Assembly (NCBI GenBank): GCA_015180985.1
Contig: CP054185.1
Span: 2,479,225-2,543,224 of the forward strand
Origin: Flammeovirgaceae bacterium
Lineage (GTDB): Bacteria > Bacteroidota > Bacteroidia > Cytophagales > Cyclobacteriaceae
DNA length: 64,000 bases
Reading direction: 5' to 3'
The translations under genes were made by a program, and so were the position numbers. Positions 1 to 64,000 of this stretch are shown piece after piece. The stretch's first letter is position 1; each line of letters starts with the position of its first letter. The notes below the pieces were generated by a model, which saw nothing but the letters and a program-made list of their open reading frames with translations, was not told where the DNA came from and ran no database searches.

Positions 1-321
1 TAAGTTGTAAGCGAGTAACAAAATGATAAACAAGGTGGGCGACTGACTGGCTTGCGGCACAATAAACATGATGATTCCGCCCAGGATGTGAAGTACACCT
101 AAAACCTTTTCGGTTGCAAAGTAACGGTCGGCTATCAGGCCAAGGAAAAACGGTGCTACAATAGCGGCAATCGGGTTAACCGTGTAGGGCCAGTGGGTAA
201 GGTTGGTCATGCCCAACTCAGTCATGTAAACAGCTACGGTAGTGTACCATGCGCCCCAGATGAAGAACTGAAAAAACATCATGGCGCTAAGGCGCGGAAC
301 AAGTAAGGATGGTGCAGACAT
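1..321 (-). CDS. MFS transporter, N-terminal part (runs off the window)
   Basis: Only the first 107 residues are present, read on the minus strand from an ATG at 319-321. Hydrophobic stretches near residues 13-35, 45-65 and 75-105 look like membrane helices. The loop GLIADRYF around residues 61-68 fits the GxxxDR loop between helices 2 and 3 of major facilitator transporters, and FFQFFIWGAWYTT near residue 16 resembles the nucleoside/H+ symporter (NupG-like) group. It diverges from a sugar dehydrogenase and isomerase operon, so import of a sugar, polyol or nucleoside used by that operon is a reasonable inference. The substrate cannot be read from this fragment, and the C-terminal half lies outside the window. 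Confidence 0.8.
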   Translation of the reverse strand, partial: MSAPSLLVPRLSAMMFFQFFIWGAWYTTVAVYMTELGMTNLTHWPYTVNPIAAIVAPFFLGLIADRYFATEKVLGVLHILGGIIMFIVPQASQSPTLFIILLLAYNL

Positions 322-378
322 ACAGGTTTAAGTTTTCCTTAATATCTGCTGAATTTTATCGTATTGCAAGTGTCTTAT

Positions 379-392
379 TGCAATCGTTTGCA
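379..392. promoter_or_regulatory. LacI-family operator-like palindrome
   Basis: The 14 bases TGCAATCGTTTGCA form a near-perfect palindrome around a central CG with one mismatched pair, the layout of LacI/GalR-family operators. It lies in the divergent gap between the MFS transporter and the oxidoreductase operon. An 11-base core, CAATCGTTTGC, recurs at 4696-4706 before the alpha-glucan operon. No LacI regulator gene lies in the window, so the binding protein is unknown. Confidence 0.45.
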
Positions 393-456
393 CAAAAAAT
401 CCGATGTCATATTCTATTCTTTTAAATATATTGTCATCATTAAAATCTGATTGTGC

Positions 457-1614
457 ATGAACCGAAAAATCCGCATGGGTATGATAGGAGGGGGTCATGG
501 TGCATTTATTGGTGCCGTACACCGTAAGGCTGCCGCGTTGGATGGGACCCTTGAATTGGTTTGTGGATCTTTTAGCAGCAATCCCAAGACATCCCTGGAA
601 ACGGGTAAAGCACTTTTTCTTAGTGAGAACAGGGTTTATCCAACTTATGCTGAAATGATTCATGCTGAAAAGAAACTTCCGGCCGAAAAACGGATGGAGG
701 CTGTTTCTATCGTAACACCTAACCACCTGCATTTCGATCCGGCCAGGATGGCGCTTGAAAATGGTTTCCATGTTATCGTAGATAAACCGTTGTGCCTTTC
801 TACATCAGAAGCAAGGCAATTGGTAAAGGTGGTCAAGAAAACAGGGCTGATCCTGGCCCTTACCCATACCTACACGGGTTACCCGATGATAAAGGAAGCC
901 AGGCGATTGGTAAATAGCGGTGTGTTCGGTAAAATCCGGAAAGTGTATGTAGAATATACACAGGGATGGCTTGCCCAACCTGTTGAAAAGACCGGTCAAA
1001 AACAGGCTTCGTGGCGGTCGGATCCAAAGTTTTCAGGATTGGGTGGTGCCATTGGCGATATCGGCACCCATGCGGCAAATCTGGCTGAGTATATTACCGG
1101 ATCATTTATTACCGGGTTGTGTGCCGATCTACGGGCTATCGTAAAGGGCCGTGTACTTGATGATGATGCCTCCATGCTCATCAACTTCGATAATGGCGCT
1201 TCGGGTGTTTTAATTGCCACCCAGGTTGCTGCAGGTGAAGAGAATAATTTAGTTATCCGTGTTTACGGTGAGAAAGGTGGTTTGGAGTGGCGGCAGGAAG
1301 AGCCCAACACGCTTGTTTTAAAGTGGCCCGACAAACCACGGGAAATTTATCGTACCGGAATGGGATATGTTTCAGAGGCTGCAAAACTCAATACGCGCAC
1401 TCCATCAGGTCATCCCGAAGGTTACCTCGAAGCATTTGCCAACCTGTACCAATCATTTGCCAGAGCCGTAAACGATTTTAAGCCGGGAAAGAAAATCGAT
1501 CCTGCGAAATACGATTTTCCTGATGTGGAAGACGGCCTGCGCGGAATGGCCTTTATCGAAGCCTGTGTTAAGTCATCAAAGCAAAAGCAAAAATGGGTAC
1601 CCATAAAACTATGA
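457..1614 (+). CDS. Gfo/Idh/MocA family NAD(P)-dependent oxidoreductase
   Basis: A 385-residue sugar or polyol dehydrogenase of the Gfo/Idh/MocA family. The N-terminal Rossmann fold opens with GGGHGAFIG at residues 11-19. A DKPLCLS segment near residue 110 supplies the conserved Lys-Pro, and GDIGTHAANL near residue 195 carries the catalytic Asp and His region. The ATG at 457 is preferred over the in-frame TTG at 451. The stop overlaps the next ATG as ATGA, so the isomerase downstream is translationally coupled. Such pairs oxidise or isomerise unusual sugars and inositols; the exact substrate is not visible. There is no signal peptide, so it is expected to be cytoplasmic. Confidence 0.9.
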   Translation: MNRKIRMGMIGGGHGAFIGAVHRKAAALDGTLELVCGSFSSNPKTSLETGKALFLSENRVYPTYAEMIHAEKKLPAEKRMEAVSIVTPNHLHFDPARMALENGFHVIVDKPLCLSTSEARQLVKVVKKTGLILALTHTYTGYPMIKEARRLVNSGVFGKIRKVYVEYTQGWLAQPVEKTGQKQASWRSDPKFSGLGGAIGDIGTHAANLAEYITGSFITGLCADLRAIVKGRVLDDDASMLINFDNGASGVLIATQVAAGEENNLVIRVYGEKGGLEWRQEEPNTLVLKWPDKPREIYRTGMGYVSEAAKLNTRTPSGHPEGYLEAFANLYQSFARAVNDFKPGKKIDPAKYDFPDVEDGLRGMAFIEACVKSSKQKQKWVPIKL

Positions 1615-2663
1615 CGACCATTAAAGGTCCTGCTTTGTTTCTTGCCCAATTTATGGGCGCTAAACCTCCCTTTAATAAAATGGAGAGCATTTGCCGGTGG
1701 GCCGCTTCGTTGGGATTTATCGGAGTACAGATTCCGACAGTTGATGCGCGTTGCATTAATCTGAAAAAGGTTGCCGAAAGTAAAGACTTTGCCGATGAGT
1801 ATAAAGAAACCGTTCGAAGCTATGGTGTTGAAATTACAGAGCTTTCAACTCATCTGCAGGGGCAGTTGGTAGCGGTTCACCCTGCGTATGATCAATTATT
1901 TGATGGATTCGCGCCCACATCGGTGCGCAATAACCCCAAAGCCCGCCAGGCTTGGGCGGTGGATCAATTAAAACTTGCCGCTAAGGCCAGCCGCAATCTC
2001 GGCATTAATGTCTGCGTAACATTTTCCGGTTCATTGTTGTGGCATACGGTGTACCCCTGGCCGCAGCGTTCAATGGGGTTAGTTGAAGATGGCTTTAAGG
2101 AATTAGCAAAACGGTGGCTTCCGATTTTGAATCACTTCGATAAATACGGAGTTGATTTGTGCTTTGAAGTGCATGCGGGCGAAGATCTGCACGATGGCAT
2201 TACCTTTGAGCGCTTTTGGGAAGCAACCGGAAAACACAACCGTGTTAATTTGCTTTACGATCCCAGCCACTTTATCCTGCAACAACTCGACTACATTCAG
2301 TACATTGATCATTACCACAGTTTTATTAAAATGTTTCACGTTAAAGATGCCGAGTATAATCCTACAGGCAAATGTGGAGTATATGGCGGCTACCTCGACT
2401 GGCGTGAGCGCCCGGGGCGATTCCGGTCGCTGGGCGATGGGCAAGTGAATTTTAAAAAAATCTTTTCAAAGCTGGCCCAGTATGGTTATCCCGGATGGGC
2501 CGTGCTTGAATGGGAATGTTGCATAAAACATCCGGAACAGGGAGCGACCGAAGGAGCCCGGTTTATTAAAGACCACATCATCCGCGTTACCGATAAAGCT
2601 TTTGATGATTTTGCCGCTACACAAAAAAACAGCAAATTGAACAAGAAAATACTAGGATTATGA
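1611..2663 (+). CDS. Sugar phosphate isomerase/epimerase (TIM barrel)
   Basis: A 350-residue xylose isomerase-like TIM-barrel protein. Likely metal ligands are visible in order: Glu in CFEVHAGED (about residue 186), Asp in LLYDPSHF (about 217), His in FHVKDAEY (about 243) and Glu in VLEWECC (about 295). I chose the ATG at 1611, which overlaps the upstream TGA as ATGA, rather than the ATG at 1593, which would add six residues inside the preceding gene. The 3' end again overlaps the next start as ATGA. It probably acts with the adjacent dehydrogenase on the same sugar or inositol derivative. It is cytoplasmic, unlike the Tat-exported relative at 3492. Confidence 0.88.
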   Translation: MTTIKGPALFLAQFMGAKPPFNKMESICRWAASLGFIGVQIPTVDARCINLKKVAESKDFADEYKETVRSYGVEITELSTHLQGQLVAVHPAYDQLFDGFAPTSVRNNPKARQAWAVDQLKLAAKASRNLGINVCVTFSGSLLWHTVYPWPQRSMGLVEDGFKELAKRWLPILNHFDKYGVDLCFEVHAGEDLHDGITFERFWEATGKHNRVNLLYDPSHFILQQLDYIQYIDHYHSFIKMFHVKDAEYNPTGKCGVYGGYLDWRERPGRFRSLGDGQVNFKKIFSKLAQYGYPGWAVLEWECCIKHPEQGATEGARFIKDHIIRVTDKAFDDFAATQKNSKLNKKILGL

Positions 2664-3046
2664 ATAAGCTTAAAATTCTTTTGATGTCCGTCCTTCTTTT
2701 ATCCTGTGGCGGAGGCGGAAAAGAAACCGGAAATGCAACTGAAACTGAAACCATAACTTCATCAGCCGAGTTAATTAAAAAGGGCGAGCAATTGGTTAAT
2801 GCAAGCGACTGTAAAACCTGCCACCACCAGGTAAATAAAATCATCGGGCCATCACATCTGGATGTGGCAAAAAAATATGAGTTTACACAGGAAAATGTAA
2901 AGCTGATGGCTGAGCGCATCATCAAAGGAGGTAGTGGGGTTTGGGGCGATGTGCCAATGACTCCTCATCCGGATCTTTCAGTTACCGATGCCGAGAATAT
3001 GGCACGTTATGTATTATCACTTGATGGCGAAGCCGAAAAGAAATGA
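2660..3046 (+). CDS. Lipoprotein c-type cytochrome
   Basis: A 128-residue class I cytochrome c. The N-terminus is a lipoprotein signal with the acylated cysteine at residue 16 (VLLLSC), followed by a glycine-rich and acidic linker. The single heme site is CKTCH at residues 51-55, and the likely axial methionine lies in DVPMTPHP near residue 102. It is therefore predicted to be membrane-anchored and periplasmic. Its ATG overlaps the TGA of the isomerase gene, placing it in the dehydrogenase-isomerase operon. Bacteroidota often have such monoheme cytochromes beside sugar oxidoreductases; a role as electron acceptor for a periplasmic oxidation is inference. Confidence 0.9.
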   Translation: MNKLKILLMSVLLLSCGGGGKETGNATETETITSSAELIKKGEQLVNASDCKTCHHQVNKIIGPSHLDVAKKYEFTQENVKLMAERIIKGGSGVWGDVPMTPHPDLSVTDAENMARYVLSLDGEAEKK

Positions 3047-3054
3047 GTTGAAGG

Positions 3055-3480
3055 ATGATCCTTCAGATTTTCGATAATGAGTATGTAGCCTGCGAACTCG
3101 ATGACTCTCTGCCTGTACTGAAGCATCGTTGGAAAAAGCCATTGCCGGGCACTATCTTCCGTGAAACATTGGTGGCCATACAGCAACGGTATGTTGAACT
3201 GAGTAAGTCATACGCTAATTTGGCCTGGCTGGCCGATACCCAACTCCTTGGTGAGGTGGATGAAGAAACCGAAAAATGGTTTTCGGAGGTTTGGGAAGAT
3301 TTACTCTTTAATAAAGCCGGTGTAAAAATTCATGCCGTTATTCTTGGCGAGGACATCTTTGCCGATTACCCCATGGAAAAATTTAAACTGCAGGCTGCCG
3401 AAAAGTATAAAACGCACCAGGTGCAACTTGAAGTTTTTTCTGACGAACAGGAAGCATACGACTGGATACGAACACGATAA
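3055..3480 (+). CDS. STAS/SpoIIAA-like hypothetical protein
   Basis: A 141-residue soluble protein beginning at an ATG 9 bases after the cytochrome gene. It has no signal peptide or membrane helix. Alternating strand and helix character, a central helix rich in Trp and Glu, and the closing pattern LEVFSDEQEAYDWIRT resemble the SpoIIAA/STAS-like small proteins common in Cytophagales, in which the last helix ends in an A-x-x-W-[IL] pattern. That assignment is by overall resemblance only. No catalytic motif is visible. Its position between the cytochrome and the exported isomerase suggests co-transcription, but gives no function. Confidence 0.6.
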   Translation: MILQIFDNEYVACELDDSLPVLKHRWKKPLPGTIFRETLVAIQQRYVELSKSYANLAWLADTQLLGEVDEETEKWFSEVWEDLLFNKAGVKIHAVILGEDIFADYPMEKFKLQAAEKYKTHQVQLEVFSDEQEAYDWIRTR

Positions 3481-3491
3481 TTACTTACCTT

Positions 3492-4373
3492 ATGAAACGC
3501 AGGAAATTTATCCAACACTCGGCAGTTGCAGCCACCGGAAGTTTACTGATGCCCTCTTTACTGGGTTGCAAACCGGCAAAGCAAGAAAACAAAAAAACTT
3601 TAGGGTTACAGTTGTACACCTTGCGCGATGTTATTTTGAAAGACCTCCAGGGAACGCTTAAAGCGGTGGCTGATATTGGTTATACCGAAATGGAGACCTT
3701 TTCGTATGGTGACGGTAAAATATTTGGCCAGCCTTTTAACGAGTATGTTAAAATAACGAATGACCTCGGCTTGAAAACGGTAAGCGGCCATTACATGTCT
3801 GGCTTTAATTTGCAGTCATCCGGTAACTTGCGCTCAGGCTGGGAACAGGCCGTGGCCGATGCCAAATCGGCCGGGCAGGAGTACATGATTATTGCCTACC
3901 TCTTTAAAGAGGAGCGTGAGACCATCGACCAATACAAGGAACTTTGTGAATTGATAAATAAGGGAGCCGAAGTTTGTAAAAGCTATGGTATTAAGATGGG
4001 GTATCATAATCATGATTTTGAGTTTGTGGCTATCAACAACGAAGTACCGTATGATGTAATGCTTGCCGAACTTGATCCGACATTGGTGAGCATGGAACTT
4101 GATCTTTACTGGATTGTGCGTGCAGGTTTTTCACCGGCCGATTATTTTGCCAGGCACCCGGGCCGCTTTGAACTTTGGCATGTTAAGGATATGCACAAGG
4201 ATGATCCAACCAAAAATGCCGACTTGGGCACCGGCTCCATAAATTTTGCTGAAATTTTTAAACTAAGGCAGCAATCAGGTCTAAAACATTTTTTTGTAGA
4301 ACAGGAAACTTACGATGTCTCTTCGCTGGAAAGTGTTAAAAATAACTACAACTATCTGAAAGAAATCGTGTAA
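3492..4373 (+). CDS. Tat-exported sugar phosphate isomerase/epimerase-like protein
   Basis: A 293-residue TIM-barrel protein with a twin-arginine leader (MKRRKFIQ at 1-8, then AVAATGSLLM) ending in LLGC with cysteine 26, so it is probably a Tat-exported lipoprotein. The barrel has GYHNHDFEF, MELDLYWI, WHVKDMHKDD and FVEQETYD, which supply the usual His, Glu/Asp, His and Glu metal ligands. Export of this family, usually on sugar substrates without phosphate, is common in Bacteroidota. It is the second isomerase of the region. It starts 11 bases after the previous stop and is probably in the same transcript. The substrate is unknown. Confidence 0.87.
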   Translation: MKRRKFIQHSAVAATGSLLMPSLLGCKPAKQENKKTLGLQLYTLRDVILKDLQGTLKAVADIGYTEMETFSYGDGKIFGQPFNEYVKITNDLGLKTVSGHYMSGFNLQSSGNLRSGWEQAVADAKSAGQEYMIIAYLFKEERETIDQYKELCELINKGAEVCKSYGIKMGYHNHDFEFVAINNEVPYDVMLAELDPTLVSMELDLYWIVRAGFSPADYFARHPGRFELWHVKDMHKDDPTKNADLGTGSINFAEIFKLRQQSGLKHFFVEQETYDVSSLESVKNNYNYLKEIV

Positions 4374-4382
4374 TATGTGCAC

Positions 4383-4691
4383 ATGCGCCTTCTCAATTTT
4401 CTGCTGGCTGTAGCTTTTTTGGTTATTGCCTCGCTGCAGGTAAATGCCCCGGAACCCGTTGCGTGGATACTCATTTTCGGAAGCATGGCAGTTGTTTGCA
4501 TTTTAGCCCTTTTCAATTATTTCCCACGTGTTATACTCTTTACGTTACTGGGTGTTTTTGGTAGTTATAGTTTATACCTGGGGTGGCGATACGGAGTCAG
4601 CACTGGTTTGCGCATAAATGGTTTTGCGGGTATTGTGGTATGTGTTATCATACTGGTGTTTTATCTTGTCCGATCTTATCGGATACGATAA
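4383..4691 (+). CDS. TMEM220-like small membrane protein
   Basis: A 102-residue integral membrane protein with about four hydrophobic helices (residues 1-18, 25-45, 48-68 and 78-98). The motif SLQVNAPEPVAWILIF after the first helix matches the Q-x-N-x-P-[DE]-P-x-x-W signature of TMEM220 family proteins. An in-frame GTG lies at 4377, but the ATG at 4383 gives a normal N-terminus. It closes the first operon, only 9 bases after the isomerase gene. The biochemical function of this family is not established. Confidence 0.7.
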   Translation: MRLLNFLLAVAFLVIASLQVNAPEPVAWILIFGSMAVVCILALFNYFPRVILFTLLGVFGSYSLYLGWRYGVSTGLRINGFAGIVVCVIILVFYLVRSYRIR

Positions 4692-4693
4692 TT

Positions 4694-4707
4694 TTCAATC
4701 GTTTGCG
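4694..4707. promoter_or_regulatory. Second LacI-like half-palindrome before the alpha-glucan operon
   Basis: TTCAATCGTTTGCG shares the 11-base core CAATCGTTTGC with the better palindrome at 379-392. It lies about 80 bases before the amylase ATG, between the first operon and the glucan operon. Its outer bases are less symmetrical, so it is the weaker candidate. A shared sugar-responsive LacI-family regulator for both operons is an inference. Confidence 0.3.
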
Positions 4708-4784
4708 CAACCTGTTTCTTTTTCCGCTGTGACTCCTGCTAAAATACGTTTTTGCGATGGGCACGGATTCTCATATCTTTAACC

Positions 4785-6590
4785 ATGTTCCGCAATTACC
4801 TGTTGATACTGATAATTTTAACTTTTGCGTGTTCCCGTACAACCGAAAAGATTCCTGACGTGCTACCTGTTGCCGAATCCAAAAAAAAAATAGTCATCTA
4901 CCAGATGATGACCCGGCTTTTTGGTAACAAAGTAACTGCCAACAAAAAATACGGAACGATTGAAGAGAATGGTGTGGGTAGGTTTAACGATATTAATGCT
5001 AACGCACTGAAGGGATTGAAAGAATTAGGTGTTACCCACATCTGGTACACCGGTATTATCGAGCATGCGTTGCTTACTGATTACACTGCTTACGGCATTA
5101 CGCTTGACGATGCCGATGTGGTAAAGGGCCGGGCCGGTTCACCTTATTCCATTAAAGATTACTACGATGTAAATCCCGATCTGGCGGTTCAGGTGCCAAA
5201 CCGAATGAAGGAATTTGAAGCGCTTGTTGAGCGCACCCATGCACATGGCTTAAAAGTGCTTATTGATTTTGTACCCAACCACGTGGCTCGCGGGTATAAA
5301 TCCGATGCAAAACCACGGGGTGTTCGCGATTTTGGCGAGGATGACGATAAAACCGTTGCTTTTAAGCCTTCTAATAACTTTTACTACTTACCTGGCCAAA
5401 CCTTTAAAGTACCTCAAGGATATGATCCGCTGGGCCCGGAAAATGAATTTCCAACCAAAGACGGAATGTTTGAAGAAAATCCGGCAAAAGCCACCGGCAA
5501 TGATAAGTTTGTGGCCCAGCCTTCAATAACCGACTGGTTTGAAGCAGCCAAGTTGAATTATGGTGTGGATATTCAGGGAGGTGGTCAAAACTATTTTGAC
5601 CCCTTACCCGACACCTGGCTTAAAATGCGCGACATCTTGCTTTTTTGGGCAAATAAAAAGGTTGACGGCTTCCGTTGCGACATTGCCGAAATGGTACCCG
5701 TTGAGTTTTGGAGTTGGGTAATCCCGCAGGTAAAAGCTGTTAATAACAATTTGATTTTTATTGCGGAAATCTATAACCCATCGTTGTACCGAAGTTTCAT
5801 CCATACGGGCCGGTTTGATTTTCTTTATGATAAGGTGCAGTTGTATGATACACTCCGAAGGCTTATCCGTGGCGATGGTTCTACTTCCGAAATTCACCCG
5901 ATTCAGGAATCTCTTTCTGGTATCAATAAGCACATGCTTCACTTCCTGGAAAATCATGATGAGCAACGGATAGCGTCAAAATATTTTGCCGGTGATCCGT
6001 GGAAAGCCGTGCCGGCCATGGTTATCAGTGCCCTTATCGACAGCGGCCCGGTAATGATCTACTTTGGCCAGGAAGTAGGCGAACCTGCCGATGGCGACCC
6101 GGGGCACCAAACCCTGGAGCAGCCCGGTACAACATCTAAAATGGACTATTGGGGTGTGCCGGAGCATCAAAAGTGGATGAACAACGGCCTGTTCGATGGT
6201 GGGTTGCTTTCCGAAGAGCAAAAACAGTTGCGTCAGTTTTATATGAATTTGCTCAATCTCGCAGGGCAATCGGAGGCTATTGCTATGGGCAACTATGCCG
6301 ATTTAACCCGCCATAATCTTGAACGAAAACAAATTAGCGATGACATCCATGCGTTTGTTCGTTGGCATGGTGATGAGCGATTGCTCATACTGTCCAGCTT
6401 CCGGTCAAAACCGGCCGATGTAACTATTACTATTCCTGAAACGGTGGCTGAGCAAATGGGATTGCAAAAAGGAAATACCTATGTGGCCCGCGATATACTT
6501 TGGCGCGAAGTTGAAACAGGCATTGATGAAAATCTGTCTGTACGTGTTCGTTTAAATCCTTACGGAGCTTTAATTCTCAAAATAAAATAG
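4785..6590 (+). CDS. GH13 alpha-amylase family lipoprotein
   Basis: A 601-residue glycoside hydrolase family 13 enzyme, expected to cut alpha-1,4 glucans. The leader MFRNYLLILIILTFAC puts the lipid-modified cysteine at residue 16, so it is anchored to a membrane facing the periplasm or surface. The four GH13 regions are present: DFVPNH (about 160), GFRCD with nucleophile Asp299, FIAEIY with acid/base Glu328, and ENHDEQR with Asp392. The ATG at 4785 starts a proper lipoprotein signal; an earlier in-frame TTG at 4752 does not. It lies 6 bases before glgE and could supply maltose or maltooligosaccharides to the enzymes encoded downstream. Confidence 0.92.
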   Translation: MFRNYLLILIILTFACSRTTEKIPDVLPVAESKKKIVIYQMMTRLFGNKVTANKKYGTIEENGVGRFNDINANALKGLKELGVTHIWYTGIIEHALLTDYTAYGITLDDADVVKGRAGSPYSIKDYYDVNPDLAVQVPNRMKEFEALVERTHAHGLKVLIDFVPNHVARGYKSDAKPRGVRDFGEDDDKTVAFKPSNNFYYLPGQTFKVPQGYDPLGPENEFPTKDGMFEENPAKATGNDKFVAQPSITDWFEAAKLNYGVDIQGGGQNYFDPLPDTWLKMRDILLFWANKKVDGFRCDIAEMVPVEFWSWVIPQVKAVNNNLIFIAEIYNPSLYRSFIHTGRFDFLYDKVQLYDTLRRLIRGDGSTSEIHPIQESLSGINKHMLHFLENHDEQRIASKYFAGDPWKAVPAMVISALIDSGPVMIYFGQEVGEPADGDPGHQTLEQPGTTSKMDYWGVPEHQKWMNNGLFDGGLLSEEQKQLRQFYMNLLNLAGQSEAIAMGNYADLTRHNLERKQISDDIHAFVRWHGDERLLILSSFRSKPADVTITIPETVAEQMGLQKGNTYVARDILWREVETGIDENLSVRVRLNPYGALILKIK

Positions 6591-6596
6591 TTATTA

Positions 6597-8552
6597 ATGA
6601 TTGCCTCACTACCGGGCCAATCCCGTGTTATTATTGAAAATGTACAACCGCAGGTTGATAGGGGCCTTTATCCCGTTAAGCGTACTGTGGGCGAAGCTGT
6701 ACAGGTAACAGCCGATATATTTTCTGATGGCCATGACCATGTGCGTGCCGAAGTATTATTCAGAAAGAAAACTGAAAAAAACTGGAACCTGGCCGAAATG
6801 CATCACCAGGGAAATGATTCATGGTCGGGTACCTTTACGGTTACGGATAAAGTTCCATACGTGTTTACCGTTCGGGCCTGGGTTGACCATTTTGAAACCT
6901 GGTATGATGGCATCTTAAAAAAGATTGCGGCCCAGCTTCAGGTTCAGGTAGAACTTGCCGAAGGAAGCGTGTTGCTCCTTCAGTTACCTGAAGGCAAAAA
7001 GAAGGATGTTCTTAAACTAGCCGCTCAACTGAAGGATGAGACGCGTTATGCCGAAAACATTGAACTGGTTTCGGACAACATGTTTGCCGAACTGGTAAAA
7101 CGTAATCCGCTTCGAAAGCATGAAACGGTTTATCCGGCTGAATTGCTGGTGGTAGTTGAGCATGCTAAAGCCCGTTTCAGTACCTGGTATGAACTGTTTC
7201 CGCGGTCGGCCTCGCTGGCCGGCAAGCACGGCACCTTTGCCGATGTTGTCAAACTGTTGCCACGCATTGAGGCCATGGGTTTTGATGTGCTGTATCTTCC
7301 GCCCATTCACCCCATTGGAAAAGTAAACCGGAAAGGCAAGAACAACAACGTGCGTGCTGTAGCCGGTGAGCCCGGCTCTCCGTGGGCTATCGGCAGCGAT
7401 GAAGGGGGGCACAAAGCTATTCATCCTCAGTTGGGCACCCTCGAACAGTACAAAGAATTAATTGTGAAAGCCCGCAAGCGGGGTATTGATGTGGCCATGG
7501 ATTTGGCTTTTCAGTGCGCTCCGGATCATCCCTATGTAAAGGAACACCCGCATTGGTTTAAAGTCCGGCCGGATGGCTCCATTCAGTATGCCGAGAACCC
7601 ACCGAAAAAATACCAGGATATTTACCCGTTTAATTTTGAGTGCGATGACTGGCAGAATTTGTGGAATGAATTACTTAGTGTTGTACTGTATTGGATTGAT
7701 CAGGGAGTTAAAATCTTTCGGGTTGATAACCCGCATACCAAACCCTTTAGGTTTTGGCAATGGCTGATTGCCGAAGTGAATAAACAGCACGAAGATGTTA
7801 TTTTCTTATCGGAGGCCTTCACCCGCCCGAAGGTTATGGCTACACTGGCCAAGCTGGGGTTTACCCAATCGTACACGTATTTTACCTGGCGCGTTACCCG
7901 AAACGAGATCGTTGAGTACATGAACGAGTTGGTTCACGGCCCCTCGCGCAATTATTTCAGGCCGAACTTCTGGCCGAATACGCCTGATATCCTTCCGTAC
8001 CACCTGCAACATCAGGGCGATACAATTTTTATTATCCGGTTTGTGCTGGCTGCCACGCTTTCGTCCAACTACGGCATTTACGGCCCGCCCTTCGAGTTTT
8101 GTGAAAACATTCCGATTCCCGGAAAAGAAGAATATCTCGATTCTGAAAAATTTGAAATCAAACAATACGATTGGAAGAAAACCACCCGTATGACAGACCT
8201 TATCTCCATCGTAAATAAAGCCCGCAAGGAACACCCGGCCCTGCAGTCAACCTGGAACATTCATTTTTGTACCTGCAATAATGACAACCTGCTGGCTTAC
8301 CTGAAAACTACCGATAACCTTGCTGATTGTGTTCTGGTGGTTGTTAATTTCGATCAGCATGGCCGGCAATCCGGCTATGTGCAACTGCCGAAGGAAATGC
8401 TGCGGCTGAGTGACCTGATTAACGTGAAATTGCACGATATGGTAACGAATGAGCATTACACCTGGACGCAGGAGTGGAATTATGTTGAGCTCGATCCGCA
8501 CAAACTGCCATTTCATTTGTTTCACCTCACAGTTCATGAATCGTTTGCATGA
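6597..8552 (+). CDS. glgE: Alpha-1,4-glucan:maltose-1-phosphate maltosyltransferase
   Basis: A 651-residue GH13 subfamily 3 enzyme that extends alpha-glucan chains from maltose 1-phosphate in the cytoplasm. An N-terminal beta-sandwich domain (about 1-105) and a helical insert (about 105-200) precede the barrel, as in known GlgE proteins. Diagnostic stretches are LPPIHPIGKVNRKGKNN, AFQCAPDHPYV, FRVDNPHTKPF with nucleophile Asp377, and FLSEAFTRP with acid/base Glu406. The length is normal for the family. Its TGA overlaps the next ATG (ATGA), so it is coupled to the TreS-maltokinase gene, whose kinase domain is expected to make its substrate. Confidence 0.96.
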   Translation: MIASLPGQSRVIIENVQPQVDRGLYPVKRTVGEAVQVTADIFSDGHDHVRAEVLFRKKTEKNWNLAEMHHQGNDSWSGTFTVTDKVPYVFTVRAWVDHFETWYDGILKKIAAQLQVQVELAEGSVLLLQLPEGKKKDVLKLAAQLKDETRYAENIELVSDNMFAELVKRNPLRKHETVYPAELLVVVEHAKARFSTWYELFPRSASLAGKHGTFADVVKLLPRIEAMGFDVLYLPPIHPIGKVNRKGKNNNVRAVAGEPGSPWAIGSDEGGHKAIHPQLGTLEQYKELIVKARKRGIDVAMDLAFQCAPDHPYVKEHPHWFKVRPDGSIQYAENPPKKYQDIYPFNFECDDWQNLWNELLSVVLYWIDQGVKIFRVDNPHTKPFRFWQWLIAEVNKQHEDVIFLSEAFTRPKVMATLAKLGFTQSYTYFTWRVTRNEIVEYMNELVHGPSRNYFRPNFWPNTPDILPYHLQHQGDTIFIIRFVLAATLSSNYGIYGPPFEFCENIPIPGKEEYLDSEKFEIKQYDWKKTTRMTDLISIVNKARKEHPALQSTWNIHFCTCNNDNLLAYLKTTDNLADCVLVVVNFDQHGRQSGYVQLPKEMLRLSDLINVKLHDMVTNEHYTWTQEWNYVELDPHKLPFHLFHLTVHESFA

Positions 8553-11500
8553 GCAGCCAGCAAAAGCATAAGGACTCGCTGTGGTTTAAAGATGTGGTCA
8601 TCTATGAGTTGTCCGTTCGCGCGTTTTTTGATAGTAACCAGAACGGCTTTGGCGATTTTCCGGGGTTGCTTCAGAAATTGGATTACCTGGAAGATCTGGG
8701 TGTTAACACCATCTGGCTGCTGCCCTTTTACCCTTCGCCCTTAAAAGATGACGGATATGACATTACCGACCATTGTGAAGTTCATCCTCAATTAGGTACG
8801 TTGTCGGATTTCCGGGCTTTTCTTAAAGAGGCTCATAACCGGGGCATCCGGGTTATTATTGAGTTGATTCTTAATCACACGTCCGATCAGCATCCGTGGT
8901 TCAGGCGTGCCCGAAAAGCCAAAGCCGGATCGCGCTACCGTAATTTCTATGTATGGAGCGATACACCAGAAAAGTATAAAGAGGCACGGGTCATCATTCA
9001 GGAAGAAGAATCTTCTAACTGGTCGTGGGATACGGAAGCAAAAGCCTATTACTGGCATCGGTTTTACAGCCATCAGCCCGAATTGAACTACGACAATCCC
9101 GAAGTCCAACTTGAAATCATCAAGATTGTTGATTTCTGGCTGAAACTGGGTGTTGACGGGTTCCGGATGGCCTCCATACCGTACCTGTTTGAAGAAGAAG
9201 GTACCAGTTGCGAGAACCTGCCGCAAACGCACGCCTTTATACGAAAGGTGCGTAACCACATTGATAAGCATTATAAAAACCGGGTGCTTATTGCCGAAGC
9301 CAACCTGTGGCCCGAAGATGCCGCTTCTTACTTTGGCAACGGTGATGAATGCCACATGGCCTTTAATTATCCGCTGATGCCCCGCTTGTTCCTGGGGCTC
9401 CGTACGGAAGACAGTTACCCGATAGTGGATATAATGGAACAAACACCCCGTACCCCTGAAAACTGTCAGTGGGCCTTGTTCCTTCGTAACCACGATGAGT
9501 TGGGACTTGAGATGGTTACCGAAGAAGAAAAGGATTACCTGTTTAAAGCGTATGCCAGCGATTCGCAAACCAAGTTTAATACCGGTATTCGCAGGCGCCT
9601 GGCGCCTTTGTTAAACAACGACCGCAGAAAAATTGAACTGCTGTATGCCATCTTGTTTTCGCTTCCCGGCACACCGGTTATTTATTATGGCGATGAAATC
9701 GGGATGGGCGATAACATCTACCTCGGAGGCCGGCAAGGTGTTCGAACCCCTATGCAGTGGAACATGAACCTCAACGCAGGTTTTTCCAATGCCAATCCGC
9801 AAAAGCTGTACTTGCCTGTTATTTCCGATCCGGTTTACCGCTATGAATCGGTTAATGTGGCCACTCAACTTGAAAATCCATCATCGCTTATCTGGTGGAT
9901 GCGCAACATCATCGCCATGCGCAAACGGCTTAACCTCTTTGGCAGGGGAGAAACAAAGTTTATCGAAACCAATAACAGCAAAGTACTTTGCTATTCACGC
10001 ACCCTGGAGAAACAACGCATTGTGGTAGTGGCCAACATGTCGCAATTTTCACAGGCCGCCATTTTAAATTTGGCCGACCATAAAGAATGCGATGTAACCG
10101 AAGTGTTCAGTCAAAACCGGTTTCAGAATGTAGGAAACGGAGATTATCCTATAACATTGGGACCTTATGGTTACTATTGGCTTCAGATTGATGTAGTTGA
10201 TAAAAAGGAGAATGCGAAAACCGGTGGTGAATTGCCGGTACTTGAAACCGAGGCAATGTGGGAGAAGATGTTTGCCTCCTACCAGGACAGGCGGTTTATT
10301 GAGCGCAAGGTGCTGCCGGTATTTATGAAAAAGTGCAGGTGGTTCGGAGGCAAAGCCCGTGTAATCAGTAAAATAGCTATTGACAGCGTATATCCGCTTA
10401 AAGTGGAGGGAACAACGCATTACCTTACATTAATAGAAGTACATTATGTGCAACGCCTGCCCGAATTGTATTTTTTACCGATGGTGTTTGTTCCGTCTGA
10501 CAGGATACTGGACCAGGTAGAGTATACTGCACAGAGTGTGATTTGCCGGGCCGAAATTCGTAACGAGGCAGGATTCATCATGGATAGCAGTTACGACCGC
10601 GTTTTTCGCGATTATCTGCTTGCCGGCATGGAACGTAAATCCCGGATTAAATACCCGGGTAGTGTTCTTGAGTTTAATACCAGTGTGTTTAATAAGATTG
10701 ATGTTGCAGGCGGCATCGAATCTAAAATATTAAAAGCCGATCAAAGCAATACGGCCATCGTTTATAACGATCGCTACTTTTTCAAATTCTACCGCAAGTT
10801 GGAACGGGAGATGAATCCTGATCTTGAAATCGTACGGTTTTTAAGTGAGCATGCCAGTTTTGCAAACAGCCCGCGGTATATGGGCAGCATTGAACTGCAT
10901 GATGAACGCGGAGTTGTGGTGTTTGGATTGCTGCAGGAAAAAGTGGATAACCAGGGCGAGGCCTGGAGCATGTCGATTGATTCGGTTGGGCGCTTTTATG
11001 AACGTGTTATGGCCGGTGCGAAGCAGGAGAAACTTCCTAAACTGGTTAATAAACCGCTTATGCGCTTTGAAGAAGCCCCGGAGCTGATCCAGGAGTTTAT
11101 CGGCCGGGGTTTTTATGAACGGGTAGTAAGGCTGGGGCAGCGCACAGCCGAAATGCACCTGGCCTTAGCATCCGATCAATCCAATCCGGCTTTTGTACCG
11201 GAATATTTTACACCTAATTACCAACGTTCATTGTATTCTTCTCTTCGTAAATTGGTGCGCGACCGGTTTAACCTGCTGGAGAGTTCATTGAATAAGCTTG
11301 CACCCGATGTTCGTGACCTTGCCAAAAAAGTGCTTGAACTGGAACCCGATGTACTGGCCTGCTTTCGCGAAATATACGAAACCCGAATTACCGCCATTAA
11401 AACACGCATCCATGGCGATTTCCACCTCGGCCAGGTACTGTTTACCGGAAAGGATTTTGTTATCATCGACTTTGAAGGAGAACCCGGCTTTACCTTTAGC

Positions 11501-11884
11501 GAGCGCAGGCTGAAGAAAAATCCGTTGAAAGATGTGGCCGGTATGATGCGTTCTTTTCACTACGCAGCATTTGGAAAAATGCTACTCAATGAAAATTACC
11601 GTGCCCGCGATCTGCAGTTTCTTGAAGCGTGGGCCGAACAATGGCAGCATTACGTAAGCCGCTTTTACCTTGGTGCGTATATGGAGAGGATGGGGAAAGA
11701 CCAGGAGTGGTCGGACGAGAATGATCTCCTGATACGTACCTTTTTGATAGAGAAAGCTATATACGAACTTGGCTACGAGTTAAACGGCCGGCCCGATTGG
11801 GTAATTATTCCGCTCAGGGGTATTTATTACCATATGAACCGGTATTTTCAGGAGCGCGATGTTCGAAAAAAAGTTTCCGGATAA
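8549..11884 (+). CDS. treS: TreS-maltokinase fusion with a substituted TreS nucleophile
   Basis: A 1111-residue fusion. Residues 1-550 match GH13 trehalose synthase (maltose alpha-glucosyltransferase), which interconverts trehalose and maltose; residues about 575-1111 match maltokinase, which makes maltose 1-phosphate for GlgE. The kinase part keeps HGDFHLGQ (His955, Asp957) and IDFEGEP (Asp974). In the TreS part Glu250 (IAEANLWPED) and Asp316 (RNHDE) are present, but the family GFR-L-D-A-V-P region reads GFRMASIP, putting alanine at 208 where the nucleophile aspartate belongs (codon GCC, 9170-9172). The reading frame is intact. The TreS reaction may be lost; the kinase looks functional. Start by ATGA overlap with glgE. 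Confidence 0.93.
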   Translation: MSSQQKHKDSLWFKDVVIYELSVRAFFDSNQNGFGDFPGLLQKLDYLEDLGVNTIWLLPFYPSPLKDDGYDITDHCEVHPQLGTLSDFRAFLKEAHNRGIRVIIELILNHTSDQHPWFRRARKAKAGSRYRNFYVWSDTPEKYKEARVIIQEEESSNWSWDTEAKAYYWHRFYSHQPELNYDNPEVQLEIIKIVDFWLKLGVDGFRMASIPYLFEEEGTSCENLPQTHAFIRKVRNHIDKHYKNRVLIAEANLWPEDAASYFGNGDECHMAFNYPLMPRLFLGLRTEDSYPIVDIMEQTPRTPENCQWALFLRNHDELGLEMVTEEEKDYLFKAYASDSQTKFNTGIRRRLAPLLNNDRRKIELLYAILFSLPGTPVIYYGDEIGMGDNIYLGGRQGVRTPMQWNMNLNAGFSNANPQKLYLPVISDPVYRYESVNVATQLENPSSLIWWMRNIIAMRKRLNLFGRGETKFIETNNSKVLCYSRTLEKQRIVVVANMSQFSQAAILNLADHKECDVTEVFSQNRFQNVGNGDYPITLGPYGYYWLQIDVVDKKENAKTGGELPVLETEAMWEKMFASYQDRRFIERKVLPVFMKKCRWFGGKARVISKIAIDSVYPLKVEGTTHYLTLIEVHYVQRLPELYFLPMVFVPSDRILDQVEYTAQSVICRAEIRNEAGFIMDSSYDRVFRDYLLAGMERKSRIKYPGSVLEFNTSVFNKIDVAGGIESKILKADQSNTAIVYNDRYFFKFYRKLEREMNPDLEIVRFLSEHASFANSPRYMGSIELHDERGVVVFGLLQEKVDNQGEAWSMSIDSVGRFYERVMAGAKQEKLPKLVNKPLMRFEEAPELIQEFIGRGFYERVVRLGQRTAEMHLALASDQSNPAFVPEYFTPNYQRSLYSSLRKLVRDRFNLLESSLNKLAPDVRDLAKKVLELEPDVLACFREIYETRITAIKTRIHGDFHLGQVLFTGKDFVIIDFEGEPGFTFSERRLKKNPLKDVAGMMRSFHYAAFGKMLLNENYRARDLQFLEAWAEQWQHYVSRFYLGAYMERMGKDQEWSDENDLLIRTFLIEKAIYELGYELNGRPDWVIIPLRGIYYHMNRYFQERDVRKKVSG

Positions 11885-11895
11885 ACCTGTAACTC

Positions 11896-13863
11896 ATGGG
11901 AAAAAAGAAAGCAGCCAGATCCGCATCCAGTATGCCGGAGAGCCATTCTCGGTTTACCGACTTCGATATTCATTTGTTTAAAACCGGTAAACATTTCAAA
12001 CTCTATGAAAAGCTTGGTGCGCACCCGGCTCAATTCGAAGGGAATAATGGTACTTACTTTGCCGTGTGGGCCCCTAACGCAAAATCCGTTTCGGTAATCG
12101 GCAACTTTAATTTTTGGGATAAATCGGCCAACAAGTTATATCCGCGCTGGGATGAATCAGGAATTTGGGAAGGGTTTATAGCCGGTGTTCAACAAGGCGA
12201 AGCATACAAATACGCCATTCAATCGGGCCACGGAGCCTGGCTCGAAAAAGCTGATCCCTTTGCTGTTTATGCCGAAACACCTCCGCGCACAGCATCCATT
12301 ACCTGGCACCCCGATTTTAAATGGACGGATAAAAAATGGATGCAATCACGAAAGAAACTGGCGCAAAGCCCCAAACCTTATTCGGTTTACGAAGTGCATT
12401 TGGGTTCATGGAGGCGGGTACCCGATGAGGGTAATCGCTCACTCACGTATCGTGAACTGGCCACACAATTAGTGGAATATGTTAAAGAAATGGGATTTAC
12501 CCACGTTGAGTTGCTGCCCGTTATGGAGCATCCGTTTTTCGGCTCATGGGGCTACCAGGTTACCGGGTACTTTGCCCCCTCAGGCCGCTATGGCAGTCCC
12601 GAAGATTTTATGTTTCTGGTCGATTCGCTTCACCAGGCAGGCATAGGCGTTATCCTCGACTGGGTGCCCTCTCACTTTCCGGGCGATGAGCATGGATTGT
12701 TTTTGTTCGATGGTACCCACCTGTACGAACATGCCGATCCGCGCAAAGGATTTCATCCCGACTGGAAGAGTTACATTTTTAATTATGGCCGCAACGAAGT
12801 GCGGTCATTCCTCATCAGCAATGCCATGTACTGGCTCGACCGGTTTCATGTTGACGGCCTTCGTGTGGATGCCGTGGCCAGCATGTTGTACCTGGATTAT
12901 TCCCGCAAGGAAGGCGAATGGGTTCCCAATCAATACGGAGGGCGCGAAAACATCGAGGCGATTAATTTTCTGAAAGAGTTTAATGAAGCCGTGTATGCCG
13001 GATTTCCGGACATCGTAACGATAGCGGAAGAGTCAACTGCCTGGCCAGGCGTATCGAGGCCAACCTACCTTGGCGGACTGGGCTTTGGCCAGAAGTGGAT
13101 GATGGGTTGGATGCACGATACGCTTAAATACTTTAAGGAAGATCCTATACACCGGTCCTGGCATCATAATGAGATTACGTTCAGCATAATGTATGCCTTT
13201 ACCGAAAATTTTATGCTTCCGCTTTCGCATGATGAAGTGGTACACGGCAAAGGATCGTTAATCGGGCGCATGCCCGGAGATGAATGGCGAAAGTTTGCCA
13301 ACCTGCGCCTGTTGTTTTCGTACATGTTTACGCATCCGGGGTCGAAGTTGATTTTTATGGGTGGTGAGTTCGGCCAATTTGCCGAATGGAATCACGACCA
13401 GAGCCTGCATTGGCACTTGCTGGAGTATCCGCTGCACAGCGGAGTGCAACTACTGCTGAAAGATTTAAATAAACTGTATAAGCAGGAACCTGCATTGTAT
13501 AAATACGCCTTTGATGCCCGCGGATTTGAGTGGGTTGACTTTGCCGACAGACAAAATTCGGTAATTGTTTATTTGAGAAAAGCCGATGAAAAAAAGGAGA
13601 CCCTTTTGGTTGCATGCAACTTTACACCGGAAGTCCGGCACGATTACCGCATGGGTGTACCGTACCGGGGTAAATGGATGGAAATTTTTAATTCAGATGA
13701 TAAAAAGTACGGAGGTAGTGGCGTGCTCAATACCGGATTAATGGCAACCACTCCCGTAAAGTGCCATGGTCGGGATTACTCTGTTTCGATTACGTTACCT
13801 CCGCTGGGCATAACTCTGCTTAAGCTTGAGAAGGAAGAACTTGAATTTGATATTGAGAGTTGA
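11896..13863 (+). CDS. glgB: 1,4-alpha-glucan branching enzyme
   Basis: A 655-residue GH13 branching enzyme that moves alpha-1,4 chains to alpha-1,6 positions in glycogen-like glucan. The N-terminal CBM48-like domain contains YFAVWAPNAKSVSVIGNFNFW (near 40-65). The barrel has GSWGYQVTGYFAPSGRYG, DWVPSHFPGDEHGL, GLRVDAV with nucleophile Asp325, IAEEST with Glu378, and LSHDEVVHGKGS with Asp446. All catalytic residues are intact. It begins 11 bases after the fusion gene and is part of the same operon. Together with GlgE it forms the standard polymerisation and branching pair of the GlgE pathway. Confidence 0.96.
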   Translation: MGKKKAARSASSMPESHSRFTDFDIHLFKTGKHFKLYEKLGAHPAQFEGNNGTYFAVWAPNAKSVSVIGNFNFWDKSANKLYPRWDESGIWEGFIAGVQQGEAYKYAIQSGHGAWLEKADPFAVYAETPPRTASITWHPDFKWTDKKWMQSRKKLAQSPKPYSVYEVHLGSWRRVPDEGNRSLTYRELATQLVEYVKEMGFTHVELLPVMEHPFFGSWGYQVTGYFAPSGRYGSPEDFMFLVDSLHQAGIGVILDWVPSHFPGDEHGLFLFDGTHLYEHADPRKGFHPDWKSYIFNYGRNEVRSFLISNAMYWLDRFHVDGLRVDAVASMLYLDYSRKEGEWVPNQYGGRENIEAINFLKEFNEAVYAGFPDIVTIAEESTAWPGVSRPTYLGGLGFGQKWMMGWMHDTLKYFKEDPIHRSWHHNEITFSIMYAFTENFMLPLSHDEVVHGKGSLIGRMPGDEWRKFANLRLLFSYMFTHPGSKLIFMGGEFGQFAEWNHDQSLHWHLLEYPLHSGVQLLLKDLNKLYKQEPALYKYAFDARGFEWVDFADRQNSVIVYLRKADEKKETLLVACNFTPEVRHDYRMGVPYRGKWMEIFNSDDKKYGGSGVLNTGLMATTPVKCHGRDYSVSITLPPLGITLLKLEKEELEFDIES

Positions 13864-13898
13864 ATGGCAGTTTCATCTCAACGCACTGCGCCCAGCCC

Positions 13899-16292
13899 AT
13901 GAAACGATACATTTGCATACACGGACACTTCTATCAGCCGCCCCGCGAAAATGCCTGGCTTGAGGTTATCGAAGTACAGGACTCGGCCCATCCGTACCAC
14001 GACTGGAATGAGCGGATAACTGCTGAATGTTATGCGCCCAATGCAGCATCGCGAATTCTGGATGATCGAAAAGTTATCCGCGACATTGTAAACAACTACG
14101 CTAAAATCAGTTTCAATTTCGGCCCCACACTGCTCTCGTGGATGGAAGAGAACGACCCGGAAACCTATCGGGCTATCCTCGAAGCCGATAAAGAGAGTAT
14201 AAAAAACTTTGGCGGGCATGGTTCTGCCATCGCTCAGGTTTACAATCACATGATTCTGCCCCTGGCCACACGGGCTGATAAGGAAACCCAGGTTATTTGG
14301 GGTATTCGCGATTTCGAATATCGGTTTGGCAGAAAGCCCGAAGGCATGTGGCTTTCGGAAACTGCTGTTGATACAGAAACACTGGAAGTGCTGGCACAGG
14401 CCGGTATCCGCTTTACCATTCTTGCGCCTCGGCAGGCAAAGGCCTATCGTAAAATGGGCGAGGAACATTGGTATGAAGTTGGCGCTTCCGGCATCGACAC
14501 CCGCAGGCCGTACCGGTGTCTGCTGCCGTCAGGCAATTCAATCATCTTATTCTTTTACGATGGCGAACGTTCGCAAGGCGTGGCCTTTAACGGGTTGCTG
14601 AATAACGGACAGCAGTTTGCAGAAGAATTGTTGGGTGCTTTCAGTGATCATAACGAAACACCTCAACTGGTGCACATTGCTACCGATGGCGAAACCTACG
14701 GCCATCACCATAAACATGGCGACATGGCGCTGGCCTATTGCTTGGATTATATTGAGAAAAAGGAAGGCGTTAGGCTTACAAACTATGCTGAGTTCCTCTC
14801 GATGCAGCCTCCTGTTTATGATGTGCTGATACACGAGAATAGTTCATGGAGTTGCGTACATGGTGTTGAGCGGTGGCGTGCCGACTGCGGCTGTAACTCC
14901 GGAAAGCCCGGTTGGCACCAGCGCTGGCGTAAGCCCCTGCGGGAAGCGCTTGACTGGCTTCGCAACCGGTTAAATGAATTGTTTCAGCAGGAAGCCGCCC
15001 GGTACCTTAAAGATCCGGGGGAAGCGCGTAACGACTACATCAGCGTAATCCTTAACCGAAACGATGATACGATTCGTAAATTTCTAAAGGATCATGCTTT
15101 AAAAACAGCCGAGCCGGGCAATGTGCTTCGCCTGATGGAAATGCAGCGTCACGCCATGTTAATGTACACCAGTTGTGGTTGGTTTTTCGATGAAATCAGT
15201 GGTATTGAAACCACCCAGATTATGCAATATGCCTGCCGGGCCATGCAGCTGATGACTCAACTTGGAGGTAATGAGCTCGAATCCGAATTTTTAAAGCGGC
15301 TTGAAGCTGCCCCCAGCAATGATCCTTTGCTACACCATGGTGCAGCTGCCTACCTGCGGTTTGTAGTGCCTGCTAAAACAAATTTGCAGCGTGTGGGTAT
15401 GCATTATGCCGTGGCTTCACTATTTGAAGAAGATCCGGAGAACTTTCCGATATTTAACTACACCACGTCCAATGAATTTTTTATCCGTAAAGAAGCAGGT
15501 GAGCAACGGCTGGTGGTGGGAATAACACGGGTACGATCGAACGTAACCCGTTCAGAAAAGCGCTTTGCTTTTGCGGCTGTTTATTTAGGTAAGCATAACA
15601 TTCTGGGAAATATTTCACTTGAAATGGATGAAGTAACATTTGCATCAATGCAAACCCGGATTGTGGTGGCATTTGATGAGGGCCGGCTTGGCGATGTTAT
15701 CGGGTTGATGCAAACCTATTTCGGCCCGGATAAATACACGTTATGGCACCTGTTTAAGGATGAGAAACGCAAAGTGCTTGACATGATTATGCAACAAAGC
15801 ATGGAAGAATTGGAAGAAACCTTGCGCAGGGTGTATAATCGTGACTATCCGCTGGTTAACGCGCTGGCTCACAACAATATACCCATACCTAAAGCCTATA
15901 CTACCACGTTTGAGTACATTTTAAATGCCGATTTGATCAACAGTTTCCAGACTGAAAAAATTAATATTAAAAAGATTGAACACGTGATGGGTGAACTTGC
16001 TTCCTGGGAACTGGCCATTACCGATCCGGATAACGTTGCGCGCCTGGCAGGCGATAGTATATTTAAGGAACTCAGGCGGATTAGTGCCGAGCGCAGTAAC
16101 CTCAAACGCATTGAGCGGCTTAACCGGTTGTTCCCGTTGTTGCGAAAGTTTGATCTGGAGCCCAACCTGCATAAAAGCCAAAACCTTTATTTTGAGATAT
16201 CGAGGGGCGAGGGTATTGAAACCTTGAGTTCCAAACCAGAGTGGGTAAATCAGTTTAAATTATTAGGCGAAAATTTAGGAGTGAAGGTATAA
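13899..16292 (+). CDS. Glycoside hydrolase family 57 protein with DUF3536-type C-terminal domain
   Basis: A 797-residue cytoplasmic protein. The N-terminal GH57 barrel starts with HGHFYQPPRENAW (near residue 6) and has GMWLSETAVD, where the family glutamate nucleophile is expected (about residue 150), and ATDGETYGHHHKHGD (about 275). The long helical C-terminal half matches the DUF3536 type found in alpha-glucan operons. The ATG at 13899 begins directly before the HGHFYQPP motif; the earlier in-frame TTG at 13860 overlaps the glgB stop. GH57 members are amylases, glucanotransferases or branching enzymes, and which activity this one has cannot be told. It ends the glucan operon. Confidence 0.9.
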   Translation: MKRYICIHGHFYQPPRENAWLEVIEVQDSAHPYHDWNERITAECYAPNAASRILDDRKVIRDIVNNYAKISFNFGPTLLSWMEENDPETYRAILEADKESIKNFGGHGSAIAQVYNHMILPLATRADKETQVIWGIRDFEYRFGRKPEGMWLSETAVDTETLEVLAQAGIRFTILAPRQAKAYRKMGEEHWYEVGASGIDTRRPYRCLLPSGNSIILFFYDGERSQGVAFNGLLNNGQQFAEELLGAFSDHNETPQLVHIATDGETYGHHHKHGDMALAYCLDYIEKKEGVRLTNYAEFLSMQPPVYDVLIHENSSWSCVHGVERWRADCGCNSGKPGWHQRWRKPLREALDWLRNRLNELFQQEAARYLKDPGEARNDYISVILNRNDDTIRKFLKDHALKTAEPGNVLRLMEMQRHAMLMYTSCGWFFDEISGIETTQIMQYACRAMQLMTQLGGNELESEFLKRLEAAPSNDPLLHHGAAAYLRFVVPAKTNLQRVGMHYAVASLFEEDPENFPIFNYTTSNEFFIRKEAGEQRLVVGITRVRSNVTRSEKRFAFAAVYLGKHNILGNISLEMDEVTFASMQTRIVVAFDEGRLGDVIGLMQTYFGPDKYTLWHLFKDEKRKVLDMIMQQSMEELEETLRRVYNRDYPLVNALAHNNIPIPKAYTTTFEYILNADLINSFQTEKINIKKIEHVMGELASWELAITDPDNVARLAGDSIFKELRRISAERSNLKRIERLNRLFPLLRKFDLEPNLHKSQNLYFEISRGEGIETLSSKPEWVNQFKLLGENLGVKV

Positions 16293-16338
16293 CTGATATA
16301 TTTAATGGTAATTATTTTAACAGATAGTTTGCTTGCCT

Positions 16339-17556
16339 ATGCGATTAGCCTTTACATCTATTGTTTTGTTGATCAACACATTTGTCTTTGCCCAATATAG
16401 TTGGGATAAAGGATACTTCATTAATAATGAGGGTATCCGGGTTGAATGCCTAATTAAGCGCCTGGATGGTGCCTACAATCCTAAAAAGATTGACTATAAG
16501 TTATCGGATAATGATACTCCTTCTGAATTAAAGCCACAGGATATCCGTGAATTTGGAATTGCCGATGTCGGTGTTTTTATAAGCGCAACTGTTAATATTG
16601 ATCGCTCCAGCGCCAATCTGAATCAGGCCGATAACAACCGAAATCCGGAATGGAGCCGTGAGACTTTGTTTCTGAAAATTATTGCTGGTGGCCAGGCTAC
16701 TTTGTACGTTTATCGTACGGATGGTTTTACACGTTTTTTTTACCGGATGGGTGAGGGGGCAATTGAGCAGCTTGTTTATAAAGTGTACTATGCTTACTCC
16801 AATCAGGTGGCTTACAATAAAACCTACCTAATGCAGTTACAGGAAGCCTTGAAGTGTAAGGATATTCCGGAAAAAATTACCGTTTCTTATATGGCCAAGC
16901 CTTTAGAGAACTTATTTAAAAAATACAACGAATGTACAGGCGTAGTTTCTGCTCCGCAAGTAGTAGAAAAACAGGCGCCTGTAATTGTAAATCTGAATTT
17001 TCGACCGGGTATTAATTTCTCCACCTATACAGCCACGGCTGCGGTAGGGGCCGGTCAGGTATTTGCCGCTAACTTTGACTCAAAGTTAACGCCAAGAATA
17101 GGACTTGAATTGGAGATATATCCTGCTTTTAATAACCGAAATAAGAAATGGTCATTACTGTTTGAGCCTAACTACCGGACGTATAGTGATGAATACACTG
17201 GTGCTGACGGGGTATATAAAGTGGATTACTCATCAATTGAAATACCGATTGGGCTTAGAAGATATTTTTATCTGCCTAAAGAGAAATCAATCTTTATTAA
17301 CCTTCATATCGTTTATGATAATCCAAGCAGCAAAGCCGGAGGTCAGATACCAACCAATTTTTTTACAGGATATATTGTTGAATTTGACATCGTGAAAAGT
17401 GGTTCGAGGTATTCAGCGGGAATTGGCTTTGCCACGAAACGTTTGTTTGGAGAAGTTCGGTATTATTTAAACCGTTCAAATGCTGAGTCGTCTGCACAGA
17501 TAGCCAGCGAATTCTCTAACACGGCAATAGTTCTGGGTTACCGCCTTTTGAAGTAA
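16339..17556 (+). CDS. Secreted hypothetical protein with C-terminal outer-membrane barrel
   Basis: A 405-residue protein with a signal peptide (MRLAFTSIVLLINTFVFAQ, cleavage after FAQ). Residues about 20-190 form a soluble domain of unknown family. Residues about 215-405 have the alternating pattern of aromatic and hydrophobic residues of an outer-membrane beta-barrel (ends AIVLGYRLLK). The start is the ATG at 16339; the in-frame TTG at 16333 adds only two residues. It is 46 bases after the GH57 gene on the same strand but may be independent. Its last 41 bases overlap the convergent sugar-kinase gene. No specific function is recognised. Confidence 0.75.
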   Translation: MRLAFTSIVLLINTFVFAQYSWDKGYFINNEGIRVECLIKRLDGAYNPKKIDYKLSDNDTPSELKPQDIREFGIADVGVFISATVNIDRSSANLNQADNNRNPEWSRETLFLKIIAGGQATLYVYRTDGFTRFFYRMGEGAIEQLVYKVYYAYSNQVAYNKTYLMQLQEALKCKDIPEKITVSYMAKPLENLFKKYNECTGVVSAPQVVEKQAPVIVNLNFRPGINFSTYTATAAVGAGQVFAANFDSKLTPRIGLELEIYPAFNNRNKKWSLLFEPNYRTYSDEYTGADGVYKVDYSSIEIPIGLRRYFYLPKEKSIFINLHIVYDNPSSKAGGQIPTNFFTGYIVEFDIVKSGSRYSAGIGFATKRLFGEVRYYLNRSNAESSAQIASEFSNTAIVLGYRLLK

Positions 17557-18505
17557 CACGTTCCAGGTAATTCCACACCAAACTGCTGGCACCCAAAATG
17601 GGTGCGGCCTGATTTTGTAATCCGGAAGGAAGCACCTTTACCTTGCCACGGAATATCGGCATCAGGTTTATTTCCATGTGTTTAATGGTGGGCGTAAAAA
17701 TTAAATCACCGGCCAACGATAATCCGCCAAACAGAAAAATGGCTTCGGGGTCGGTATGTACCACGGTTTCTGCCAGTTTGGTGCCCAATATCCGGCCGGT
17801 GTAATCAAACGCTTCCTTAGCCACCACATCACCCCGCAGCGCAGCTTCGGTAATCATTTTGGTATTCAGTTTGTCGAAACTGATACCCCTGAGTTCGCTG
17901 GGTTCCAGGTGGTCGGCCAGCAGTTTGTAAACCGTGCGCTTAATGCCTGTGGCCGAAACATAAGTCTCTAAGCAACCGCGCTTACCACAGTTGCAATAAC
18001 GGCCGGCATAATTTACAGTAGTATGCCCCAATTCACCGGCAATGCCGTGCTTGCCATTTACCAGTTCGCCATTACATACAAGCCCGCTGCCCAGCCCGGT
18101 ACCCAGAGTTATTACTACAAAGTCGCGCATGCCCTTGGCTGCACCATATATCATTTCGCCAACGGCAGCTGCATTGGCATCGTTGGTTACAATTACCGGA
18201 ACATTGAATTCCTTTTTTAACAGGTCGGCCAGTGGTATAATTCCTTTCCATTTCAGGTTTGTGGCATGCTCAATAGTACCCTTGTAATAATTTCCGTTGG
18301 CTGCCCCAACGCCAATGCCCAGCAACGTATGCCCGGCAGGAAGTGCGGTCTTTATTTTAGCTGATAAATCATGAATATAATCAGTAAAATCATTGTACGA
18401 CTGCGTAGAAATTTTATCCTGGAAGAGTACATTTCCCTGCCGGTCGGCAATACCAAACTTGGTATTTGTTCCGCCAATATCAATGCCTATGGTAATATCG
18501 CTCAT
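17516..18505 (-). CDS. ROK family sugar kinase (probable glucokinase)
   Basis: A 329-residue ROK kinase that probably phosphorylates glucose with ATP in the cytoplasm. DIGGTNTKFG at residues 9-18 is the phosphate-binding loop; ITLGTGLGSGLV is the second nucleotide motif; CNCGKRGCLE near residue 180 is the zinc-binding cysteine cluster of ROK proteins. No helix-turn-helix domain precedes the kinase fold, so it is an enzyme rather than a repressor. Its ATG shares one base with the pfkA stop (TGATG), so the two are coupled. With pfkA and pgi it forms an upper-glycolysis block convergent with the glucan operon. Another hexose substrate is possible. Confidence 0.9.
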   Translation of the reverse strand: MSDITIGIDIGGTNTKFGIADRQGNVLFQDKISTQSYNDFTDYIHDLSAKIKTALPAGHTLLGIGVGAANGNYYKGTIEHATNLKWKGIIPLADLLKKEFNVPVIVTNDANAAAVGEMIYGAAKGMRDFVVITLGTGLGSGLVCNGELVNGKHGIAGELGHTTVNYAGRYCNCGKRGCLETYVSATGIKRTVYKLLADHLEPSELRGISFDKLNTKMITEAALRGDVVAKEAFDYTGRILGTKLAETVVHTDPEAIFLFGGLSLAGDLIFTPTIKHMEINLMPIFRGKVKVLPSGLQNQAAPILGASSLVWNYLERVTSKGGNPELLPC

Positions 18506-19488
18506 CAGATTGATAAGATTTTTGCAATGCGTAAATCCTCTTCATTTATTGCATGAATACCCGATCGCACTGTTTCGAAGGATGTAAAACTGATTTTATT
18601 ATCCAGTATTCCAACCATAACATCTTGTTTGCCGTTCAGTATTCCTTCAACGGCAGCCACACCCAGTTTACTGGCAAGCACCCTGTCGAAATAAGTGGGC
18701 GAGCCGCCTCGCTGCAGGTGGCCCAGGATGGTAACTTTTATATCAAAGTAGGAGGAACGCTCAGCTACTTTACGTGCCAACTCAAGGGCTCCGCCAATTT
18801 TTGATCCCTCTGCAACCACTACCACGTTTGATTTTTTAGCTGTTTCTTCACCGGGTTTCAGAATGGCATACAGTTCTTCGAATGTCATGTGGTCTTCCGG
18901 AATGATAATGGCGCCTGCACCCCCGGCAATGCCGCTGTTAATGGCAATGTAGCCGGAATTCCTGCCCATTACTTCAACAAAAAATAAGCGGTTATGCGAA
19001 AGCGCTGTGTCGCGTATCTTATCAATGGCCTCTACGGCAGTATTGGTGGCTGTATCGTATCCGATGGTATAATCCGTTCCGGGTATGTCGTTATCAATCG
19101 TTCCCGGAATACACACCGATGGAAGACCGTACTCGTTATAAAAATGGTGTAACCCGGTAAAGCTGCCATCGCCACCAATGGCAATCAGCGCATTGATGCT
19201 GTGCTTTTTTAATTGTTCGAACGCTTTTTTTCTACCCTCGGGTGTGCGGAATTCCTGGCTTCGGGCCGATTTCAGAATGGTGCCGCCTCGTTGAAGAATG
19301 TTACCCACCGAACGGGCTCCCAGCTTAACAATGTCACCCTCAATCATGCCTTCATAACCGCGCATAATGCCAAATACTTCCTTTTTGTAGTAAATAGAAG
19401 CGCGCACAACTGCACGAATAGCTGCATTCATACCGGGGGCATCACCACCGGATGTAAAAACTCCGATTTTCGATATTGTGGTATCCAT
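18505..19488 (-). CDS. pfkA: ATP-dependent 6-phosphofructokinase
   Basis: A 327-residue phosphofructokinase converting fructose 6-phosphate to fructose 1,6-bisphosphate. The N-terminus has the ATP site TSGGDAPGMNAAIRA (near 10-25). GGDGSF (near 103), PGTIDNDIPGTDYTIGYDTA (about 125-145) and VEVMGRNSGYIA (about 165) are the classic catalytic and substrate motifs, including TIDND with its catalytic aspartate. GGD at the nucleotide site indicates the ATP-using type rather than the pyrophosphate type. The ATG at 19488 is preferred to the in-frame TTG one codon earlier. It is followed directly by the ROK kinase gene. Confidence 0.96.
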   Translation of the reverse strand: MDTTISKIGVFTSGGDAPGMNAAIRAVVRASIYYKKEVFGIMRGYEGMIEGDIVKLGARSVGNILQRGGTILKSARSQEFRTPEGRKKAFEQLKKHSINALIAIGGDGSFTGLHHFYNEYGLPSVCIPGTIDNDIPGTDYTIGYDTATNTAVEAIDKIRDTALSHNRLFFVEVMGRNSGYIAINSGIAGGAGAIIIPEDHMTFEELYAILKPGEETAKKSNVVVVAEGSKIGGALELARKVAERSSYFDIKVTILGHLQRGGSPTYFDRVLASKLGVAAVEGILNGKQDVMVGILDNKISFTSFETVRSGIHAINEEDLRIAKILSI

Positions 19489-19544
19489 CAAAATCCGCCA
19501 AAAATAGGGCTTTAAACCGATTTTTTTGTTGCTTCTCTGTGGGG

Positions 19545-21305
<1,761 letters not shown>

Positions 21306-21325
21306 ATTCATATCAAAACAGGCCG

Positions 21326-21358
21326 CAAACTTAACAAGTTTAGGCGTATTCACCCAAA
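21326..21358 (-). promoter_or_regulatory. Bacteroidota-type promoter for tRNA-Met
   Basis: On the minus strand a -7 box TAAGTTTG (21326-21333) fits TAnnTTTG, and a -33 box TTTG (21355-21358) lies 21 bases upstream. The tRNA begins 20 bases after the -7 box. Confidence 0.6.
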
Positions 21359-21419
21359 ACTGATTTTCATTTTGCCTTACCAGAAAATTACTCTAATTTA
21401 AAAACCGGATATGCAAACC

Positions 21420-21821
21420 ATGGCCAAAAAAAGACTACTCGCCAGGGACTATGAAATTCATGCATCGATCAAGATGCTATACCCCTATATTCAGACCGCC
21501 AGCGGATTGGCCGAATGGTTTGCTGATGATGTTAAGGTAAACAACCAGGATAAGACCTATACATTTTACTGGGACAACGAAGAGCACAAAGCCAGGCTGG
21601 TTGCGCACCGAACCAACCATTATGCCCGGTTTGAATTTTTACCTGAAAGTACTGAAGACGAAAAAGACCCTGCTTACTTTGAACTTCGTCTTGAGTTTAA
21701 CGAGTTAACCCAATCGGTATTCCTTAAGGTTACGGATTACTCAGATTTTGATGATCTGAAAGAGCTTGAAGACCTGTGGGACAGTCTGGTTGAAACACTT
21801 CGTAAGATTGTAGGCGGTTAA
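21420..21821 (+). CDS. START-like domain protein (SRPBCC fold)
   Basis: A 133-residue soluble protein of the START/Bet v 1-like group common in Bacteroidota. It has the N-terminal helix and strand with YPYIQTASGLAEWFADDV (typical G-L-x-x-W-F-A-[DE] element), then alternating strands (KTYTFYWDNEEHKARL, YFELRLEFNELTQSVFLKV) and a long C-terminal helix rich in acidic residues. I chose the ATG at 21420 because the protein then begins MAKKR, and a likely promoter (TTTG 21371, TAATTTAA 21394-21401) leaves room for a leader; the in-frame ATG at 21411 would add three residues. The ligand is unknown. Confidence 0.82.
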   Translation: MAKKRLLARDYEIHASIKMLYPYIQTASGLAEWFADDVKVNNQDKTYTFYWDNEEHKARLVAHRTNHYARFEFLPESTEDEKDPAYFELRLEFNELTQSVFLKVTDYSDFDDLKELEDLWDSLVETLRKIVGG

Positions 21822-21899
21822 CATCGGGTAAGAACAAACCGAAACCCACCCATCCCTGTTTATATTTGGCTTGCGATTTGCCTTTGCAGACCTTGCAGT

Positions 21900-23615
21900 A
21901 TGAAAAAACTCGATAAGCTTATTTATACCTCTTTTATCGGGCCGTTTACACTAACCTTTCTGGTGGTGGTCTTTATTCTGCTCACCCAGCATATGCTCAA
22001 GTATTTTGATGACATCATTGGTAAAGGGCTGGGCTGGGATGTTATCGGGCAACTACTGTTTTACTTTGGCGTTTTTATGACCCCCGTGGCCTTGCCGTTG
22101 GCAGTACTACTTTCATCATTAATAACATTCGGAAACCTGGGTGAACACTTTGAACTGACGGCTGTTAAAAGTGCAGGTATATCGCTGCTGCGCGCCATCC
22201 GGCCGATTTTCTTTTTCGTCCTTATCCTTACGGTGGTTGCTTTTTACGTCAACAACAACCTGGTGCCAAAAGCCGCGCTTGAGGCATACAGTTTATTGTA
22301 TGATATTAAGCAGAAAAAGCCAGCACTTGATTTACGCGAGGGCGCATTTTATAATGGCATACCCGATATCAGCATTAAGGTAGATAAACGATATCCGGAT
22401 GGAATTACTATTAAAAATGTGCTGATTTATGATCACCGCAAGCGCGATGGTAACAAAGATGTTACACTTGCCGATTCGGGCCGCATGTACACTATACTCA
22501 ACGAGCGATACCTGAAACTTGAGTTATTCAATGGCTACAATTACTCCGAAGGCTCAAATACCGGGCAGGAAGTGGCCGGCCAGAAACGTAAGCATAATAA
22601 TGAAACGTTTAGCCGAAGCCGGTTTTCAAAAACACAGGTAGTTTTCGATTTATCATCATTCGATTTGAACCGCACGGATAAAAAGTGGTTTCAGGGCAAC
22701 CGCATTATGCGCAACCTCAGCGAACTGAATGGTGATATTGATTCGGTGAATAACGAAATACGTACCCAACGCCTGCAGTATTACAACAACCGGGCAAACT
22801 ATTTTGCCCATATTGAGCGGGGCGAGGAGATTACCATGCCGGTTGAGTTACAGCAAGTTAATACAGTTAACCAATCGCAATGGGAACCGGCTAAAAAACA
22901 GGTGCCCGATCAGCACGCAGTCAACAAACCAGATTCTGTCAGTGAGCAATTCACCATTCAGCAAATCACCAAATCAGATAAGGTTAGGCCCACCCGCAGA
23001 GGATTTTTGAAAGGACTTCGCGATTCTGTAAAAATCGGTCAAGCAACACAGCAGTTTCAGCAGCGACTTGCCCGTACCTACACCGCTTCAGACTCTGTTT
23101 CGTTAGTGATTTCAAAACTGGATAGTCTGCTGGATACACCAGCGGATGCCATCTTATATAGCCAGGCAGCAGCCCGTGCACGCACAACCCGCAGTGAGAT
23201 TTCAAATGCCATCAACACGTTGGATGTATATGTTACCGAGCGAAAGGTATTCGAAATCCAATGGCACAAAATCCTGGCTAATTCATTGGCCTGTATTGCC
23301 ATGTTTTTAATTGGTGCCCCTTTGGGTGCCATTATTAAAAAGGGTGGATTAGGTGTTCCGTTTCTTGTCTCCATCCTTTTTTTCATCATCTACTACCTGT
23401 TAACCATGGCCGGTGAAAAATGGGCGAAACAAGGCATTGTTCCGGTACCCATGGGTGTTTGGGCTGCCGACTTCATTTTATTGATAACTGGCCTGCTATT
23501 TCTACGCCAGGCCCGGTTGGATGCCCGGTTGTTTGATGCCGATGCTTATTTAATTGCATTCGACAAAGCCAAACTGTGGCTGATTAACAAAAGAATCCTG
23601 CCAAAGCCAGTCTAA
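21900..23615 (+). CDS. LptF/LptG (YjgP/YjgQ) family permease
   Basis: A 571-residue inner-membrane protein of the lipopolysaccharide transport permease family, which extracts LPS with the ABC protein LptB. Three helices lie near residues 15-40, 60-82 and 98-120, and three more at about 470-490, 498-520 and 525-545. Between them is a large periplasmic domain; it is longer than in proteobacterial LptG because of a low-complexity insert (about residues 270-400) rich in Gln, Asn and Ser. [13 protein letters not shown] near residue 85 is a conserved cytoplasmic coupling helix. An exact -7 box TATATTTG lies at 21861-21868 without a clear -33 box. Whether it is the LptF or LptG partner cannot be decided. 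Confidence 0.92.
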
Positions 23616-23635
23616 ACGGCTTATTCTCAGGTATT

Positions 23636-23668
23636 TTTGGAGTTTTAAGGCCGTTTGGTGTATCTTTG
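23636..23668 (+). promoter_or_regulatory. Bacteroidota-type promoter for rpsO
   Basis: TTTG at 23636-23639 and TATCTTTG at 23661-23668 fit the -33 and -7 boxes, with a 21-base spacer. The rpsO ATG lies 36 bases after the -7 box. Confidence 0.65.
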
Positions 23669-23704
23669 CCGCCTGAAATAAAAGAAATAAAACCATTTTT
23701 TAAG

Positions 23705-23980
23705 ATGCCATTAACTGCGGAATTGAAAAAGGAGTTGTTTAAGAAACACAGTCCCTCGAAAACTGAAAAAGACAGCGGATCGCCCGAATCGCAGATCGCC
23801 ATGTTTACCAGGCGGATTAACGAGTTAACTGAACACCTGAAAGAGCACAAAAAAGATCATGCTACCCAACAGGGCCTGATGAAACTGGTAGGTAAGCGTA
23901 AAAAGTTGCTCAATTACCTGCAGCGCAACAACATTGAGCGGTATCGGTCAATTATAGCCGAGCTTGACTTAAGAAAGTAA
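23705..23980 (+). CDS. rpsO: 30S ribosomal protein S15
   Basis: A 91-residue ribosomal protein that binds 16S rRNA and helps assemble the platform of the small subunit. It shows the S15 signature [28 protein letters not shown] (split: GSPESQ near residue 26, then the long helix) and [16 protein letters not shown] near residue 65. The ATG at 23705 gives the normal 91-residue length; an in-frame upstream extension is too long and overlaps the promoter. It is followed by a terminator-like hairpin and then pnp, the classic rpsO-pnp order. Confidence 0.97.
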
Positions 23981-24001
23981 GGGAAATTTTAAGAAAATAC
24001 A

Positions 24002-24036
24002 GGGAACCGGTTTGCTGAGTTCCCTTTTACATTTTT
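24002..24036 (+). terminator. Terminator or attenuator between rpsO and pnp
   Basis: GGGAAC (24002-24007) and GTTCCC (24019-24024) form a 6-base-pair stem with an 11-base loop, followed by TTTTACATTTTT. It may end rpsO transcription or let part of it continue into pnp. Confidence 0.55.
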
Positions 24037-24088
24037 AACCGAAGGCTAAGTCCGGAGTGTGGGACAAGGCCTGCTAACAAGACTTATC

Positions 24089-26233
24089 ATGTTTAACGTA
24101 GTTACAAAAAGCTGTAAACTCCCGGACGGCCGCGAGATTACAATAGAGACAGGAAAACTGGCGCGCCAGGCCGATGGCTCGGTAGTACTGCGCATGGGCA
24201 ATACCATGCTGTTGGCAACCGTAGTTGCCAGGGAAGAAGCGGTTGAAGGAGCCGATTTTATGCCCTTATCCGTAGACTATCAGGAAAAATTTGCTTCCAC
24301 CGGTAAAGTGCCCGGTGGCTTTCTGAAACGCGAAAGTAAACTGTCTGATTATGAAGTCCTGATCAGCCGGTTGGTTGATCGGGCCATCCGGCCCTTGTTT
24401 CCTGATGACTTTCATGCGGAAACACAGGTGATGATTTACCTGATTTCGGGTGATTCTAATGCTTTGCCAGATGCGCTGGCGGCATTTGCTGCTTCGGCCG
24501 CTCTGTCAATTTCTGATATCCCCTGGGGCGGACCGATATCCGAAGTTCGGGTTGCCCGGGTTGACGGCCAGTTTGTTATTAACCCCACGCTCGAGCAAAA
24601 AGAACGTGCCGATATTGACCTGATGGTGGGTGCCTCCATCGACAATATTCTGATGGTTGAAGGAGAGATGAAAGAGGTAAGTGAGTCAGAAATGCTCGAA
24701 GCCCTAAAAGCAGCCCACGAAGCAATTAAGGTACAGTGCCAACTGCAGTTGGATATGGCCAAAGCACTGGGCAAAGAAACCAAACGAGTCTACAATCACG
24801 AGGTAAAAGACGAAGCCCTTAAACAACAACTGGTTGATCTGCTGTACCCCAAAGTGTACGAAGTGGCTAAAAAGCAGATTAAAAATAAAAAAGAGCGCAG
24901 CGCAGCATTTCAGCAGATTCTTGACGATTACCTGGCCACATTGCCCGAAGACACTACCATTAATAAGGATCTGGTAAAGAAGTACTACCACGATATTCAT
25001 AAAAAAGCTGCCCGCGATTTAGTATTGAACGAAGGAATACGCCTTGATGGTCGTAATACCCGGCAAATCAGGCCGATATACACCGAAGTTGATTTACTTC
25101 CTTCAACCCATGGCTCTGCTTTATTCACTCGTGGCGAAACCCAATCGCTTACCACAGTAACCCTGGGTACGAAACTGGACGAACAACTTATTGATGGTGC
25201 CATGTTTAGCGGCTCCAGCAAGTTTATACTTCATTATAATTTCCCCGGTTTTTCAACGGGCGAGGTAAAGCCCAATCGGGGTCCTGGCCGCAGGGAGGTG
25301 GGACACGGAAACCTTGCATTACGAGGTTTAAAGCAGGTTTTACCTCCCGACACCGAAAACCCCTATACCATACGGGTGGTTTCGGATATTCTGGAATCCA
25401 ATGGCTCTTCCTCCATGGCTACTGTATGTGCCGGTTCGCTGGCTCTTATGGATGCTGGTGTGCCTGTTAAAGCGCCTGTTTCGGGTATTGCCATGGGAAT
25501 GATTTCTGATTCCCAATCAGGTAAATACGCAATTCTATCAGATATTCTTGGTGATGAAGACCACCTCGGTGACATGGACTTTAAGACCACCGGCACTGAA
25601 AAAGGCCTTACGGCTTGCCAAATGGACCTGAAAGTTGATGGACTTACCTACGAGGTACTGAAAGAAGCCCTTGAGCAGGCCAAAGAGGGCCGTTTGCACA
25701 TCCTCACTGAAATGAAGAAAACCCTGGCTCAGGCCCGCCCTGACCTCAAACCGCATACTCCGCGTGCCGAAACGGTAATCATTGAAAAGGAGATGATTGG
25801 CGCAGTTATAGGCCCTGGCGGAAAGGTAGTACAGGACATTCAAAATACCACGGGTGCAACTGTAGTTATTGAAGAAGTAAACAATAAAGGAATTGTTAAC
25901 GTATTTGCTGCCAGCAAAGATGTAATGGATGCCGCGTTAAGGCGCATCCGCGCCATTGTGGCCGTACCTGAGATAGGCCAGGTTTACGATGGCAAGGTTA
26001 AATCGATTATGCCGTTTGGTGCATTTGTTGAATTTATGCCCGGAAAAGACGGTTTATTGCATATCTCTGAAATAAAGTGGGAAAGACTTGAAACCATGGA
26101 CGGAGTGCTGGAAGTAGGTGAGGAAATCAAGGTAAAACTGGTTGATGTGGATAAAAAAACCGGCAAATTCAGGTTATCCAGAAAGGTTTTACTGCCAAAA
26201 CCACCTAAAAAGGAGGCCGCTGCCAGCGAATAA
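24089..26233 (+). CDS. pnp: Polyribonucleotide nucleotidyltransferase (PNPase)
   Basis: A 714-residue phosphorolytic 3'-5' exoribonuclease of RNA turnover. Domain order: first RNase PH domain (about 1-145), helical domain (about 145-300), second RNase PH domain (about 310-540, with GQ-type motifs such as FTRGETQSL and [19 protein letters not shown]), KH domain (about 555-615, [11 protein letters not shown]) and S1 domain (about 620-695, [18 protein letters not shown] and GLLHISE). The ATG at 24089 starts [11 protein letters not shown], which is where PNPases of this group begin; an in-frame GTG at 24059 adds ten unlikely residues. It follows rpsO. Confidence 0.97.
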
Positions 26234-26303
26234 ACTATTCAGCTAATTTGACAGGAACTAACCTGAGAAACTATATTGTTACCACACTGATTTAAACACA
26301 GGC

Positions 26304-27167
26304 ATGAGACAGTTAAAAATCAGTAAGCAGATTACTAACCGCGAAAGCCAGTCGCTTGATAAATACCTTCAGGAGATTGGCAAGGTGGACCTGCTTACTC
26401 CTGACGAAGAAGTGGAACTGGCCAAGCGCATCAAAGAAGGCGACCAGATTGCACTTGAAAAACTAACCAAGGCAAACCTCCGCTTTGTGGTATCGGTTGC
26501 CAAGCAGTACCAGAACCAGGGCTTGTCGTTGGGCGATCTGATTAACGAAGGGAATCTTGGCCTCATTAAAGCCGCCCAGCGTTTTGACGAGACCCGTGGT
26601 TTTAAATTTATTTCTTACGCAGTATGGTGGATCCGTCAATCCATCCTTCAGGCTTTGGCCGAACAATCACGTATCGTACGCCTCCCGCTGAACCGGGTTG
26701 GCTCCTTGAACAAAATTTCAAAAACATTTTCTGAACTTGAGCAGAAGTACGAACGCGAACCCTCGCCTGAAGAACTTGCCGAAGTGCTTGATGTGACTAC
26801 CGCAGAGGTCGTTGACACGATGAAAATTTCAGGTCGCCATGTTTCCATGGACGCACCGTTTGTACAAGGAGAAGAAAACAGTTTGCTCGATGTACTTGAA
26901 AACGACAGCGAGGAAACACCCGATTCGGGTCTGATGAACGATTCGCTTCGCAAGGAGGTCCAGCGTGCACTCTCAACCCTTACCCAACGCGAGGCTGATG
27001 TGATAACCTTATACTTCGGGCTTAATGGTGAACATGCCATGACCCTGGAGGAAATAGGAGAGAAGTTTAACCTCACACGCGAACGTGTGCGCCAGATAAA
27101 GGAAAAGGCCATCCGCAGGCTCAGACATACCAGCCGGAGCAAGGCTTTAAAACCTTACCTGGGTTAA
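26304..27167 (+). CDS. rpoD: Primary RNA polymerase sigma factor (RpoD/SigA type)
   Basis: A 287-residue sigma-70 factor. Region 1.2 ([20 protein letters not shown]) begins near residue 17, so region 1.1 is missing; this short form is the normal primary sigma factor of Bacteroidota, which reads the TTTG/TAnnTTTG promoters seen in this window. Region 2 contains [23 protein letters not shown] and [13 protein letters not shown]; region 3 follows; region 4 ends with the helix-turn-helix [23 protein letters not shown]. It is a separate gene 70 bases after pnp. A terminator lies directly downstream. Confidence 0.96.
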
Positions 27168-27192
27168 TTTTATCTGTTTTGAAACATTTTGG

Positions 27193-27229
27193 GGGTCTCG
27201 GCTTGTTACAAGTGAGACCCTTTAATTTT
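27193..27229 (+). terminator. Terminator after rpoD
   Basis: GGGTCTC (27193-27199) and GAGACCC (27214-27220) make a 7-base-pair stem with a 14-base loop, followed by TTTAATTTT. The tail also contains TAATTTTG (27223-27230), a possible -7 box for trxB, with TTG at 27203-27205; terminator and promoter would then overlap. Confidence 0.75.
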
Positions 27230-27239
27230 GATACCGATT

Positions 27240-28190
27240 ATGGCTACGAAAGAAAAAGTTGTAATTATTGGCTCCGGCCCTGCCGGTTATACAGCCGCCA
27301 TCTATGCAGCCCGGGCTGGGCTTAAGCCCATGCTCTATGCCGGGGGCCAGCCTGGCGGGCAACTTACCACAACTAACGATGTGGAGAATTTTCCGGGTTA
27401 CCCGGATGGCATCAACGGTCCGCAGATGATGGTAGACTTACAAAAGCAGGCCGAGCGGTTTGGTACGCGCATTCACTATGGCCTGGTAACCTCTGTTGAC
27501 TTTTCGGTGTATCCGCTTAAGCTTATCATTGATGAGAAAGACGAAGTGTTGGCGGATGCCGTGATCATTGCTACCGGTGCCAGTGCCAAATACCTTGGCA
27601 TTCCATCGGAAGAGAAGTTTGCAAACAAAGGTGTTTCGGCCTGTGCGATATGCGATGGATATTTTTATCGCGGCAAGGAAGTAGCAGTTGTTGGTGCGGG
27701 TGATTCAGCTGCAGAAGAGTCAACCTATCTGTCGAAACTTTGCACCAAAGTACATCTGATTGTAAGACGCGATGAGATGCGCGCATCAAAGATTATGCAG
27801 GCCCGCGTTAAAAATACTCCGAACATCGAGATACACTGGAATACAGAAACAGATGAAATATTGGGTGACGATTCAGGGGTTACCGGTGTGCGTGTAGTGA
27901 ATAACAAAACAGGCGATAAGAAGGTAATACCTGTGCAGGGATTTTTCCTGGCTATCGGGCATAAGCCTAATACCGATATTTTCAAGGGCTACCTCGACAT
28001 GGATGAGACTGGTTATATTAAAGTACTACCGGGCTCCACCCGTACCAATGTAGAAGGGGTATTTGCCGTTGGTGATGCGGCCGACAAAGTGTACCGGCAG
28101 GCAGTTACTGCAGCCGGAACAGGTTGTATGGGTGCCCTTGATGCTGAAAAATTTCTGGCCGCAAAAGAAATGGAGTTTGCCCACCCATGA
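27240..28190 (+). CDS. trxB: Thioredoxin-disulfide reductase
   Basis: A 316-residue FAD- and NADPH-dependent reductase. The N-terminal FAD site is IGSGPAGYTAAIYAARA (near 10-27), the redox-active pair is in CAICDGYFYRG (near 136), and the NADPH site is VVGAGDSAAEE (near 153). The second FAD motif VFAVGDAAD lies near residue 280. The ATG at 27240 is chosen; an in-frame TTG at 27228 falls inside the terminator tail. Its stop overlaps the bshB1 ATG (ATGA), linking thioredoxin reduction with bacillithiol synthesis; it could also act on a bacilliredoxin, but its CxxC site fits thioredoxin reductase. Confidence 0.96.
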   Translation: MATKEKVVIIGSGPAGYTAAIYAARAGLKPMLYAGGQPGGQLTTTNDVENFPGYPDGINGPQMMVDLQKQAERFGTRIHYGLVTSVDFSVYPLKLIIDEKDEVLADAVIIATGASAKYLGIPSEEKFANKGVSACAICDGYFYRGKEVAVVGAGDSAAEESTYLSKLCTKVHLIVRRDEMRASKIMQARVKNTPNIEIHWNTETDEILGDDSGVTGVRVVNNKTGDKKVIPVQGFFLAIGHKPNTDIFKGYLDMDETGYIKVLPGSTRTNVEGVFAVGDAADKVYRQAVTAAGTGCMGALDAEKFLAAKEMEFAHP

Positions 28191-28903
28191 AACTCGATAT
28201 TCTGGTATTTTCTGCGCACCCCGATGATGCCGAACTGGGCTGCGGGGGCACCTTGGCAAGGCATGCAGCAATGGGGCACAAGGTGGGTGTTGTTGATTTA
28301 ACCCGTGGCGAACTGGGTACCCGTGGAACACCGGAAATCAGAGCATGGGAGGCTGAAAATGCTTCTAAAATCCTTGGTTTAACCGTGCGGGATAACCTGG
28401 GGCTACCCGATGGCTTTTTCAAAAACGAGGAGTCAGCCCAGCGCCAAGTAATTGCAGCTATCCGGAGGTATAAGCCGGAAATCGTTATTACCAACGCCAT
28501 TTACGACAGGCATTCGGACCATGGGAGGGCAGCCCAACTGGTGGCCGATTCCTGTTTTCTGGCGGGCTTAGCAAAAATTATCACAACCGACAGGGGAGAA
28601 AATCAATTTGCCTGGCGCCCCAAAGCAGTTTACCACTTTATACAGGCCCAACTGATTAAACCCGATATCGTGGTCGATATCAGCGATTACTGGGATAAAA
28701 AGGTGGCATCATACATGGCCTTTGAAAGCCAGATGTTCAACCCGGCCAGCAAGGAACCAAGTACGTATATCTCGTCACCCGAATTTCTGCGTTTGGTTGA
28801 GGCACGTGCAGTTGAATTTGGAAGTGCAATTGGAGCAAAATATGGGGAGGGCTTTACGGTTAGAAGGATACCGGGTGTTAAATTGCTTACCGACCTGCTT
28901 TAA
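28187..28903 (+). CDS. bshB1: Bacillithiol biosynthesis deacetylase BshB1
   Basis: A 238-residue zinc deacetylase of the LmbE/PIG-L fold. In bacillithiol synthesis BshB removes the acetyl group from GlcNAc-malate. The zinc motif is AHPDDAELGCGG (His11, Asp13, Asp14 region) and the third ligand is in DRHSDHGRAAQ (near residue 112). RGELGTRGT and the C-terminal pattern AIGAKYGEGF are typical of the BshB1 clade. It starts inside the trxB stop codon. The rest of the pathway (bshA, bshC) is not in the window. It converges on pdxH with one base between the stops. Confidence 0.94.
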   Translation: MKLDILVFSAHPDDAELGCGGTLARHAAMGHKVGVVDLTRGELGTRGTPEIRAWEAENASKILGLTVRDNLGLPDGFFKNEESAQRQVIAAIRRYKPEIVITNAIYDRHSDHGRAAQLVADSCFLAGLAKIITTDRGENQFAWRPKAVYHFIQAQLIKPDIVVDISDYWDKKVASYMAFESQMFNPASKEPSTYISSPEFLRLVEARAVEFGSAIGAKYGEGFTVRRIPGVKLLTDLL

Positions 28904-28904
28904 C

Positions 28905-29546
28905 TTAAGGTGCTAACCGCCTGATATTCCATTTATTGTCTGTTTTTACAAAAAGTATTCTGTCATGAAGCCGGTTTGGTCTTCCTTGCCAGAATTCAAT
29001 TAAAAACGGTTCAACCTCATAGCCACCCCATTGTTTGGGCTTTGGTATTTCGCCCTCTTTGTAGCGGGCTTCCATTTCAAGGTAACGCGATTCCAGCAAT
29101 TCACGGCTTGAAATCGCTGCGCTCTGCGGGGAGGCCCATGCACCCACCTGTGCTCCCCGCGGACGGCTTCGGAAGTATTCAGTTGAGCGGGCCTCACTTA
29201 TCCTGGCCACGGTGCCTTCAATACGCACCTGGCGTTCCAGTTCGGCCCAAAAGAAATTAAGTGCGCAATAGGGATTCGCATCCAGTTCCCGGCCTTTATT
29301 GCTCTGGTAATTGGTAAAGAAAACAAACTTATCGTTTTCAATGCCTTTCAGCAGCACTACCCGCGAGGTGGGCCTTCCGTTCTCCGTTAGGGTTGAAAGC
29401 GTCATGGCGTTCGCTTCCAGCACATTAGCCGACAAGGCCTCCATAAACCACGCTTCAAAGTGGGCTATGGGGTCATTTCCGACTGTCTCAATATCCAGTT
29501 TTTCCTTTGCGTATTCCCTGCGCAGCGAAGCGATATCGGGTTTCAT
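28905..29546 (-). CDS. pdxH: Pyridoxamine 5'-phosphate oxidase
   Basis: A 213-residue FMN enzyme that oxidises pyridoxamine or pyridoxine 5'-phosphate to pyridoxal 5'-phosphate. Features include RREYAKEKLD at the N-terminus, NAMTLSTL and GRPTSRVVLLKG (FMN binding), FFTNYQSNKGRELDANP, and the C-terminal FWQGRPNRLHDR signature followed by RRLAP at the very end, as is usual for the family. Length and ends are normal. It converges with bshB1 and diverges from the yqgE gene. Confidence 0.96.
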   Translation of the reverse strand: MKPDIASLRREYAKEKLDIETVGNDPIAHFEAWFMEALSANVLEANAMTLSTLTENGRPTSRVVLLKGIENDKFVFFTNYQSNKGRELDANPYCALNFFWAELERQVRIEGTVARISEARSTEYFRSRPRGAQVGAWASPQSAAISSRELLESRYLEMEARYKEGEIPKPKQWGGYEVEPFLIEFWQGRPNRLHDRILFVKTDNKWNIRRLAP

Positions 29547-29629
29547 GACAACTTATTGACTTCAAGTTTAGTCTAATTATTAAAATTTGCTTCGTAGTGG
29601 TACAAGTATTTTATTTCGGCCTTCAAATA

Positions 29630-30205
29630 ATGGATTTCTTCAGGTACAAAAACAAATTGACTCCGGAACGGGGAAGGTTACTCATTTCGGAACCCTTTCT
29701 GCCCGATCCGAATTTTGAACGCACGGTGGTGTTGTTGTGCGAACATAACGAGGAGGGTTCATTCGGGTTTGTGCTGAATAAACCGGCCATGTTAAAGGCC
29801 GGTGAGGTGATGGATGAACTTCAAAACTTTAACCACGAAGTGTATGTTGGCGGGCCGGTACAGCAAGATACACTGCATTTTATTCATCGATCAGCTAAGA
29901 TAGAAAACGGTGAGCCGATTTTAGAAAACATCTATTGGGGAGGAACGTTTGACCAGGTATTGTTACTGGCTGATACCAACCAACTCCGGCCGGATGAAAT
30001 TAAGTTCTTTTTGGGTTACAGTGGTTGGGGGCCGGGCCAATTGAATGAAGAATTAGAGCAGGATTCATGGATTGTTTGTGACTTCGTAACCGAAGAGTTG
30101 TTATTCGAAACGAAACCGGCTTTGATGTGGAGGAAAGCACTGGAGAATATGGGCGGGCGCTATTCGGTTTATGCCAATTATCCGGTTGACCCAAACCTGA
30201 ATTAA
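29630..30205 (+). CDS. YqgE/AlgH family protein
   Basis: A 191-residue cytoplasmic protein of the YqgE/AlgH (DUF179) family. It has GRLLISEPFLPDPNFERTVV near the N-terminus, GFVLNKP, VYVGGPVQQDTLHFIH and FLGYSGWGPGQLNEELEQDSW, all family hallmarks. The start is the ATG at 29630; the longer frame from GTG 29597 adds eleven unconserved residues. The function of the family is not settled; in pseudomonads AlgH was first described as a regulator of alginate genes. It is divergent from pdxH and followed by the DUF349 gene. Confidence 0.92.
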   Translation: MDFFRYKNKLTPERGRLLISEPFLPDPNFERTVVLLCEHNEEGSFGFVLNKPAMLKAGEVMDELQNFNHEVYVGGPVQQDTLHFIHRSAKIENGEPILENIYWGGTFDQVLLLADTNQLRPDEIKFFLGYSGWGPGQLNEELEQDSWIVCDFVTEELLFETKPALMWRKALENMGGRYSVYANYPVDPNLN

Positions 30206-30256
30206 CCAATTTTAGTAAATTTACCCATATTTGCCCTTTAACAGTGGACAATAACC

Positions 30257-32113
30257 ATGGAAATGGAAGACGAAAAGATAGAAGCGGAGGGGATGGATCA
30301 CCAGGCCGGGTTGATTGACCATGATGAATCTGCCGTTTTAAAATCGGAGGCAGATCTTGTTGATCACAGTGAGGATGTGTTCGGGGCTGGTACCGATGCG
30401 CCCGATTATCAGCAGTACTCTAAAGAACAACTTATTGCCTCGTTAAAAGAATTGGCTGTTCAGTCGGGTCAGCACAATATTGAGCCGGTATTGCGGGAGA
30501 TTCGGATTGCTTACGAAGCATTACGCCAAAAAGAAAAAGACACAGCGTTCAACCGGTACCTGCTTGATGGCGGTTCGCCTGATGGCTTTGCATACAAAGG
30601 CGATGCCCTGGATGCATCATTCGATCAGGTAGTAAAGGTAATCCGCGAAAAACGTCAGCACTACATCAAACAACAGGAAGATCAGAAAAACGAAAACTAC
30701 AAACGAAAACTGGATTTACTGGAGCAATTGCGCCAACTGGCTGACACGGATGACGTGCAGGCCAACCAGTTCGACAAGTTCAAGCAACTTCAAACGGAAT
30801 GGAAAAACGTAGGTGCCGTGCCCGGCATCCATGCCAAAACCTTATGGGCAAACTACCATGCGTTGGTTGATCGGTTCTATGATAACCAAAGCATCTATTT
30901 TGAGCTAAAAGAACTTGACCGTAAGAAAAACCTGGAGGCTAAACTTGACTTATGCGCACGGGCCGAAAAACTGGCCGAAGTTGACAAAATCAGAGATGCC
31001 ATACGCGAACTGAACGAATTGCACCACGAGTTCAAACACATCGGCCCGGTGCCGCGTGAAGAAAAAGAATCAGTGTGGACACGTTTTAAAGCCGCTTCAG
31101 ATGCAGTTTACGCCCGCAGAGACGAATACCTGAAACAACTGCAACAGGACCTCCACTCTAATCTGGAAAAGAAAACGAAACTTTGTGACGAGGTGCAGGC
31201 ATTTGCTTCCTTTCAATCTGAACGTATTAAGGAATGGAATCAGAAAACAAAAGAGATTCTTGAACTTCAGAAAAAGTGGGAAGCAGCAGGCAGTGTGCCG
31301 CGAAGCAAAACAAAGGAAATCAACAAACGATTTTGGACGGCCTTTAAAACCTTCTTTCATACGAAGAGTGTGTTTTTTAAAGAGTTAGACGCACAACGTA
31401 CCGACAACTTGAAAAAGAAACAGGAGTTGGTGCAACGTGCCCTTGCCTTGCGTGACAGTACCGATTGGGAGAAGACTTCGGCTGAGTTGAAAAAGTTACA
31501 GCAGGCGTGGAAAGACATTGGCCCGGTGCCAGACAAGCATCGCGATAAGGTGTTTAAAGAATTTAAAGAGGCCTGCGATTACTTTTTTGAGCAACGAAGA
31601 GGCCAACGCTCAAAACAAGAGCAGGAGCAACTGGATAATCTGAAGGCAAAGGAAGTACTATGTGAGCAGATCGAACAAACAGCAGCACAGGGAACGGCTA
31701 CTGTGGAACAGTTACATGAATTTGAAAGACAGTTCAGTGCCATTGGCTTTGTGCCACGTAACCGGATAGCCGCCATACGCAGCCGCTATCAGGCCGCAGT
31801 TGAAAAAATGGTTAATTCCATAACTGTATTAACCGATGAGGAACGCAGCCGACTGCTTTTACAAAACCAGTTATTGGATTTAAAGGATGATCCGATGGGC
31901 GAAAAGAAACTTTTTGCAAAAGAGCAGTCCATCCGGAAGAAGATTGTTAAGGTGGAGAACGACATAGCCCTGTGGCGTAATAACCTGGAGTTCTTTGCTC
32001 GCTCAAAAAATGCCGATGGGCTGCGCGAAGAGTTTAACTCTAAAATAAAAGTGGCAAGTAATCAATTGGATAGCCTGAAGCAGCAGTTAAAATTATTACG
32101 TTCAGCAGTTTAA
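30257..32113 (+). CDS. DUF349 repeat protein
   Basis: A 618-residue, mostly helical and highly charged protein. After an acidic N-terminal tail (about 1-55) and a linker domain it carries five DUF349 repeats, recognisable by W-K-x-x-G-x-V-P-type motifs: EWKNVGAVP, EFKHIGPVP, KWEAAGSVP, AWKDIGPVP and QFSAIGFVP, each followed by a helix ending in [RK]F. There is no signal peptide or membrane segment, and coiled-coil character is strong. This layout is widespread in Bacteroidota. Its role is unknown; it starts 51 bases after yqgE and may share that transcript. Confidence 0.9.
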   Translation: MEMEDEKIEAEGMDHQAGLIDHDESAVLKSEADLVDHSEDVFGAGTDAPDYQQYSKEQLIASLKELAVQSGQHNIEPVLREIRIAYEALRQKEKDTAFNRYLLDGGSPDGFAYKGDALDASFDQVVKVIREKRQHYIKQQEDQKNENYKRKLDLLEQLRQLADTDDVQANQFDKFKQLQTEWKNVGAVPGIHAKTLWANYHALVDRFYDNQSIYFELKELDRKKNLEAKLDLCARAEKLAEVDKIRDAIRELNELHHEFKHIGPVPREEKESVWTRFKAASDAVYARRDEYLKQLQQDLHSNLEKKTKLCDEVQAFASFQSERIKEWNQKTKEILELQKKWEAAGSVPRSKTKEINKRFWTAFKTFFHTKSVFFKELDAQRTDNLKKKQELVQRALALRDSTDWEKTSAELKKLQQAWKDIGPVPDKHRDKVFKEFKEACDYFFEQRRGQRSKQEQEQLDNLKAKEVLCEQIEQTAAQGTATVEQLHEFERQFSAIGFVPRNRIAAIRSRYQAAVEKMVNSITVLTDEERSRLLLQNQLLDLKDDPMGEKKLFAKEQSIRKKIVKVENDIALWRNNLEFFARSKNADGLREEFNSKIKVASNQLDSLKQQLKLLRSAV

Positions 32114-32119
32114 CGCTGG

Positions 32120-32150
32120 TTTGCAAAGACCAAACCAAGGCTTATTTTTG
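32120..32150 (+). promoter_or_regulatory. Bacteroidota-type promoter for tRNA-Thr
   Basis: TTTG (32120-32123), a 19-base spacer and TATTTTTG (32143-32150) match the consensus exactly. The tRNA begins 83 bases further on, so the primary transcript would have a leader of about 75 bases with no obvious structure. Confidence 0.7.
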
Positions 32151-32233
32151 CACCTCCAAATACGTTCTTCGTTAGCCGTTGATGGGTTGCGTTATGTACG
32201 AAAACAGGTAGCGAAAACGGTTACTATAAAATT

Positions 32234-32306
<73 letters not shown>

Positions 32307-32448
32307 CTTGATAATCACGTAGTTAGCAGAATTGCTCTGCGCAATTTCTTTGAACCTGGAAATTATAATCCGATAGTGGTAGGGCGCTGGATGTGACCAG
32401 ATTCTTTTAAAAGTGTTACTGGAACCGTAAAAATTTACCGTCACAAAC

Positions 32449-32841
32449 TTATTTAAGGTGCTGCTTCAATAACGATTCAATTTCCGCAATTGTATTGCTG
32501 CCCCTGCGTACTATGCAATGCTGTTGTTTATTGCCTGTTATTATGGTTATTAAGCCAGTTCCTTTTTCACGGTTTTCAATGTGGTCAGACGTTTTCTTTG
32601 TAGCTTCTTCAAGAACCCGGATAATTAATTTTACCTGTTGTGCTGTAAGGGTAACAGATTTTGGTTCCCCTCCACTGTAGGTTCCGGTTGAACTTTCGGT
32701 TGGGGTAACGGGGTCATACGTTAAGGTATTTCCCCGCAGGGTGTAGCGGTTTCCGCTTCCATCAGCGTATTGGTAAATCGTATCGGCAGTCATGCAGGCT
32801 AAATGAAAAAGTGCCACCAAAAATAGCATTCGTGTATGCAT
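32449..32841 (-). CDS. Small exported hypothetical protein
   Basis: A 130-residue protein read from the ATG at 32841. Residues 1-20 (MHTRMLFLVALFHLACMTA) form a signal peptide, with a cysteine at residue 16 that could be lipid-modified although the preceding HLA is not a standard lipobox. The mature part is beta-rich at first (TIYQYADGSGNRYTLRGNTLTYDPV) and then has a helix (LTAQQVKLIIRVLEEA) and a short C-terminal helix. No family is recognised. Its ORF could extend upstream, but that would lengthen the overlap with the membrane-protein gene beginning at 33301. Confidence 0.6.
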   Translation of the reverse strand: MHTRMLFLVALFHLACMTADTIYQYADGSGNRYTLRGNTLTYDPVTPTESSTGTYSGGEPKSVTLTAQQVKLIIRVLEEATKKTSDHIENREKGTGLITIITGNKQQHCIVRRGSNTIAEIESLLKQHLK

Positions 32842-32881
32842 AAGCGGAATGCAGCATTGTGGGTTAAAGTTAGTGATTTCG

Positions 32882-33301
32882 TTAAGGTTTTTTAGACCGG
32901 AAGGCAAACACTACACCGGCTACTGTGGCCTGTGCAAATCCGTACAAAATCCAGGTAATAACCATCAGCAATGAAATTTCAATGGCGCTGAAGGTAAGAA
33001 TCATTACCGGAACCAGGGCAATGAGGGTGTAGGTTATACCTAGTGTCAGGGCCTGTACAAGTACTGACCCTTTGAACAAATTGCGGTTTCGGTTCCAAAC
33101 CCACTTTAAAGCAATGGTCAGTACAAAAGGATGAGCATAAAACAGCCAGTCGGTTTTCCATGATGAAGAACGGAATACTTCATTATAGTACGCTTCCAGC
33201 ATTCCGGGTATGAGGAATACGGTGGCATACAGCATTCCTACGCTGAAAACGAGTACCGTTAGACCGGAAATAAAAGTGGTGGTGTATTCTTCCTTTTTCA
33301 T
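32882..33301 (-). CDS. Small four-helix membrane protein
   Basis: A 139-residue integral membrane protein with four predicted helices at about residues 10-32, 48-66, 80-102 and 108-132, the last followed by FRSKKP. Glycine and proline spacing suggests a compact bundle. No motif for a known transporter or enzyme is seen; it loosely resembles uncharacterised Bacteroidota membrane families. It lies 40 bases upstream of the small exported protein on the same strand, so the two may be co-transcribed. Confidence 0.65.
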   Translation of the reverse strand: MKKEEYTTTFISGLTVLVFSVGMLYATVFLIPGMLEAYYNEVFRSSSWKTDWLFYAHPFVLTIALKWVWNRNRNLFKGSVLVQALTLGITYTLIALVPVMILTFSAIEISLLMVITWILYGFAQATVAGVVFAFRSKKP

Positions 33302-33383
33302 TGCGCTTTCTATTGCGAATAGGTAACGTAAAACGCAAATATGGAAAAATGATTATAGTCAGTAGAACAGGTGAGGTGTATCA

Positions 33384-35297
33384 TCAGGTTACCGGCCCGG
33401 GTCGCTCTGCCATTTGCACTTTAAATACCGAGCCTTTTCCGGGTGTACTTTCAATTAGTAGTTTACCGCCCTGCAACGACACCATTTCACGGCACAGCAT
33501 TAAACCCAGGCCGGTACCACGCTCGCCACCGGTACCGCGTTGAGTTTTTAGCTCCGCTACGTTAAATAACTGTGCCACTTGTTCACTTGTCATCCCGATG
33601 CCGGTATCGGTTACGCAAAGCTCATTAATTCCGTCTTTATTGCCAGCCGAAACGGTTACTGTGCCTCCGTTATGGGTGTATTTAATGGCATTATGAACCA
33701 GGTTACGCAATAACAGGTCAATGTGGTTCCGGTCGGCTTTCCAAATGGTTTCGGCCGGTACATCATTTACCAGGCTGATGGATTTTGCCCGTGCCGCATC
33801 AGCAAAAAGAGCAAAGCACTTTACTGTTAGTTCATTTAACGACAGACTAACCGGATTATAGGTATAACCATTGAGTTGCGAATGAGCCCATTGCAGCAGG
33901 TTTTCGAGGGTTTCGTTGGTGCCGATAACCAGTTGGTTTAGTTTGGGTGCGAATAGTTTAAACTCCTCTTCGGTTATTTCATTGCGCAGCAGCATACCTA
34001 ATAAACCTTTCAGACTTACCAGCGGGCTTCGTAAATCATGGCCGATAATGGAGAAGAATTTGTCCTTAATATCGTTGGCCTGTTTCAGCTTTTCGTTTTG
34101 CGTTTCAATCTCTTCATTTTTTTCTTTCAATACCTGGTTCGCTTGCTGCCGAAGCCAGTTGTTTCGCACCACCAGGCCGATAACGGCTGCCATCAGAATA
34201 AAGGTCATGGCAAAGCCGATACTGAAAATAAGTTGTTCCCTGCGCGCCTGCTCATTGGCCTGTTCCAATTCAACAATGCGGGCTTCCCTTTTTTCTTCCT
34301 CAAACGCCAGTTTGGCCATCAGGGCTTTTTGAGAAGTTTCCCAATTTATAAGTGAGTCTTTTAGCTGTGTATAACCGATGTGGTTTTGCAAGGCCTGCTG
34401 AAAATTTCCAAGGTTGGCATACGCTTTCGAAAGCCCGAGGTACGATTCTTTAAGTACTTCGCGAAGATTAAGTTGCCTGCTTTCGTTGGCAGCTTCTGTA
34501 AAATAGTTTAATGCCTTTTTATACTGACCCTGCTGCAGGTAAACATTTCCGATAAGCGATTTATTATAAGAGATAACGGCAAAATCTTTTACCTTTTCTG
34601 CTTCCCTGGTGGACAGGTTAAGGAATTTGAGTGCTGAATCAGGTTTATTTTGCTGGGTGTAGATGAGGCCCTTGCTGTTGTAGTTAAAACTCAGCAATTG
34701 CTTGTCGTTAAGCGAATCGGACAAGTGAATTCCCAGGTCGGCTAAACGATGCGCTTCCTCCAGGTTTTGGTTAGTGCTGGCATAAATCCAGGTAATGTTT
34801 CCGCAAAAGCCTGCTATGTTTCGCTTGTCCTTTAACAGTTGATACAATTCCATGGCCTTTAACTGGTATTGCAACGCCTGATCATATTGTTTTAATCCGA
34901 ACGTGTGCGTATTGCCTAAGACCCGGTAGGCCAGTGCCATGCCCAGTGAATCCCGGTGCCTTACAGCCAACTTAAGCGATTCGGTGGTGAGTTCAACGGC
35001 TTGTGCATAGTTGCTTTGTCTGAATTCATATTCGCCCAGGCGATTCAGGGCAAGTATTTCGCCATGAGGGTAATTAGTTTTGCGCGCCAGTTGAAGGGCT
35101 TCGTTGGCGTAATGGCTTGCCTGCTCAGGCTGATAGGCAAGGTAGCGGTTGCTGAGGCTGTTAAGTATATCAATACGGGCTTGAGGAGTAGCAGCCCTTT
35201 TAAGTTCGTGTTTAAGGCTGTCAATTTCAGACAGCTGAGCCAGACTTTGCCCAACGCCAAGCAAATACACTAAAACAATAAGCCTGCTATTATCCAC
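33384..35297 (-). CDS. TPR-containing sensor histidine kinase
   Basis: A 637-residue membrane kinase. A signal peptide (about 1-21, ending LAQ) is followed by some seven tetratricopeptide repeats (about 25-320), a single membrane helix (about 350-372), a short coiled coil (about 375-410), and a cytoplasmic kinase core. The H box FFSIIGHDLRSPL puts the phosphorylated histidine at 420; the N box is RNLVHNAIKYTHNGG, and glycine-rich boxes are DTGIGM and GTGLGLMLC. The start codon is GTG at 35297. No response regulator gene is adjacent, so the partner is elsewhere. The TPR sensor suggests ligand or partner-protein binding outside the cell membrane. Confidence 0.92.
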   Translation of the reverse strand: MDNSRLIVLVYLLGVGQSLAQLSEIDSLKHELKRAATPQARIDILNSLSNRYLAYQPEQASHYANEALQLARKTNYPHGEILALNRLGEYEFRQSNYAQAVELTTESLKLAVRHRDSLGMALAYRVLGNTHTFGLKQYDQALQYQLKAMELYQLLKDKRNIAGFCGNITWIYASTNQNLEEAHRLADLGIHLSDSLNDKQLLSFNYNSKGLIYTQQNKPDSALKFLNLSTREAEKVKDFAVISYNKSLIGNVYLQQGQYKKALNYFTEAANESRQLNLREVLKESYLGLSKAYANLGNFQQALQNHIGYTQLKDSLINWETSQKALMAKLAFEEEKREARIVELEQANEQARREQLIFSIGFAMTFILMAAVIGLVVRNNWLRQQANQVLKEKNEEIETQNEKLKQANDIKDKFFSIIGHDLRSPLVSLKGLLGMLLRNEITEEEFKLFAPKLNQLVIGTNETLENLLQWAHSQLNGYTYNPVSLSLNELTVKCFALFADAARAKSISLVNDVPAETIWKADRNHIDLLLRNLVHNAIKYTHNGGTVTVSAGNKDGINELCVTDTGIGMTSEQVAQLFNVAELKTQRGTGGERGTGLGLMLCREMVSLQGGKLLIESTPGKGSVFKVQMAERPGPVT

Positions 35298-35391
35298 GCT
35301 GAAAATTACTTAAACAATCGTAAAATGAAGAATTGCGCTTTAAATCCTGAATATTTCTGTACATTTAATTAACCGTTATGATTCATTTACG

Positions 35392-35748
35392 ATGACAGCC
35401 GCCTCAAAATCAGTGCAATATTTTGCCATTTACCTGCTGTTGCTGGGTTTGGCGTTGATCATTTTCCCGAATAGCATGTTAAGCGTGTTAATGATGCCCG
35501 AAACAAACGAACCGTGGATAAGGGTGGTTGGTGTATTGGTATTTAACCTCGGAATTTTTTATTTCTACATGGCTTCAACGAACAACCCCTTATTCCTTAC
35601 GCTATCGGTATACCTCCGTTCTTCAGTAATCGTTTGGTTCGCGGTGTTCAGTTTGCTGGAGTGGGTAAGCCCGATGATTATTTTGTTTGGTGTTGTTGAC
35701 TTATTGGCTGCCGGCTGGACATATTATTTACTCAAAGCCGGCAAATAG
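35392..35748 (+). CDS. Small membrane protein of unknown function
   Basis: A 118-residue protein with four hydrophobic helices at about 8-30, 43-62, 67-85 and 92-112. Short polar loops carry PETNEPWIRVVG and a terminal KAGK. The pattern is common among uncharacterised small membrane proteins of Bacteroidota, and no family name can be given with confidence. It diverges from the histidine kinase and converges with the endonuclease gene, one base apart. Confidence 0.7.
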   Translation: MTAASKSVQYFAIYLLLLGLALIIFPNSMLSVLMMPETNEPWIRVVGVLVFNLGIFYFYMASTNNPLFLTLSVYLRSSVIVWFAVFSLLEWVSPMIILFGVVDLLAAGWTYYLLKAGK

Positions 35749-35749
35749 A

Positions 35750-36520
35750 TTATTCTTCTTTTATTCTCCAGCAAGGCAGGCACAGTTCGCTTTCAAGTTT
35801 GCTTTCAATTACATCAGGCAGGGCCGGAAAAAAGTCAATACCTGTAATGTGTTCCAGGCTGTCAACGGTAACGGCAAAGTGTTTAAGCGGCAGTCCCGAT
35901 TTTTTATTAGGCACAATAAATGCGATCGCTTTTTGATTTTGATAACGGTACACCAGCAGTGCCTTGTAAAAATAGGCCGGCACACTTACCTGGTTTGGAC
36001 CGATAACCGGAAGACTATCGGATAATACCGGGCCTGTAACAATAAAAGCTGCCGTGTCCTGTTGCGCCCAGGTACGCACCTGTTCTTCCAGCCGTTTCCA
36101 GATGCCGCGGTTAAATGCAGGTACCTGCGGACTAATATTGCTGAAGTAAAATGATTCTTTCATGGCCTGGGCTGACCAACTCATATCGGCAGCGGGAGCA
36201 AGGTGTCCGCGATCGTAACCGCTGCCTTTGTAATCCTCCGGTGTGGCTGTACCTGTGCTAACTTTTTGGTCAGGTAAAAATTTGTCGGATCGCTCAACCC
36301 CTCTTCGTGTTTCTTCCAAAGTTAACTCATAAGCAACCCAGTTGGCCTGTTCATGATTTTCGTTGTACACCAGTTTAAAACCTGTGTGTTCAATCAACTG
36401 TTCATCAGGCTGCAGCAGGGGGATTTCAAGCCCCAGGTGGTTGTCCACATCCATTCTTTTAACTGATGAACACATACTCATCAGCACAATAACCACAACG
36501 CAAACAACTTTCTTATCCAT
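35750..36520 (-). CDS. DNA/RNA non-specific endonuclease (NUC1 family), lipoprotein
   Basis: A 256-residue nuclease of the beta-beta-alpha metal type, which cuts DNA and RNA without strong sequence preference. The active site is DRGHLAPAAD with general-base His106; the metal-binding asparagine is expected in SNISPQVPAFNRGIWKRLE nearby. The N-terminus is a signal peptide ending VLMSMC, so it is probably a lipoprotein in the periplasm or on the surface. A role in nucleotide scavenging or in degrading extracellular DNA is inference. No immunity-like partner gene is seen next to it. Confidence 0.92.
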   Translation of the reverse strand: MDKKVVCVVVIVLMSMCSSVKRMDVDNHLGLEIPLLQPDEQLIEHTGFKLVYNENHEQANWVAYELTLEETRRGVERSDKFLPDQKVSTGTATPEDYKGSGYDRGHLAPAADMSWSAQAMKESFYFSNISPQVPAFNRGIWKRLEEQVRTWAQQDTAAFIVTGPVLSDSLPVIGPNQVSVPAYFYKALLVYRYQNQKAIAFIVPNKKSGLPLKHFAVTVDSLEHITGIDFFPALPDVIESKLESELCLPCWRIKEE

Positions 36521-36562
36521 GGTATTTTGTACCTTTATCAGCAGGCAAAGATAGGATTGTGT

Positions 36563-37045
36563 ATGAGCAGACTTCTGATTTTACTGGCAATAATTCTTCG
36601 TGCTGTTGCGCTGATGGCACAGGAGGTTCCGTTTAAACCCGATTCGGAATTTGAACTACGCATCAACATGAACTTTAAAGTTCGCCCACCGGCTGATGTA
36701 ACTAAAATTAAGGTTGAAGAAACGTTTGGCGAATACGAAAAACGAACCAGCAACACCCCGCTGCCCTACGTTATACTATTGCTTAATGTTGTTAAGGCTG
36801 GAGAAGAGGAAGTTCGCCTGTCGGTATCCAAAAACGGCAAAGCGTATTATTCGCGAAAAGTTGAAACCGGAAAGGATGTGAAGCTGGACATTGGCTTTTC
36901 GGATGATATTAAAGATCGAACCATTGAACACGAATATGAAATTACCTTCCTTACAGACCGAAAGAAACCGGTTAGCCGCATTGTAATCTTCTTTAGCGAA
37001 GAAGGTGATTACCTTGTAAACGGGGTTAAGCGCGGACGAATATAA
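36563..37045 (+). CDS. Secreted hypothetical protein
   Basis: A 160-residue protein with a signal peptide (MSRLLILLAIILRAVALMAQ, cleaved after MAQ). The mature domain alternates charged strands (FELRINMNFKVRPP, VRLSVSKNGKAYYSRKV, EHEYEITFLTDRKKPVSRIVIFF), consistent with a small beta-sandwich. No family is recognised. I take the ATG at 36563, which starts the signal peptide cleanly. It diverges from the endonuclease by 42 bases, and is followed by the PIG-L gene on the same strand. Confidence 0.65.
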   Translation: MSRLLILLAIILRAVALMAQEVPFKPDSEFELRINMNFKVRPPADVTKIKVEETFGEYEKRTSNTPLPYVILLLNVVKAGEEEVRLSVSKNGKAYYSRKVETGKDVKLDIGFSDDIKDRTIEHEYEITFLTDRKKPVSRIVIFFSEEGDYLVNGVKRGRI

Positions 37046-37151
37046 ATAACCTATCGGCCTCTTGTCAGGCTTCCCGGCAAATCATATAACAAGTAATCGC
37101 CACAGTATCCCGGTTGACTTTTTATCTGTTAATTCGCAAAAAAAACGTTGC

Positions 37152-39677
37152 ATGAGATTTCTTCGGATTATTGTATTGGCTATACTACCGGTACTTGTTT
37201 ATTCACAATCGCGCCAGCCCGATGCCAGCCAGATAAAACTAAAGCTTAAAAAACTCAACTTTCTGGGGTCGGTGTTGTATGTGGCAGCCCATCCTGATGA
37301 TGAGAATACCCGGGTAATTGCGTACCTGGCTAACGAGCGCCTGGCCACAACGGCTTATCTTTCTATGACCCGCGGTGATGGTGGTCAAAACCTCATCGGT
37401 CCGGAGATTCGCGATGAACTGGGTGTTATTCGCACCCAGGAACTGCTCGCAGCAAGACGAATTGACGGTGGGCAGCAATTTTTTACCCGGGCCAATGATT
37501 TCGGATTTTCAAAAAACGTTAACGAAACCCTGGCCATCTGGGGTAAGGAAGAAATACTCTCCGATGTGGTGCGTGTATTCAGGCAATTTCAGCCTGATGT
37601 AGTGCTTAATCGCTTCCCGCCAAACGAACGTGCCGGCCATGGTCATCATACTGCTTCGGCCGTGCTTTCGCTTGAAGCATTTGATTTAGCAGGCTCATCC
37701 GCAGCTTTTCCTGATCAATTAAAAAGCTTACCGGTGTGGCAACCCAAACGGATTTACATGAACACCGGCCGTTTTTTTAATAACACCATAAATGAAAACA
37801 CTCCGGGTGTAACGGTATTGAATGTTGGCGGTTACAATGCACTGTTGGGCCAATCGTATGCTGAAATGGCCGCTACCAGCCGCAGCCAGCATAAGAGCCA
37901 GGGCTTTGGCTCGCCCGGCCGCAGGGGCGATGCCAACGAATTTTTTGAACTGGCTAAAGGCGAGCCCGCCACGAAGGACATCTTTGAAGGGATCAATACA
38001 ACCTGGACACGGGTAAAAGGCGGAGAGAAAATTATTCCGCTTATTGATAAGGCTGTTAAGGACTTTAACCCTGAACAGCCTTATCTTATCGTTAACCAGT
38101 TGCTTCAAATCCGCAAAGCCATCGGGAACCTGGAGCACGGCATCTGGAAGACCCGAAAACTTGACGAAGTGAATCAGCTGATTCAGGATTGTCTCGGCCT
38201 GTTTGCCGAAGTTACGACCAACCAGTACTGGATTGCCCCCGGTGAATCGCTGGTTGCTTCATTCGAGATAATCAACCGGTCAGCGGCCGAGGTGAAACTG
38301 GCTACGGCCCGCGGTAACGGACTGACATACGATACGCTGGTTAATACCGTGTTAAAAAACAACTCACCCTTATTATTCAAAACCAGGCGAAGTATTACAA
38401 CGGCCGAATACTCTGATCCATATTGGCTTCGTGAGCCTCATTCACAGGGGCTGTTCACAGTTCCCGATCCGAATATGATAGGCAAACCGGAAAATGACCG
38501 ACCTCTTTTTGTTACCCTCGACTTTACCGTAAACGGTGAGCCGCTTACCATCCGGGCTCCGCTGGTGTACAAATGGACAGACCCGGTTAAAGGGGAGTTG
38601 TACAGACCGGTTGAGGTGGTGCCTCCGGTGTTTGTAACCGTTCAGAATGGGGCCTGGATCTTTAGCACACCGGCACCGTTGGAAATAGGCGTAGGTATAA
38701 AATCAGCACGTGACGGTACTCAAACCGGCCTGTTAAAAATTAAACTACCCGATGGGTGGCGGGCTGAACCACAGTCGGTACCCTTTCAATTAACCAAGAG
38801 AAATGAAGAGCAAACCAAATCGTTTAAAGTGTATCCTCCGGAGAGCGAATCAAAAGGTAAACTGAATGCGGTGGCCGAAATTAACGGCAAGGAATACAAT
38901 CTTTTTGTTCGAACGATAAATTATGATCACATACCCATTCAAACCCTTTTGCCGAAAGCCGAAGTGCCGGTGGTGCGGATTGATTTAAAGAAAGAGGGCC
39001 GCGTTATCGGGTACATCCGCGGAGCCGGTGATGATGTTCCTTCCGCTTTGCGAAACATGGGTTACGAAGTGTGGGAAATGAAAAATGAAGAAGTGACAGC
39101 CGAAAACCTGAAGCGTGTAGATGCGGTTGTTCTTGGTGTACGGGCTATCAACACAAACGAACGAATCCGGTTTATGATGGAAACGCTGCTTAAGTACGTA
39201 GAGCAAGGTGGCACAATGGTGGTTCAATATAATACCAGTACCGATTTGGAAACGGATAAGTATTCTCCGTACCCGCTTACCATTTCGCGCGATCGGGTAA
39301 CCGAAGAAGATGCAGTAGTACGCATCCTGAAGCCTGACCATCCGGTGCTCAATTACCCGAATAAGATTACACAACGTGATTTTGACGGCTGGGTGCAGGA
39401 ACGGGGATTATATTTTCCCAACAAATGGGATGAACGTTATGAGGCTGTGCTCTCCATGAACGATAAAGGCGAAGAACCTAAGAACGGTAGCCTACTGGTA
39501 GCAAAGTTTGGAAATGGGTATTATGTGTACACCGGTCTTTCCTTCTTCAGGGAATTGCCTGAAGGTGTACCGGGAGCCTATAAATTTTTCGCCAACCTTG
39601 TTTCGCTCGGTAAAAAAACCGAGGTTACTTCACCAACACCTCCGGTAAAGCCGAAGGGAAAATCCAGGTCAAAGTAA
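37152..39677 (+). CDS. Secreted PIG-L/LmbE family deacetylase with C-terminal GATase-like domain
   Basis: An 841-residue exported protein. The signal peptide spans about 1-19 (ending VYSQ). The PIG-L deacetylase domain (about 35-290) has VAAHPDDEN with His47, Asp49 and Asp50, then RGDGGQN and ERAGHGHHTASA with the third zinc ligand. Beta-sandwich-like regions follow (about 370-640), and a Rossmann-like region with VVLGVRAINTN and GGTMVVQYNTS (about 680-800) resembles ThuA/glutamine amidotransferase-like domains. The family removes N-acetyl groups from sugars. It lies directly before the small membrane protein and the Na+/solute symporter, so it may free a sugar or amino sugar for uptake; this is inference. 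Confidence 0.9.
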   Translation: MRFLRIIVLAILPVLVYSQSRQPDASQIKLKLKKLNFLGSVLYVAAHPDDENTRVIAYLANERLATTAYLSMTRGDGGQNLIGPEIRDELGVIRTQELLAARRIDGGQQFFTRANDFGFSKNVNETLAIWGKEEILSDVVRVFRQFQPDVVLNRFPPNERAGHGHHTASAVLSLEAFDLAGSSAAFPDQLKSLPVWQPKRIYMNTGRFFNNTINENTPGVTVLNVGGYNALLGQSYAEMAATSRSQHKSQGFGSPGRRGDANEFFELAKGEPATKDIFEGINTTWTRVKGGEKIIPLIDKAVKDFNPEQPYLIVNQLLQIRKAIGNLEHGIWKTRKLDEVNQLIQDCLGLFAEVTTNQYWIAPGESLVASFEIINRSAAEVKLATARGNGLTYDTLVNTVLKNNSPLLFKTRRSITTAEYSDPYWLREPHSQGLFTVPDPNMIGKPENDRPLFVTLDFTVNGEPLTIRAPLVYKWTDPVKGELYRPVEVVPPVFVTVQNGAWIFSTPAPLEIGVGIKSARDGTQTGLLKIKLPDGWRAEPQSVPFQLTKRNEEQTKSFKVYPPESESKGKLNAVAEINGKEYNLFVRTINYDHIPIQTLLPKAEVPVVRIDLKKEGRVIGYIRGAGDDVPSALRNMGYEVWEMKNEEVTAENLKRVDAVVLGVRAINTNERIRFMMETLLKYVEQGGTMVVQYNTSTDLETDKYSPYPLTISRDRVTEEDAVVRILKPDHPVLNYPNKITQRDFDGWVQERGLYFPNKWDERYEAVLSMNDKGEEPKNGSLLVAKFGNGYYVYTGLSFFRELPEGVPGAYKFFANLVSLGKKTEVTSPTPPVKPKGKSRSK

Positions 39678-39678
39678 A

Positions 39679-39810
39679 TTGATAAAACACCTGCACGTGG
39701 ACGATACACCACCGGTATTTAAAAAGTGGAGCCATTGGTACTGGTTGCTGATGGCCGCCCTGGTTATACAGATTGGCTTATTTTACTGGCTAACCATTTC
39801 ATTTTCATGA
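39679..39810 (+). CDS. 43-residue membrane protein coupled to the symporter
   Basis: A short frame beginning with TTG at 39679, one base after the PIG-L stop, and ending in TGA at 39808-39810, which overlaps the symporter ATG (ATGA). The 43 residues read (M)IKHLHVDDTPPVFKKW, then SHWYWLLMAALVIQIGLF and YWLTISFS. That is a short charged N-terminus, an aromatic patch, and one membrane helix of about 20 residues. The four-base overlap, tight fit and aromatic-helix pattern support a real gene. A later GTG at 39697 is the alternative start. A role as a small accessory subunit of the symporter is inferred from position. Confidence 0.7.
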   Translation: MIKHLHVDDTPPVFKKWSHWYWLLMAALVIQIGLFYWLTISFS

Positions 39811-41576
39811 ATTTCATTGACTGGCTCGTGCTCTTCGGTACCATTGGGTTAATTGTTGCCTACGGTTCATGGAAAACACGCGGTAGTAAGTCCATGGAAA
39901 CGTACCTGCGTGGTGACGGAAAACTTAAATGGTGGATGATTGGAATCTCCATTATGGCCACACAAGCCAGTGCCATAACTTTTCTTTCAACACCGGGACA
40001 AGCCATTGAAGACGGCATGCGCTTTCTGCAGTTTTACCTGGGTTTGCCAATCGCCATGATAATTATTTCGGTAACGTTTGTCCCCATCTATTACAAACTT
40101 AACGTACTCACTGCCTACGAATACCTTGAATCGCGCTTCGATTTAAAAACACGGTGGCTAACGGCATTGCTGTTCCTTATCCTTCGTGGCCTTTCGGCAG
40201 GCATTACCATTTTTGCGCCTTCGCTGGTGCTGTCAACGGTATTGAACTGGCGTATTGAATATGCAACGTTGCTGATTGGCATCATGGTAATTATTTACAG
40301 TGTAACCGGTGGTTCAAAAGCGGTGAGCCTTACCCAGCGCATGCAATTATCGGTAGTGATGGGTGGTATGCTGTTAGCCGGAATCATTGCCTACTCCTTG
40401 TTGCCTGATACGATCAGTTTTGCCGACAGCATGGCTGTTGCCGGAGAGCTTGGAAAGTTTAACATGATAAATGTACTGCCAGCTGATGTGGATAAGATAC
40501 TTCCGGAAGGTGTGGCCTCAGTTAGTGAATTAACGTTTTTTCAAAAGGTTGATTTGGTACTGAAAGATCGCTTTAACATCTGGTCGGGCTTGCTGGCAAG
40601 CGTGTTTTTGTTTCTATCATATTTCGGAACGGATCAATCGCAGGTGGGCCGTTACCTTGGCGGGAGAAATTTAGCCGAGAGCCGGTTAGGATTACTGTTT
40701 AACGGGCTGCTCAAAATACCCATGCAGTTTGTTATCCTTTTTATTGGCGTATTGGTGTTTGTTTTTTACCTGTTTAACCAGCCCCCCGTATTTCATAACC
40801 AGGTATTGATGAACCGCGCCCTTGAAACCAGTGGTCGGGAGGAGTTGCTTAGTCTGGAATCTGAATACAACAGGGTTTACCGGCAAAAGCAAGGGGCCGT
40901 AAATTCACTGGTCCACTTCATTCAAACAGGAAACGAAGACTCCATCAAAATTTATAAACAGAACGTATTGCTGCTGCAGGAAAAGGAGAAGGCCGTTCGT
41001 GAAGCAGTAAAGACCACCATAAAGCAGGTCATTCCTTCTGCAAAAACCCAGGATCGGGACTACATTTTTTTGAATTTTGTGCTGAATAATCTGCCGCATG
41101 GCATAGTGGGCCTGTTGCTTGCCGTAATGTTTCTGGCGGCCATGTCATCCATGGCGGGTGAACTCAGCGCATTGTCATCTACCACCTCGGTTGATATTTA
41201 CAGGCGGCTGCTGGTAAAAAATGCTTCACCTCAACATTACCTTAATGCTTCACGTGGTTTTACATTACTGTGGGCGGTATTAGCGATGGTATTTGCCATG
41301 CTGGCCGGTTTTTCCGAAAACCTCATTCAGTTCGTTAACATTATTGGTTCGTTGTTTTACGGTACCATCCTTGGCGTTTTCATTACAGCATTTTACCTGA
41401 AGCGGGTGCAGGGTACGGCTGTATTCTGGGCTGCTGTTATTGCCGAGTTGGTGGTGCTCTACTGTTACTTTTTTACCGATTTGGCTTTTTTACTTTACAA
41501 CATTATCGGCTGCGTTGCAGTGCTTTTTGTTGCTGTGTTATTACAATTCCTTGTGGGTAAACCTGCTAGAGGGTAG
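39807..41576 (+). CDS. Sodium:solute symporter (SSS family)
   Basis: A 589-residue inner-membrane transporter of the SSS/LeuT-fold family with about 13-14 helices. Family features include YLRGDGKLKWWMIGISIMATQASAITFL (helix 2 with the Na+ site region, here split in two), TAYEYLESRFD, SVTGGSKAV and the later LLAVMFLAAMSSMAGELSALSSTTSVD, where serine and threonine line the second Na+ site. A cytoplasmic or periplasmic insert with coiled-coil character (about 355-430) is larger than in most relatives. I use the ATG at 39807 because it overlaps the stop of the small membrane protein. The solute is not evident; the PIG-L neighbour suggests a sugar. Confidence 0.92.
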   Translation: MNFIDWLVLFGTIGLIVAYGSWKTRGSKSMETYLRGDGKLKWWMIGISIMATQASAITFLSTPGQAIEDGMRFLQFYLGLPIAMIIISVTFVPIYYKLNVLTAYEYLESRFDLKTRWLTALLFLILRGLSAGITIFAPSLVLSTVLNWRIEYATLLIGIMVIIYSVTGGSKAVSLTQRMQLSVVMGGMLLAGIIAYSLLPDTISFADSMAVAGELGKFNMINVLPADVDKILPEGVASVSELTFFQKVDLVLKDRFNIWSGLLASVFLFLSYFGTDQSQVGRYLGGRNLAESRLGLLFNGLLKIPMQFVILFIGVLVFVFYLFNQPPVFHNQVLMNRALETSGREELLSLESEYNRVYRQKQGAVNSLVHFIQTGNEDSIKIYKQNVLLLQEKEKAVREAVKTTIKQVIPSAKTQDRDYIFLNFVLNNLPHGIVGLLLAVMFLAAMSSMAGELSALSSTTSVDIYRRLLVKNASPQHYLNASRGFTLLWAVLAMVFAMLAGFSENLIQFVNIIGSLFYGTILGVFITAFYLKRVQGTAVFWAAVIAELVVLYCYFFTDLAFLLYNIIGCVAVLFVAVLLQFLVGKPARG

Positions 41577-42175
41577 CCAGTTCCAGTCACGGAAAAGCTG
41601 GTGGTAATTGGGTACGTGTTCGGAGTACACGTAGGGTTCGTACGGGTTGTCTTTGTCAACACGCAAGCGGATGAATTTGCCCGGAAGCTTCCACACCAGT
41701 TCATAGCGGGTTAGGACCGGTTTAGCATTCTCTGGCCGTTGTCATCAATCATAATCGGCTGGTTTTCCAGTGCGGTTTTGTTATTGCCGTCAAGCGGAGT
41801 AATACTGAACGTTCCGTACTGTGCAATAATCTTATTAGCAACATTTTCAGTAAGAATAAACCGTGATTGGCAGTGCTCTCCATCAAGATAGTACAAGATT
41901 ATTCTCGAAACCGGTGAATCAAAAATTTTTGATTTCGGACTTTGAATAACAAAAAATTCGGCCCGTTCCTGGAAGAATTTTCCAAACCGGTAATCTTCCA
42001 GCCACTGGCGCGGCTCTGAATTGCTTAACTGGTATGCCGTGGCTTCATCGGGTGGGGGTATGATTTTCTTTACTTCCGCTTTCTGTTCAATCGTTTCAAC
42101 CTCCTTTTTTCGGGGTTGGTGTGTGCATGCAGAGACAGCCAGTATTACGGATAATAGTGCGGCAGGAATTCTCAT
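41541..42175 (-). pseudogene. Lipoprotein gene broken by a late frameshift
   Basis: From the ATG at 42175 the frame encodes a lipoprotein (leader MRIPAALLSVILAVSAC, then THQPRKKEVET) and ends early with NGQRMLNRS and a stop at 41711-41713. Directly after, another frame continues in a protein-like manner (VLTRYELVWKLPGKFIRL, RVDKDNPYEPYVYSEHVP, NYHQLFRDWNWLPSS) to a stop at 41541, overlapping the symporter gene by 36 bases. Adding one base near 41733-41736 joins the two parts as QRMLKPVLTRYELVW. The open part up to the stop is 154 residues. The gene is either recently broken or misread at one base. No family is recognised. Confidence 0.6.
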
Positions 42176-42197
42176 CAGGTTTAAAGTTACTATACCC

Positions 42198-42313
42198 ATC
42201 TCAAAAATAAACATAACCACGAAGGCCACTGAGAAATACAGTATACTGACCTCTTTCTTTGTGACCTTTGTGCTCTCTTTGTGTTGCTTTGTGGTTACCC
42301 TGATTTTTGAGAT
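42198..42313. repeat. MITE-like nested inverted repeat
   Basis: The ends ATCTCAAAAAT (42198-42208) and ATTTTTGAGAT (42303-42313) are perfect 11-base inverted repeats, and within them TAACCAC (42214-42220) pairs with GTGGTTA (42291-42297). The interior is rich in spaced CTTTGTG words (CACAAAG on the other strand). The right end codes for the last residues of the GMC oxidoreductase. No transposase is encoded, so it is a possible non-autonomous element or a dispersed repeat. Confidence 0.55.
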
Positions 42314-43941
42314 AACCTATACTTACCACCGGCTTCTGCCAGTTGCGCATCGAGGGTTTTAACCTCAGTTCCGGCCTTTACAGGCACCAGGCTCATGGCG
42401 TATTCACTTAGTGCAGTGATTGTAAGCGATGGGTTAACACCCAGGTTGCAGGGAATGATGGAGCCGTCAAGAATGTAAAAGTTTTTGTAGCCGAAAACTT
42501 CAAAACGTTCATTTACTACACCGTCCTCTATGGTTTTTCCTGGCGGACATCCACCCAGAATATGTGCTGTACTTGCCAGTCCGAACAGTACTTCACTGAA
42601 AGCATTTTGAGGCACACCTTTTACTTTGGCCGCATAGCGGTACAATACTTCCTGACCAATGGGAATGTAGCTTGGCACTTTTTGCCGTTTGTCATTACGA
42701 AATGTAAGCCGGTATCCGAACAGACCCTTTCGCAATTGCATGCGCATGGCGTTGGGCAGCGATTGCATAGTGAGAAAAATAACCGAATGGCGGGCACTAT
42801 TTTTTTGAAACACCGAGCGTATGAAATCAATCGGGTGAATAATACAATTGCCAATCATCTTGAGCGTGCGCACAACAGGAGTGCCGCTGCCTGCCGCCAT
42901 AATGGCCAGCCGGGTCATGGCCCCGGACTTATCCGGAAATTTTACCAGTTCAACATGCGTGTGGTCATCAGGATTAAACACAGTGCTGATGGCCAATCCG
43001 TGATTAAGCTTCCGATCAGCCGCCACCACACCCGAAAGCATTTCGGAATTGGTTAGCACATTTTCTCCTAATCTCTCTGAAAGTTTTGGAAGTGTTTTGT
43101 GTACATATTTCTGTTTTAATAACAATGAGAGTGTACCCAGTACCCCGCCACTTACTACCAGACCGTTACAGGTAAAAGTCAGTTCACTGACTTTATTTTT
43201 TCGCGTGCCGGATTTTGTAATAATGGAATAGGATGAATCGGGTAAAACCGAAATTTTCACAACCTCGGTTTCTGCCACAATTCTGGCCCCGAAAAGTTTC
43301 TCGGCAAACCACAGGTAATTTTTTACAAGCGTATTCTTGGCATTATACCGGCAACCTACCATGCAACCGGCACATTCTATGCAGCCCTTTCGCAACGGGC
43401 CGAGCCCCTTGAAGTACGGATCTCTTTCTTTTGATGGATCACCCAGATAAACCCCAACCGAATCAACCCGATTGTAGGTGTGCGCCCGGTTCATATCGTG
43501 TGCAACTTCTTTTAGTACCTCGTCTTCTGCATTTTCTTTTTCGTACCGTTCGCTGCCCAGCATGAACCTGGCTTTTTGGTAAAACGGAGCCAACACAGTT
43601 TTCCAGTCTTTAAATGCCGACCAAACCGGGTTGTTAAAGAAAGCATCGGGAGGCATCATGTGCGTGTTGGCATATACCAGCGAACCTCCGCCAACGCCCA
43701 CACCGCTTAGTACAAATACTTCTTTAAAGAAATCAAGTTTAAGAAAGCCAAACCACCGCAGGAAGGGAACCCAAAGGTATTTTTTCAGATTCCAGTTTGA
43801 TTTTGGAAAATCCTGGTCACTCCAGCGTTTGCCTTTTTCGATAACCAGTACGCGATACCCCTTTTCGGCCAGTCGCATGGCCGATACCGAACCGCCAAAC
43901 CCGGAACCGATAACGATATAATCGTAGTGATTATCTTTCAT
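42295..43941 (-). CDS. GMC family oxidoreductase (cholesterol oxidase-like)
   Basis: A 548-residue FAD-dependent oxidoreductase without signal peptide. The FAD motif IGSGFGGSVSAMRLAEKGY lies near residue 11, and GVGVGGGSLVYAN near residue 80 is the second nucleotide motif. CIECAGCMVGCRYNAKNT near residue 190 is a four-cysteine segment found in a subgroup of these enzymes. HILGGCPPG and GVNPSLTITALSEYAM near the C-terminus hold the expected catalytic His and flavin-binding loop. The last eight residues (YRLSQKSG) are coded within the inverted repeat at 42198-42313, so the tail may have been altered by it. The alcohol or sterol substrate is unknown. Confidence 0.9.
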   Translation of the reverse strand: MKDNHYDYIVIGSGFGGSVSAMRLAEKGYRVLVIEKGKRWSDQDFPKSNWNLKKYLWVPFLRWFGFLKLDFFKEVFVLSGVGVGGGSLVYANTHMMPPDAFFNNPVWSAFKDWKTVLAPFYQKARFMLGSERYEKENAEDEVLKEVAHDMNRAHTYNRVDSVGVYLGDPSKERDPYFKGLGPLRKGCIECAGCMVGCRYNAKNTLVKNYLWFAEKLFGARIVAETEVVKISVLPDSSYSIITKSGTRKNKVSELTFTCNGLVVSGGVLGTLSLLLKQKYVHKTLPKLSERLGENVLTNSEMLSGVVAADRKLNHGLAISTVFNPDDHTHVELVKFPDKSGAMTRLAIMAAGSGTPVVRTLKMIGNCIIHPIDFIRSVFQKNSARHSVIFLTMQSLPNAMRMQLRKGLFGYRLTFRNDKRQKVPSYIPIGQEVLYRYAAKVKGVPQNAFSEVLFGLASTAHILGGCPPGKTIEDGVVNERFEVFGYKNFYILDGSIIPCNLGVNPSLTITALSEYAMSLVPVKAGTEVKTLDAQLAEAGGKYRLSQKSG

Positions 43942-43989
43942 AGATTAAGTGGCCCCGCTATCAGGTGGCAATACGATTTTAAGGTAACA

Positions 43990-44019
43990 AAAAAGGCAGC
44001 CTCCTCAGACTGCCTTTTT
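43990..44019. terminator. Bidirectional terminator
   Basis: AAAAAGGCAG (43990-43999) and CTGCCTTTTT (44010-44019) form a perfect 10-base-pair stem with a 10-base loop. It lies between the DUF2911 gene and the GMC gene, both on the minus strand, and would end transcription of the former. Confidence 0.85.
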
Positions 44020-44034
44020 CGAAAGGGTTATTTG

Positions 44035-44922
44035 TTATTTCTTTTTAGCCGGAGTTTTTGGCATCTCGGCATTCAGCTTGGCAATCAACTCCTCATTCAA
44101 CTTAATATAGCCGAAATCACTGGCCGCTTTTTTCGCCAGGTCAAGCGATTGCTGAGCAGTAGCCAACGCACCTTTATAATCACCTAATGCGTGCTGGATC
44201 TTTGCTTTGGTGTGGATATTCCAGAAGGCCTCTTTGTTGCCGGTTTCAATGCCCAGGGTAATCCACTCAAGGGCTTTGTTTAAATCTTTTTTGTTTTCAA
44301 AATAATAGTTAGCGGCAGCGATGTAGTTACCCGGACTTACCCGTGTACCCGCCTCAATAGCCTTCATCACTTTGCTGTCGTAATCAACCGCCACATTAAA
44401 TTTCACTGAAGTATTTTCCCATGCCAGTTGTACGTTGGCATTGGTATTATCATCGGCAATGTCGGTAATGGCAATAGTGAATGTAGAAACAGGTTCTGCA
44501 AGCCGTGAAGGTTTAACTGTAAAGCGGGCCGCATCCTTTTCCTGTTTGTAGTTGGCCATGTTCCCGCCAATAGAAGGGTCGCTATACAGGATCACCGTCC
44601 AGGAATCAGCCCCCGGTATGGTGAGCAACAGGTATTCGCCTTTTTTAACATCCTTTCCTTCAACTTTTACATCATCCGAAAAATTGATAAGGGTACCCTG
44701 ATTCGCACCGGTCCTCCACAGTTCGCCAAAGGGCACAAGGAAATCAGCACCGCTTCCGAAAATTTTCCGGCCCTTCATTTTAGGGCGTGAATATTTTATG
44801 TTGATGTCGGTAAGACCAACCACCGAGCTTACCGTTCCGGCCGGACTGGCCGCGGGTGTCTGAATTTGTGCGTGTACAGCAAAAGCCGTAATCAGCAAGA
44901 AAGCAACTAGAAGTTTTTTCAT
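44035..44922 (-). CDS. DUF2911 domain protein with TPR tail
   Basis: A 295-residue exported protein. Signal peptide about 1-19 (ending VHAQ). The DUF2911 domain (about 25-180) shows INIKYSRPKMKGRKIFG, VPFGELWRTGANQGTLINFS and LLLTIPGADSWTVILY, which are the family hallmarks. Helical repeats resembling tetratricopeptide repeats follow (about 200-290), with a basic tail TPAKKK. The family is frequent in Bacteroidota and has no established activity. It diverges from the glycosylase gene; a strong terminator lies downstream. Confidence 0.9.
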   Translation of the reverse strand: MKKLLVAFLLITAFAVHAQIQTPAASPAGTVSSVVGLTDINIKYSRPKMKGRKIFGSGADFLVPFGELWRTGANQGTLINFSDDVKVEGKDVKKGEYLLLTIPGADSWTVILYSDPSIGGNMANYKQEKDAARFTVKPSRLAEPVSTFTIAITDIADDNTNANVQLAWENTSVKFNVAVDYDSKVMKAIEAGTRVSPGNYIAAANYYFENKKDLNKALEWITLGIETGNKEAFWNIHTKAKIQHALGDYKGALATAQQSLDLAKKAASDFGYIKLNEELIAKLNAEMPKTPAKKK

Positions 44923-45001
44923 GGTATAGTTAATTTTGGGTTTATAAACATTTCAGAGCCGCCAAAATTAAGGATTCTTTTTGTTCCTGAAACCATACCA
45001 T

Positions 45002-45589
45002 GTGAAGTTGCCCGAGTCTTTTTACCAACGGAATAATGTTGTTGCCATTGCCCGCGAATTGCTTGGTAAACACCTTGTTACACGCATAGGAAACCAGGTA
45101 ACTTCGGGTTTAATAGTTGAAACAGAGGCCTATTCATGGAAGGAGCGGGGATGCCATGCTTTTAACGGAAGGAAGACCAGGCGGAATGAAGTTATGTTCT
45201 ACGCAGGAGGGCATGCGTATGTTTACCTTTGCTATGGCGTGCACAACCTCTTTAATGTTGTAACCAATCAGGCCGGTGTGGCCGATGCTGTATTGATACG
45301 GGCCATTGAACCGGTTGGCGGGATATCGATTATGCAACAACGCAGAGGGCCTGTTGCCAATCCGTTCCACTTAACCTCCGGGCCCGGTAAACTGACTGTT
45401 TCACTTGGCATTGATCGTACTTTTAATGGAAAATTCCTTACCGGAACCGAAGTTTGGATTGAACCGGGTGAAAACCTATCCGCAAAACGAATTGAAGCAA
45501 GTAAACGGATTGGCGTGGATTATGCAGGAAAAGATGCTAAACTGCCATGGCGTTTTACCATAAAGGGTAACGCGTGGGTAAGTAAATAA
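45002..45589 (+). CDS. DNA-3-methyladenine glycosylase (AAG/MPG family)
   Basis: A 195-residue base-excision repair enzyme that removes alkylated purines from DNA. Family motifs: ARELLGKHLVTR, GLIVETEAYSW (general-base Glu), GCHAFNGRKTRRNEVMF, AYVYLCYGVHNLFNVVT and VLIRAIEP. HLTSGPGKLTVSLGID follows. The start is probably the GTG at 45002, giving MKLPESFYQRNNV as in relatives; an in-frame TTG at 44981 adds seven residues. It is followed 8 bases later by the OmpA protein gene on the same strand. Length is normal. Confidence 0.94.
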   Translation: MKLPESFYQRNNVVAIARELLGKHLVTRIGNQVTSGLIVETEAYSWKERGCHAFNGRKTRRNEVMFYAGGHAYVYLCYGVHNLFNVVTNQAGVADAVLIRAIEPVGGISIMQQRRGPVANPFHLTSGPGKLTVSLGIDRTFNGKFLTGTEVWIEPGENLSAKRIEASKRIGVDYAGKDAKLPWRFTIKGNAWVSK

Positions 45590-45597
45590 GTGATTTG

Positions 45598-47178
45598 ATG
45601 ATGCGGCACACATTTTTTTTATTTCTGACAGCCCTGGCTGAAGCTATTGCACAACCGGTTGTTACTCCCGAATTATTCAAACGGGTAAACTCACCCTTCG
45701 ATGAGCAGGCCCCGGTTATCAGCCCGGATGGGGGTACACTTTTTTTTACACGCAGCAATCATCCGGAAAATGTAGGTGGTAAAGCTGATCCGGGCGACAT
45801 CTGGATTTCATTTCTTATCGAAGGGGTCTGGTCGGCACCGGTTCATGCCGGCCCGTTGTTGAATGATCGTGCCTATAATGCGGTGATTGGATTCTCACCG
45901 GATGGATTGCAACTGTTTCTAATCGGTCATTACTCGGGCTCGCCAACTTCAGCAAAAACCCAGGGTATTTCGGTTTCAAGAAAAACAAACAACGGCTGGT
46001 CAAAACCGGAAAACATTTTTATCCCTTACTTCCTTAACAAGTCGGATTTCAGCAGCGGATTTATTTCATCGGATGGTAACGTGTTTGTTTTTAGTGCAGA
46101 AACATACGGTACACTTGGCGTAGAAGATATTTTTGTTTCAGTAAAAGATGGCGTGGGCAAATGGAGTGAGCCGCGAAATGCCGGCCGATCGGTAAACACG
46201 CAGTTTCAGGAGTTATGCCCGTCATTGAGTGAAGATGGCAGCAGGTTATATTTTTCGAGCAACGGGCGAAAGGGGTTTGGAAGTTTTGATATTTACTACT
46301 GTACCCGGTTGGATGATACGTATCTGAACTGGTCGGAGCCTGTAAACCTGGGCAGCGCTATTAACTCTGAAGGTCGGGAACTCTTCTTCAGAAACTATGC
46401 CTCAGGCGGATTTTCAATTTTTACCAGCACCAAAAACAGCGATGGCTATGGCGATATTAAATTGTACAAACCTGAGACTTCGCAACCGGATACTTTGCTG
46501 GTTATTTCAAACCGTGTTAAACCTGATACCGTGCTTGCTTTTAAAGAAAAAACATATTCACTAACGGATTCGGAACTTCGGATATTTGGCAAAGTAAGTG
46601 ATGCCAAGACCGGAAAATTTATCACCGCACGACTAAGTTTTACCAGCCGCGATAAAAAACTAGACGCAGATGCGCCTGCCGACAAGGGGTATGGCGTTAC
46701 GGTTCCTTCAACAACCGAGTACACCGTTGAAGTTGTTGCGCCTAACTATGTAAGTGTATTCGAAAAACTGGATCTAAACACCGTTGAACTGAAGGAACTT
46801 GAAATGAATTTCCGGTTGCAACCGGTTGAGGTAGGAACTATGGTAACGCTTAAGAATATCCTGTTCATTCAAAGCACACCTGAACTTTTGCCGGAATCTT
46901 ACCCGGAGTTAAACCTGGTAGTTGAATTTTTAAAGGCCAATCCGCAAGTCGAGATTGAATTATCCGGTCATACCGATAACCGGGGTTCGTACCGTGCGCT
47001 TATGGAGTTGTCGCAAAAACGGGTTAACCGGGTAAAAAGCTACCTGGTGTCAAAAGGTATTGACCCCAAACGGATTAGCGGTAAAGGATACGGAGGCACC
47101 AAACCTGTTGCCAGCAACGATAATGAGGAAAGCCGGCAGTTAAACAGAAGGGTGGAGTTTACGATTAAGAAGTTATGA
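45598..47178 (+). CDS. OmpA family protein with PD40-type repeats
   Basis: A 526-residue exported protein. A signal peptide (about 1-18, ending IAQ) is followed by WD40-like/PD40 beta-propeller repeats (about 20-300, e.g. SPDGGTLFFTR, SEDGSRLYFSSNGR, GRELFFRNYASGG), a small beta domain (about 325-400), and a C-terminal OmpA peptidoglycan-binding domain with VEIELSGHTDNRGSY and KGYGGTKPVASND. Such proteins tie the outer membrane to the cell wall; this architecture also occurs in gliding and type IX secretion loci, but no other such gene is beside it. The start could be the ATG at 45598 or 45601. Confidence 0.9.
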   Translation: MMRHTFFLFLTALAEAIAQPVVTPELFKRVNSPFDEQAPVISPDGGTLFFTRSNHPENVGGKADPGDIWISFLIEGVWSAPVHAGPLLNDRAYNAVIGFSPDGLQLFLIGHYSGSPTSAKTQGISVSRKTNNGWSKPENIFIPYFLNKSDFSSGFISSDGNVFVFSAETYGTLGVEDIFVSVKDGVGKWSEPRNAGRSVNTQFQELCPSLSEDGSRLYFSSNGRKGFGSFDIYYCTRLDDTYLNWSEPVNLGSAINSEGRELFFRNYASGGFSIFTSTKNSDGYGDIKLYKPETSQPDTLLVISNRVKPDTVLAFKEKTYSLTDSELRIFGKVSDAKTGKFITARLSFTSRDKKLDADAPADKGYGVTVPSTTEYTVEVVAPNYVSVFEKLDLNTVELKELEMNFRLQPVEVGTMVTLKNILFIQSTPELLPESYPELNLVVEFLKANPQVEIELSGHTDNRGSYRALMELSQKRVNRVKSYLVSKGIDPKRISGKGYGGTKPVASNDNEESRQLNRRVEFTIKKL

Positions 47179-47189
47179 CTCAAGATGCC

Positions 47190-48161
47190 TTAGGATGGGT
47201 CAGGACTGCCAGGATCGACATATATAAGAGCACAAACTCCACCAAAGATAATCAGGTAAAATATCCCAAAGAAAAGAACTCCATACCAGGCGCCTTCTGT
47301 CAATGAACCGCTTTCGGGCTTTACTACAATGGGTTGATTTTGCATCTTGTTATTGCTGGTCAATAACCTCCAGGCATAATCAAACTGCCGGTCCTGATCG
47401 TTCCTAAAGTATTCAATTGCGCGGTAGTTGAAAGTTGCTATTATATGATAATTTTTGTTTCGGAACTGTTCCTTTGCATTATCAATTGCTATTTCCGTGG
47501 TTAATTCAGGCGCCACTTCAGCTTCTGTAAAGTAAATCCAGGCCCTGTAAATGGAATCATCCCTGTTTTGACCAGTAATCGGGATAACTGAAACATAATG
47601 TAGCTCATACTTTCCTTTATTTCTATGCCGATAATAAACGTATTCAAGCCTGCCCTCAGTATTCACTTGAAATTCGTTCAGCTTAAAAAAAATGGGTGCA
47701 ATAGCGGGCACCTCATCAATAGAATGAAATGTATGTATCGTTTCTGTGAAGTCCCGATAGACATTAAGTGCACAGGCAAACGGCCAAAGTAAACCAAGAA
47801 GAGTGACAATCGGATAATAAAATCTACTATTACCAGTCAGTCTTGCTGAAGCTGATATTGGGTGAAACACAAACAGAAAAACTATCGCTGTAAATGCCAG
47901 GTAATAGGGAACATAGGTCAGCAAGGAAGTCGGAGCTTTGTCCACGTACACCAGATACTGGTGAATCCAATGAACAATGAACGGGGGTACAATGGAAAAA
48001 ATGAGGAACTTCCAAAAAAAGAACTTCCGATCAGGCTTGTTTTGATTTGTTGATCGTTTCTTATCAGTGGATTTTATGTACCAGGCAGCCAGGAACCCAA
48101 TTACTAACCCTACTATCAGCCAAATCGGGAGGTATTTGACCAGAATAGATTCTGATTCCAT
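47190..48161 (-). CDS. Membrane protein of unknown function
   Basis: A 323-residue integral membrane protein. Helices lie at about 10-30, 50-65, 80-102, 115-132 and 292-315. A soluble middle part (about 140-285) contains paired aromatic residues (FFKLNEFQVNTEGRLEYVYYRHR) and looks alpha/beta. There is no signal peptidase site. Codon use is more A/T-rich and less G/C-ending than in neighbours, hinting at acquisition or weak selection. No family is recognised. The next gene (ggt) lies 14 bases further upstream on the same strand. Confidence 0.65.
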   Translation of the reverse strand: MESESILVKYLPIWLIVGLVIGFLAAWYIKSTDKKRSTNQNKPDRKFFFWKFLIFSIVPPFIVHWIHQYLVYVDKAPTSLLTYVPYYLAFTAIVFLFVFHPISASARLTGNSRFYYPIVTLLGLLWPFACALNVYRDFTETIHTFHSIDEVPAIAPIFFKLNEFQVNTEGRLEYVYYRHRNKGKYELHYVSVIPITGQNRDDSIYRAWIYFTEAEVAPELTTEIAIDNAKEQFRNKNYHIIATFNYRAIEYFRNDQDRQFDYAWRLLTSNNKMQNQPIVVKPESGSLTEGAWYGVLFFGIFYLIIFGGVCALIYVDPGSPDPS

Positions 48162-48175
48162 TGCACAAACTGTTT

Positions 48176-49861
48176 TTAGAACCCTGCTGCTGCATCATCG
48201 CCTCTTGGATCGGCCCCGCCTTCAAGCCGGCCATCGGGCAAAACCAATATGGCATCCACCCGGCCGATGCCGCGCCTGAAACGGAACGTGTGCCCCATGC
48301 TTACCAGTTCAAGACTGTCTTTTTCGGTAAAAGCACCTTTCTCGTTAAACACAAAATCCGGCATCCACTGGCTGTGAAAGCGTTTGGCTGAAACGGCTTC
48401 CTGCATGGTCATACCGTGCTCAACCACGTTCAGAATGGTTTGAAATACGGAGGTGATTATAGTTGTACCACCCGGTGTGCCCACTACCATAAAAAGTTTA
48501 CCATCCTTTTCTACAATGGTAGGCGTCATGGAACTGAGCATGCGTTTGTTGGGCAGGATTTTATTTGCTTCACCGCCAATGGCTCCGTACATATTTGGTA
48601 CGCCCGGCTTTACGCTGAAGTCGTCCATCTCATCATTTAAAATAAAACCGGAACCGGCCACCACCACATGCGAACCGTAACCATCGTTTAATGTTGTGGT
48701 TACCGATACCGCGTTTCCTGCTGCATCTACTACCGACAGGTGAGTAGTTTGTTCCGATTCGTAGCCTGCAAGCCGGCCGTGATCTACTTCTGTGCTTGGG
48801 GTTGCCCTATTCGGATCGAAGTTCTCCATCCGCTCGTCAAGGTATTGATTGGCTACCAGTTTGGTTACCGGTACATTAACAAAATCCGGATCGCCCAAAT
48901 AAAAAGCCCTGTCGGCATACGCTCTGCGTTCGGCTTCAATCATCAGATGAACGGTTTTTGTTTTGTTATGCCCCCAGTTATTTAACGGATAATCGCCAAC
49001 CGTTTTTAACAATTGTATGAGGGCCACACCGCCACTGGATGGGGGAGGCATCGAAATGATTTTATAATTTTTGTAATAGTCAACCAGTGGCTTTCTCCAC
49101 ACGGCCGTATAGCTTTTCAGATCTTCTTTGGTTATGATGCCCTTTCCGCGTTGCATTTCGGCTATAATGTGGTCGGCTGTGATTCCTTCATAAAATCCGG
49201 CACGACCCTGATCGCGGATACGTTCAAGCGCACGGCCAAGATCAATGTGCTTTATAGAATCACCTTCTTTCCATTCATCACGGAGAAGATGATCCGGTAA
49301 CACCGTATTGTATTTTCTAAAGTCTTCCGCTGCACTGTTCAGCCCGCGGGCTTCTTTTTCAGTGAGGGTAAAGCCGTTTGATGCCAGGTCAATAGCAGGC
49401 TGCACTAAATCCTTCCAGGGTAGTTTACCGTACTTCTGATGAGCATCTACAAGACCGGCTACCGTTCCGGGCACACCGGCTGACAGGTGACCCCGAGCAC
49501 TTAACTCAGGAATAGCGGCTCCGGTTTCGGCAAGATACATATCCGGGTGGGCGGCTGCAGGGGCTTTTTCGCGGTAGTCTAATGCATCAACGGTGCCGTC
49601 CTTAAATCGTGCAACCATAAATCCGCCTCCGCCTATGTTACCGGCAACGGGGTACACCACAGCAAGCGCAAACTGCGTGGCAATGGCTGCATCAACAGCA
49701 TTGCCGCCCCGCCTCATAATATCAGCGCCAACTTTACTGGCCAGCGGGTGAGCGGATACAACCATGGCCGAATCGGTTATCAGGCCGGTTACTTGTTCCT
49801 TCTTTTTCGGGCCGCAGGCAACGGCTATTAGAACGGGCAAAAGCAGGTAAATGCGTTTCAT
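48176..49861 (-). CDS. ggt: Gamma-glutamyltransferase, lipoprotein
   Basis: A 561-residue Ntn-hydrolase that cleaves glutathione and other gamma-glutamyl compounds. The leader [16 protein letters not shown] makes cysteine 16 a lipid anchor, so it acts in the periplasm. Self-cleavage exposes Thr372 in [10 protein letters not shown], the catalytic nucleophile. Other motifs: [50 protein letters not shown] and [14 protein letters not shown]. All key residues are in place. It diverges from a TetR gene 62 bases away, which may control it. Confidence 0.95.
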
Positions 49862-49923
49862 CAGGTAACTGTTTGCTATGAACCAATAAAAGTATTAATT
49901 AATCACAAACTTGTGTACTACCG

Positions 49924-50553
49924 GTGGGGCTTAGAAAAGAAAAAGCAGCACGACTTAAAGTGCAGATACTGGATCATACCCTGAAACTGATTGGCAAAAA
50001 ACCTTTTGAGGATTTGTTTGTTGACGAGATTTGTGCAAAGGTTAAGATTAGCAAGGTAACGTTCTTCAAATACTTTCCGCAGAAGGAAGATATTCTGCTT
50101 TACTATTTCAGAATATGGTGCTTCGACCGCTCGGTTGAACTTCAGAGTAAACCCAAAGAGGGGTTACAGGGTGTATACTACATGGCTGATAAACTCAGTG
50201 AAGAATGCGAGAACCATCCCGGGCTGATGCTCAGCCTGATTGGGTACCTGGCCGATCTGAAGCGACCGCCAAAACCGTTTCCGGTGAAGGCCGAAGAAAA
50301 GCAATTGCTGTATCCCGATAGACCGGATGCCCACAGCCTTGAAATCCTTTCACTTGAACAAATGCTGGAAAAGTTTTCGCTGGAGGCAGTCTTTAAGAAA
50401 GAGATCACCAAAACCAGTTCAACCCGCGATGTAACCTATTTGTTTATGACCTGCCTGTTGGGATCGGTAGTTACCGCCCACATTAACCAGATAAGTCCGC
50501 TGCGCTATTTTTTTAAGAAGAACCTGGAGTTGGTAGTGAAGGGGTTGCAGTAA
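49924..50553 (+). CDS. TetR family transcriptional regulator
   Basis: A 209-residue DNA-binding protein. The N-terminal helix-turn-helix (about 10-55) shows ILDHTLKLIGKKPFEDLFVDEIC and AKVKISKVTFFKYFPQKEDIL, where the F-x-x-[YF]-F-x-x-K-E-[DE] element is typical of TetR. The rest is helical and ligand-binding. There is no ATG in frame near the beginning; the start is GTG at 49924. It is divergent from ggt, and the gap contains a TTAATTAA palindrome (about 49895) that could be part of an operator. Control of ggt or of itself is inference. Confidence 0.87.
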   Translation: MGLRKEKAARLKVQILDHTLKLIGKKPFEDLFVDEICAKVKISKVTFFKYFPQKEDILLYYFRIWCFDRSVELQSKPKEGLQGVYYMADKLSEECENHPGLMLSLIGYLADLKRPPKPFPVKAEEKQLLYPDRPDAHSLEILSLEQMLEKFSLEAVFKKEITKTSSTRDVTYLFMTCLLGSVVTAHINQISPLRYFFKKNLELVVKGLQ

Positions 50554-50554
50554 A

Positions 50555-50758
50555 TCATCCTTTCATTTTAACCCGCTTAACCCCCTGTTTTTCAGGCTGT
50601 ATGCGCAGCCGGCCGATGTGCCACTTCTTTTTATAAATATGGTTTTTATACCAGGTGTGGTGGTAGCGTGGCTTAACTACGGTTGAGCCACCGGGCTCGG
50701 CACCTTTGCAGGCAACTAAGCACAATACAACCATAAGTGCCCATAGGCGGTGAAACAT
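50555..50758 (-). CDS. Small basic lipoprotein
   Basis: A 67-residue protein from the ATG at 50758. Leader MFHRLWALMVVLCLVAC gives a clear lipobox with cysteine 17. The mature peptide is strongly basic and aromatic (RYHHTWYKNHIYKKKWHIG, then a lysine-rich tail KRVKMKG). No family is recognised. It converges with the TetR gene, one base apart. The good lipobox and compact charge make a real gene likely, but it could be mis-predicted. Confidence 0.5.
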   Translation of the reverse strand: MFHRLWALMVVLCLVACKGAEPGGSTVVKPRYHHTWYKNHIYKKKWHIGRLRIQPEKQGVKRVKMKG

Positions 50759-50849
50759 ACCTTTTGGAATATCGTAATTATTGCAAAGTGCAGCATATTT
50801 TCTTAATTTCACAAAACTAACCAACCCATTAACCCTTAAACTTTACTTT

Positions 50850-51694
50850 ATGAGAAATCTATTGTTGACTTTAATATTGTTTTTTTCTTCCTGCCAGCCT
50901 TTGCTCAGGATGAGGGAGAAGCCATTGCCAAAGCCAGGTTTGAGCGGGATAAATCATTTTATATTGGGGGTGGTCTTGCACTGCCCTTTGGAGGAAAGCT
51001 TGAAGATTATGCTAACGGAGTAAGTTTTGAAGGCGGATTTCTCAAGCGCATGAATAAGGTACTTTCAATCGGTGGCAATATTTCCTACCTGAGCATGAAA
51101 TATGATCAGGATAAAACGTATCCTTATTATTATAATGTTGATGATAATTATGCTATTGAGTTAGAACTTGAAGGTGGTGACGTGTCCATGCTTACCACTG
51201 GGTTTGTTCTTAAGTTAAATTTCATCCCTGTAAGTGATAACTCGACTATTTCAATCTATGGCATTGCCAATCCATTTGTAGCCCAATCAAAGCGTTCTGA
51301 AATGAAGGGTAGGGGTTATTTTTACGAAAATCTTGATGCTGACGGCCAATGGGACGATCCGGTTTCTGGACTATTCCCGGATGAGTGGGATGCTTCTGGT
51401 TTTCCTGCCCTCAAAGGGGAAGAAAAAATAACTGGCGGTATTCATGTAGGATTTGGAGTAGAGTTCATGCCGGTTAAAGCGGTATCATTCTTTGCACAGG
51501 CAACAATTAGTTATACGGGTGCAATTACGTATGTAAGTACGAATGATTACCTAAGTGGAGCTACAAAATACGTGGATGGTAACGATACTGTTTACTATGA
51601 TGCGGATCCAACCTACTATGACCCTGAATTTCCTATTGTAAAAAGTGGATTTCCTGCATTAAGCGTTAGGGCTGGTTTATCATTTAACTTCTAA
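50850..51694 (+). CDS. Outer-membrane barrel protein, frameshifted in a T7 tract of the signal peptide
   Basis: From the ATG at 50850 the frame reads MRNLLLTLILFF and then leaves the main frame at a run of seven T (50880-50886). One extra T would give LILFFFFLPAFAQ, a good signal peptide, continuing DEGEAIAKARFERDKSFYIGGGL and on to the stop at 51694. The mature part has strand patterns of an outer-membrane beta-barrel (NISYLSMKYDQDK, FVLKLNFIPVSDNSTISIYG, ending LSVRAGLSFNF). The intact downstream ORF alone, from ATG 51050, would lack a signal peptide. Either a sequence error, a real mutation, or slipped-strand phase variation. It lies 24 bases before the caspase gene. Confidence 0.65.
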
Positions 51695-51718
51695 CATTCT
51701 AACAAAAAGATTGTCGAT

Positions 51719-53170
51719 ATGACTCTTCGACTTTGTATCGCTCTTTGTTTTGTGTGGACTAATTCTTTAGCACAATATAAGCTTTACGAAGAGGGCCTGA
51801 AAAAGTACAACAACAAAGACTTCTATGGCGCCATAGAAACACTCTCCGATTTTTTAACCCGCCCTGTTCGCGATAAAAAGTTTGATGTAGATGCCTACTA
51901 CTGGCGGGGTATGGCTGCTTTTAAACTGGGTGACTATAATGTCGCTGCTGAAGACCTGAAACAAAGCCTTGCACTCAAACACGGCAATGTGGGCAATATT
52001 CACTGGTTTATTGCTAAATGCTACGAAAATGAAAAACTCTACAACGATGCCATTGTTGAATACTCTGAAGCGCTAAAAATTCTTCGTGCCGATAAGCAGA
52101 AGGAGTTTCAGATACTGACTGAGCGCTCCGGTGTGTATGCAAAAATGGGTAACACACCTTCTGCCATTGCCGACCTGCAGGCTGCGCAAGCCATTCAGCC
52201 AAACAACGAAACGGTTAAAAACAGTATCGCCATGCTGTCCGATCCCAAATCGCGAAATGCTGATGTAAAAACCGACTCAAATATTCCTGTTGTAGTTAAA
52301 AATGAACCTCAACAGAGGAAAGATGAACCGGTAAAGACTGAACCAAAAGTTGAAGTTAAACAGGAGCCTGTTAAAACTGAAGAAAAGGTTGTGACCAACC
52401 CCCAACCGGTTGTTCAATCCGTGGTAACAACACCTAAAGAACCCACCCTTGAAGAACTGTATGGTGATGAAAAACGCTATGCGCTGATTATCGGCAACTC
52501 GGCTTATTCAAAACAAATCGGGGTGCTTAAAAACCCGGTGAACGATGCCACTGATTTTGCCGAAGTTCTCAAAACCATGAATTTTGACGTTACCCTGATC
52601 ACCGATGCGAGTTACGGTAAAATCCGGGCCGAAATGATGAAGTTCAGGGATAAACTCAACCAGGGCGAACGCGATAAAACCGTAGGCCTCTTTTTTTATG
52701 CCGGGCACGGTTTGCAGCATGATAATGAAAACTATATCGTTCCGGTTGATGCCGAGATTATGTACGAAGATGATATTGCGCGATTCTGTTTCCCCATCCA
52801 GAAAATGGTGCTTGCCCAGATGGAAATGTCAAACAGCCGCATGAACATTGTTATTCTGGATGCCTGCCGGAATAATCCCTTTCCGGCCCTGCATCGAAGC
52901 ATTGGTGAATCCACCGGATTGGGAGAGATGAAAAAGGCCCGTGGCGCATTTATCGCCTATGCAACCTCACCGGGATCGGTAGCATCTGACGGTACCGGAC
53001 GTAACGGCCTTTACACGCAGGAGTTAATTAAAGCTATGAGTAAACCGGGCCGTACCATTGAGCAGGTTTTTAAAGAAGTGCGGGCCAATGTGTTAAGGCA
53101 ATCCGGTGACCGCCAAAACCCCTGGGAGAATTCAAATATTATTGGCGACTTCTATTTTAAGCTGAAATAA
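51719..53170 (+). CDS. TPR and caspase (peptidase C14) domain protein
   Basis: A 483-residue exported protein. Signal peptide about 1-18 (ending LAQ), tetratricopeptide repeats (about 20-165), a Pro/Lys/Glu/Val-rich linker (about 175-245), and a caspase-like domain (about 255-480). The catalytic pair is present: His330 in FYAGHGLQ and Cys383 in LDACRNNPF, so it may be an active metacaspase-type protease. The presence of a leader means it acts outside the cytoplasm. It follows the barrel protein gene on the same strand; the target is unknown. Confidence 0.92.
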   Translation: MTLRLCIALCFVWTNSLAQYKLYEEGLKKYNNKDFYGAIETLSDFLTRPVRDKKFDVDAYYWRGMAAFKLGDYNVAAEDLKQSLALKHGNVGNIHWFIAKCYENEKLYNDAIVEYSEALKILRADKQKEFQILTERSGVYAKMGNTPSAIADLQAAQAIQPNNETVKNSIAMLSDPKSRNADVKTDSNIPVVVKNEPQQRKDEPVKTEPKVEVKQEPVKTEEKVVTNPQPVVQSVVTTPKEPTLEELYGDEKRYALIIGNSAYSKQIGVLKNPVNDATDFAEVLKTMNFDVTLITDASYGKIRAEMMKFRDKLNQGERDKTVGLFFYAGHGLQHDNENYIVPVDAEIMYEDDIARFCFPIQKMVLAQMEMSNSRMNIVILDACRNNPFPALHRSIGESTGLGEMKKARGAFIAYATSPGSVASDGTGRNGLYTQELIKAMSKPGRTIEQVFKEVRANVLRQSGDRQNPWENSNIIGDFYFKLK

Positions 53171-53200
53171 TCCTGCGCGAACTGCAAAATAGTGGCAGTT

Positions 53201-53231
53201 TTTGGAGATCAGACACGGAAAGTTATCTTTG
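53201..53231 (+). promoter_or_regulatory. Consensus Bacteroidota promoter for the tRNA-Asp region
   Basis: TTTG (53201-53204), 19 bases, TATCTTTG (53224-53231): an exact match to TTTG-N19-TAnnTTTG. Transcription would begin just before the broken tRNA-Asp copy at 53245 and continue to the intact tRNA-Asp. Confidence 0.75.
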
Positions 53232-53244
53232 CACGCTGTTTATT

Positions 53245-53349
53245 GGTCCGGTAGTTCAGCTGGCCCTGATGGCGCAAAAGTGCATCAGGGTGCTGACCGA
53301 AGCGTCAGCATTAGAATGCCTGTCCCGCCAAGGCGGGAAGGTCGCGGGT
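53245..53349 (+). pseudogene. Broken tRNA-Asp copy carrying three inserted hairpins
   Basis: The first 19 bases (GGTCCGGTAGTTCAGCTGG), TTAGAATGCCTG and AGGTCGCGGGT equal the intact tRNA-Asp at 53392. Between the first two blocks is a 47-base insert of two perfect hairpins: CCCTGATG/CATCAGGG (53264-53290, 8 bp) and TGCTGAC/GTCAGCA (53291-53310, 7 bp). The anticodon arm is replaced by TCCCGCC-AA-GGCGGGA (53323-53338, 7 bp). The T arm breaks off and there is no 3' acceptor strand, so no tRNA can form. It lies just after a strong promoter and would be co-transcribed with the good copy. Confidence 0.8.
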
Positions 53350-53391
53350 AAACCGCAGAGTTCTAAAAACATGAACAGAAGTTATTTAATT

Positions 53392-53465
53392 GGTCCGGTA
53401 GTTCAGCTGGTTAGAATGCCTGCCTGTCACGCAGGAGGTCGCGGGTTCGAGTCCCGTCCGGACCG
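53392..53465 (+). tRNA. tRNA-Asp (GTC anticodon)
   Basis: A 74-base cloverleaf: acceptor GGTCCGG/CCGGACC, discriminator G as is usual for tRNA-Asp; D arm AGTTCAGCTGGTTAGAAT; anticodon stem CCTGC/GCAGG around CTGTCAC, giving anticodon GTC; T arm GCGGG-TTCGAGT-CCCGT. CCA is not encoded. It appears to be expressed from the promoter at 53201-53231 behind the broken copy, so 5' processing must remove a leader of about 150 bases. Confidence 0.97.
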
Positions 53466-53476
53466 CATTAACAAGT

Positions 53477-53497
53477 AAGCCCTTCAAGGGCTTTTTT
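53477..53497 (+). terminator. Intrinsic terminator after tRNA-Asp
   Basis: AAGCCCT (53477-53483), loop TCA, AGGGCTT (53487-53493) and a run of T to 53497. It ends the tRNA transcript 12 bases after the tRNA. Confidence 0.85.
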
Positions 53498-53519
53498 GTT
53501 AATTTTGAAGGAAGAACTT

Positions 53520-53861
53520 ATGTCAAAACCATTGAATAAGGTTACCAGCAGTTTTATCTTTTCCCTTATTGCTGCATCATTGATTTTTTCTCTTGACTCC
53601 TGTAAGGAAGAGGAAGTTAGTTGCAGTTCAATTGAATTTCAACTGCAAAATACCAACCGCGACCTGCTGCAAGCGGCATTTGATGAAGATTGCGAAGAGG
53701 TCAGCCGGTTGTTCTCCAAAATGTTCTCCCTGCTAAGGCAGGGAAAAAATTGCGAGTACGTTACTAATCTGGTAGCGGATGAAGGTTATTCTGATGTGGA
53801 GAGTTACATCGACTACCTGGAAGACGAACGGGATAGAATCCTGGATGCCTTATCGTGTTAA
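53520..53861 (+). CDS. Small acidic cysteine lipoprotein, copy 1
   Basis: A 113-residue lipoprotein from the ATG at 53520. The leader ends in SLDSC (acylated cysteine near residue 28), followed by a helical, acidic domain. It shares a pattern with the protein at 54177: C-[SD]-S-I-E-x-Q-L, then D-E-D-C-[DE]-E-[VI], LF-x-x-x-[FI]-S-L-[LF]-R-[QK]-G-K-N-C-[DE]-Y-V, [DE]-G-[YG]-[SF]-D-[VD]-[VE], and a final cysteine. Four cysteines besides the lipid-bound one are conserved, suggesting two disulfides or a metal site. No named family is recognised. An in-frame upstream extension overlaps the terminator T run. Confidence 0.75.
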   Translation: MSKPLNKVTSSFIFSLIAASLIFSLDSCKEEEVSCSSIEFQLQNTNRDLLQAAFDEDCEEVSRLFSKMFSLLRQGKNCEYVTNLVADEGYSDVESYIDYLEDERDRILDALSC

Positions 53862-53990
53862 TTCGCGCATCTTAATCGCAACCGGTTCATTTACAATACC
53901 TAGTAGCGCCAGATTCGTAATTTCGGTATCGCAAGCCTTAAGGCTTTCGTAAGGCGCTTCGTCTGATGTGGATGGCTGAAAATTTAACAA
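53850..53990 (-). other. Possible gene remnant on the minus strand
   Basis: A short open frame (46 codons from TTG) has protein-like codon use and composition: LNFQPSTSDEAPYESLKA, then CDTEITNLALLGIVNEP and VAIKMRELTR. It overlaps the end of lipoprotein copy 1 by 12 bases and is blocked upstream by a stop. It may be the tail of a lost gene or chance. The rest of 53862-54176 holds a 14-base palindrome AAGCCTTAAGGCTT near 53933 and the lipoprotein relic at 54012. Confidence 0.25.
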
Positions 53991-54011
53991 ACTAATTGTG
54001 ACTTAAATAAT

Positions 54012-54080
54012 ACAATTCATGCATTTCTAGGGCTGGAAGCCAAGGAGATTGACAGGGTGCTGGGCGCTATTGGTTGTTGA
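54012..54080 (+). pseudogene. Relic of a third cysteine lipoprotein
   Basis: The frame from 54012 ends GLEAKEIDRVLGAIGC followed by TGA at 54078-54080. DRVLGAIGC lines up with DRILDALSC of copy 1 and DDILLDLGC of copy 2, including the last cysteine before the stop. No start or leader remains upstream, so it looks like the 3' end of a deleted paralogue. The match is short. Confidence 0.4.
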
Positions 54081-54176
54081 TATTTGGCATAGATTTCAAT
54101 TTCAAACTTTTTTTATCAAGAATCTTCAACTATCTTTATAAACTAAGCCCCAACTTATAACCTAAACCCACAACTC

Positions 54177-54503
54177 ATGAAAAGGATTAATTGGTTTGTT
54201 TACTTACTGGTAGCAGGATTGGCCCTCACTACAATATCGTGTAATGACGATGATAAAGTGAACTGTGATTCCATTGAGGATCAATTGGATGTTCTGGAGG
54301 GTGATCTGGAGAATGCAATAGATGATGAGGATTGTGATGAGATCGAATCTACTTTTACGAAAGCAATTTCCTTGTTCAGGAAGGGCAAGAATTGTGATTA
54401 TGTGAAAGAAATTGTTGATGATGGCGGATTTGATGACGTTGAAGATTTTATTGATGCACTTGAGGACTTTCGCGATGATATATTGCTTGACCTCGGTTGT
54501 TGA
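54177..54503 (+). CDS. Small acidic cysteine lipoprotein, copy 2
   Basis: A 108-residue lipoprotein paralogous to the one at 53520. Leader MKRINWFVYLLVAGLALTTISC gives a lipobox with cysteine 22; the mature part is very acidic (NDDDKVNCDSIEDQLDVLE, DDEDCDEIE, DFRDDILLDLGC). Four further cysteines match those of copy 1 in order and spacing. The predicted structure is a bundle of short helices. The charge and cysteine pattern could suit calcium or metal binding, but this is speculation and no EF-hand loop is seen. A good terminator follows. Confidence 0.8.
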   Translation: MKRINWFVYLLVAGLALTTISCNDDDKVNCDSIEDQLDVLEGDLENAIDDEDCDEIESTFTKAISLFRKGKNCDYVKEIVDDGGFDDVEDFIDALEDFRDDILLDLGC

Positions 54504-54520
54504 CAGCTAAGAATTGATTT

Positions 54521-54562
54521 AAAGGCCTTGTAACCCTCTTGTTTACAGGGCCTTTATTTTTT
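54521..54562 (+). terminator. Terminator after lipoprotein copy 2
   Basis: AAAGGCCTTGTAA (54521-54533) pairs with TTACAGGGCCTTT (54543-54555) with one small bulge, followed by ATTTTTT. Confidence 0.8.
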
Positions 54563-54627
54563 ATGGTTATCGGGTATTACTCAATATTGCTTAAACCTGC
54601 TAACTTTACCGGTTCATTTACAATGCT

Positions 54628-55575
54628 ATGCTGCTTGACTTTGAAAAGCCAATTGCCGAACTGGAAGCCAAACTGGAAGACATGAAGCACCTGGCTGGCG
54701 ATAACGATAAAGAGGTTAATGACGCGATCAAGGCCCTGGAAAAGAAAATCATTGACCTCAAGAAGGAAACCTTCGAAAACCTTACCGGCTGGCAACGGGT
54801 GCAATTATCCCGGCATCCGGACAGGCCTTACACGCTTGATTACATTTACGAAATTACGTCTGAGTTCATTGAGTTGTTTGGCGACCGAAACGTTGCGGAT
54901 GACAAAGCCATGGTGGGAGGTTTCGGTACAATTGAAGGGCAAACATTCATGCTTATCGGCCAGCAGAAGGGTCGCACCACCAAACAGCGCCAGATACGCA
55001 ATTTCGGCATGGCCAATCCCGAAGGATATCGCAAGGCTTTGCGACTGATGCACATGGCCGAAAAATTCAACAAGCCTGTTGTAACCTTTATTGATACACC
55101 GGGTGCCTTTCCCGGCCTTGAGGCGGAAGAGCGCGGCCAGGGCGAAGCCATTGCCCGCAACCTGAAGGAGATGTTTACCCTGAAGGTACCGGTGATTTGT
55201 ATTATTATCGGTGAGGGTGCATCTGGCGGTGCGTTGGGAATTGGTATTGGTGACAGGGTATATATGTTAGAGAATACCTGGTACTCCGTTATATCTCCGG
55301 AGTCTTGTTCCTCTATATTGTGGCGAAGTTGGGATTACAAAGAACAAGCTGCTGAAGTATTAAAACTTACAGCCAAAGACATGCTTCAGTTAAAAATGAT
55401 TGATGGCATTATTAAAGAACCTCTTGGAGGCGCACATACCGATGTAAAGTGGATGGCCAATGAAGTAAAACGCGTTATTCTTGAAAGCACAAAAGAACTT
55501 TTAGCAATTTCACCGGTAAACCGGATCCAGCAACGCATGGATAAATTCTGTGCGATGGGTGTTGTTAAAGAATAA
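54628..55575 (+). CDS. accA: Acetyl-CoA carboxylase carboxyltransferase subunit alpha
   Basis: A 315-residue subunit of acetyl-CoA carboxylase that, with AccD, moves the carboxyl group from biotin to acetyl-CoA to make malonyl-CoA for fatty acid synthesis. N-terminal coiled helix ([18 protein letters not shown]), then [47 protein letters not shown] and [16 protein letters not shown], followed by [14 protein letters not shown]. All motifs are typical and the length is normal. It is a single gene here, with a T-rich gap before the next operon; accD is elsewhere. Confidence 0.97.
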
Positions 55576-55653
55576 TGTTTCGCCCGGCACACAATCGATT
55601 TAAAACCGCCAGGAAGAGCGTTTTTTTTTATTTTTACCCTAACATATTTAGCG

Positions 55654-56325
55654 ATGGGTAAAGGCAAAGAGAAAATCCAGTGGAAGAATCAGCTGGTGAA
55701 CCTGGTGGCCATCATTATTGGCGTCTACATTGCTTTCTATCTTACGGAGCGGGCTTCCGCAGCGAAAGACCGCGATCAGGCGAAAGCTTTTTTGGTAGCG
55801 ATGGCAGAAGACCTGCAGGATGATATCGTCAGCCTCACCGAGTCGACCGACACATTAAAGTACTATGCGAAGGTATCGCGGGCGTTAACGCAGAGTGTCA
55901 TTGCAAGGCGCATTCCGAAAGATTCGCTCAATGCCATGATCAATAGCTTGTACCTCATCGTTCCATTCAATCCAAAGGACAATGCATACCAATCTCTTCT
56001 GGCTTCGGGTAAGTTGGAATTGGTTGGTGATTTTGATTTAAGGCGCAAGATTACGGCTCTATATCATCAGCACTATGGAACGATTCGTATCACAGACGAC
56101 ATATCAAATCAGATGCGCATCCAGTTAATTACACCCTACTTAATGGAACGCTTGCGCTTTACCTCGCAGGGTTTACTCAACGCTGAGGAGTTATGGCGCG
56201 ATAACATGTTTGTGAATATGGCCTTTTCTATGCAGTATAGCATGCAGATGAAGTACCAGGTTGACTCTGTTGCGCTGGTGCATGCCAAAGAACTGAAACA
56301 ATTGATTGAAGCGGAATTAGAATGA
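55654..56325 (+). CDS. DUF6090-like membrane-anchored protein
   Basis: A 223-residue protein with one N-terminal helix (QLVNLVAIIIGVYIAFYLTE, about 12-31) after a basic start, then a soluble helical domain with AFLVAMAEDLQDDI and NAYQSLLASGKLELVGDFDLRRKI. This layout (basic segment, W-K-x-Q, one helix with GVYIAF, then L-x-x-D-L-x-x-D and S-G-x-[LI]) is that of the DUF6090 group of Bacteroidota. The function is unknown. Its stop overlaps the next ATG (ATGA), starting a chain of overlapping genes that runs to hutU. Confidence 0.75.
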   Translation: MGKGKEKIQWKNQLVNLVAIIIGVYIAFYLTERASAAKDRDQAKAFLVAMAEDLQDDIVSLTESTDTLKYYAKVSRALTQSVIARRIPKDSLNAMINSLYLIVPFNPKDNAYQSLLASGKLELVGDFDLRRKITALYHQHYGTIRITDDISNQMRIQLITPYLMERLRFTSQGLLNAEELWRDNMFVNMAFSMQYSMQMKYQVDSVALVHAKELKQLIEAELE

Positions 56326-57158
56326 AGTTACATGTAATAGATACCGGTTTTTTTAAGCTAGATGGCGGTGCCATGTTTGGTGTGGTACCCAAAACCATCT
56401 GGCAAAAAACCAACCCGGCCGATGCCAATAACCTTTGCACCTGGGCCATGCGGTGCCTGCTGATTGAAGACGGCAACCGACTGATTTTGATCGATTGCGG
56501 CATTGGCGATAAGCAAGATGAGAAGTTCCTAAGCCATTACTACCTGCATGGCGATGCCACGTTGTCCTCATCGCTGCGCAAAGCCGGCTTTCATGAAAAT
56601 GACGTAACAGATGTTTTCCTTACCCACTTGCATTTCGACCATTGCGGAGGTGCATTGAAGTTTGATACAACGGGGAAGATTGTAACGACATTTCCCCAAG
56701 CGCACTATTGGAGCAACGAAGCGCATTGGCGTTGGGCCACCGTGCCCAATGCCCGCGAAAAGGCAAGTTTCCTAAAGGAAAACATTTTGCCTTTACAGGA
56801 AAGCGGCCAGTTGAAAATGATCGACCCGCAATCGGTTCCCTTTTCGCAGTTCGGTATTTTCTATGCGGCCGGTCATACCGACCAGATGATGATACCCATG
56901 ATTCGCTACAAGGGCCGCACCATCTGCTACATGGCCGATTTGCTGCCCTCGGTGGGCCACATACCGTTGCCTTATGTAATGGGTTACGACACGCGGCCCC
57001 TTCTTACCCTGGAAGAAAAGGCTCGCTTTTTAAATGAAGCGGCAGCCAATAATTATATTCTTTATTTCGAGCACGACCCGATTATTGAATGTTGCACAGT
57101 GAAGCACACAGACAAGGGGGTGAGGCTTGATCAGGTTTTACGGTTAACTGACCTATGA
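56322..57158 (+). CDS. MBL fold metallo-hydrolase
   Basis: A 278-residue metallo-beta-lactamase-fold hydrolase without signal peptide. The metal motif THLHFDHCGG (near residue 100) provides HxHxDH; further ligands are expected in YAAGHTDQM (near 185), CYMADLLPS (near 207) and EHDP (near 248). The family includes lactonases, thioesterases and other hydrolases, and the substrate cannot be told here. It overlaps its neighbours by four bases on both sides (ATGA), so it is translationally coupled to the DUF6090-like and patatin-like genes. Confidence 0.9.
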   Translation: MKLHVIDTGFFKLDGGAMFGVVPKTIWQKTNPADANNLCTWAMRCLLIEDGNRLILIDCGIGDKQDEKFLSHYYLHGDATLSSSLRKAGFHENDVTDVFLTHLHFDHCGGALKFDTTGKIVTTFPQAHYWSNEAHWRWATVPNAREKASFLKENILPLQESGQLKMIDPQSVPFSQFGIFYAAGHTDQMMIPMIRYKGRTICYMADLLPSVGHIPLPYVMGYDTRPLLTLEEKARFLNEAAANNYILYFEHDPIIECCTVKHTDKGVRLDQVLRLTDL

Positions 57159-57937
57159 AGATCGGATTGGCATTATCAGGCGGTGGAGCCCGGGGCATTG
57201 CCCACCTGGGCGTTATTAAGGCACTTGAAGAACTGGGCCTTACGTTTTCGGCTATTTCAGGCACCAGTGCGGGCGCGATAGCAGGTGCTTTTTATTGTGC
57301 AGGCTATAAACCCGATGAGATCCTGCACATCATTACGTCCATGGGTTTTCTTAATTCCGTGCGTCCGGCCTGGTCGTGGACGGGCCTGTTAAGCATGGAA
57401 GGCTTTAAAGAAGTTATGCATAAGCACATTCCGCATAACAGTTTTGAGAAATTAAACCCCTCGCTCACTGTAGCCGCTACTGAAATCCGGTTGGGTAAAG
57501 TGGTTTATTTTACGGAAGGCGAGTTGATACCGGCCGTTATTGCATCTTCCAGCATACCAGCCATCTTTAATCCGGTATCGCTTAACGGCAATGTATATGT
57601 TGATGGCGGATTAATGGATAACTTGCCGGCCCGGCCGTTGGTAGGTAAGTGCGATTTCATCATCGGGAGCCATTGCAACCCGGTTGACCAGCGGTTTGAT
57701 ATTAAAAATGTAAAGGAAGTTACCGAACGCAGCCTGCTGATTGCCATTAATGTAAGTACAGCGCACAGCAAAATTCACTGTAATTTTGTTTTTGAGTCGC
57801 CCGAGCTTGGTAAGTTCAGTACATTTGATCTGGCAAAAGGAAAGGAAATTTTCCAGATCGGCTATCGAAATGCAAAAAGCCGGTTGCCGGAGTTGGAACA
57901 ACAACTAAAACAACATGCCGGTAAGTACAGCACTTGA
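57155..57937 (+). CDS. Patatin-like phospholipase
   Basis: A 260-residue lipid acyl hydrolase of the patatin family. The oxyanion loop GGGARGIAHLGVIKALEE lies near residue 9, the nucleophile elbow GTSAGAIAG near residue 36 holds the catalytic serine, and VDGGLMDNLP near residue 150 carries the catalytic aspartate. There is no leader, so it is cytoplasmic or on the inner face of the membrane. It is small and lacks extra domains. It begins within the stop of the MBL gene and overlaps the start of hutU by 23 bases. Confidence 0.93.
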   Translation: MKIGLALSGGGARGIAHLGVIKALEELGLTFSAISGTSAGAIAGAFYCAGYKPDEILHIITSMGFLNSVRPAWSWTGLLSMEGFKEVMHKHIPHNSFEKLNPSLTVAATEIRLGKVVYFTEGELIPAVIASSSIPAIFNPVSLNGNVYVDGGLMDNLPARPLVGKCDFIIGSHCNPVDQRFDIKNVKEVTERSLLIAINVSTAHSKIHCNFVFESPELGKFSTFDLAKGKEIFQIGYRNAKSRLPELEQQLKQHAGKYST

Positions 57938-59921
57938 TTTCAAACAACTAATCCTTCAGGGGATCCCTGAAGAGCTGCCAGTTCAAAAGGAGTATGATAC
58001 GTCAGTTAATCACGCGCCTAAACGCAAAGACATATTGACAACAGCGGAGAAAAAATTGGCTGTAAAAAATGCCCTTCGCTACTTCCATCCTAAACACCAC
58101 GAAATCCTTGCCCACGAATTTTATAAGGAACTCATAGACTTCGGCCGGATTTATATGTATCGGTTCCGGCCCGAGTACGCAATGCATGCCCGTCCAATTT
58201 CTGAATACCCGCACAACTCACTGCAGGCAGCCAGCATTATGCTAATGATTCAGAATAACCTGGACCCTGCTGTTGCCCAACATCCGCATGAACTGATTAC
58301 CTATGGTGGCAATGGTGCCGTGTTTCAAAACTGGGCACAATACCTGCTTACCATGAAGTACCTGGCCACCATGACTGATGAACAGACTCTGCATATGTAC
58401 TCTGGTCATCCGATGGGTTTATTCCCTTCATCAAAAGAAGCACCACGCGTAGTGGTTACGAACGGGATGATGATCCCCAATTACTCAAGGCAGGACGACT
58501 GGGAACGATACAATGCACTGGGCGTAACCCAATACGGACAAATGACAGCCGGATCGTATATGTACATTGGTCCGCAAGGCATTGTACATGGCACAACCAT
58601 AACGGTATTGAATGCCGGCAGAAGAATAGCAAAACAAGGGGAGGGCCTTGCAGGAAAACTGTTTGTTACCTCAGGTCTTGGCGGTATGAGTGGAGCTCAA
58701 CCCAAGGCGGGCAACATTGCCGGTTGTATTACAGTTGTAGCCGAAGTAAACGACAAAGCAACATTTAAGCGCCAGCAACAGGGTTGGGTTGACGAGGTGA
58801 TAGGCGATTTAGATGAACTTGTTGAACGTGTAAAAAGTGCGAAGAGCGGAAAAGAAATCGTTTCCATTGCTTACCGGGGCAATATTGTTGATGTGTGGGA
58901 AAAGTTCGATGCCGAAAATGTTTTCATAGACCTGGGTTCGGACCAGACCTCACTACACAATCCGTGGGCTGGCGGCTATTATCCTGCCGGATTATCCTTT
59001 GAAGAATCCAACCAGTTAATGGCCATAGAGCCGGAAAAATTTAAACAGCATGTGCAGGAATCGCTTCGCAGGCAGGCAGCTGCTATTAACCGGCATACTG
59101 CAAAGGGCACTTATTTTTTTGACTATGGCAACGCCTTTTTGCTGGAGGCTTCCCGTGCCGGTGCTGATGTGATGGCGCCCAATGGAATTGATTTCAGGTA
59201 TCCATCGTATGTTCAGGATATTATGGGGCCTATGTGTTTTGACTACGGGTTTGGGCCCTTCAGGTGGGTGTGTACTTCCGGCAAAGAGAGCGATCTTGAA
59301 TTTACGGATAAACTTGCCGGGCAAGTACTTGAGCAAATCCGGATGACGGCCCCTGAAGAAATTCATCCTCAGCTTAATGACAACATCAGGTGGATTAAGC
59401 AGGCGCAGCAGAACAAGTTGGTTGTAGGTTCACAGGCCCGCATTCTGTATGCCGATGCCGAAGGACGGATAAAGATTGCGGCTGCCTTTAATAAGGCCAT
59501 CCGCGAAGGTAAAATCGGGCCTGTTGTACTTGGCCGCGATCACCACGATGTTTCCGGAACGGACAGCCCCTATCGCGAAACATCAAATATTTACGATGGC
59601 TCGAAGTTCACAGCCGATATGGCTATTCACAATGTAATTGGTGATTCATTTCGTGGTGCTACCTGGGTATCCATTCACAATGGGGGAGGTGTTGGCTGGG
59701 GCGAAGTAATAAACGGGGGTTTCGGCCTGTTATTGGACGGCACAGCGGAAGCAGACAGAAGGCTGGAAAACATGTTGTACTTTGATGTGAATAACGGCAT
59801 AGCCCGGAGGGCGTGGGCAGGTAACGAACCAGCAATTTCTACCATCAACCGAGAGCTTCAAATTAACCTGAATTTTCAACCGACCATTCCATACCCGGTG
59901 GATGAAAGCATTTTGCTTTGA
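57915..59921 (+). CDS. hutU: Urocanate hydratase
   Basis: A 668-residue NAD-dependent enzyme of histidine breakdown, converting urocanate to imidazolone propionate. Hallmarks are YGGNGAVFQNW, MYSGHPMGLFPS, TAGSYMYIGPQGIVHGT, GLGGMSGAQPKAG (NAD site) and GPMCFDYGFGPFRWVCTSG with the active-site cysteine. The protein is about 100 residues longer than proteobacterial HutU, with an N-terminal extension, as in other Bacteroidota. The ATG at 57915 lies inside the patatin gene. No hutH, hutI or hutG is nearby, so the pathway genes are scattered. Confidence 0.95.
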   Translation: MPVSTALDFKQLILQGIPEELPVQKEYDTSVNHAPKRKDILTTAEKKLAVKNALRYFHPKHHEILAHEFYKELIDFGRIYMYRFRPEYAMHARPISEYPHNSLQAASIMLMIQNNLDPAVAQHPHELITYGGNGAVFQNWAQYLLTMKYLATMTDEQTLHMYSGHPMGLFPSSKEAPRVVVTNGMMIPNYSRQDDWERYNALGVTQYGQMTAGSYMYIGPQGIVHGTTITVLNAGRRIAKQGEGLAGKLFVTSGLGGMSGAQPKAGNIAGCITVVAEVNDKATFKRQQQGWVDEVIGDLDELVERVKSAKSGKEIVSIAYRGNIVDVWEKFDAENVFIDLGSDQTSLHNPWAGGYYPAGLSFEESNQLMAIEPEKFKQHVQESLRRQAAAINRHTAKGTYFFDYGNAFLLEASRAGADVMAPNGIDFRYPSYVQDIMGPMCFDYGFGPFRWVCTSGKESDLEFTDKLAGQVLEQIRMTAPEEIHPQLNDNIRWIKQAQQNKLVVGSQARILYADAEGRIKIAAAFNKAIREGKIGPVVLGRDHHDVSGTDSPYRETSNIYDGSKFTADMAIHNVIGDSFRGATWVSIHNGGGVGWGEVINGGFGLLLDGTAEADRRLENMLYFDVNNGIARRAWAGNEPAISTINRELQINLNFQPTIPYPVDESILL

Positions 59922-59976
59922 ACCTGTTTTCTTAATTATATTTCATCCGTTAATTAAACTTTAATCACTTTCAATT

Positions 59977-60552
59977 ATGAGAAAATGTAGCTTTATTGTT
60001 CTATTTGTTTTACCTGCTCTCTGGAGTTTTGGCCAGGCCGAATTTTCACTTGGCGTAAAAGGCGGACTAAACTTCGCCAAGTTTGATGTTGAAGATATTG
60101 GTGGTTCAGTAAAGGGCAAGACCGGGTTTCATGGCGGTGCTTTTGCCTTAATTAAGTTAACAAAAATCGGTATTCAGCCCGAACTGGTTTTTTCGCAACA
60201 AGGATCAAAATTTACGTTTGATGGTAATGATGTGGAAAGCAATTTTGATTACATCAATATTCCAGTAATTCTGAAGATTTACTTGCTGGCTGGTTTAAAT
60301 CTGCAAGTAGGTCCACAGTTTGGATTTTTGAGCAAGGCTGAGATTGACGGCCAGGATGTTAAAAGCAGTTTTAAGGGCGCTGATACAAGTTTAGGTATTG
60401 GCGTAGGTTGGGATTTGCCCCTGCGCTTTACTATTGATGCTCGTTATAACCTGGGGCTCTCCAAAATCGAGGACGACCCGTCCTTTGATACCATAAAAAA
60501 CCAGGTTATTCAGGTATCGTTGGGCTATAAGCTATTTAAGTTTGGTAATTAA
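59977..60552 (+). CDS. Small outer-membrane barrel (PorT/porin family), copy 1
   Basis: A 191-residue protein with a signal peptide (about 1-20, ending SFGQ). The mature part alternates polar and hydrophobic residues in eight or so short strands (FSLGVKGGLNFAKF, GFHGGAFALIKLTKIGIQPELVFSQQG, YINIPVILKIYLL, LNLQVGPQFGFLSK, RFTIDARYNLGLS) and ends with an aromatic strand VIQVSLGYKLFKF, as in outer-membrane beta-barrel domain proteins. It is the first of four related genes in a row. No ligand or partner is evident. Confidence 0.87.
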   Translation: MRKCSFIVLFVLPALWSFGQAEFSLGVKGGLNFAKFDVEDIGGSVKGKTGFHGGAFALIKLTKIGIQPELVFSQQGSKFTFDGNDVESNFDYINIPVILKIYLLAGLNLQVGPQFGFLSKAEIDGQDVKSSFKGADTSLGIGVGWDLPLRFTIDARYNLGLSKIEDDPSFDTIKNQVIQVSLGYKLFKFGN

Positions 60553-60619
60553 CCTACCGCTTGTTAGGTAAGTTTAATTTTTAGTATTTTCAAGCATTAT
60601 TAACAAAACCCTAATTAAC

Positions 60620-61168
60620 ATGAAAAAGCAATTAATTCTGTTCATGCTCCTTGCCCTCAGCGCTGCTACATTCGCCCAAATGAAGGGTGGGATAAAAGCC
60701 GGGTTGAACATGGCAACACTAAAAGTGGATGTGGAAGGTTTGGGCTCAGATTCTGAAAACGGCACCAGTTTTCATTTTGGTGCTTATGCAAATTTTGGGC
60801 TGAGCGATGCCGTTTCAGTTCAACCGGAATTACTCTATAACTCTCTAAAGGCAAGTGATGGCGGTGATGACGTAACATTTAATTACCTGAGTATCCCGGT
60901 GATGTTTCAATACTCCATTGCTGAGAAGTTTAACCTTCAGGCTGGTCCTCAAATCGGACTATTAATGGGTACAGATCCGAGTGAGTTAAAGGATGGAATG
61001 AAAGGTACTGATTTGTCACTAAATGTAGGTGCCGGTGCAAGTTTTGGAAAGTTAAATGCAACTTTGCGTTATTGCCTTGGGCTGGCGAATACCTCAGATG
61101 TGGATGGTATTGAATTTAAAAACAATGTCTTCCAGATTTCAATAGGATATCAGTTATTTGGTGATTAA
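60620..61168 (+). CDS. Small outer-membrane barrel (PorT/porin family), copy 2
   Basis: A 182-residue exported barrel (signal about 1-19, ending TFAQ). Strands match copy 1 in order: GGIKAGLNMATL, SFHFGAYANFGL, SVQPELLYNSLK, YLSIPVMFQYSIAEKFNLQAGPQIGLLMG, LNVGAGASFGKLNATLRYCLGL, and a last strand VFQISIGYQLFGD. It is as short as copy 1 and probably an eight-stranded barrel. It has its own upstream gap of 67 bases and is followed by a terminator, so it may be a separate transcript. Confidence 0.87.
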   Translation: MKKQLILFMLLALSAATFAQMKGGIKAGLNMATLKVDVEGLGSDSENGTSFHFGAYANFGLSDAVSVQPELLYNSLKASDGGDDVTFNYLSIPVMFQYSIAEKFNLQAGPQIGLLMGTDPSELKDGMKGTDLSLNVGAGASFGKLNATLRYCLGLANTSDVDGIEFKNNVFQISIGYQLFGD

Positions 61169-61190
61169 TATCTGAAATTATTGCAATCGA

Positions 61191-61220
61191 AAGCCGGGAA
61201 ATCAGCCCGGCTTTTTTTAT
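61191..61220 (+). terminator. Terminator after barrel copy 2
   Basis: AAGCCGGG (61191-61198) and CCCGGCTT (61206-61213) form a perfect 8-base-pair stem with a 7-base loop, followed by TTTTTTATTTTTA. The next barrel gene begins 9 bases later, so its promoter must overlap this terminator or it depends on read-through. Confidence 0.85.
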
Positions 61221-61228
61221 TTTTATAC

Positions 61229-61936
61229 ATGCCAATACGCTTGCTGTTATCGCTAATTACACTAATTACAATCAGCACCGAATTGTATTCTCAATCGGTA
61301 ATAATCCCCCGGTTCGGTGTAACCGTATCACGTACAAATGCATCCAATCTTGAAGGCATAGAGCAGGTTTCTAAAGCTGGTATTTCGTTAGGTGCTGCTG
61401 TTGAATTTAAGCTCACTACCACCGTAGCCATACAACCTGAACTTAACTATACCCAAAAGGGATTTGGCTTTAATGCCCAGGAGACGGACCAAGGCTTCTT
61501 TATTAATGTTGAAAATAAAACCAGGGTAGATTATCTGGAGGTTCCGCTGTTTGCTAAAATTTACCTTGGGGCTGGCTCCAAAGTTTACTTTTTGGCAGGT
61601 CCATCAATAGCTGTAGGAATAGGGGGGCAATCAAAATCCAAGGTAGAAACCGATTTATTTGGAACGCCATTGAGTATTACAGTTAAAGGCAAAGTGAAAT
61701 TTGGTGATCCCCCTGCAACATATAACCCCGAAGAAGATACCGAAGTTTACTTTGATAACCGATTGGATTTTGGCATACAGGGCGGATTAGGTATTTCACT
61801 CTATCGGCAGGCGGCCGTTGAATTTCGGTATAATTATGGGTTATCCGGCTTGCAGGATGAGGAGGATTCGCAAAATCGAGTATTACATATCAATATCGCG
61901 GTGCCCTTAAATACCTTTGTCAAAAGCAAAGAATAG
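61229..61936 (+). CDS. Outer-membrane barrel (porin family), copy 3
   Basis: A 235-residue exported barrel. The ATG at 61229 starts a signal peptide (about 1-21, ending LYSQ). It has the same strand order as its neighbours (RFGVTVSRTNASNLEG, AVEFKLTTTVAIQPELNYTQKG, DYLEVPLFAKIYLG, KVYFLAGPSIAVGIGG, GIQGGLGISLYRQAAVEFRYNYGLSGL) but with longer loops, hence the greater length. An upstream in-frame TTG would begin inside the terminator and is rejected. Confidence 0.85.
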   Translation: MPIRLLLSLITLITISTELYSQSVIIPRFGVTVSRTNASNLEGIEQVSKAGISLGAAVEFKLTTTVAIQPELNYTQKGFGFNAQETDQGFFINVENKTRVDYLEVPLFAKIYLGAGSKVYFLAGPSIAVGIGGQSKSKVETDLFGTPLSITVKGKVKFGDPPATYNPEEDTEVYFDNRLDFGIQGGLGISLYRQAAVEFRYNYGLSGLQDEEDSQNRVLHINIAVPLNTFVKSKE

Positions 61937-61967
61937 TTGTTAATTTTCACCCTTAACCAAAATAAAC

Positions 61968-62570
61968 ATGAAAAAGTTACTTACATCATTTCTCTTTATG
62001 AGCGTGTGTGCAACCTCATTATTCGCTCAAGGATTTGGCTTCGGCATTAAAGGCGGGGTTAACATAGCCAACACCGACATTTCATCCGACCAGTTTACTT
62101 TGGATACAAAATCCAAAATGGGTTTCCATGGAGGAGTATTTGTAAACCTGATGTTTACTGATAAGCTGGGGGTACAGCCGGAACTATTGTACTCCCTGCA
62201 GGGCAGTGAATACGACATACCGAGTGTAGAAGGTAAGCTGTCACTTTCATACGTTAATATTCCTCTTTTGTTGCGCTATAATATCAATGATTTAATAAGC
62301 CTGCACGTTGGCCCCCAGTTTGGTTTTTTGATGAATGCCGAAGAGGAATTTGATGGCGATACTTCAGATGTAAAAGATGATTTTAAAAGCAGTGACATTT
62401 CGGGAGCTTTTGGTGTTGAAGTTGATTTACCAATGAAAATTGGATTTGGGGCGCGGTACGTACTCGGCCTTTCAAACGCCCTTACGGATGATGGCAGTTT
62501 TGGTGATGCTGAATTAAAGAACAGCACCATACAGGTATACGTTAAATTTCGCTTAAAGAGTGCGAACTGA
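61968..62570 (+). CDS. Small outer-membrane barrel (PorT/porin family), copy 4
   Basis: A 200-residue exported barrel (signal about 1-21, ending LFAQ). Strands: FGFGIKGGVNIANTD, GFHGGVFVNLMFTDKLGVQPELLYSLQG, YVNIPLLLRYNI, LISLHVGPQFGFLMN, FGVEVDLPMKIGFGARYVLGLS, and the last, STIQVYVKFRLKS. It is closest in pattern to copies 1 and 2. It starts 31 bases after copy 3, so these two may share a transcript. It is followed by a strong bidirectional terminator. Confidence 0.87.
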   Translation: MKKLLTSFLFMSVCATSLFAQGFGFGIKGGVNIANTDISSDQFTLDTKSKMGFHGGVFVNLMFTDKLGVQPELLYSLQGSEYDIPSVEGKLSLSYVNIPLLLRYNINDLISLHVGPQFGFLMNAEEEFDGDTSDVKDDFKSSDISGAFGVEVDLPMKIGFGARYVLGLSNALTDDGSFGDAELKNSTIQVYVKFRLKSAN

Positions 62571-62594
62571 CTAAGTTCTTCACGTAAGCTTACA

Positions 62595-62623
62595 AAAAAG
62601 CCGGAGACTGTCTCCGGCTTTTT
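62595..62623. terminator. Bidirectional terminator between barrel genes and tyrS
   Basis: AAAAAGCCGGAGA (62595-62607) and TCTCCGGCTTTTT (62611-62623) make a perfect 13-base-pair stem with a 3-base loop. It serves both convergent genes; its last T bases overlap the tyrS stop codon. Confidence 0.9.
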
Positions 62624-63908
62624 AGTTTATAACAATCAGGAAATAATTCTTCTTCCCTTTTTGAGCCAGCAGGTACCGGTTGTGCAATAACCGAAAATCG
62701 CTTTTCTGGTTAGGGTCACTGATCTTCGCTTTATTCATACTCACCCCGCCTCCCTGGATCATTTTGCGGGCTTCGCCTTTTGATGGAAAAATAACCCCCA
62801 GTGTAATTTCGCTAAGCAGATCAGTTACTGTGGGCTGCCGTTCAAATTCACTCCGGGCAATGGTTACCTGCGGAATACCTTCAAGTACATTTAACAATGT
62901 ATCCTCATCCAACTCTTCCAAATCGCTGGTTGTGGATTGCCCGAACAGGATGGAAGAAGCCTTGATTGCCCGGTTTAAATCATTTTTCGAATGAACGCGT
63001 ATGGTAATATCTTCTGCCAGGGCTTGCTGCAGTTTGCGTAAATGCGGGGCAGCCGCATGTTCACTGGTTAAGGCCTCAATTTCATCTTTGCCCTTCAGTG
63101 TAAATACTTTAATCATGCCGGCAGCATCATCATCTGAAAGATTTAACCAATACTGGTAAAATTTGTAGGGCGAAGTTCGTTGGGCGTCCAGCCATACATT
63201 TCCGGATTCTGTTTTGCCAAATTTGGTGCCATCGGATTTCTTAATGAGGGATGTTGTAAGCGCAAAGGCTTCGCCATTAGTTTTCCTGCGGATTAATTCG
63301 GTACCGGTAACGATGTTACCCCATTGGTCCGAACCGCCCATTTGTAGTTTGCAGTTTTTGTGGGTGTACAGGTAGTAAAAGTCGTAGCCCTGCACCAACT
63401 GATAGCTGAATTCAGTGAACGATAAGCCTGTTTCAAGCCGGTTCTTAACAGAATCCTTGGCCATCATGTAGTTAATGGTTATGTGCTTACCAACATCTCG
63501 TATAAAATCAAGAAACAGGAAATTTTTGAACCAATCATAATTATTAACCATCTCGGCTCCGTGCTCCCCTGCTCCAAAATCAAGAAATTTCTCAAGCTGT
63601 TTTTTCACACAGGATTCGTTATGCCGTAAAACCTCTTCTGTTAAAAGGTTGCGCTCGGCTGATTTACCTGACGGATCACCAACCATGCCCGTAGCACCAC
63701 CCACCAGTGCGATGGGCTTATGGCCGCATTGCTGGAAGTGAACAAGTGTTAAAATCTGGGCAAGGTGGCCAATGTGAAGCGAATCGGCTGTTGGATCAAA
63801 TCCAATATATCCTGTTGTTGGTTCCTTTGCTAACTGTTCTTCGGTACCGGGCATGATGTCATGCAGTATGCCCCGCCATTTCAGCTCTTCAACAAAATTT
63901 ACTTTCAT
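62622..63908 (-). CDS. tyrS: Tyrosine--tRNA ligase
   Basis: A 428-residue class I aminoacyl-tRNA synthetase that charges tRNA-Tyr. HIGH appears as SLHIGHLAQ (residues 45-48), and the KMSKS-type loop as KFGKTESG (near residue 230), which is the TyrRS form. [25 protein letters not shown] is the conserved middle motif (split at the Gly-Gly-Ser). The C-terminal S4 RNA-binding domain (about 355-428) has [15 protein letters not shown]. The length is normal. It ends within the terminator shared with the barrel genes. Confidence 0.97.
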
Positions 63909-63925
63909 TTTGCGGTAATAATCCG

Positions 63926-63933
63926 CAAAGATA
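63926..63933 (-). promoter_or_regulatory. Possible -7 box for tyrS
   Basis: On the minus strand TATCTTTG fits TAnnTTTG and lies 17 bases before the tyrS ATG. No clear TTTG is seen at the -33 position, so the call is weak. The other bases to the window end show no gene. Confidence 0.4.
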
Positions 63934-64000
63934 TAAATGGATTGTTCAGTTTATACCCTGTTTCCGTTTCGGTTATACAGCTACCGGGCTGTCGATTCGG

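Follow-up and report, generated by a model that had tools for sequence, protein, structure and literature searches.

The sole tRNA-Asp gene of a Flammeovirgaceae bacterium (genome G000; 3.38 Mb in one contig) is preceded by a partial copy of itself that is interrupted by hairpins, which raises the question of what this structure is and how it came to stand in front of the gene. In the window, i.e. the whole stretch of 64,000 nucleotides that was analysed, the intact tRNA-Asp(GUC) gene occupies positions 53392..53466 (+ strand, as do all features of the locus given here) and is followed by a terminator-like hairpin with a T run, read from the sequence (53477..53500). The insert upstream of it is 147 bp long (53245-53391). 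It begins with tRNA-Asp positions 1-19 (GGTCCGGTAGTTCAGCTGG, 53245..53263; 19/19 identical to the intact gene), continues with hairpin 1 (hp1, CCCTGATGGCGCAAAAGTGCATCAGGG, 8-bp stem, 53264..53290) and hairpin 2 (hp2, TGCTGACCGAAGCGTCAGCA, 7-bp stem, 53291..53310), and resumes with tRNA-Asp positions 20-31 (53311..53322). Hairpin 3 (hp3, TCCCGCCAAGGCGGGA, of the TCCCGCC..GGCGGGA type, 7-bp stem, 53323..53338) then replaces positions 32-44, and is followed by positions 45-55 (53339..53349) and by a linker (53350..53391) with an ATG at 53371 (ATGAACAGAAGTTAT; the counterpart in the related genome G006 is ATGAACAACGTGTAT). All three hairpins are perfect, and hp1 and hp2 lie exactly between positions 19 and 20, directly after the GG of the D loop. 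This placement and the identity of the tRNA blocks (positions 1-19, 20-31 and 45-55, all without a mismatch) had been described in an earlier note on this DNA, and both were confirmed. Two of its statements had to be narrowed: hp3 has the 7-bp stem reported, but takes the place of positions 32-44 and not of the whole anticodon arm, so that the anticodon stem keeps some of its 5' strand, and the 3' half is not wholly missing, since positions 45-55 are retained.

A Bacteroidota-type promoter (TTTG-N19-TATCTTTG, 53201..53231), conserved in the empty locus of G003 and the occupied one of G006, precedes the copy. It was the single site found when 53100-53400 was scanned for TAnnTTTG, with none before the intact gene, which agrees with the location between promoter and intact tRNA given in the earlier note. 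Because the sole promoter-like site precedes the partial copy, transcription of the intact tRNA-Asp seems to run through the unit. Folding of the precursor predicts a suggestive alternative pairing, between the stranded GGUCCGG and the 3' strand of the acceptor. An Rfam search of the window identified three tRNAs and nothing else, and thus neither a known RNA family for the unit nor a group I intron in the tRNA. A caspase/TPR gene and tRNA-Asp are co-directional in the window (51719-53466) and convergent in G003 (L006) and G005; this change of orientation is a local rearrangement near the insert.

The arrangement is no one-off scar. G006 shares the insert of the window (84% identity over the locus), and in G008 a half copy of tRNA-Asp with hp1-hp2 matches that genome's own variant tRNA (GGACCGG); chance is excluded because the unit is also present in these two genomes. 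In G003 the promoter is directly followed by the tRNA, i.e. the site is empty, and the unit is missing from most of the genus, while G001 has a 5' half copy of tRNA-Asp with a different palindrome (CTCCCGATAGTTATCGGGAG) in the D arm. The tRNA blocks are identical while the linkers diverge, so that gene conversion or selection apparently blurs the history of the blocks. The site may have been empty at first and then invaded, or the insert may have been lost precisely in G003.

At tRNA-Ser(UGA) the orthologous locus was found in three states in three sister species: empty in G003, with a full element in G000, and ORF-less in G006. In G000 a 5' part of the tRNA, hairpins, an ORF and the intact tRNA follow one another; the insert is 374 bp long, an ORF with a GIY-YIG nuclease domain is its sole ORF, and about 20 nt (leader plus tRNA positions 1-14) are repeated at both ends. 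In G006 the 5' part and an inverted repeat are present and the ORF is missing. Occupied and empty alleles at an orthologous site thus occur among G000, G003 and G006 for both tRNA-Ser and tRNA-Asp. The tRNA-Asp unit of the window, in which the ORF check found no ORF for a GIY-YIG nuclease (53245-53391), is in the same state as the ORF-less tRNA-Ser locus of G006. The linker of the G006 tRNA-Asp unit (ATGAACAACGTGTAT) reads MNNVY, which resembles the consensus MxxVYIL of the ORF start; the five codons from the ATG of the linker, in the window and in G006, may on this slight resemblance be all that is left of a GIY-YIG ORF. We consider it likely that the unit in the window is a decayed, ORF-less derivative of a GIY-YIG element which invades tRNA genes, regenerates the tRNA and carries a mobile double hairpin; it would then once have contained an ORF. 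The suggestion of the earlier note that palindromic mobile elements aim at tRNA genes was right in outline and is strengthened by the relatives, except that the palindromes are one part only of a larger class of insert, to which a regenerated tRNA and a GIY-YIG ORF also belong.

The double hairpin recurs as a single unit at several sites. In partial copies of tRNA-Asn (G000, G003) and tRNA-Asp (G006, G008) it lies at an identical point of the D loop, and it is also present in the T loop of partial tRNA-Phe, tRNA-Trp and tRNA-Asp copies, always before TT or between two T. Within the genus, each of the 16 copies of hp2 (at most one mismatch) has a tRNA at a distance of about 1 kb or less, and the control gave no hits. 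In the family, where hp2 at tRNA loci has a near-invariant signature (TGCTGACCNNNGCGTCAGCA), the palindrome search that the earlier note had proposed gave 44 exact matches to the hp2 pattern in 30 of 391 genomes and 0 for the reversed control pattern. Further hp2 loci of the family (21) were fetched: at 18 of them an intact tRNA (Phe, His, Trp, Asp or Met) is found within 760 nt, and the remaining three, which are situated on short contigs or close to a contig end, show tRNA-like 3' sequence directly after hp2. At most of the 21, a GIY-YIG ORF ends shortly 5' of the hairpins. The stems covary: changes on both sides were observed in 6 of the 14 pairs of hp1 and hp2, a level reached by 0/500 shuffles, in an alignment with the 5' arm anchored on tRNA sequence, loops excluded and two misanchored rows dropped by hand. 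The compensation is concentrated in hp1 (5/7 pairs), whose loop varies among loci; hp2 hardly varies and shows a single compensated change.

The small ORF with a GIY-YIG domain (PF01541 in 16/16) parts many half copies from the intact tRNA. In complete elements it is about 80-140 codons long, with the start consensus mentioned above and the invariant residues Y6, Y17, G19, R27, H31 and E63, and the layout is either a tRNA-[ORF-3' part]n array or 5' part-ORF-tRNA. Tandem arrays comprise four ORF copies at tRNA-Pro (G016), two at Met and two at Pro; in G016 (L233, 1500-2840) four near-identical ORFs stand behind the intact tRNA-Pro, each followed by tRNA-Pro positions 45-75. Among the tRNA-linked GIY-YIG group of the genus, 25/32 ORFs lie no more than 300 nt from a tRNA and point in its direction without exception, as against 0/20 other small GIY-YIG ORFs and 0/10 Y1-transposase loci; the two GIY-YIG groups were split by an HMM trained on tRNA-adjacent members, and the split is not fully independent. 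In a sample of the phylum the same distance was found for 58/70 GIY-YIG loci, and 58/58 were co-directional, while, with about 42 tRNAs in 3.4 Mb, tRNA flanks of 300 nt make up less than 1% of such a genome. By sequence, the closest solved structures are 1zg2, 1ywl and SLX1, i.e. UPF0213 / Slx1-type GIY-YIG proteins, which to our knowledge have not been regarded as tRNA-anchored mobile genes; phage homologues are distant (<60% identity). As the GIY-YIG ORF at tRNA-Phe of G000 is a 48-codon fragment (L041, 1091-1198), the hp1-hp2 lineage was found there without an intact ORF.

The half copies themselves were surveyed at 211 tRNA loci of the Bacteroidota, a set enriched for GIY-YIG loci, by means of exact matches of at least 12 nt to the neighbouring tRNA. 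The 116 direct copies (there were 4 inverted matches) are strongly polar: upstream copies repeat the 5' half in 44/46 cases and downstream copies the 3' half in 63/70. A perfect hairpin with a stem of at least 7 bp was found in 105/189 copy clusters, compared with 203/3121 background windows (6.5%), and 84/189 clusters are without such a stem. In G000, where every tRNA was examined, half copies occur at Phe, Leu(CAG), Trp, Asn, Asp, Lys and Ser(UGA). Two tandem arrays are ORF-less and have a palindrome in each unit: one of five units of about 170 bp at tRNA-Val (L098), which retain a stretch resembling the ORF start, and one of about four units of 81 bp at tRNA-Met (L152).

The relationship between nuclease, target and palindrome was examined on a tree of 94 GIY-YIG proteins, which has few columns and many weak forks. 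The tRNA isotype changes 25 times on it, as against a shuffled mean of 62.4 (0/200 as low), and the host family 46 times (shuffled, 50.3). Palindrome class requires 10 changes versus 27.7 when shuffled, and 15.4 (minimum 12; 0/300 as low) when shuffled within isotype, with classes set after the data had been seen and two rows that repeat one locus; for host family on the same rows there is no signal (20 versus 20.6). In a class-free test, run without the repeat rows, in 28/55 cases the nearest protein from another host family had a palindrome-arm 5-mer in common, whereas shuffles gave a mean of 8.8 and a maximum of 19, or a mean of 17.1 within isotype, where 1/1000 was as high. For example, tRNA-Met units in three host families carry TCCGCC..GGCGGA, while at tRNA-Pro one clade has TGGCGC..GCGCCA and the other CCCGAC..GTCGGG, on either side of the tRNA. 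The ORF tree clusters by target tRNA, the palindrome type keeps to the protein lineage even among elements of a single isotype, and neither the tree nor the palindrome follows the host.

By analogy with the phage nuclease SegB, the GIY-YIG nuclease would cut a tRNA gene, and repair or recombination would then copy in the element together with part of the tRNA, so that an intact tRNA is again present. The old part of the tRNA would be stranded on the far side, i.e. a 5' part if the element lies upstream and a 3' part if it lies downstream, with the palindromes at or near the break, and the host would survive because the near side holds an intact tRNA. A complete element would comprise one GIY-YIG ORF, oriented like the tRNA. 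In the window, the 5' part of tRNA-Asp would have been stranded behind its native promoter, marked by hp1-hp2 and hp3, and the ORF lost, so that tRNA-Asp would now be expressed through an ORF-less wreck. The protein or its complex presumably recognises the palindrome. Recognition as a hairpin or cruciform would fit better than a rigid duplex site, because within one palindrome type the spacer varies by 1-2 nt while the stems stay fixed.

Alternatively, the unit might result from ordinary decay, i.e. from a tandem tRNA duplication whose spare copy later gathered unrelated REP-like palindromes. Tandem duplication is indeed visible in G000, where the tRNA-Leu(CAG) copy takes in its terminator, and palindromes of the hp3 type are found there at 7 sites, 3 beside tRNAs and 4 away from them. 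Such a history is nevertheless unlikely, given that hp2 is tied to tRNA loci, that the half copies are polar, that hp1-hp2 entered at exact loop positions in four tRNAs, and that palindrome type tracks the lineage of the ORF in different host families and even inside a single isotype. A REP/RAYT origin of the palindromes was rejected: the Y1 (HUH) transposases of the genus are linked neither to them nor to tRNAs, their loci do not coincide with hp2 places, and no GTAG or CGTC tag was found in the aligned ends and flanks of hp1-hp2.

The other proposal of the earlier note was a structured leader RNA of tRNA-Asp origin with an influence on how the intact copy is processed or on its dosage. The position between promoter and tRNA-Asp, the conservation of the hairpins in G006 with compensation, and the pairing of GGUCCGG with the acceptor would suit such a function. 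We regard it as improbable, as the unit is absent from G003 and most of the genus, inserts of the same class are situated downstream of other tRNAs and beside an ORF, and any duplicate would be expected to compete for pairing; an influence on tRNA-Asp as a side effect of the apparent read-through is conceivable. That the unit is the scar of a phage or ICE borne by an integrase is highly improbable. Stranded tRNA parts at tRNA genes are classic for integrases (PMC9897764), but the inserts contain no integrase (147 bp and ORF-less at Asp; 374 bp with a GIY-YIG ORF only at Ser), and 5' parts are stranded as well as 3' parts; at tRNA-Asp it is a 5' part, in place of an att duplication of the 3' end. 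The note was correct in taking the duplicated 5' half as an argument against an integrase site, and the family uses both halves, the choice varying with the side on which the insert lies. Although assemblies can go wrong at short inverted repeats, an artefact is hardly credible for an arrangement that recurs in independent genomes, at Asp in G006 and G008 and at Asn in G000 and G003.

An invading and tRNA-regenerating GIY-YIG element, the reading that we prefer, has partial counterparts among known systems. According to the portion of PMC13096335 considered here, SegB is a free-standing GIY-YIG homing endonuclease of T-even phages which is encoded beside tRNA genes, cuts inside them (motif RAWTSGAAC) and causes tandem amplification of tRNA and nuclease gene by recombination. 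It shares with the elements described here the GIY-YIG gene adjoining tRNA genes and the tandem tRNA and nuclease copies, and the reverse complement of its motif resembles the T-loop motif; SegB, however, is phage-borne and the present elements are chromosomal, and the same portion describes neither a stranded tRNA half with palindromes nor a palindrome tied to a protein lineage (PMC13096335). SegB is the closest tested analogue, likened here by its description and not by protein sequence. In the mitochondrial atp6 gene of Allomyces, the mobile ORF360 reportedly places an endonuclease ORF in the gene, the gene end being rebuilt and the old end stranded; this is a single case in a mitochondrial protein gene, and no palindromes are known to us there. 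Mitochondrial double-hairpin (repetitive hairpin-forming) elements are similar in form, as two adjacent short hairpins at several places with compensated changes, but as far as they are summarised in PMC2800124 (citing Paquin 2000) they are organellar, without a link to a nuclease lineage, and not confined to tRNA copies. REP palindromes and RAYT transposases likewise combine short palindromes with a dedicated nuclease-like protein; they differ in the HUH tyrosine transposase and GTAG tag, neither of which is present here, and in the dispersal of REPs (PMC3733652). A literature search confined largely to published open-access papers gave no earlier description of Bacteroidetes GIY-YIG proteins at tRNA genes and nothing specific on palindromes inside bacterial tRNA copies, an absence that is weak evidence, and a term search in the accessible text of the GIY-YIG superfamily survey (PMC1564403) revealed no mention of a link with tRNA genes. 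Because of this scope, the novelty of the element is provisional.

If our reading is right, tRNA genes across a bacterial phylum host a minimal selfish element whose single ORF has about 80 codons and which survives in essential single-copy genes by restoring them. This would explain the tRNA half copies adjoining intact tRNAs in these genomes, would connect small palindromic repeats with a non-HUH nuclease of their own, and would provide ready sets of nuclease, palindrome and tRNA for studying target choice. It is possible, and we put it forward tentatively, that GIY-YIG proteins mobilise a new class of palindromic elements, in which each lineage has its own palindrome and RNA-gene target (tRNA isotypes, rnpB), rebuilds the essential gene that it breaks and rides on its promoter. 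ORFs in the loops of long palindromes, in G000 and other genomes, would be the same class of GIY-YIG element outside tRNAs.

A number of individual loci remote from tRNAs were recorded. In L303 (about 1300-2044) the RNase P RNA gene contains a GIY-YIG ORF. An inverted repeat of about 24 bp (CCCAGCACATAACGTTCATTGTTC) flanks this ORF, which apparently occupies the loop of a P3-like stem and is co-directional with rnpB. In L276 a GIY-YIG ORF is located just upstream of rnpB (1050-1549, - strand). A tRNA-remote ORF of the tRNA-linked group is present in G000 (L313, 1400-1720; G000:C1 about 2620700), in a palindrome loop of the form GGCCCGTGAAATA..ORF..TATTTCACGGGCC. GIY-YIG ORFs in palindrome loops also occur inside apparent protein genes in L299, L298 and L285, the hosts being, as judged by eye from the translation, a sugar dehydratase and two tyrosine recombinases; the ORF of L299 is accompanied by a duplicate of the beginning of the gene that it invaded, following the same logic as at tRNAs.
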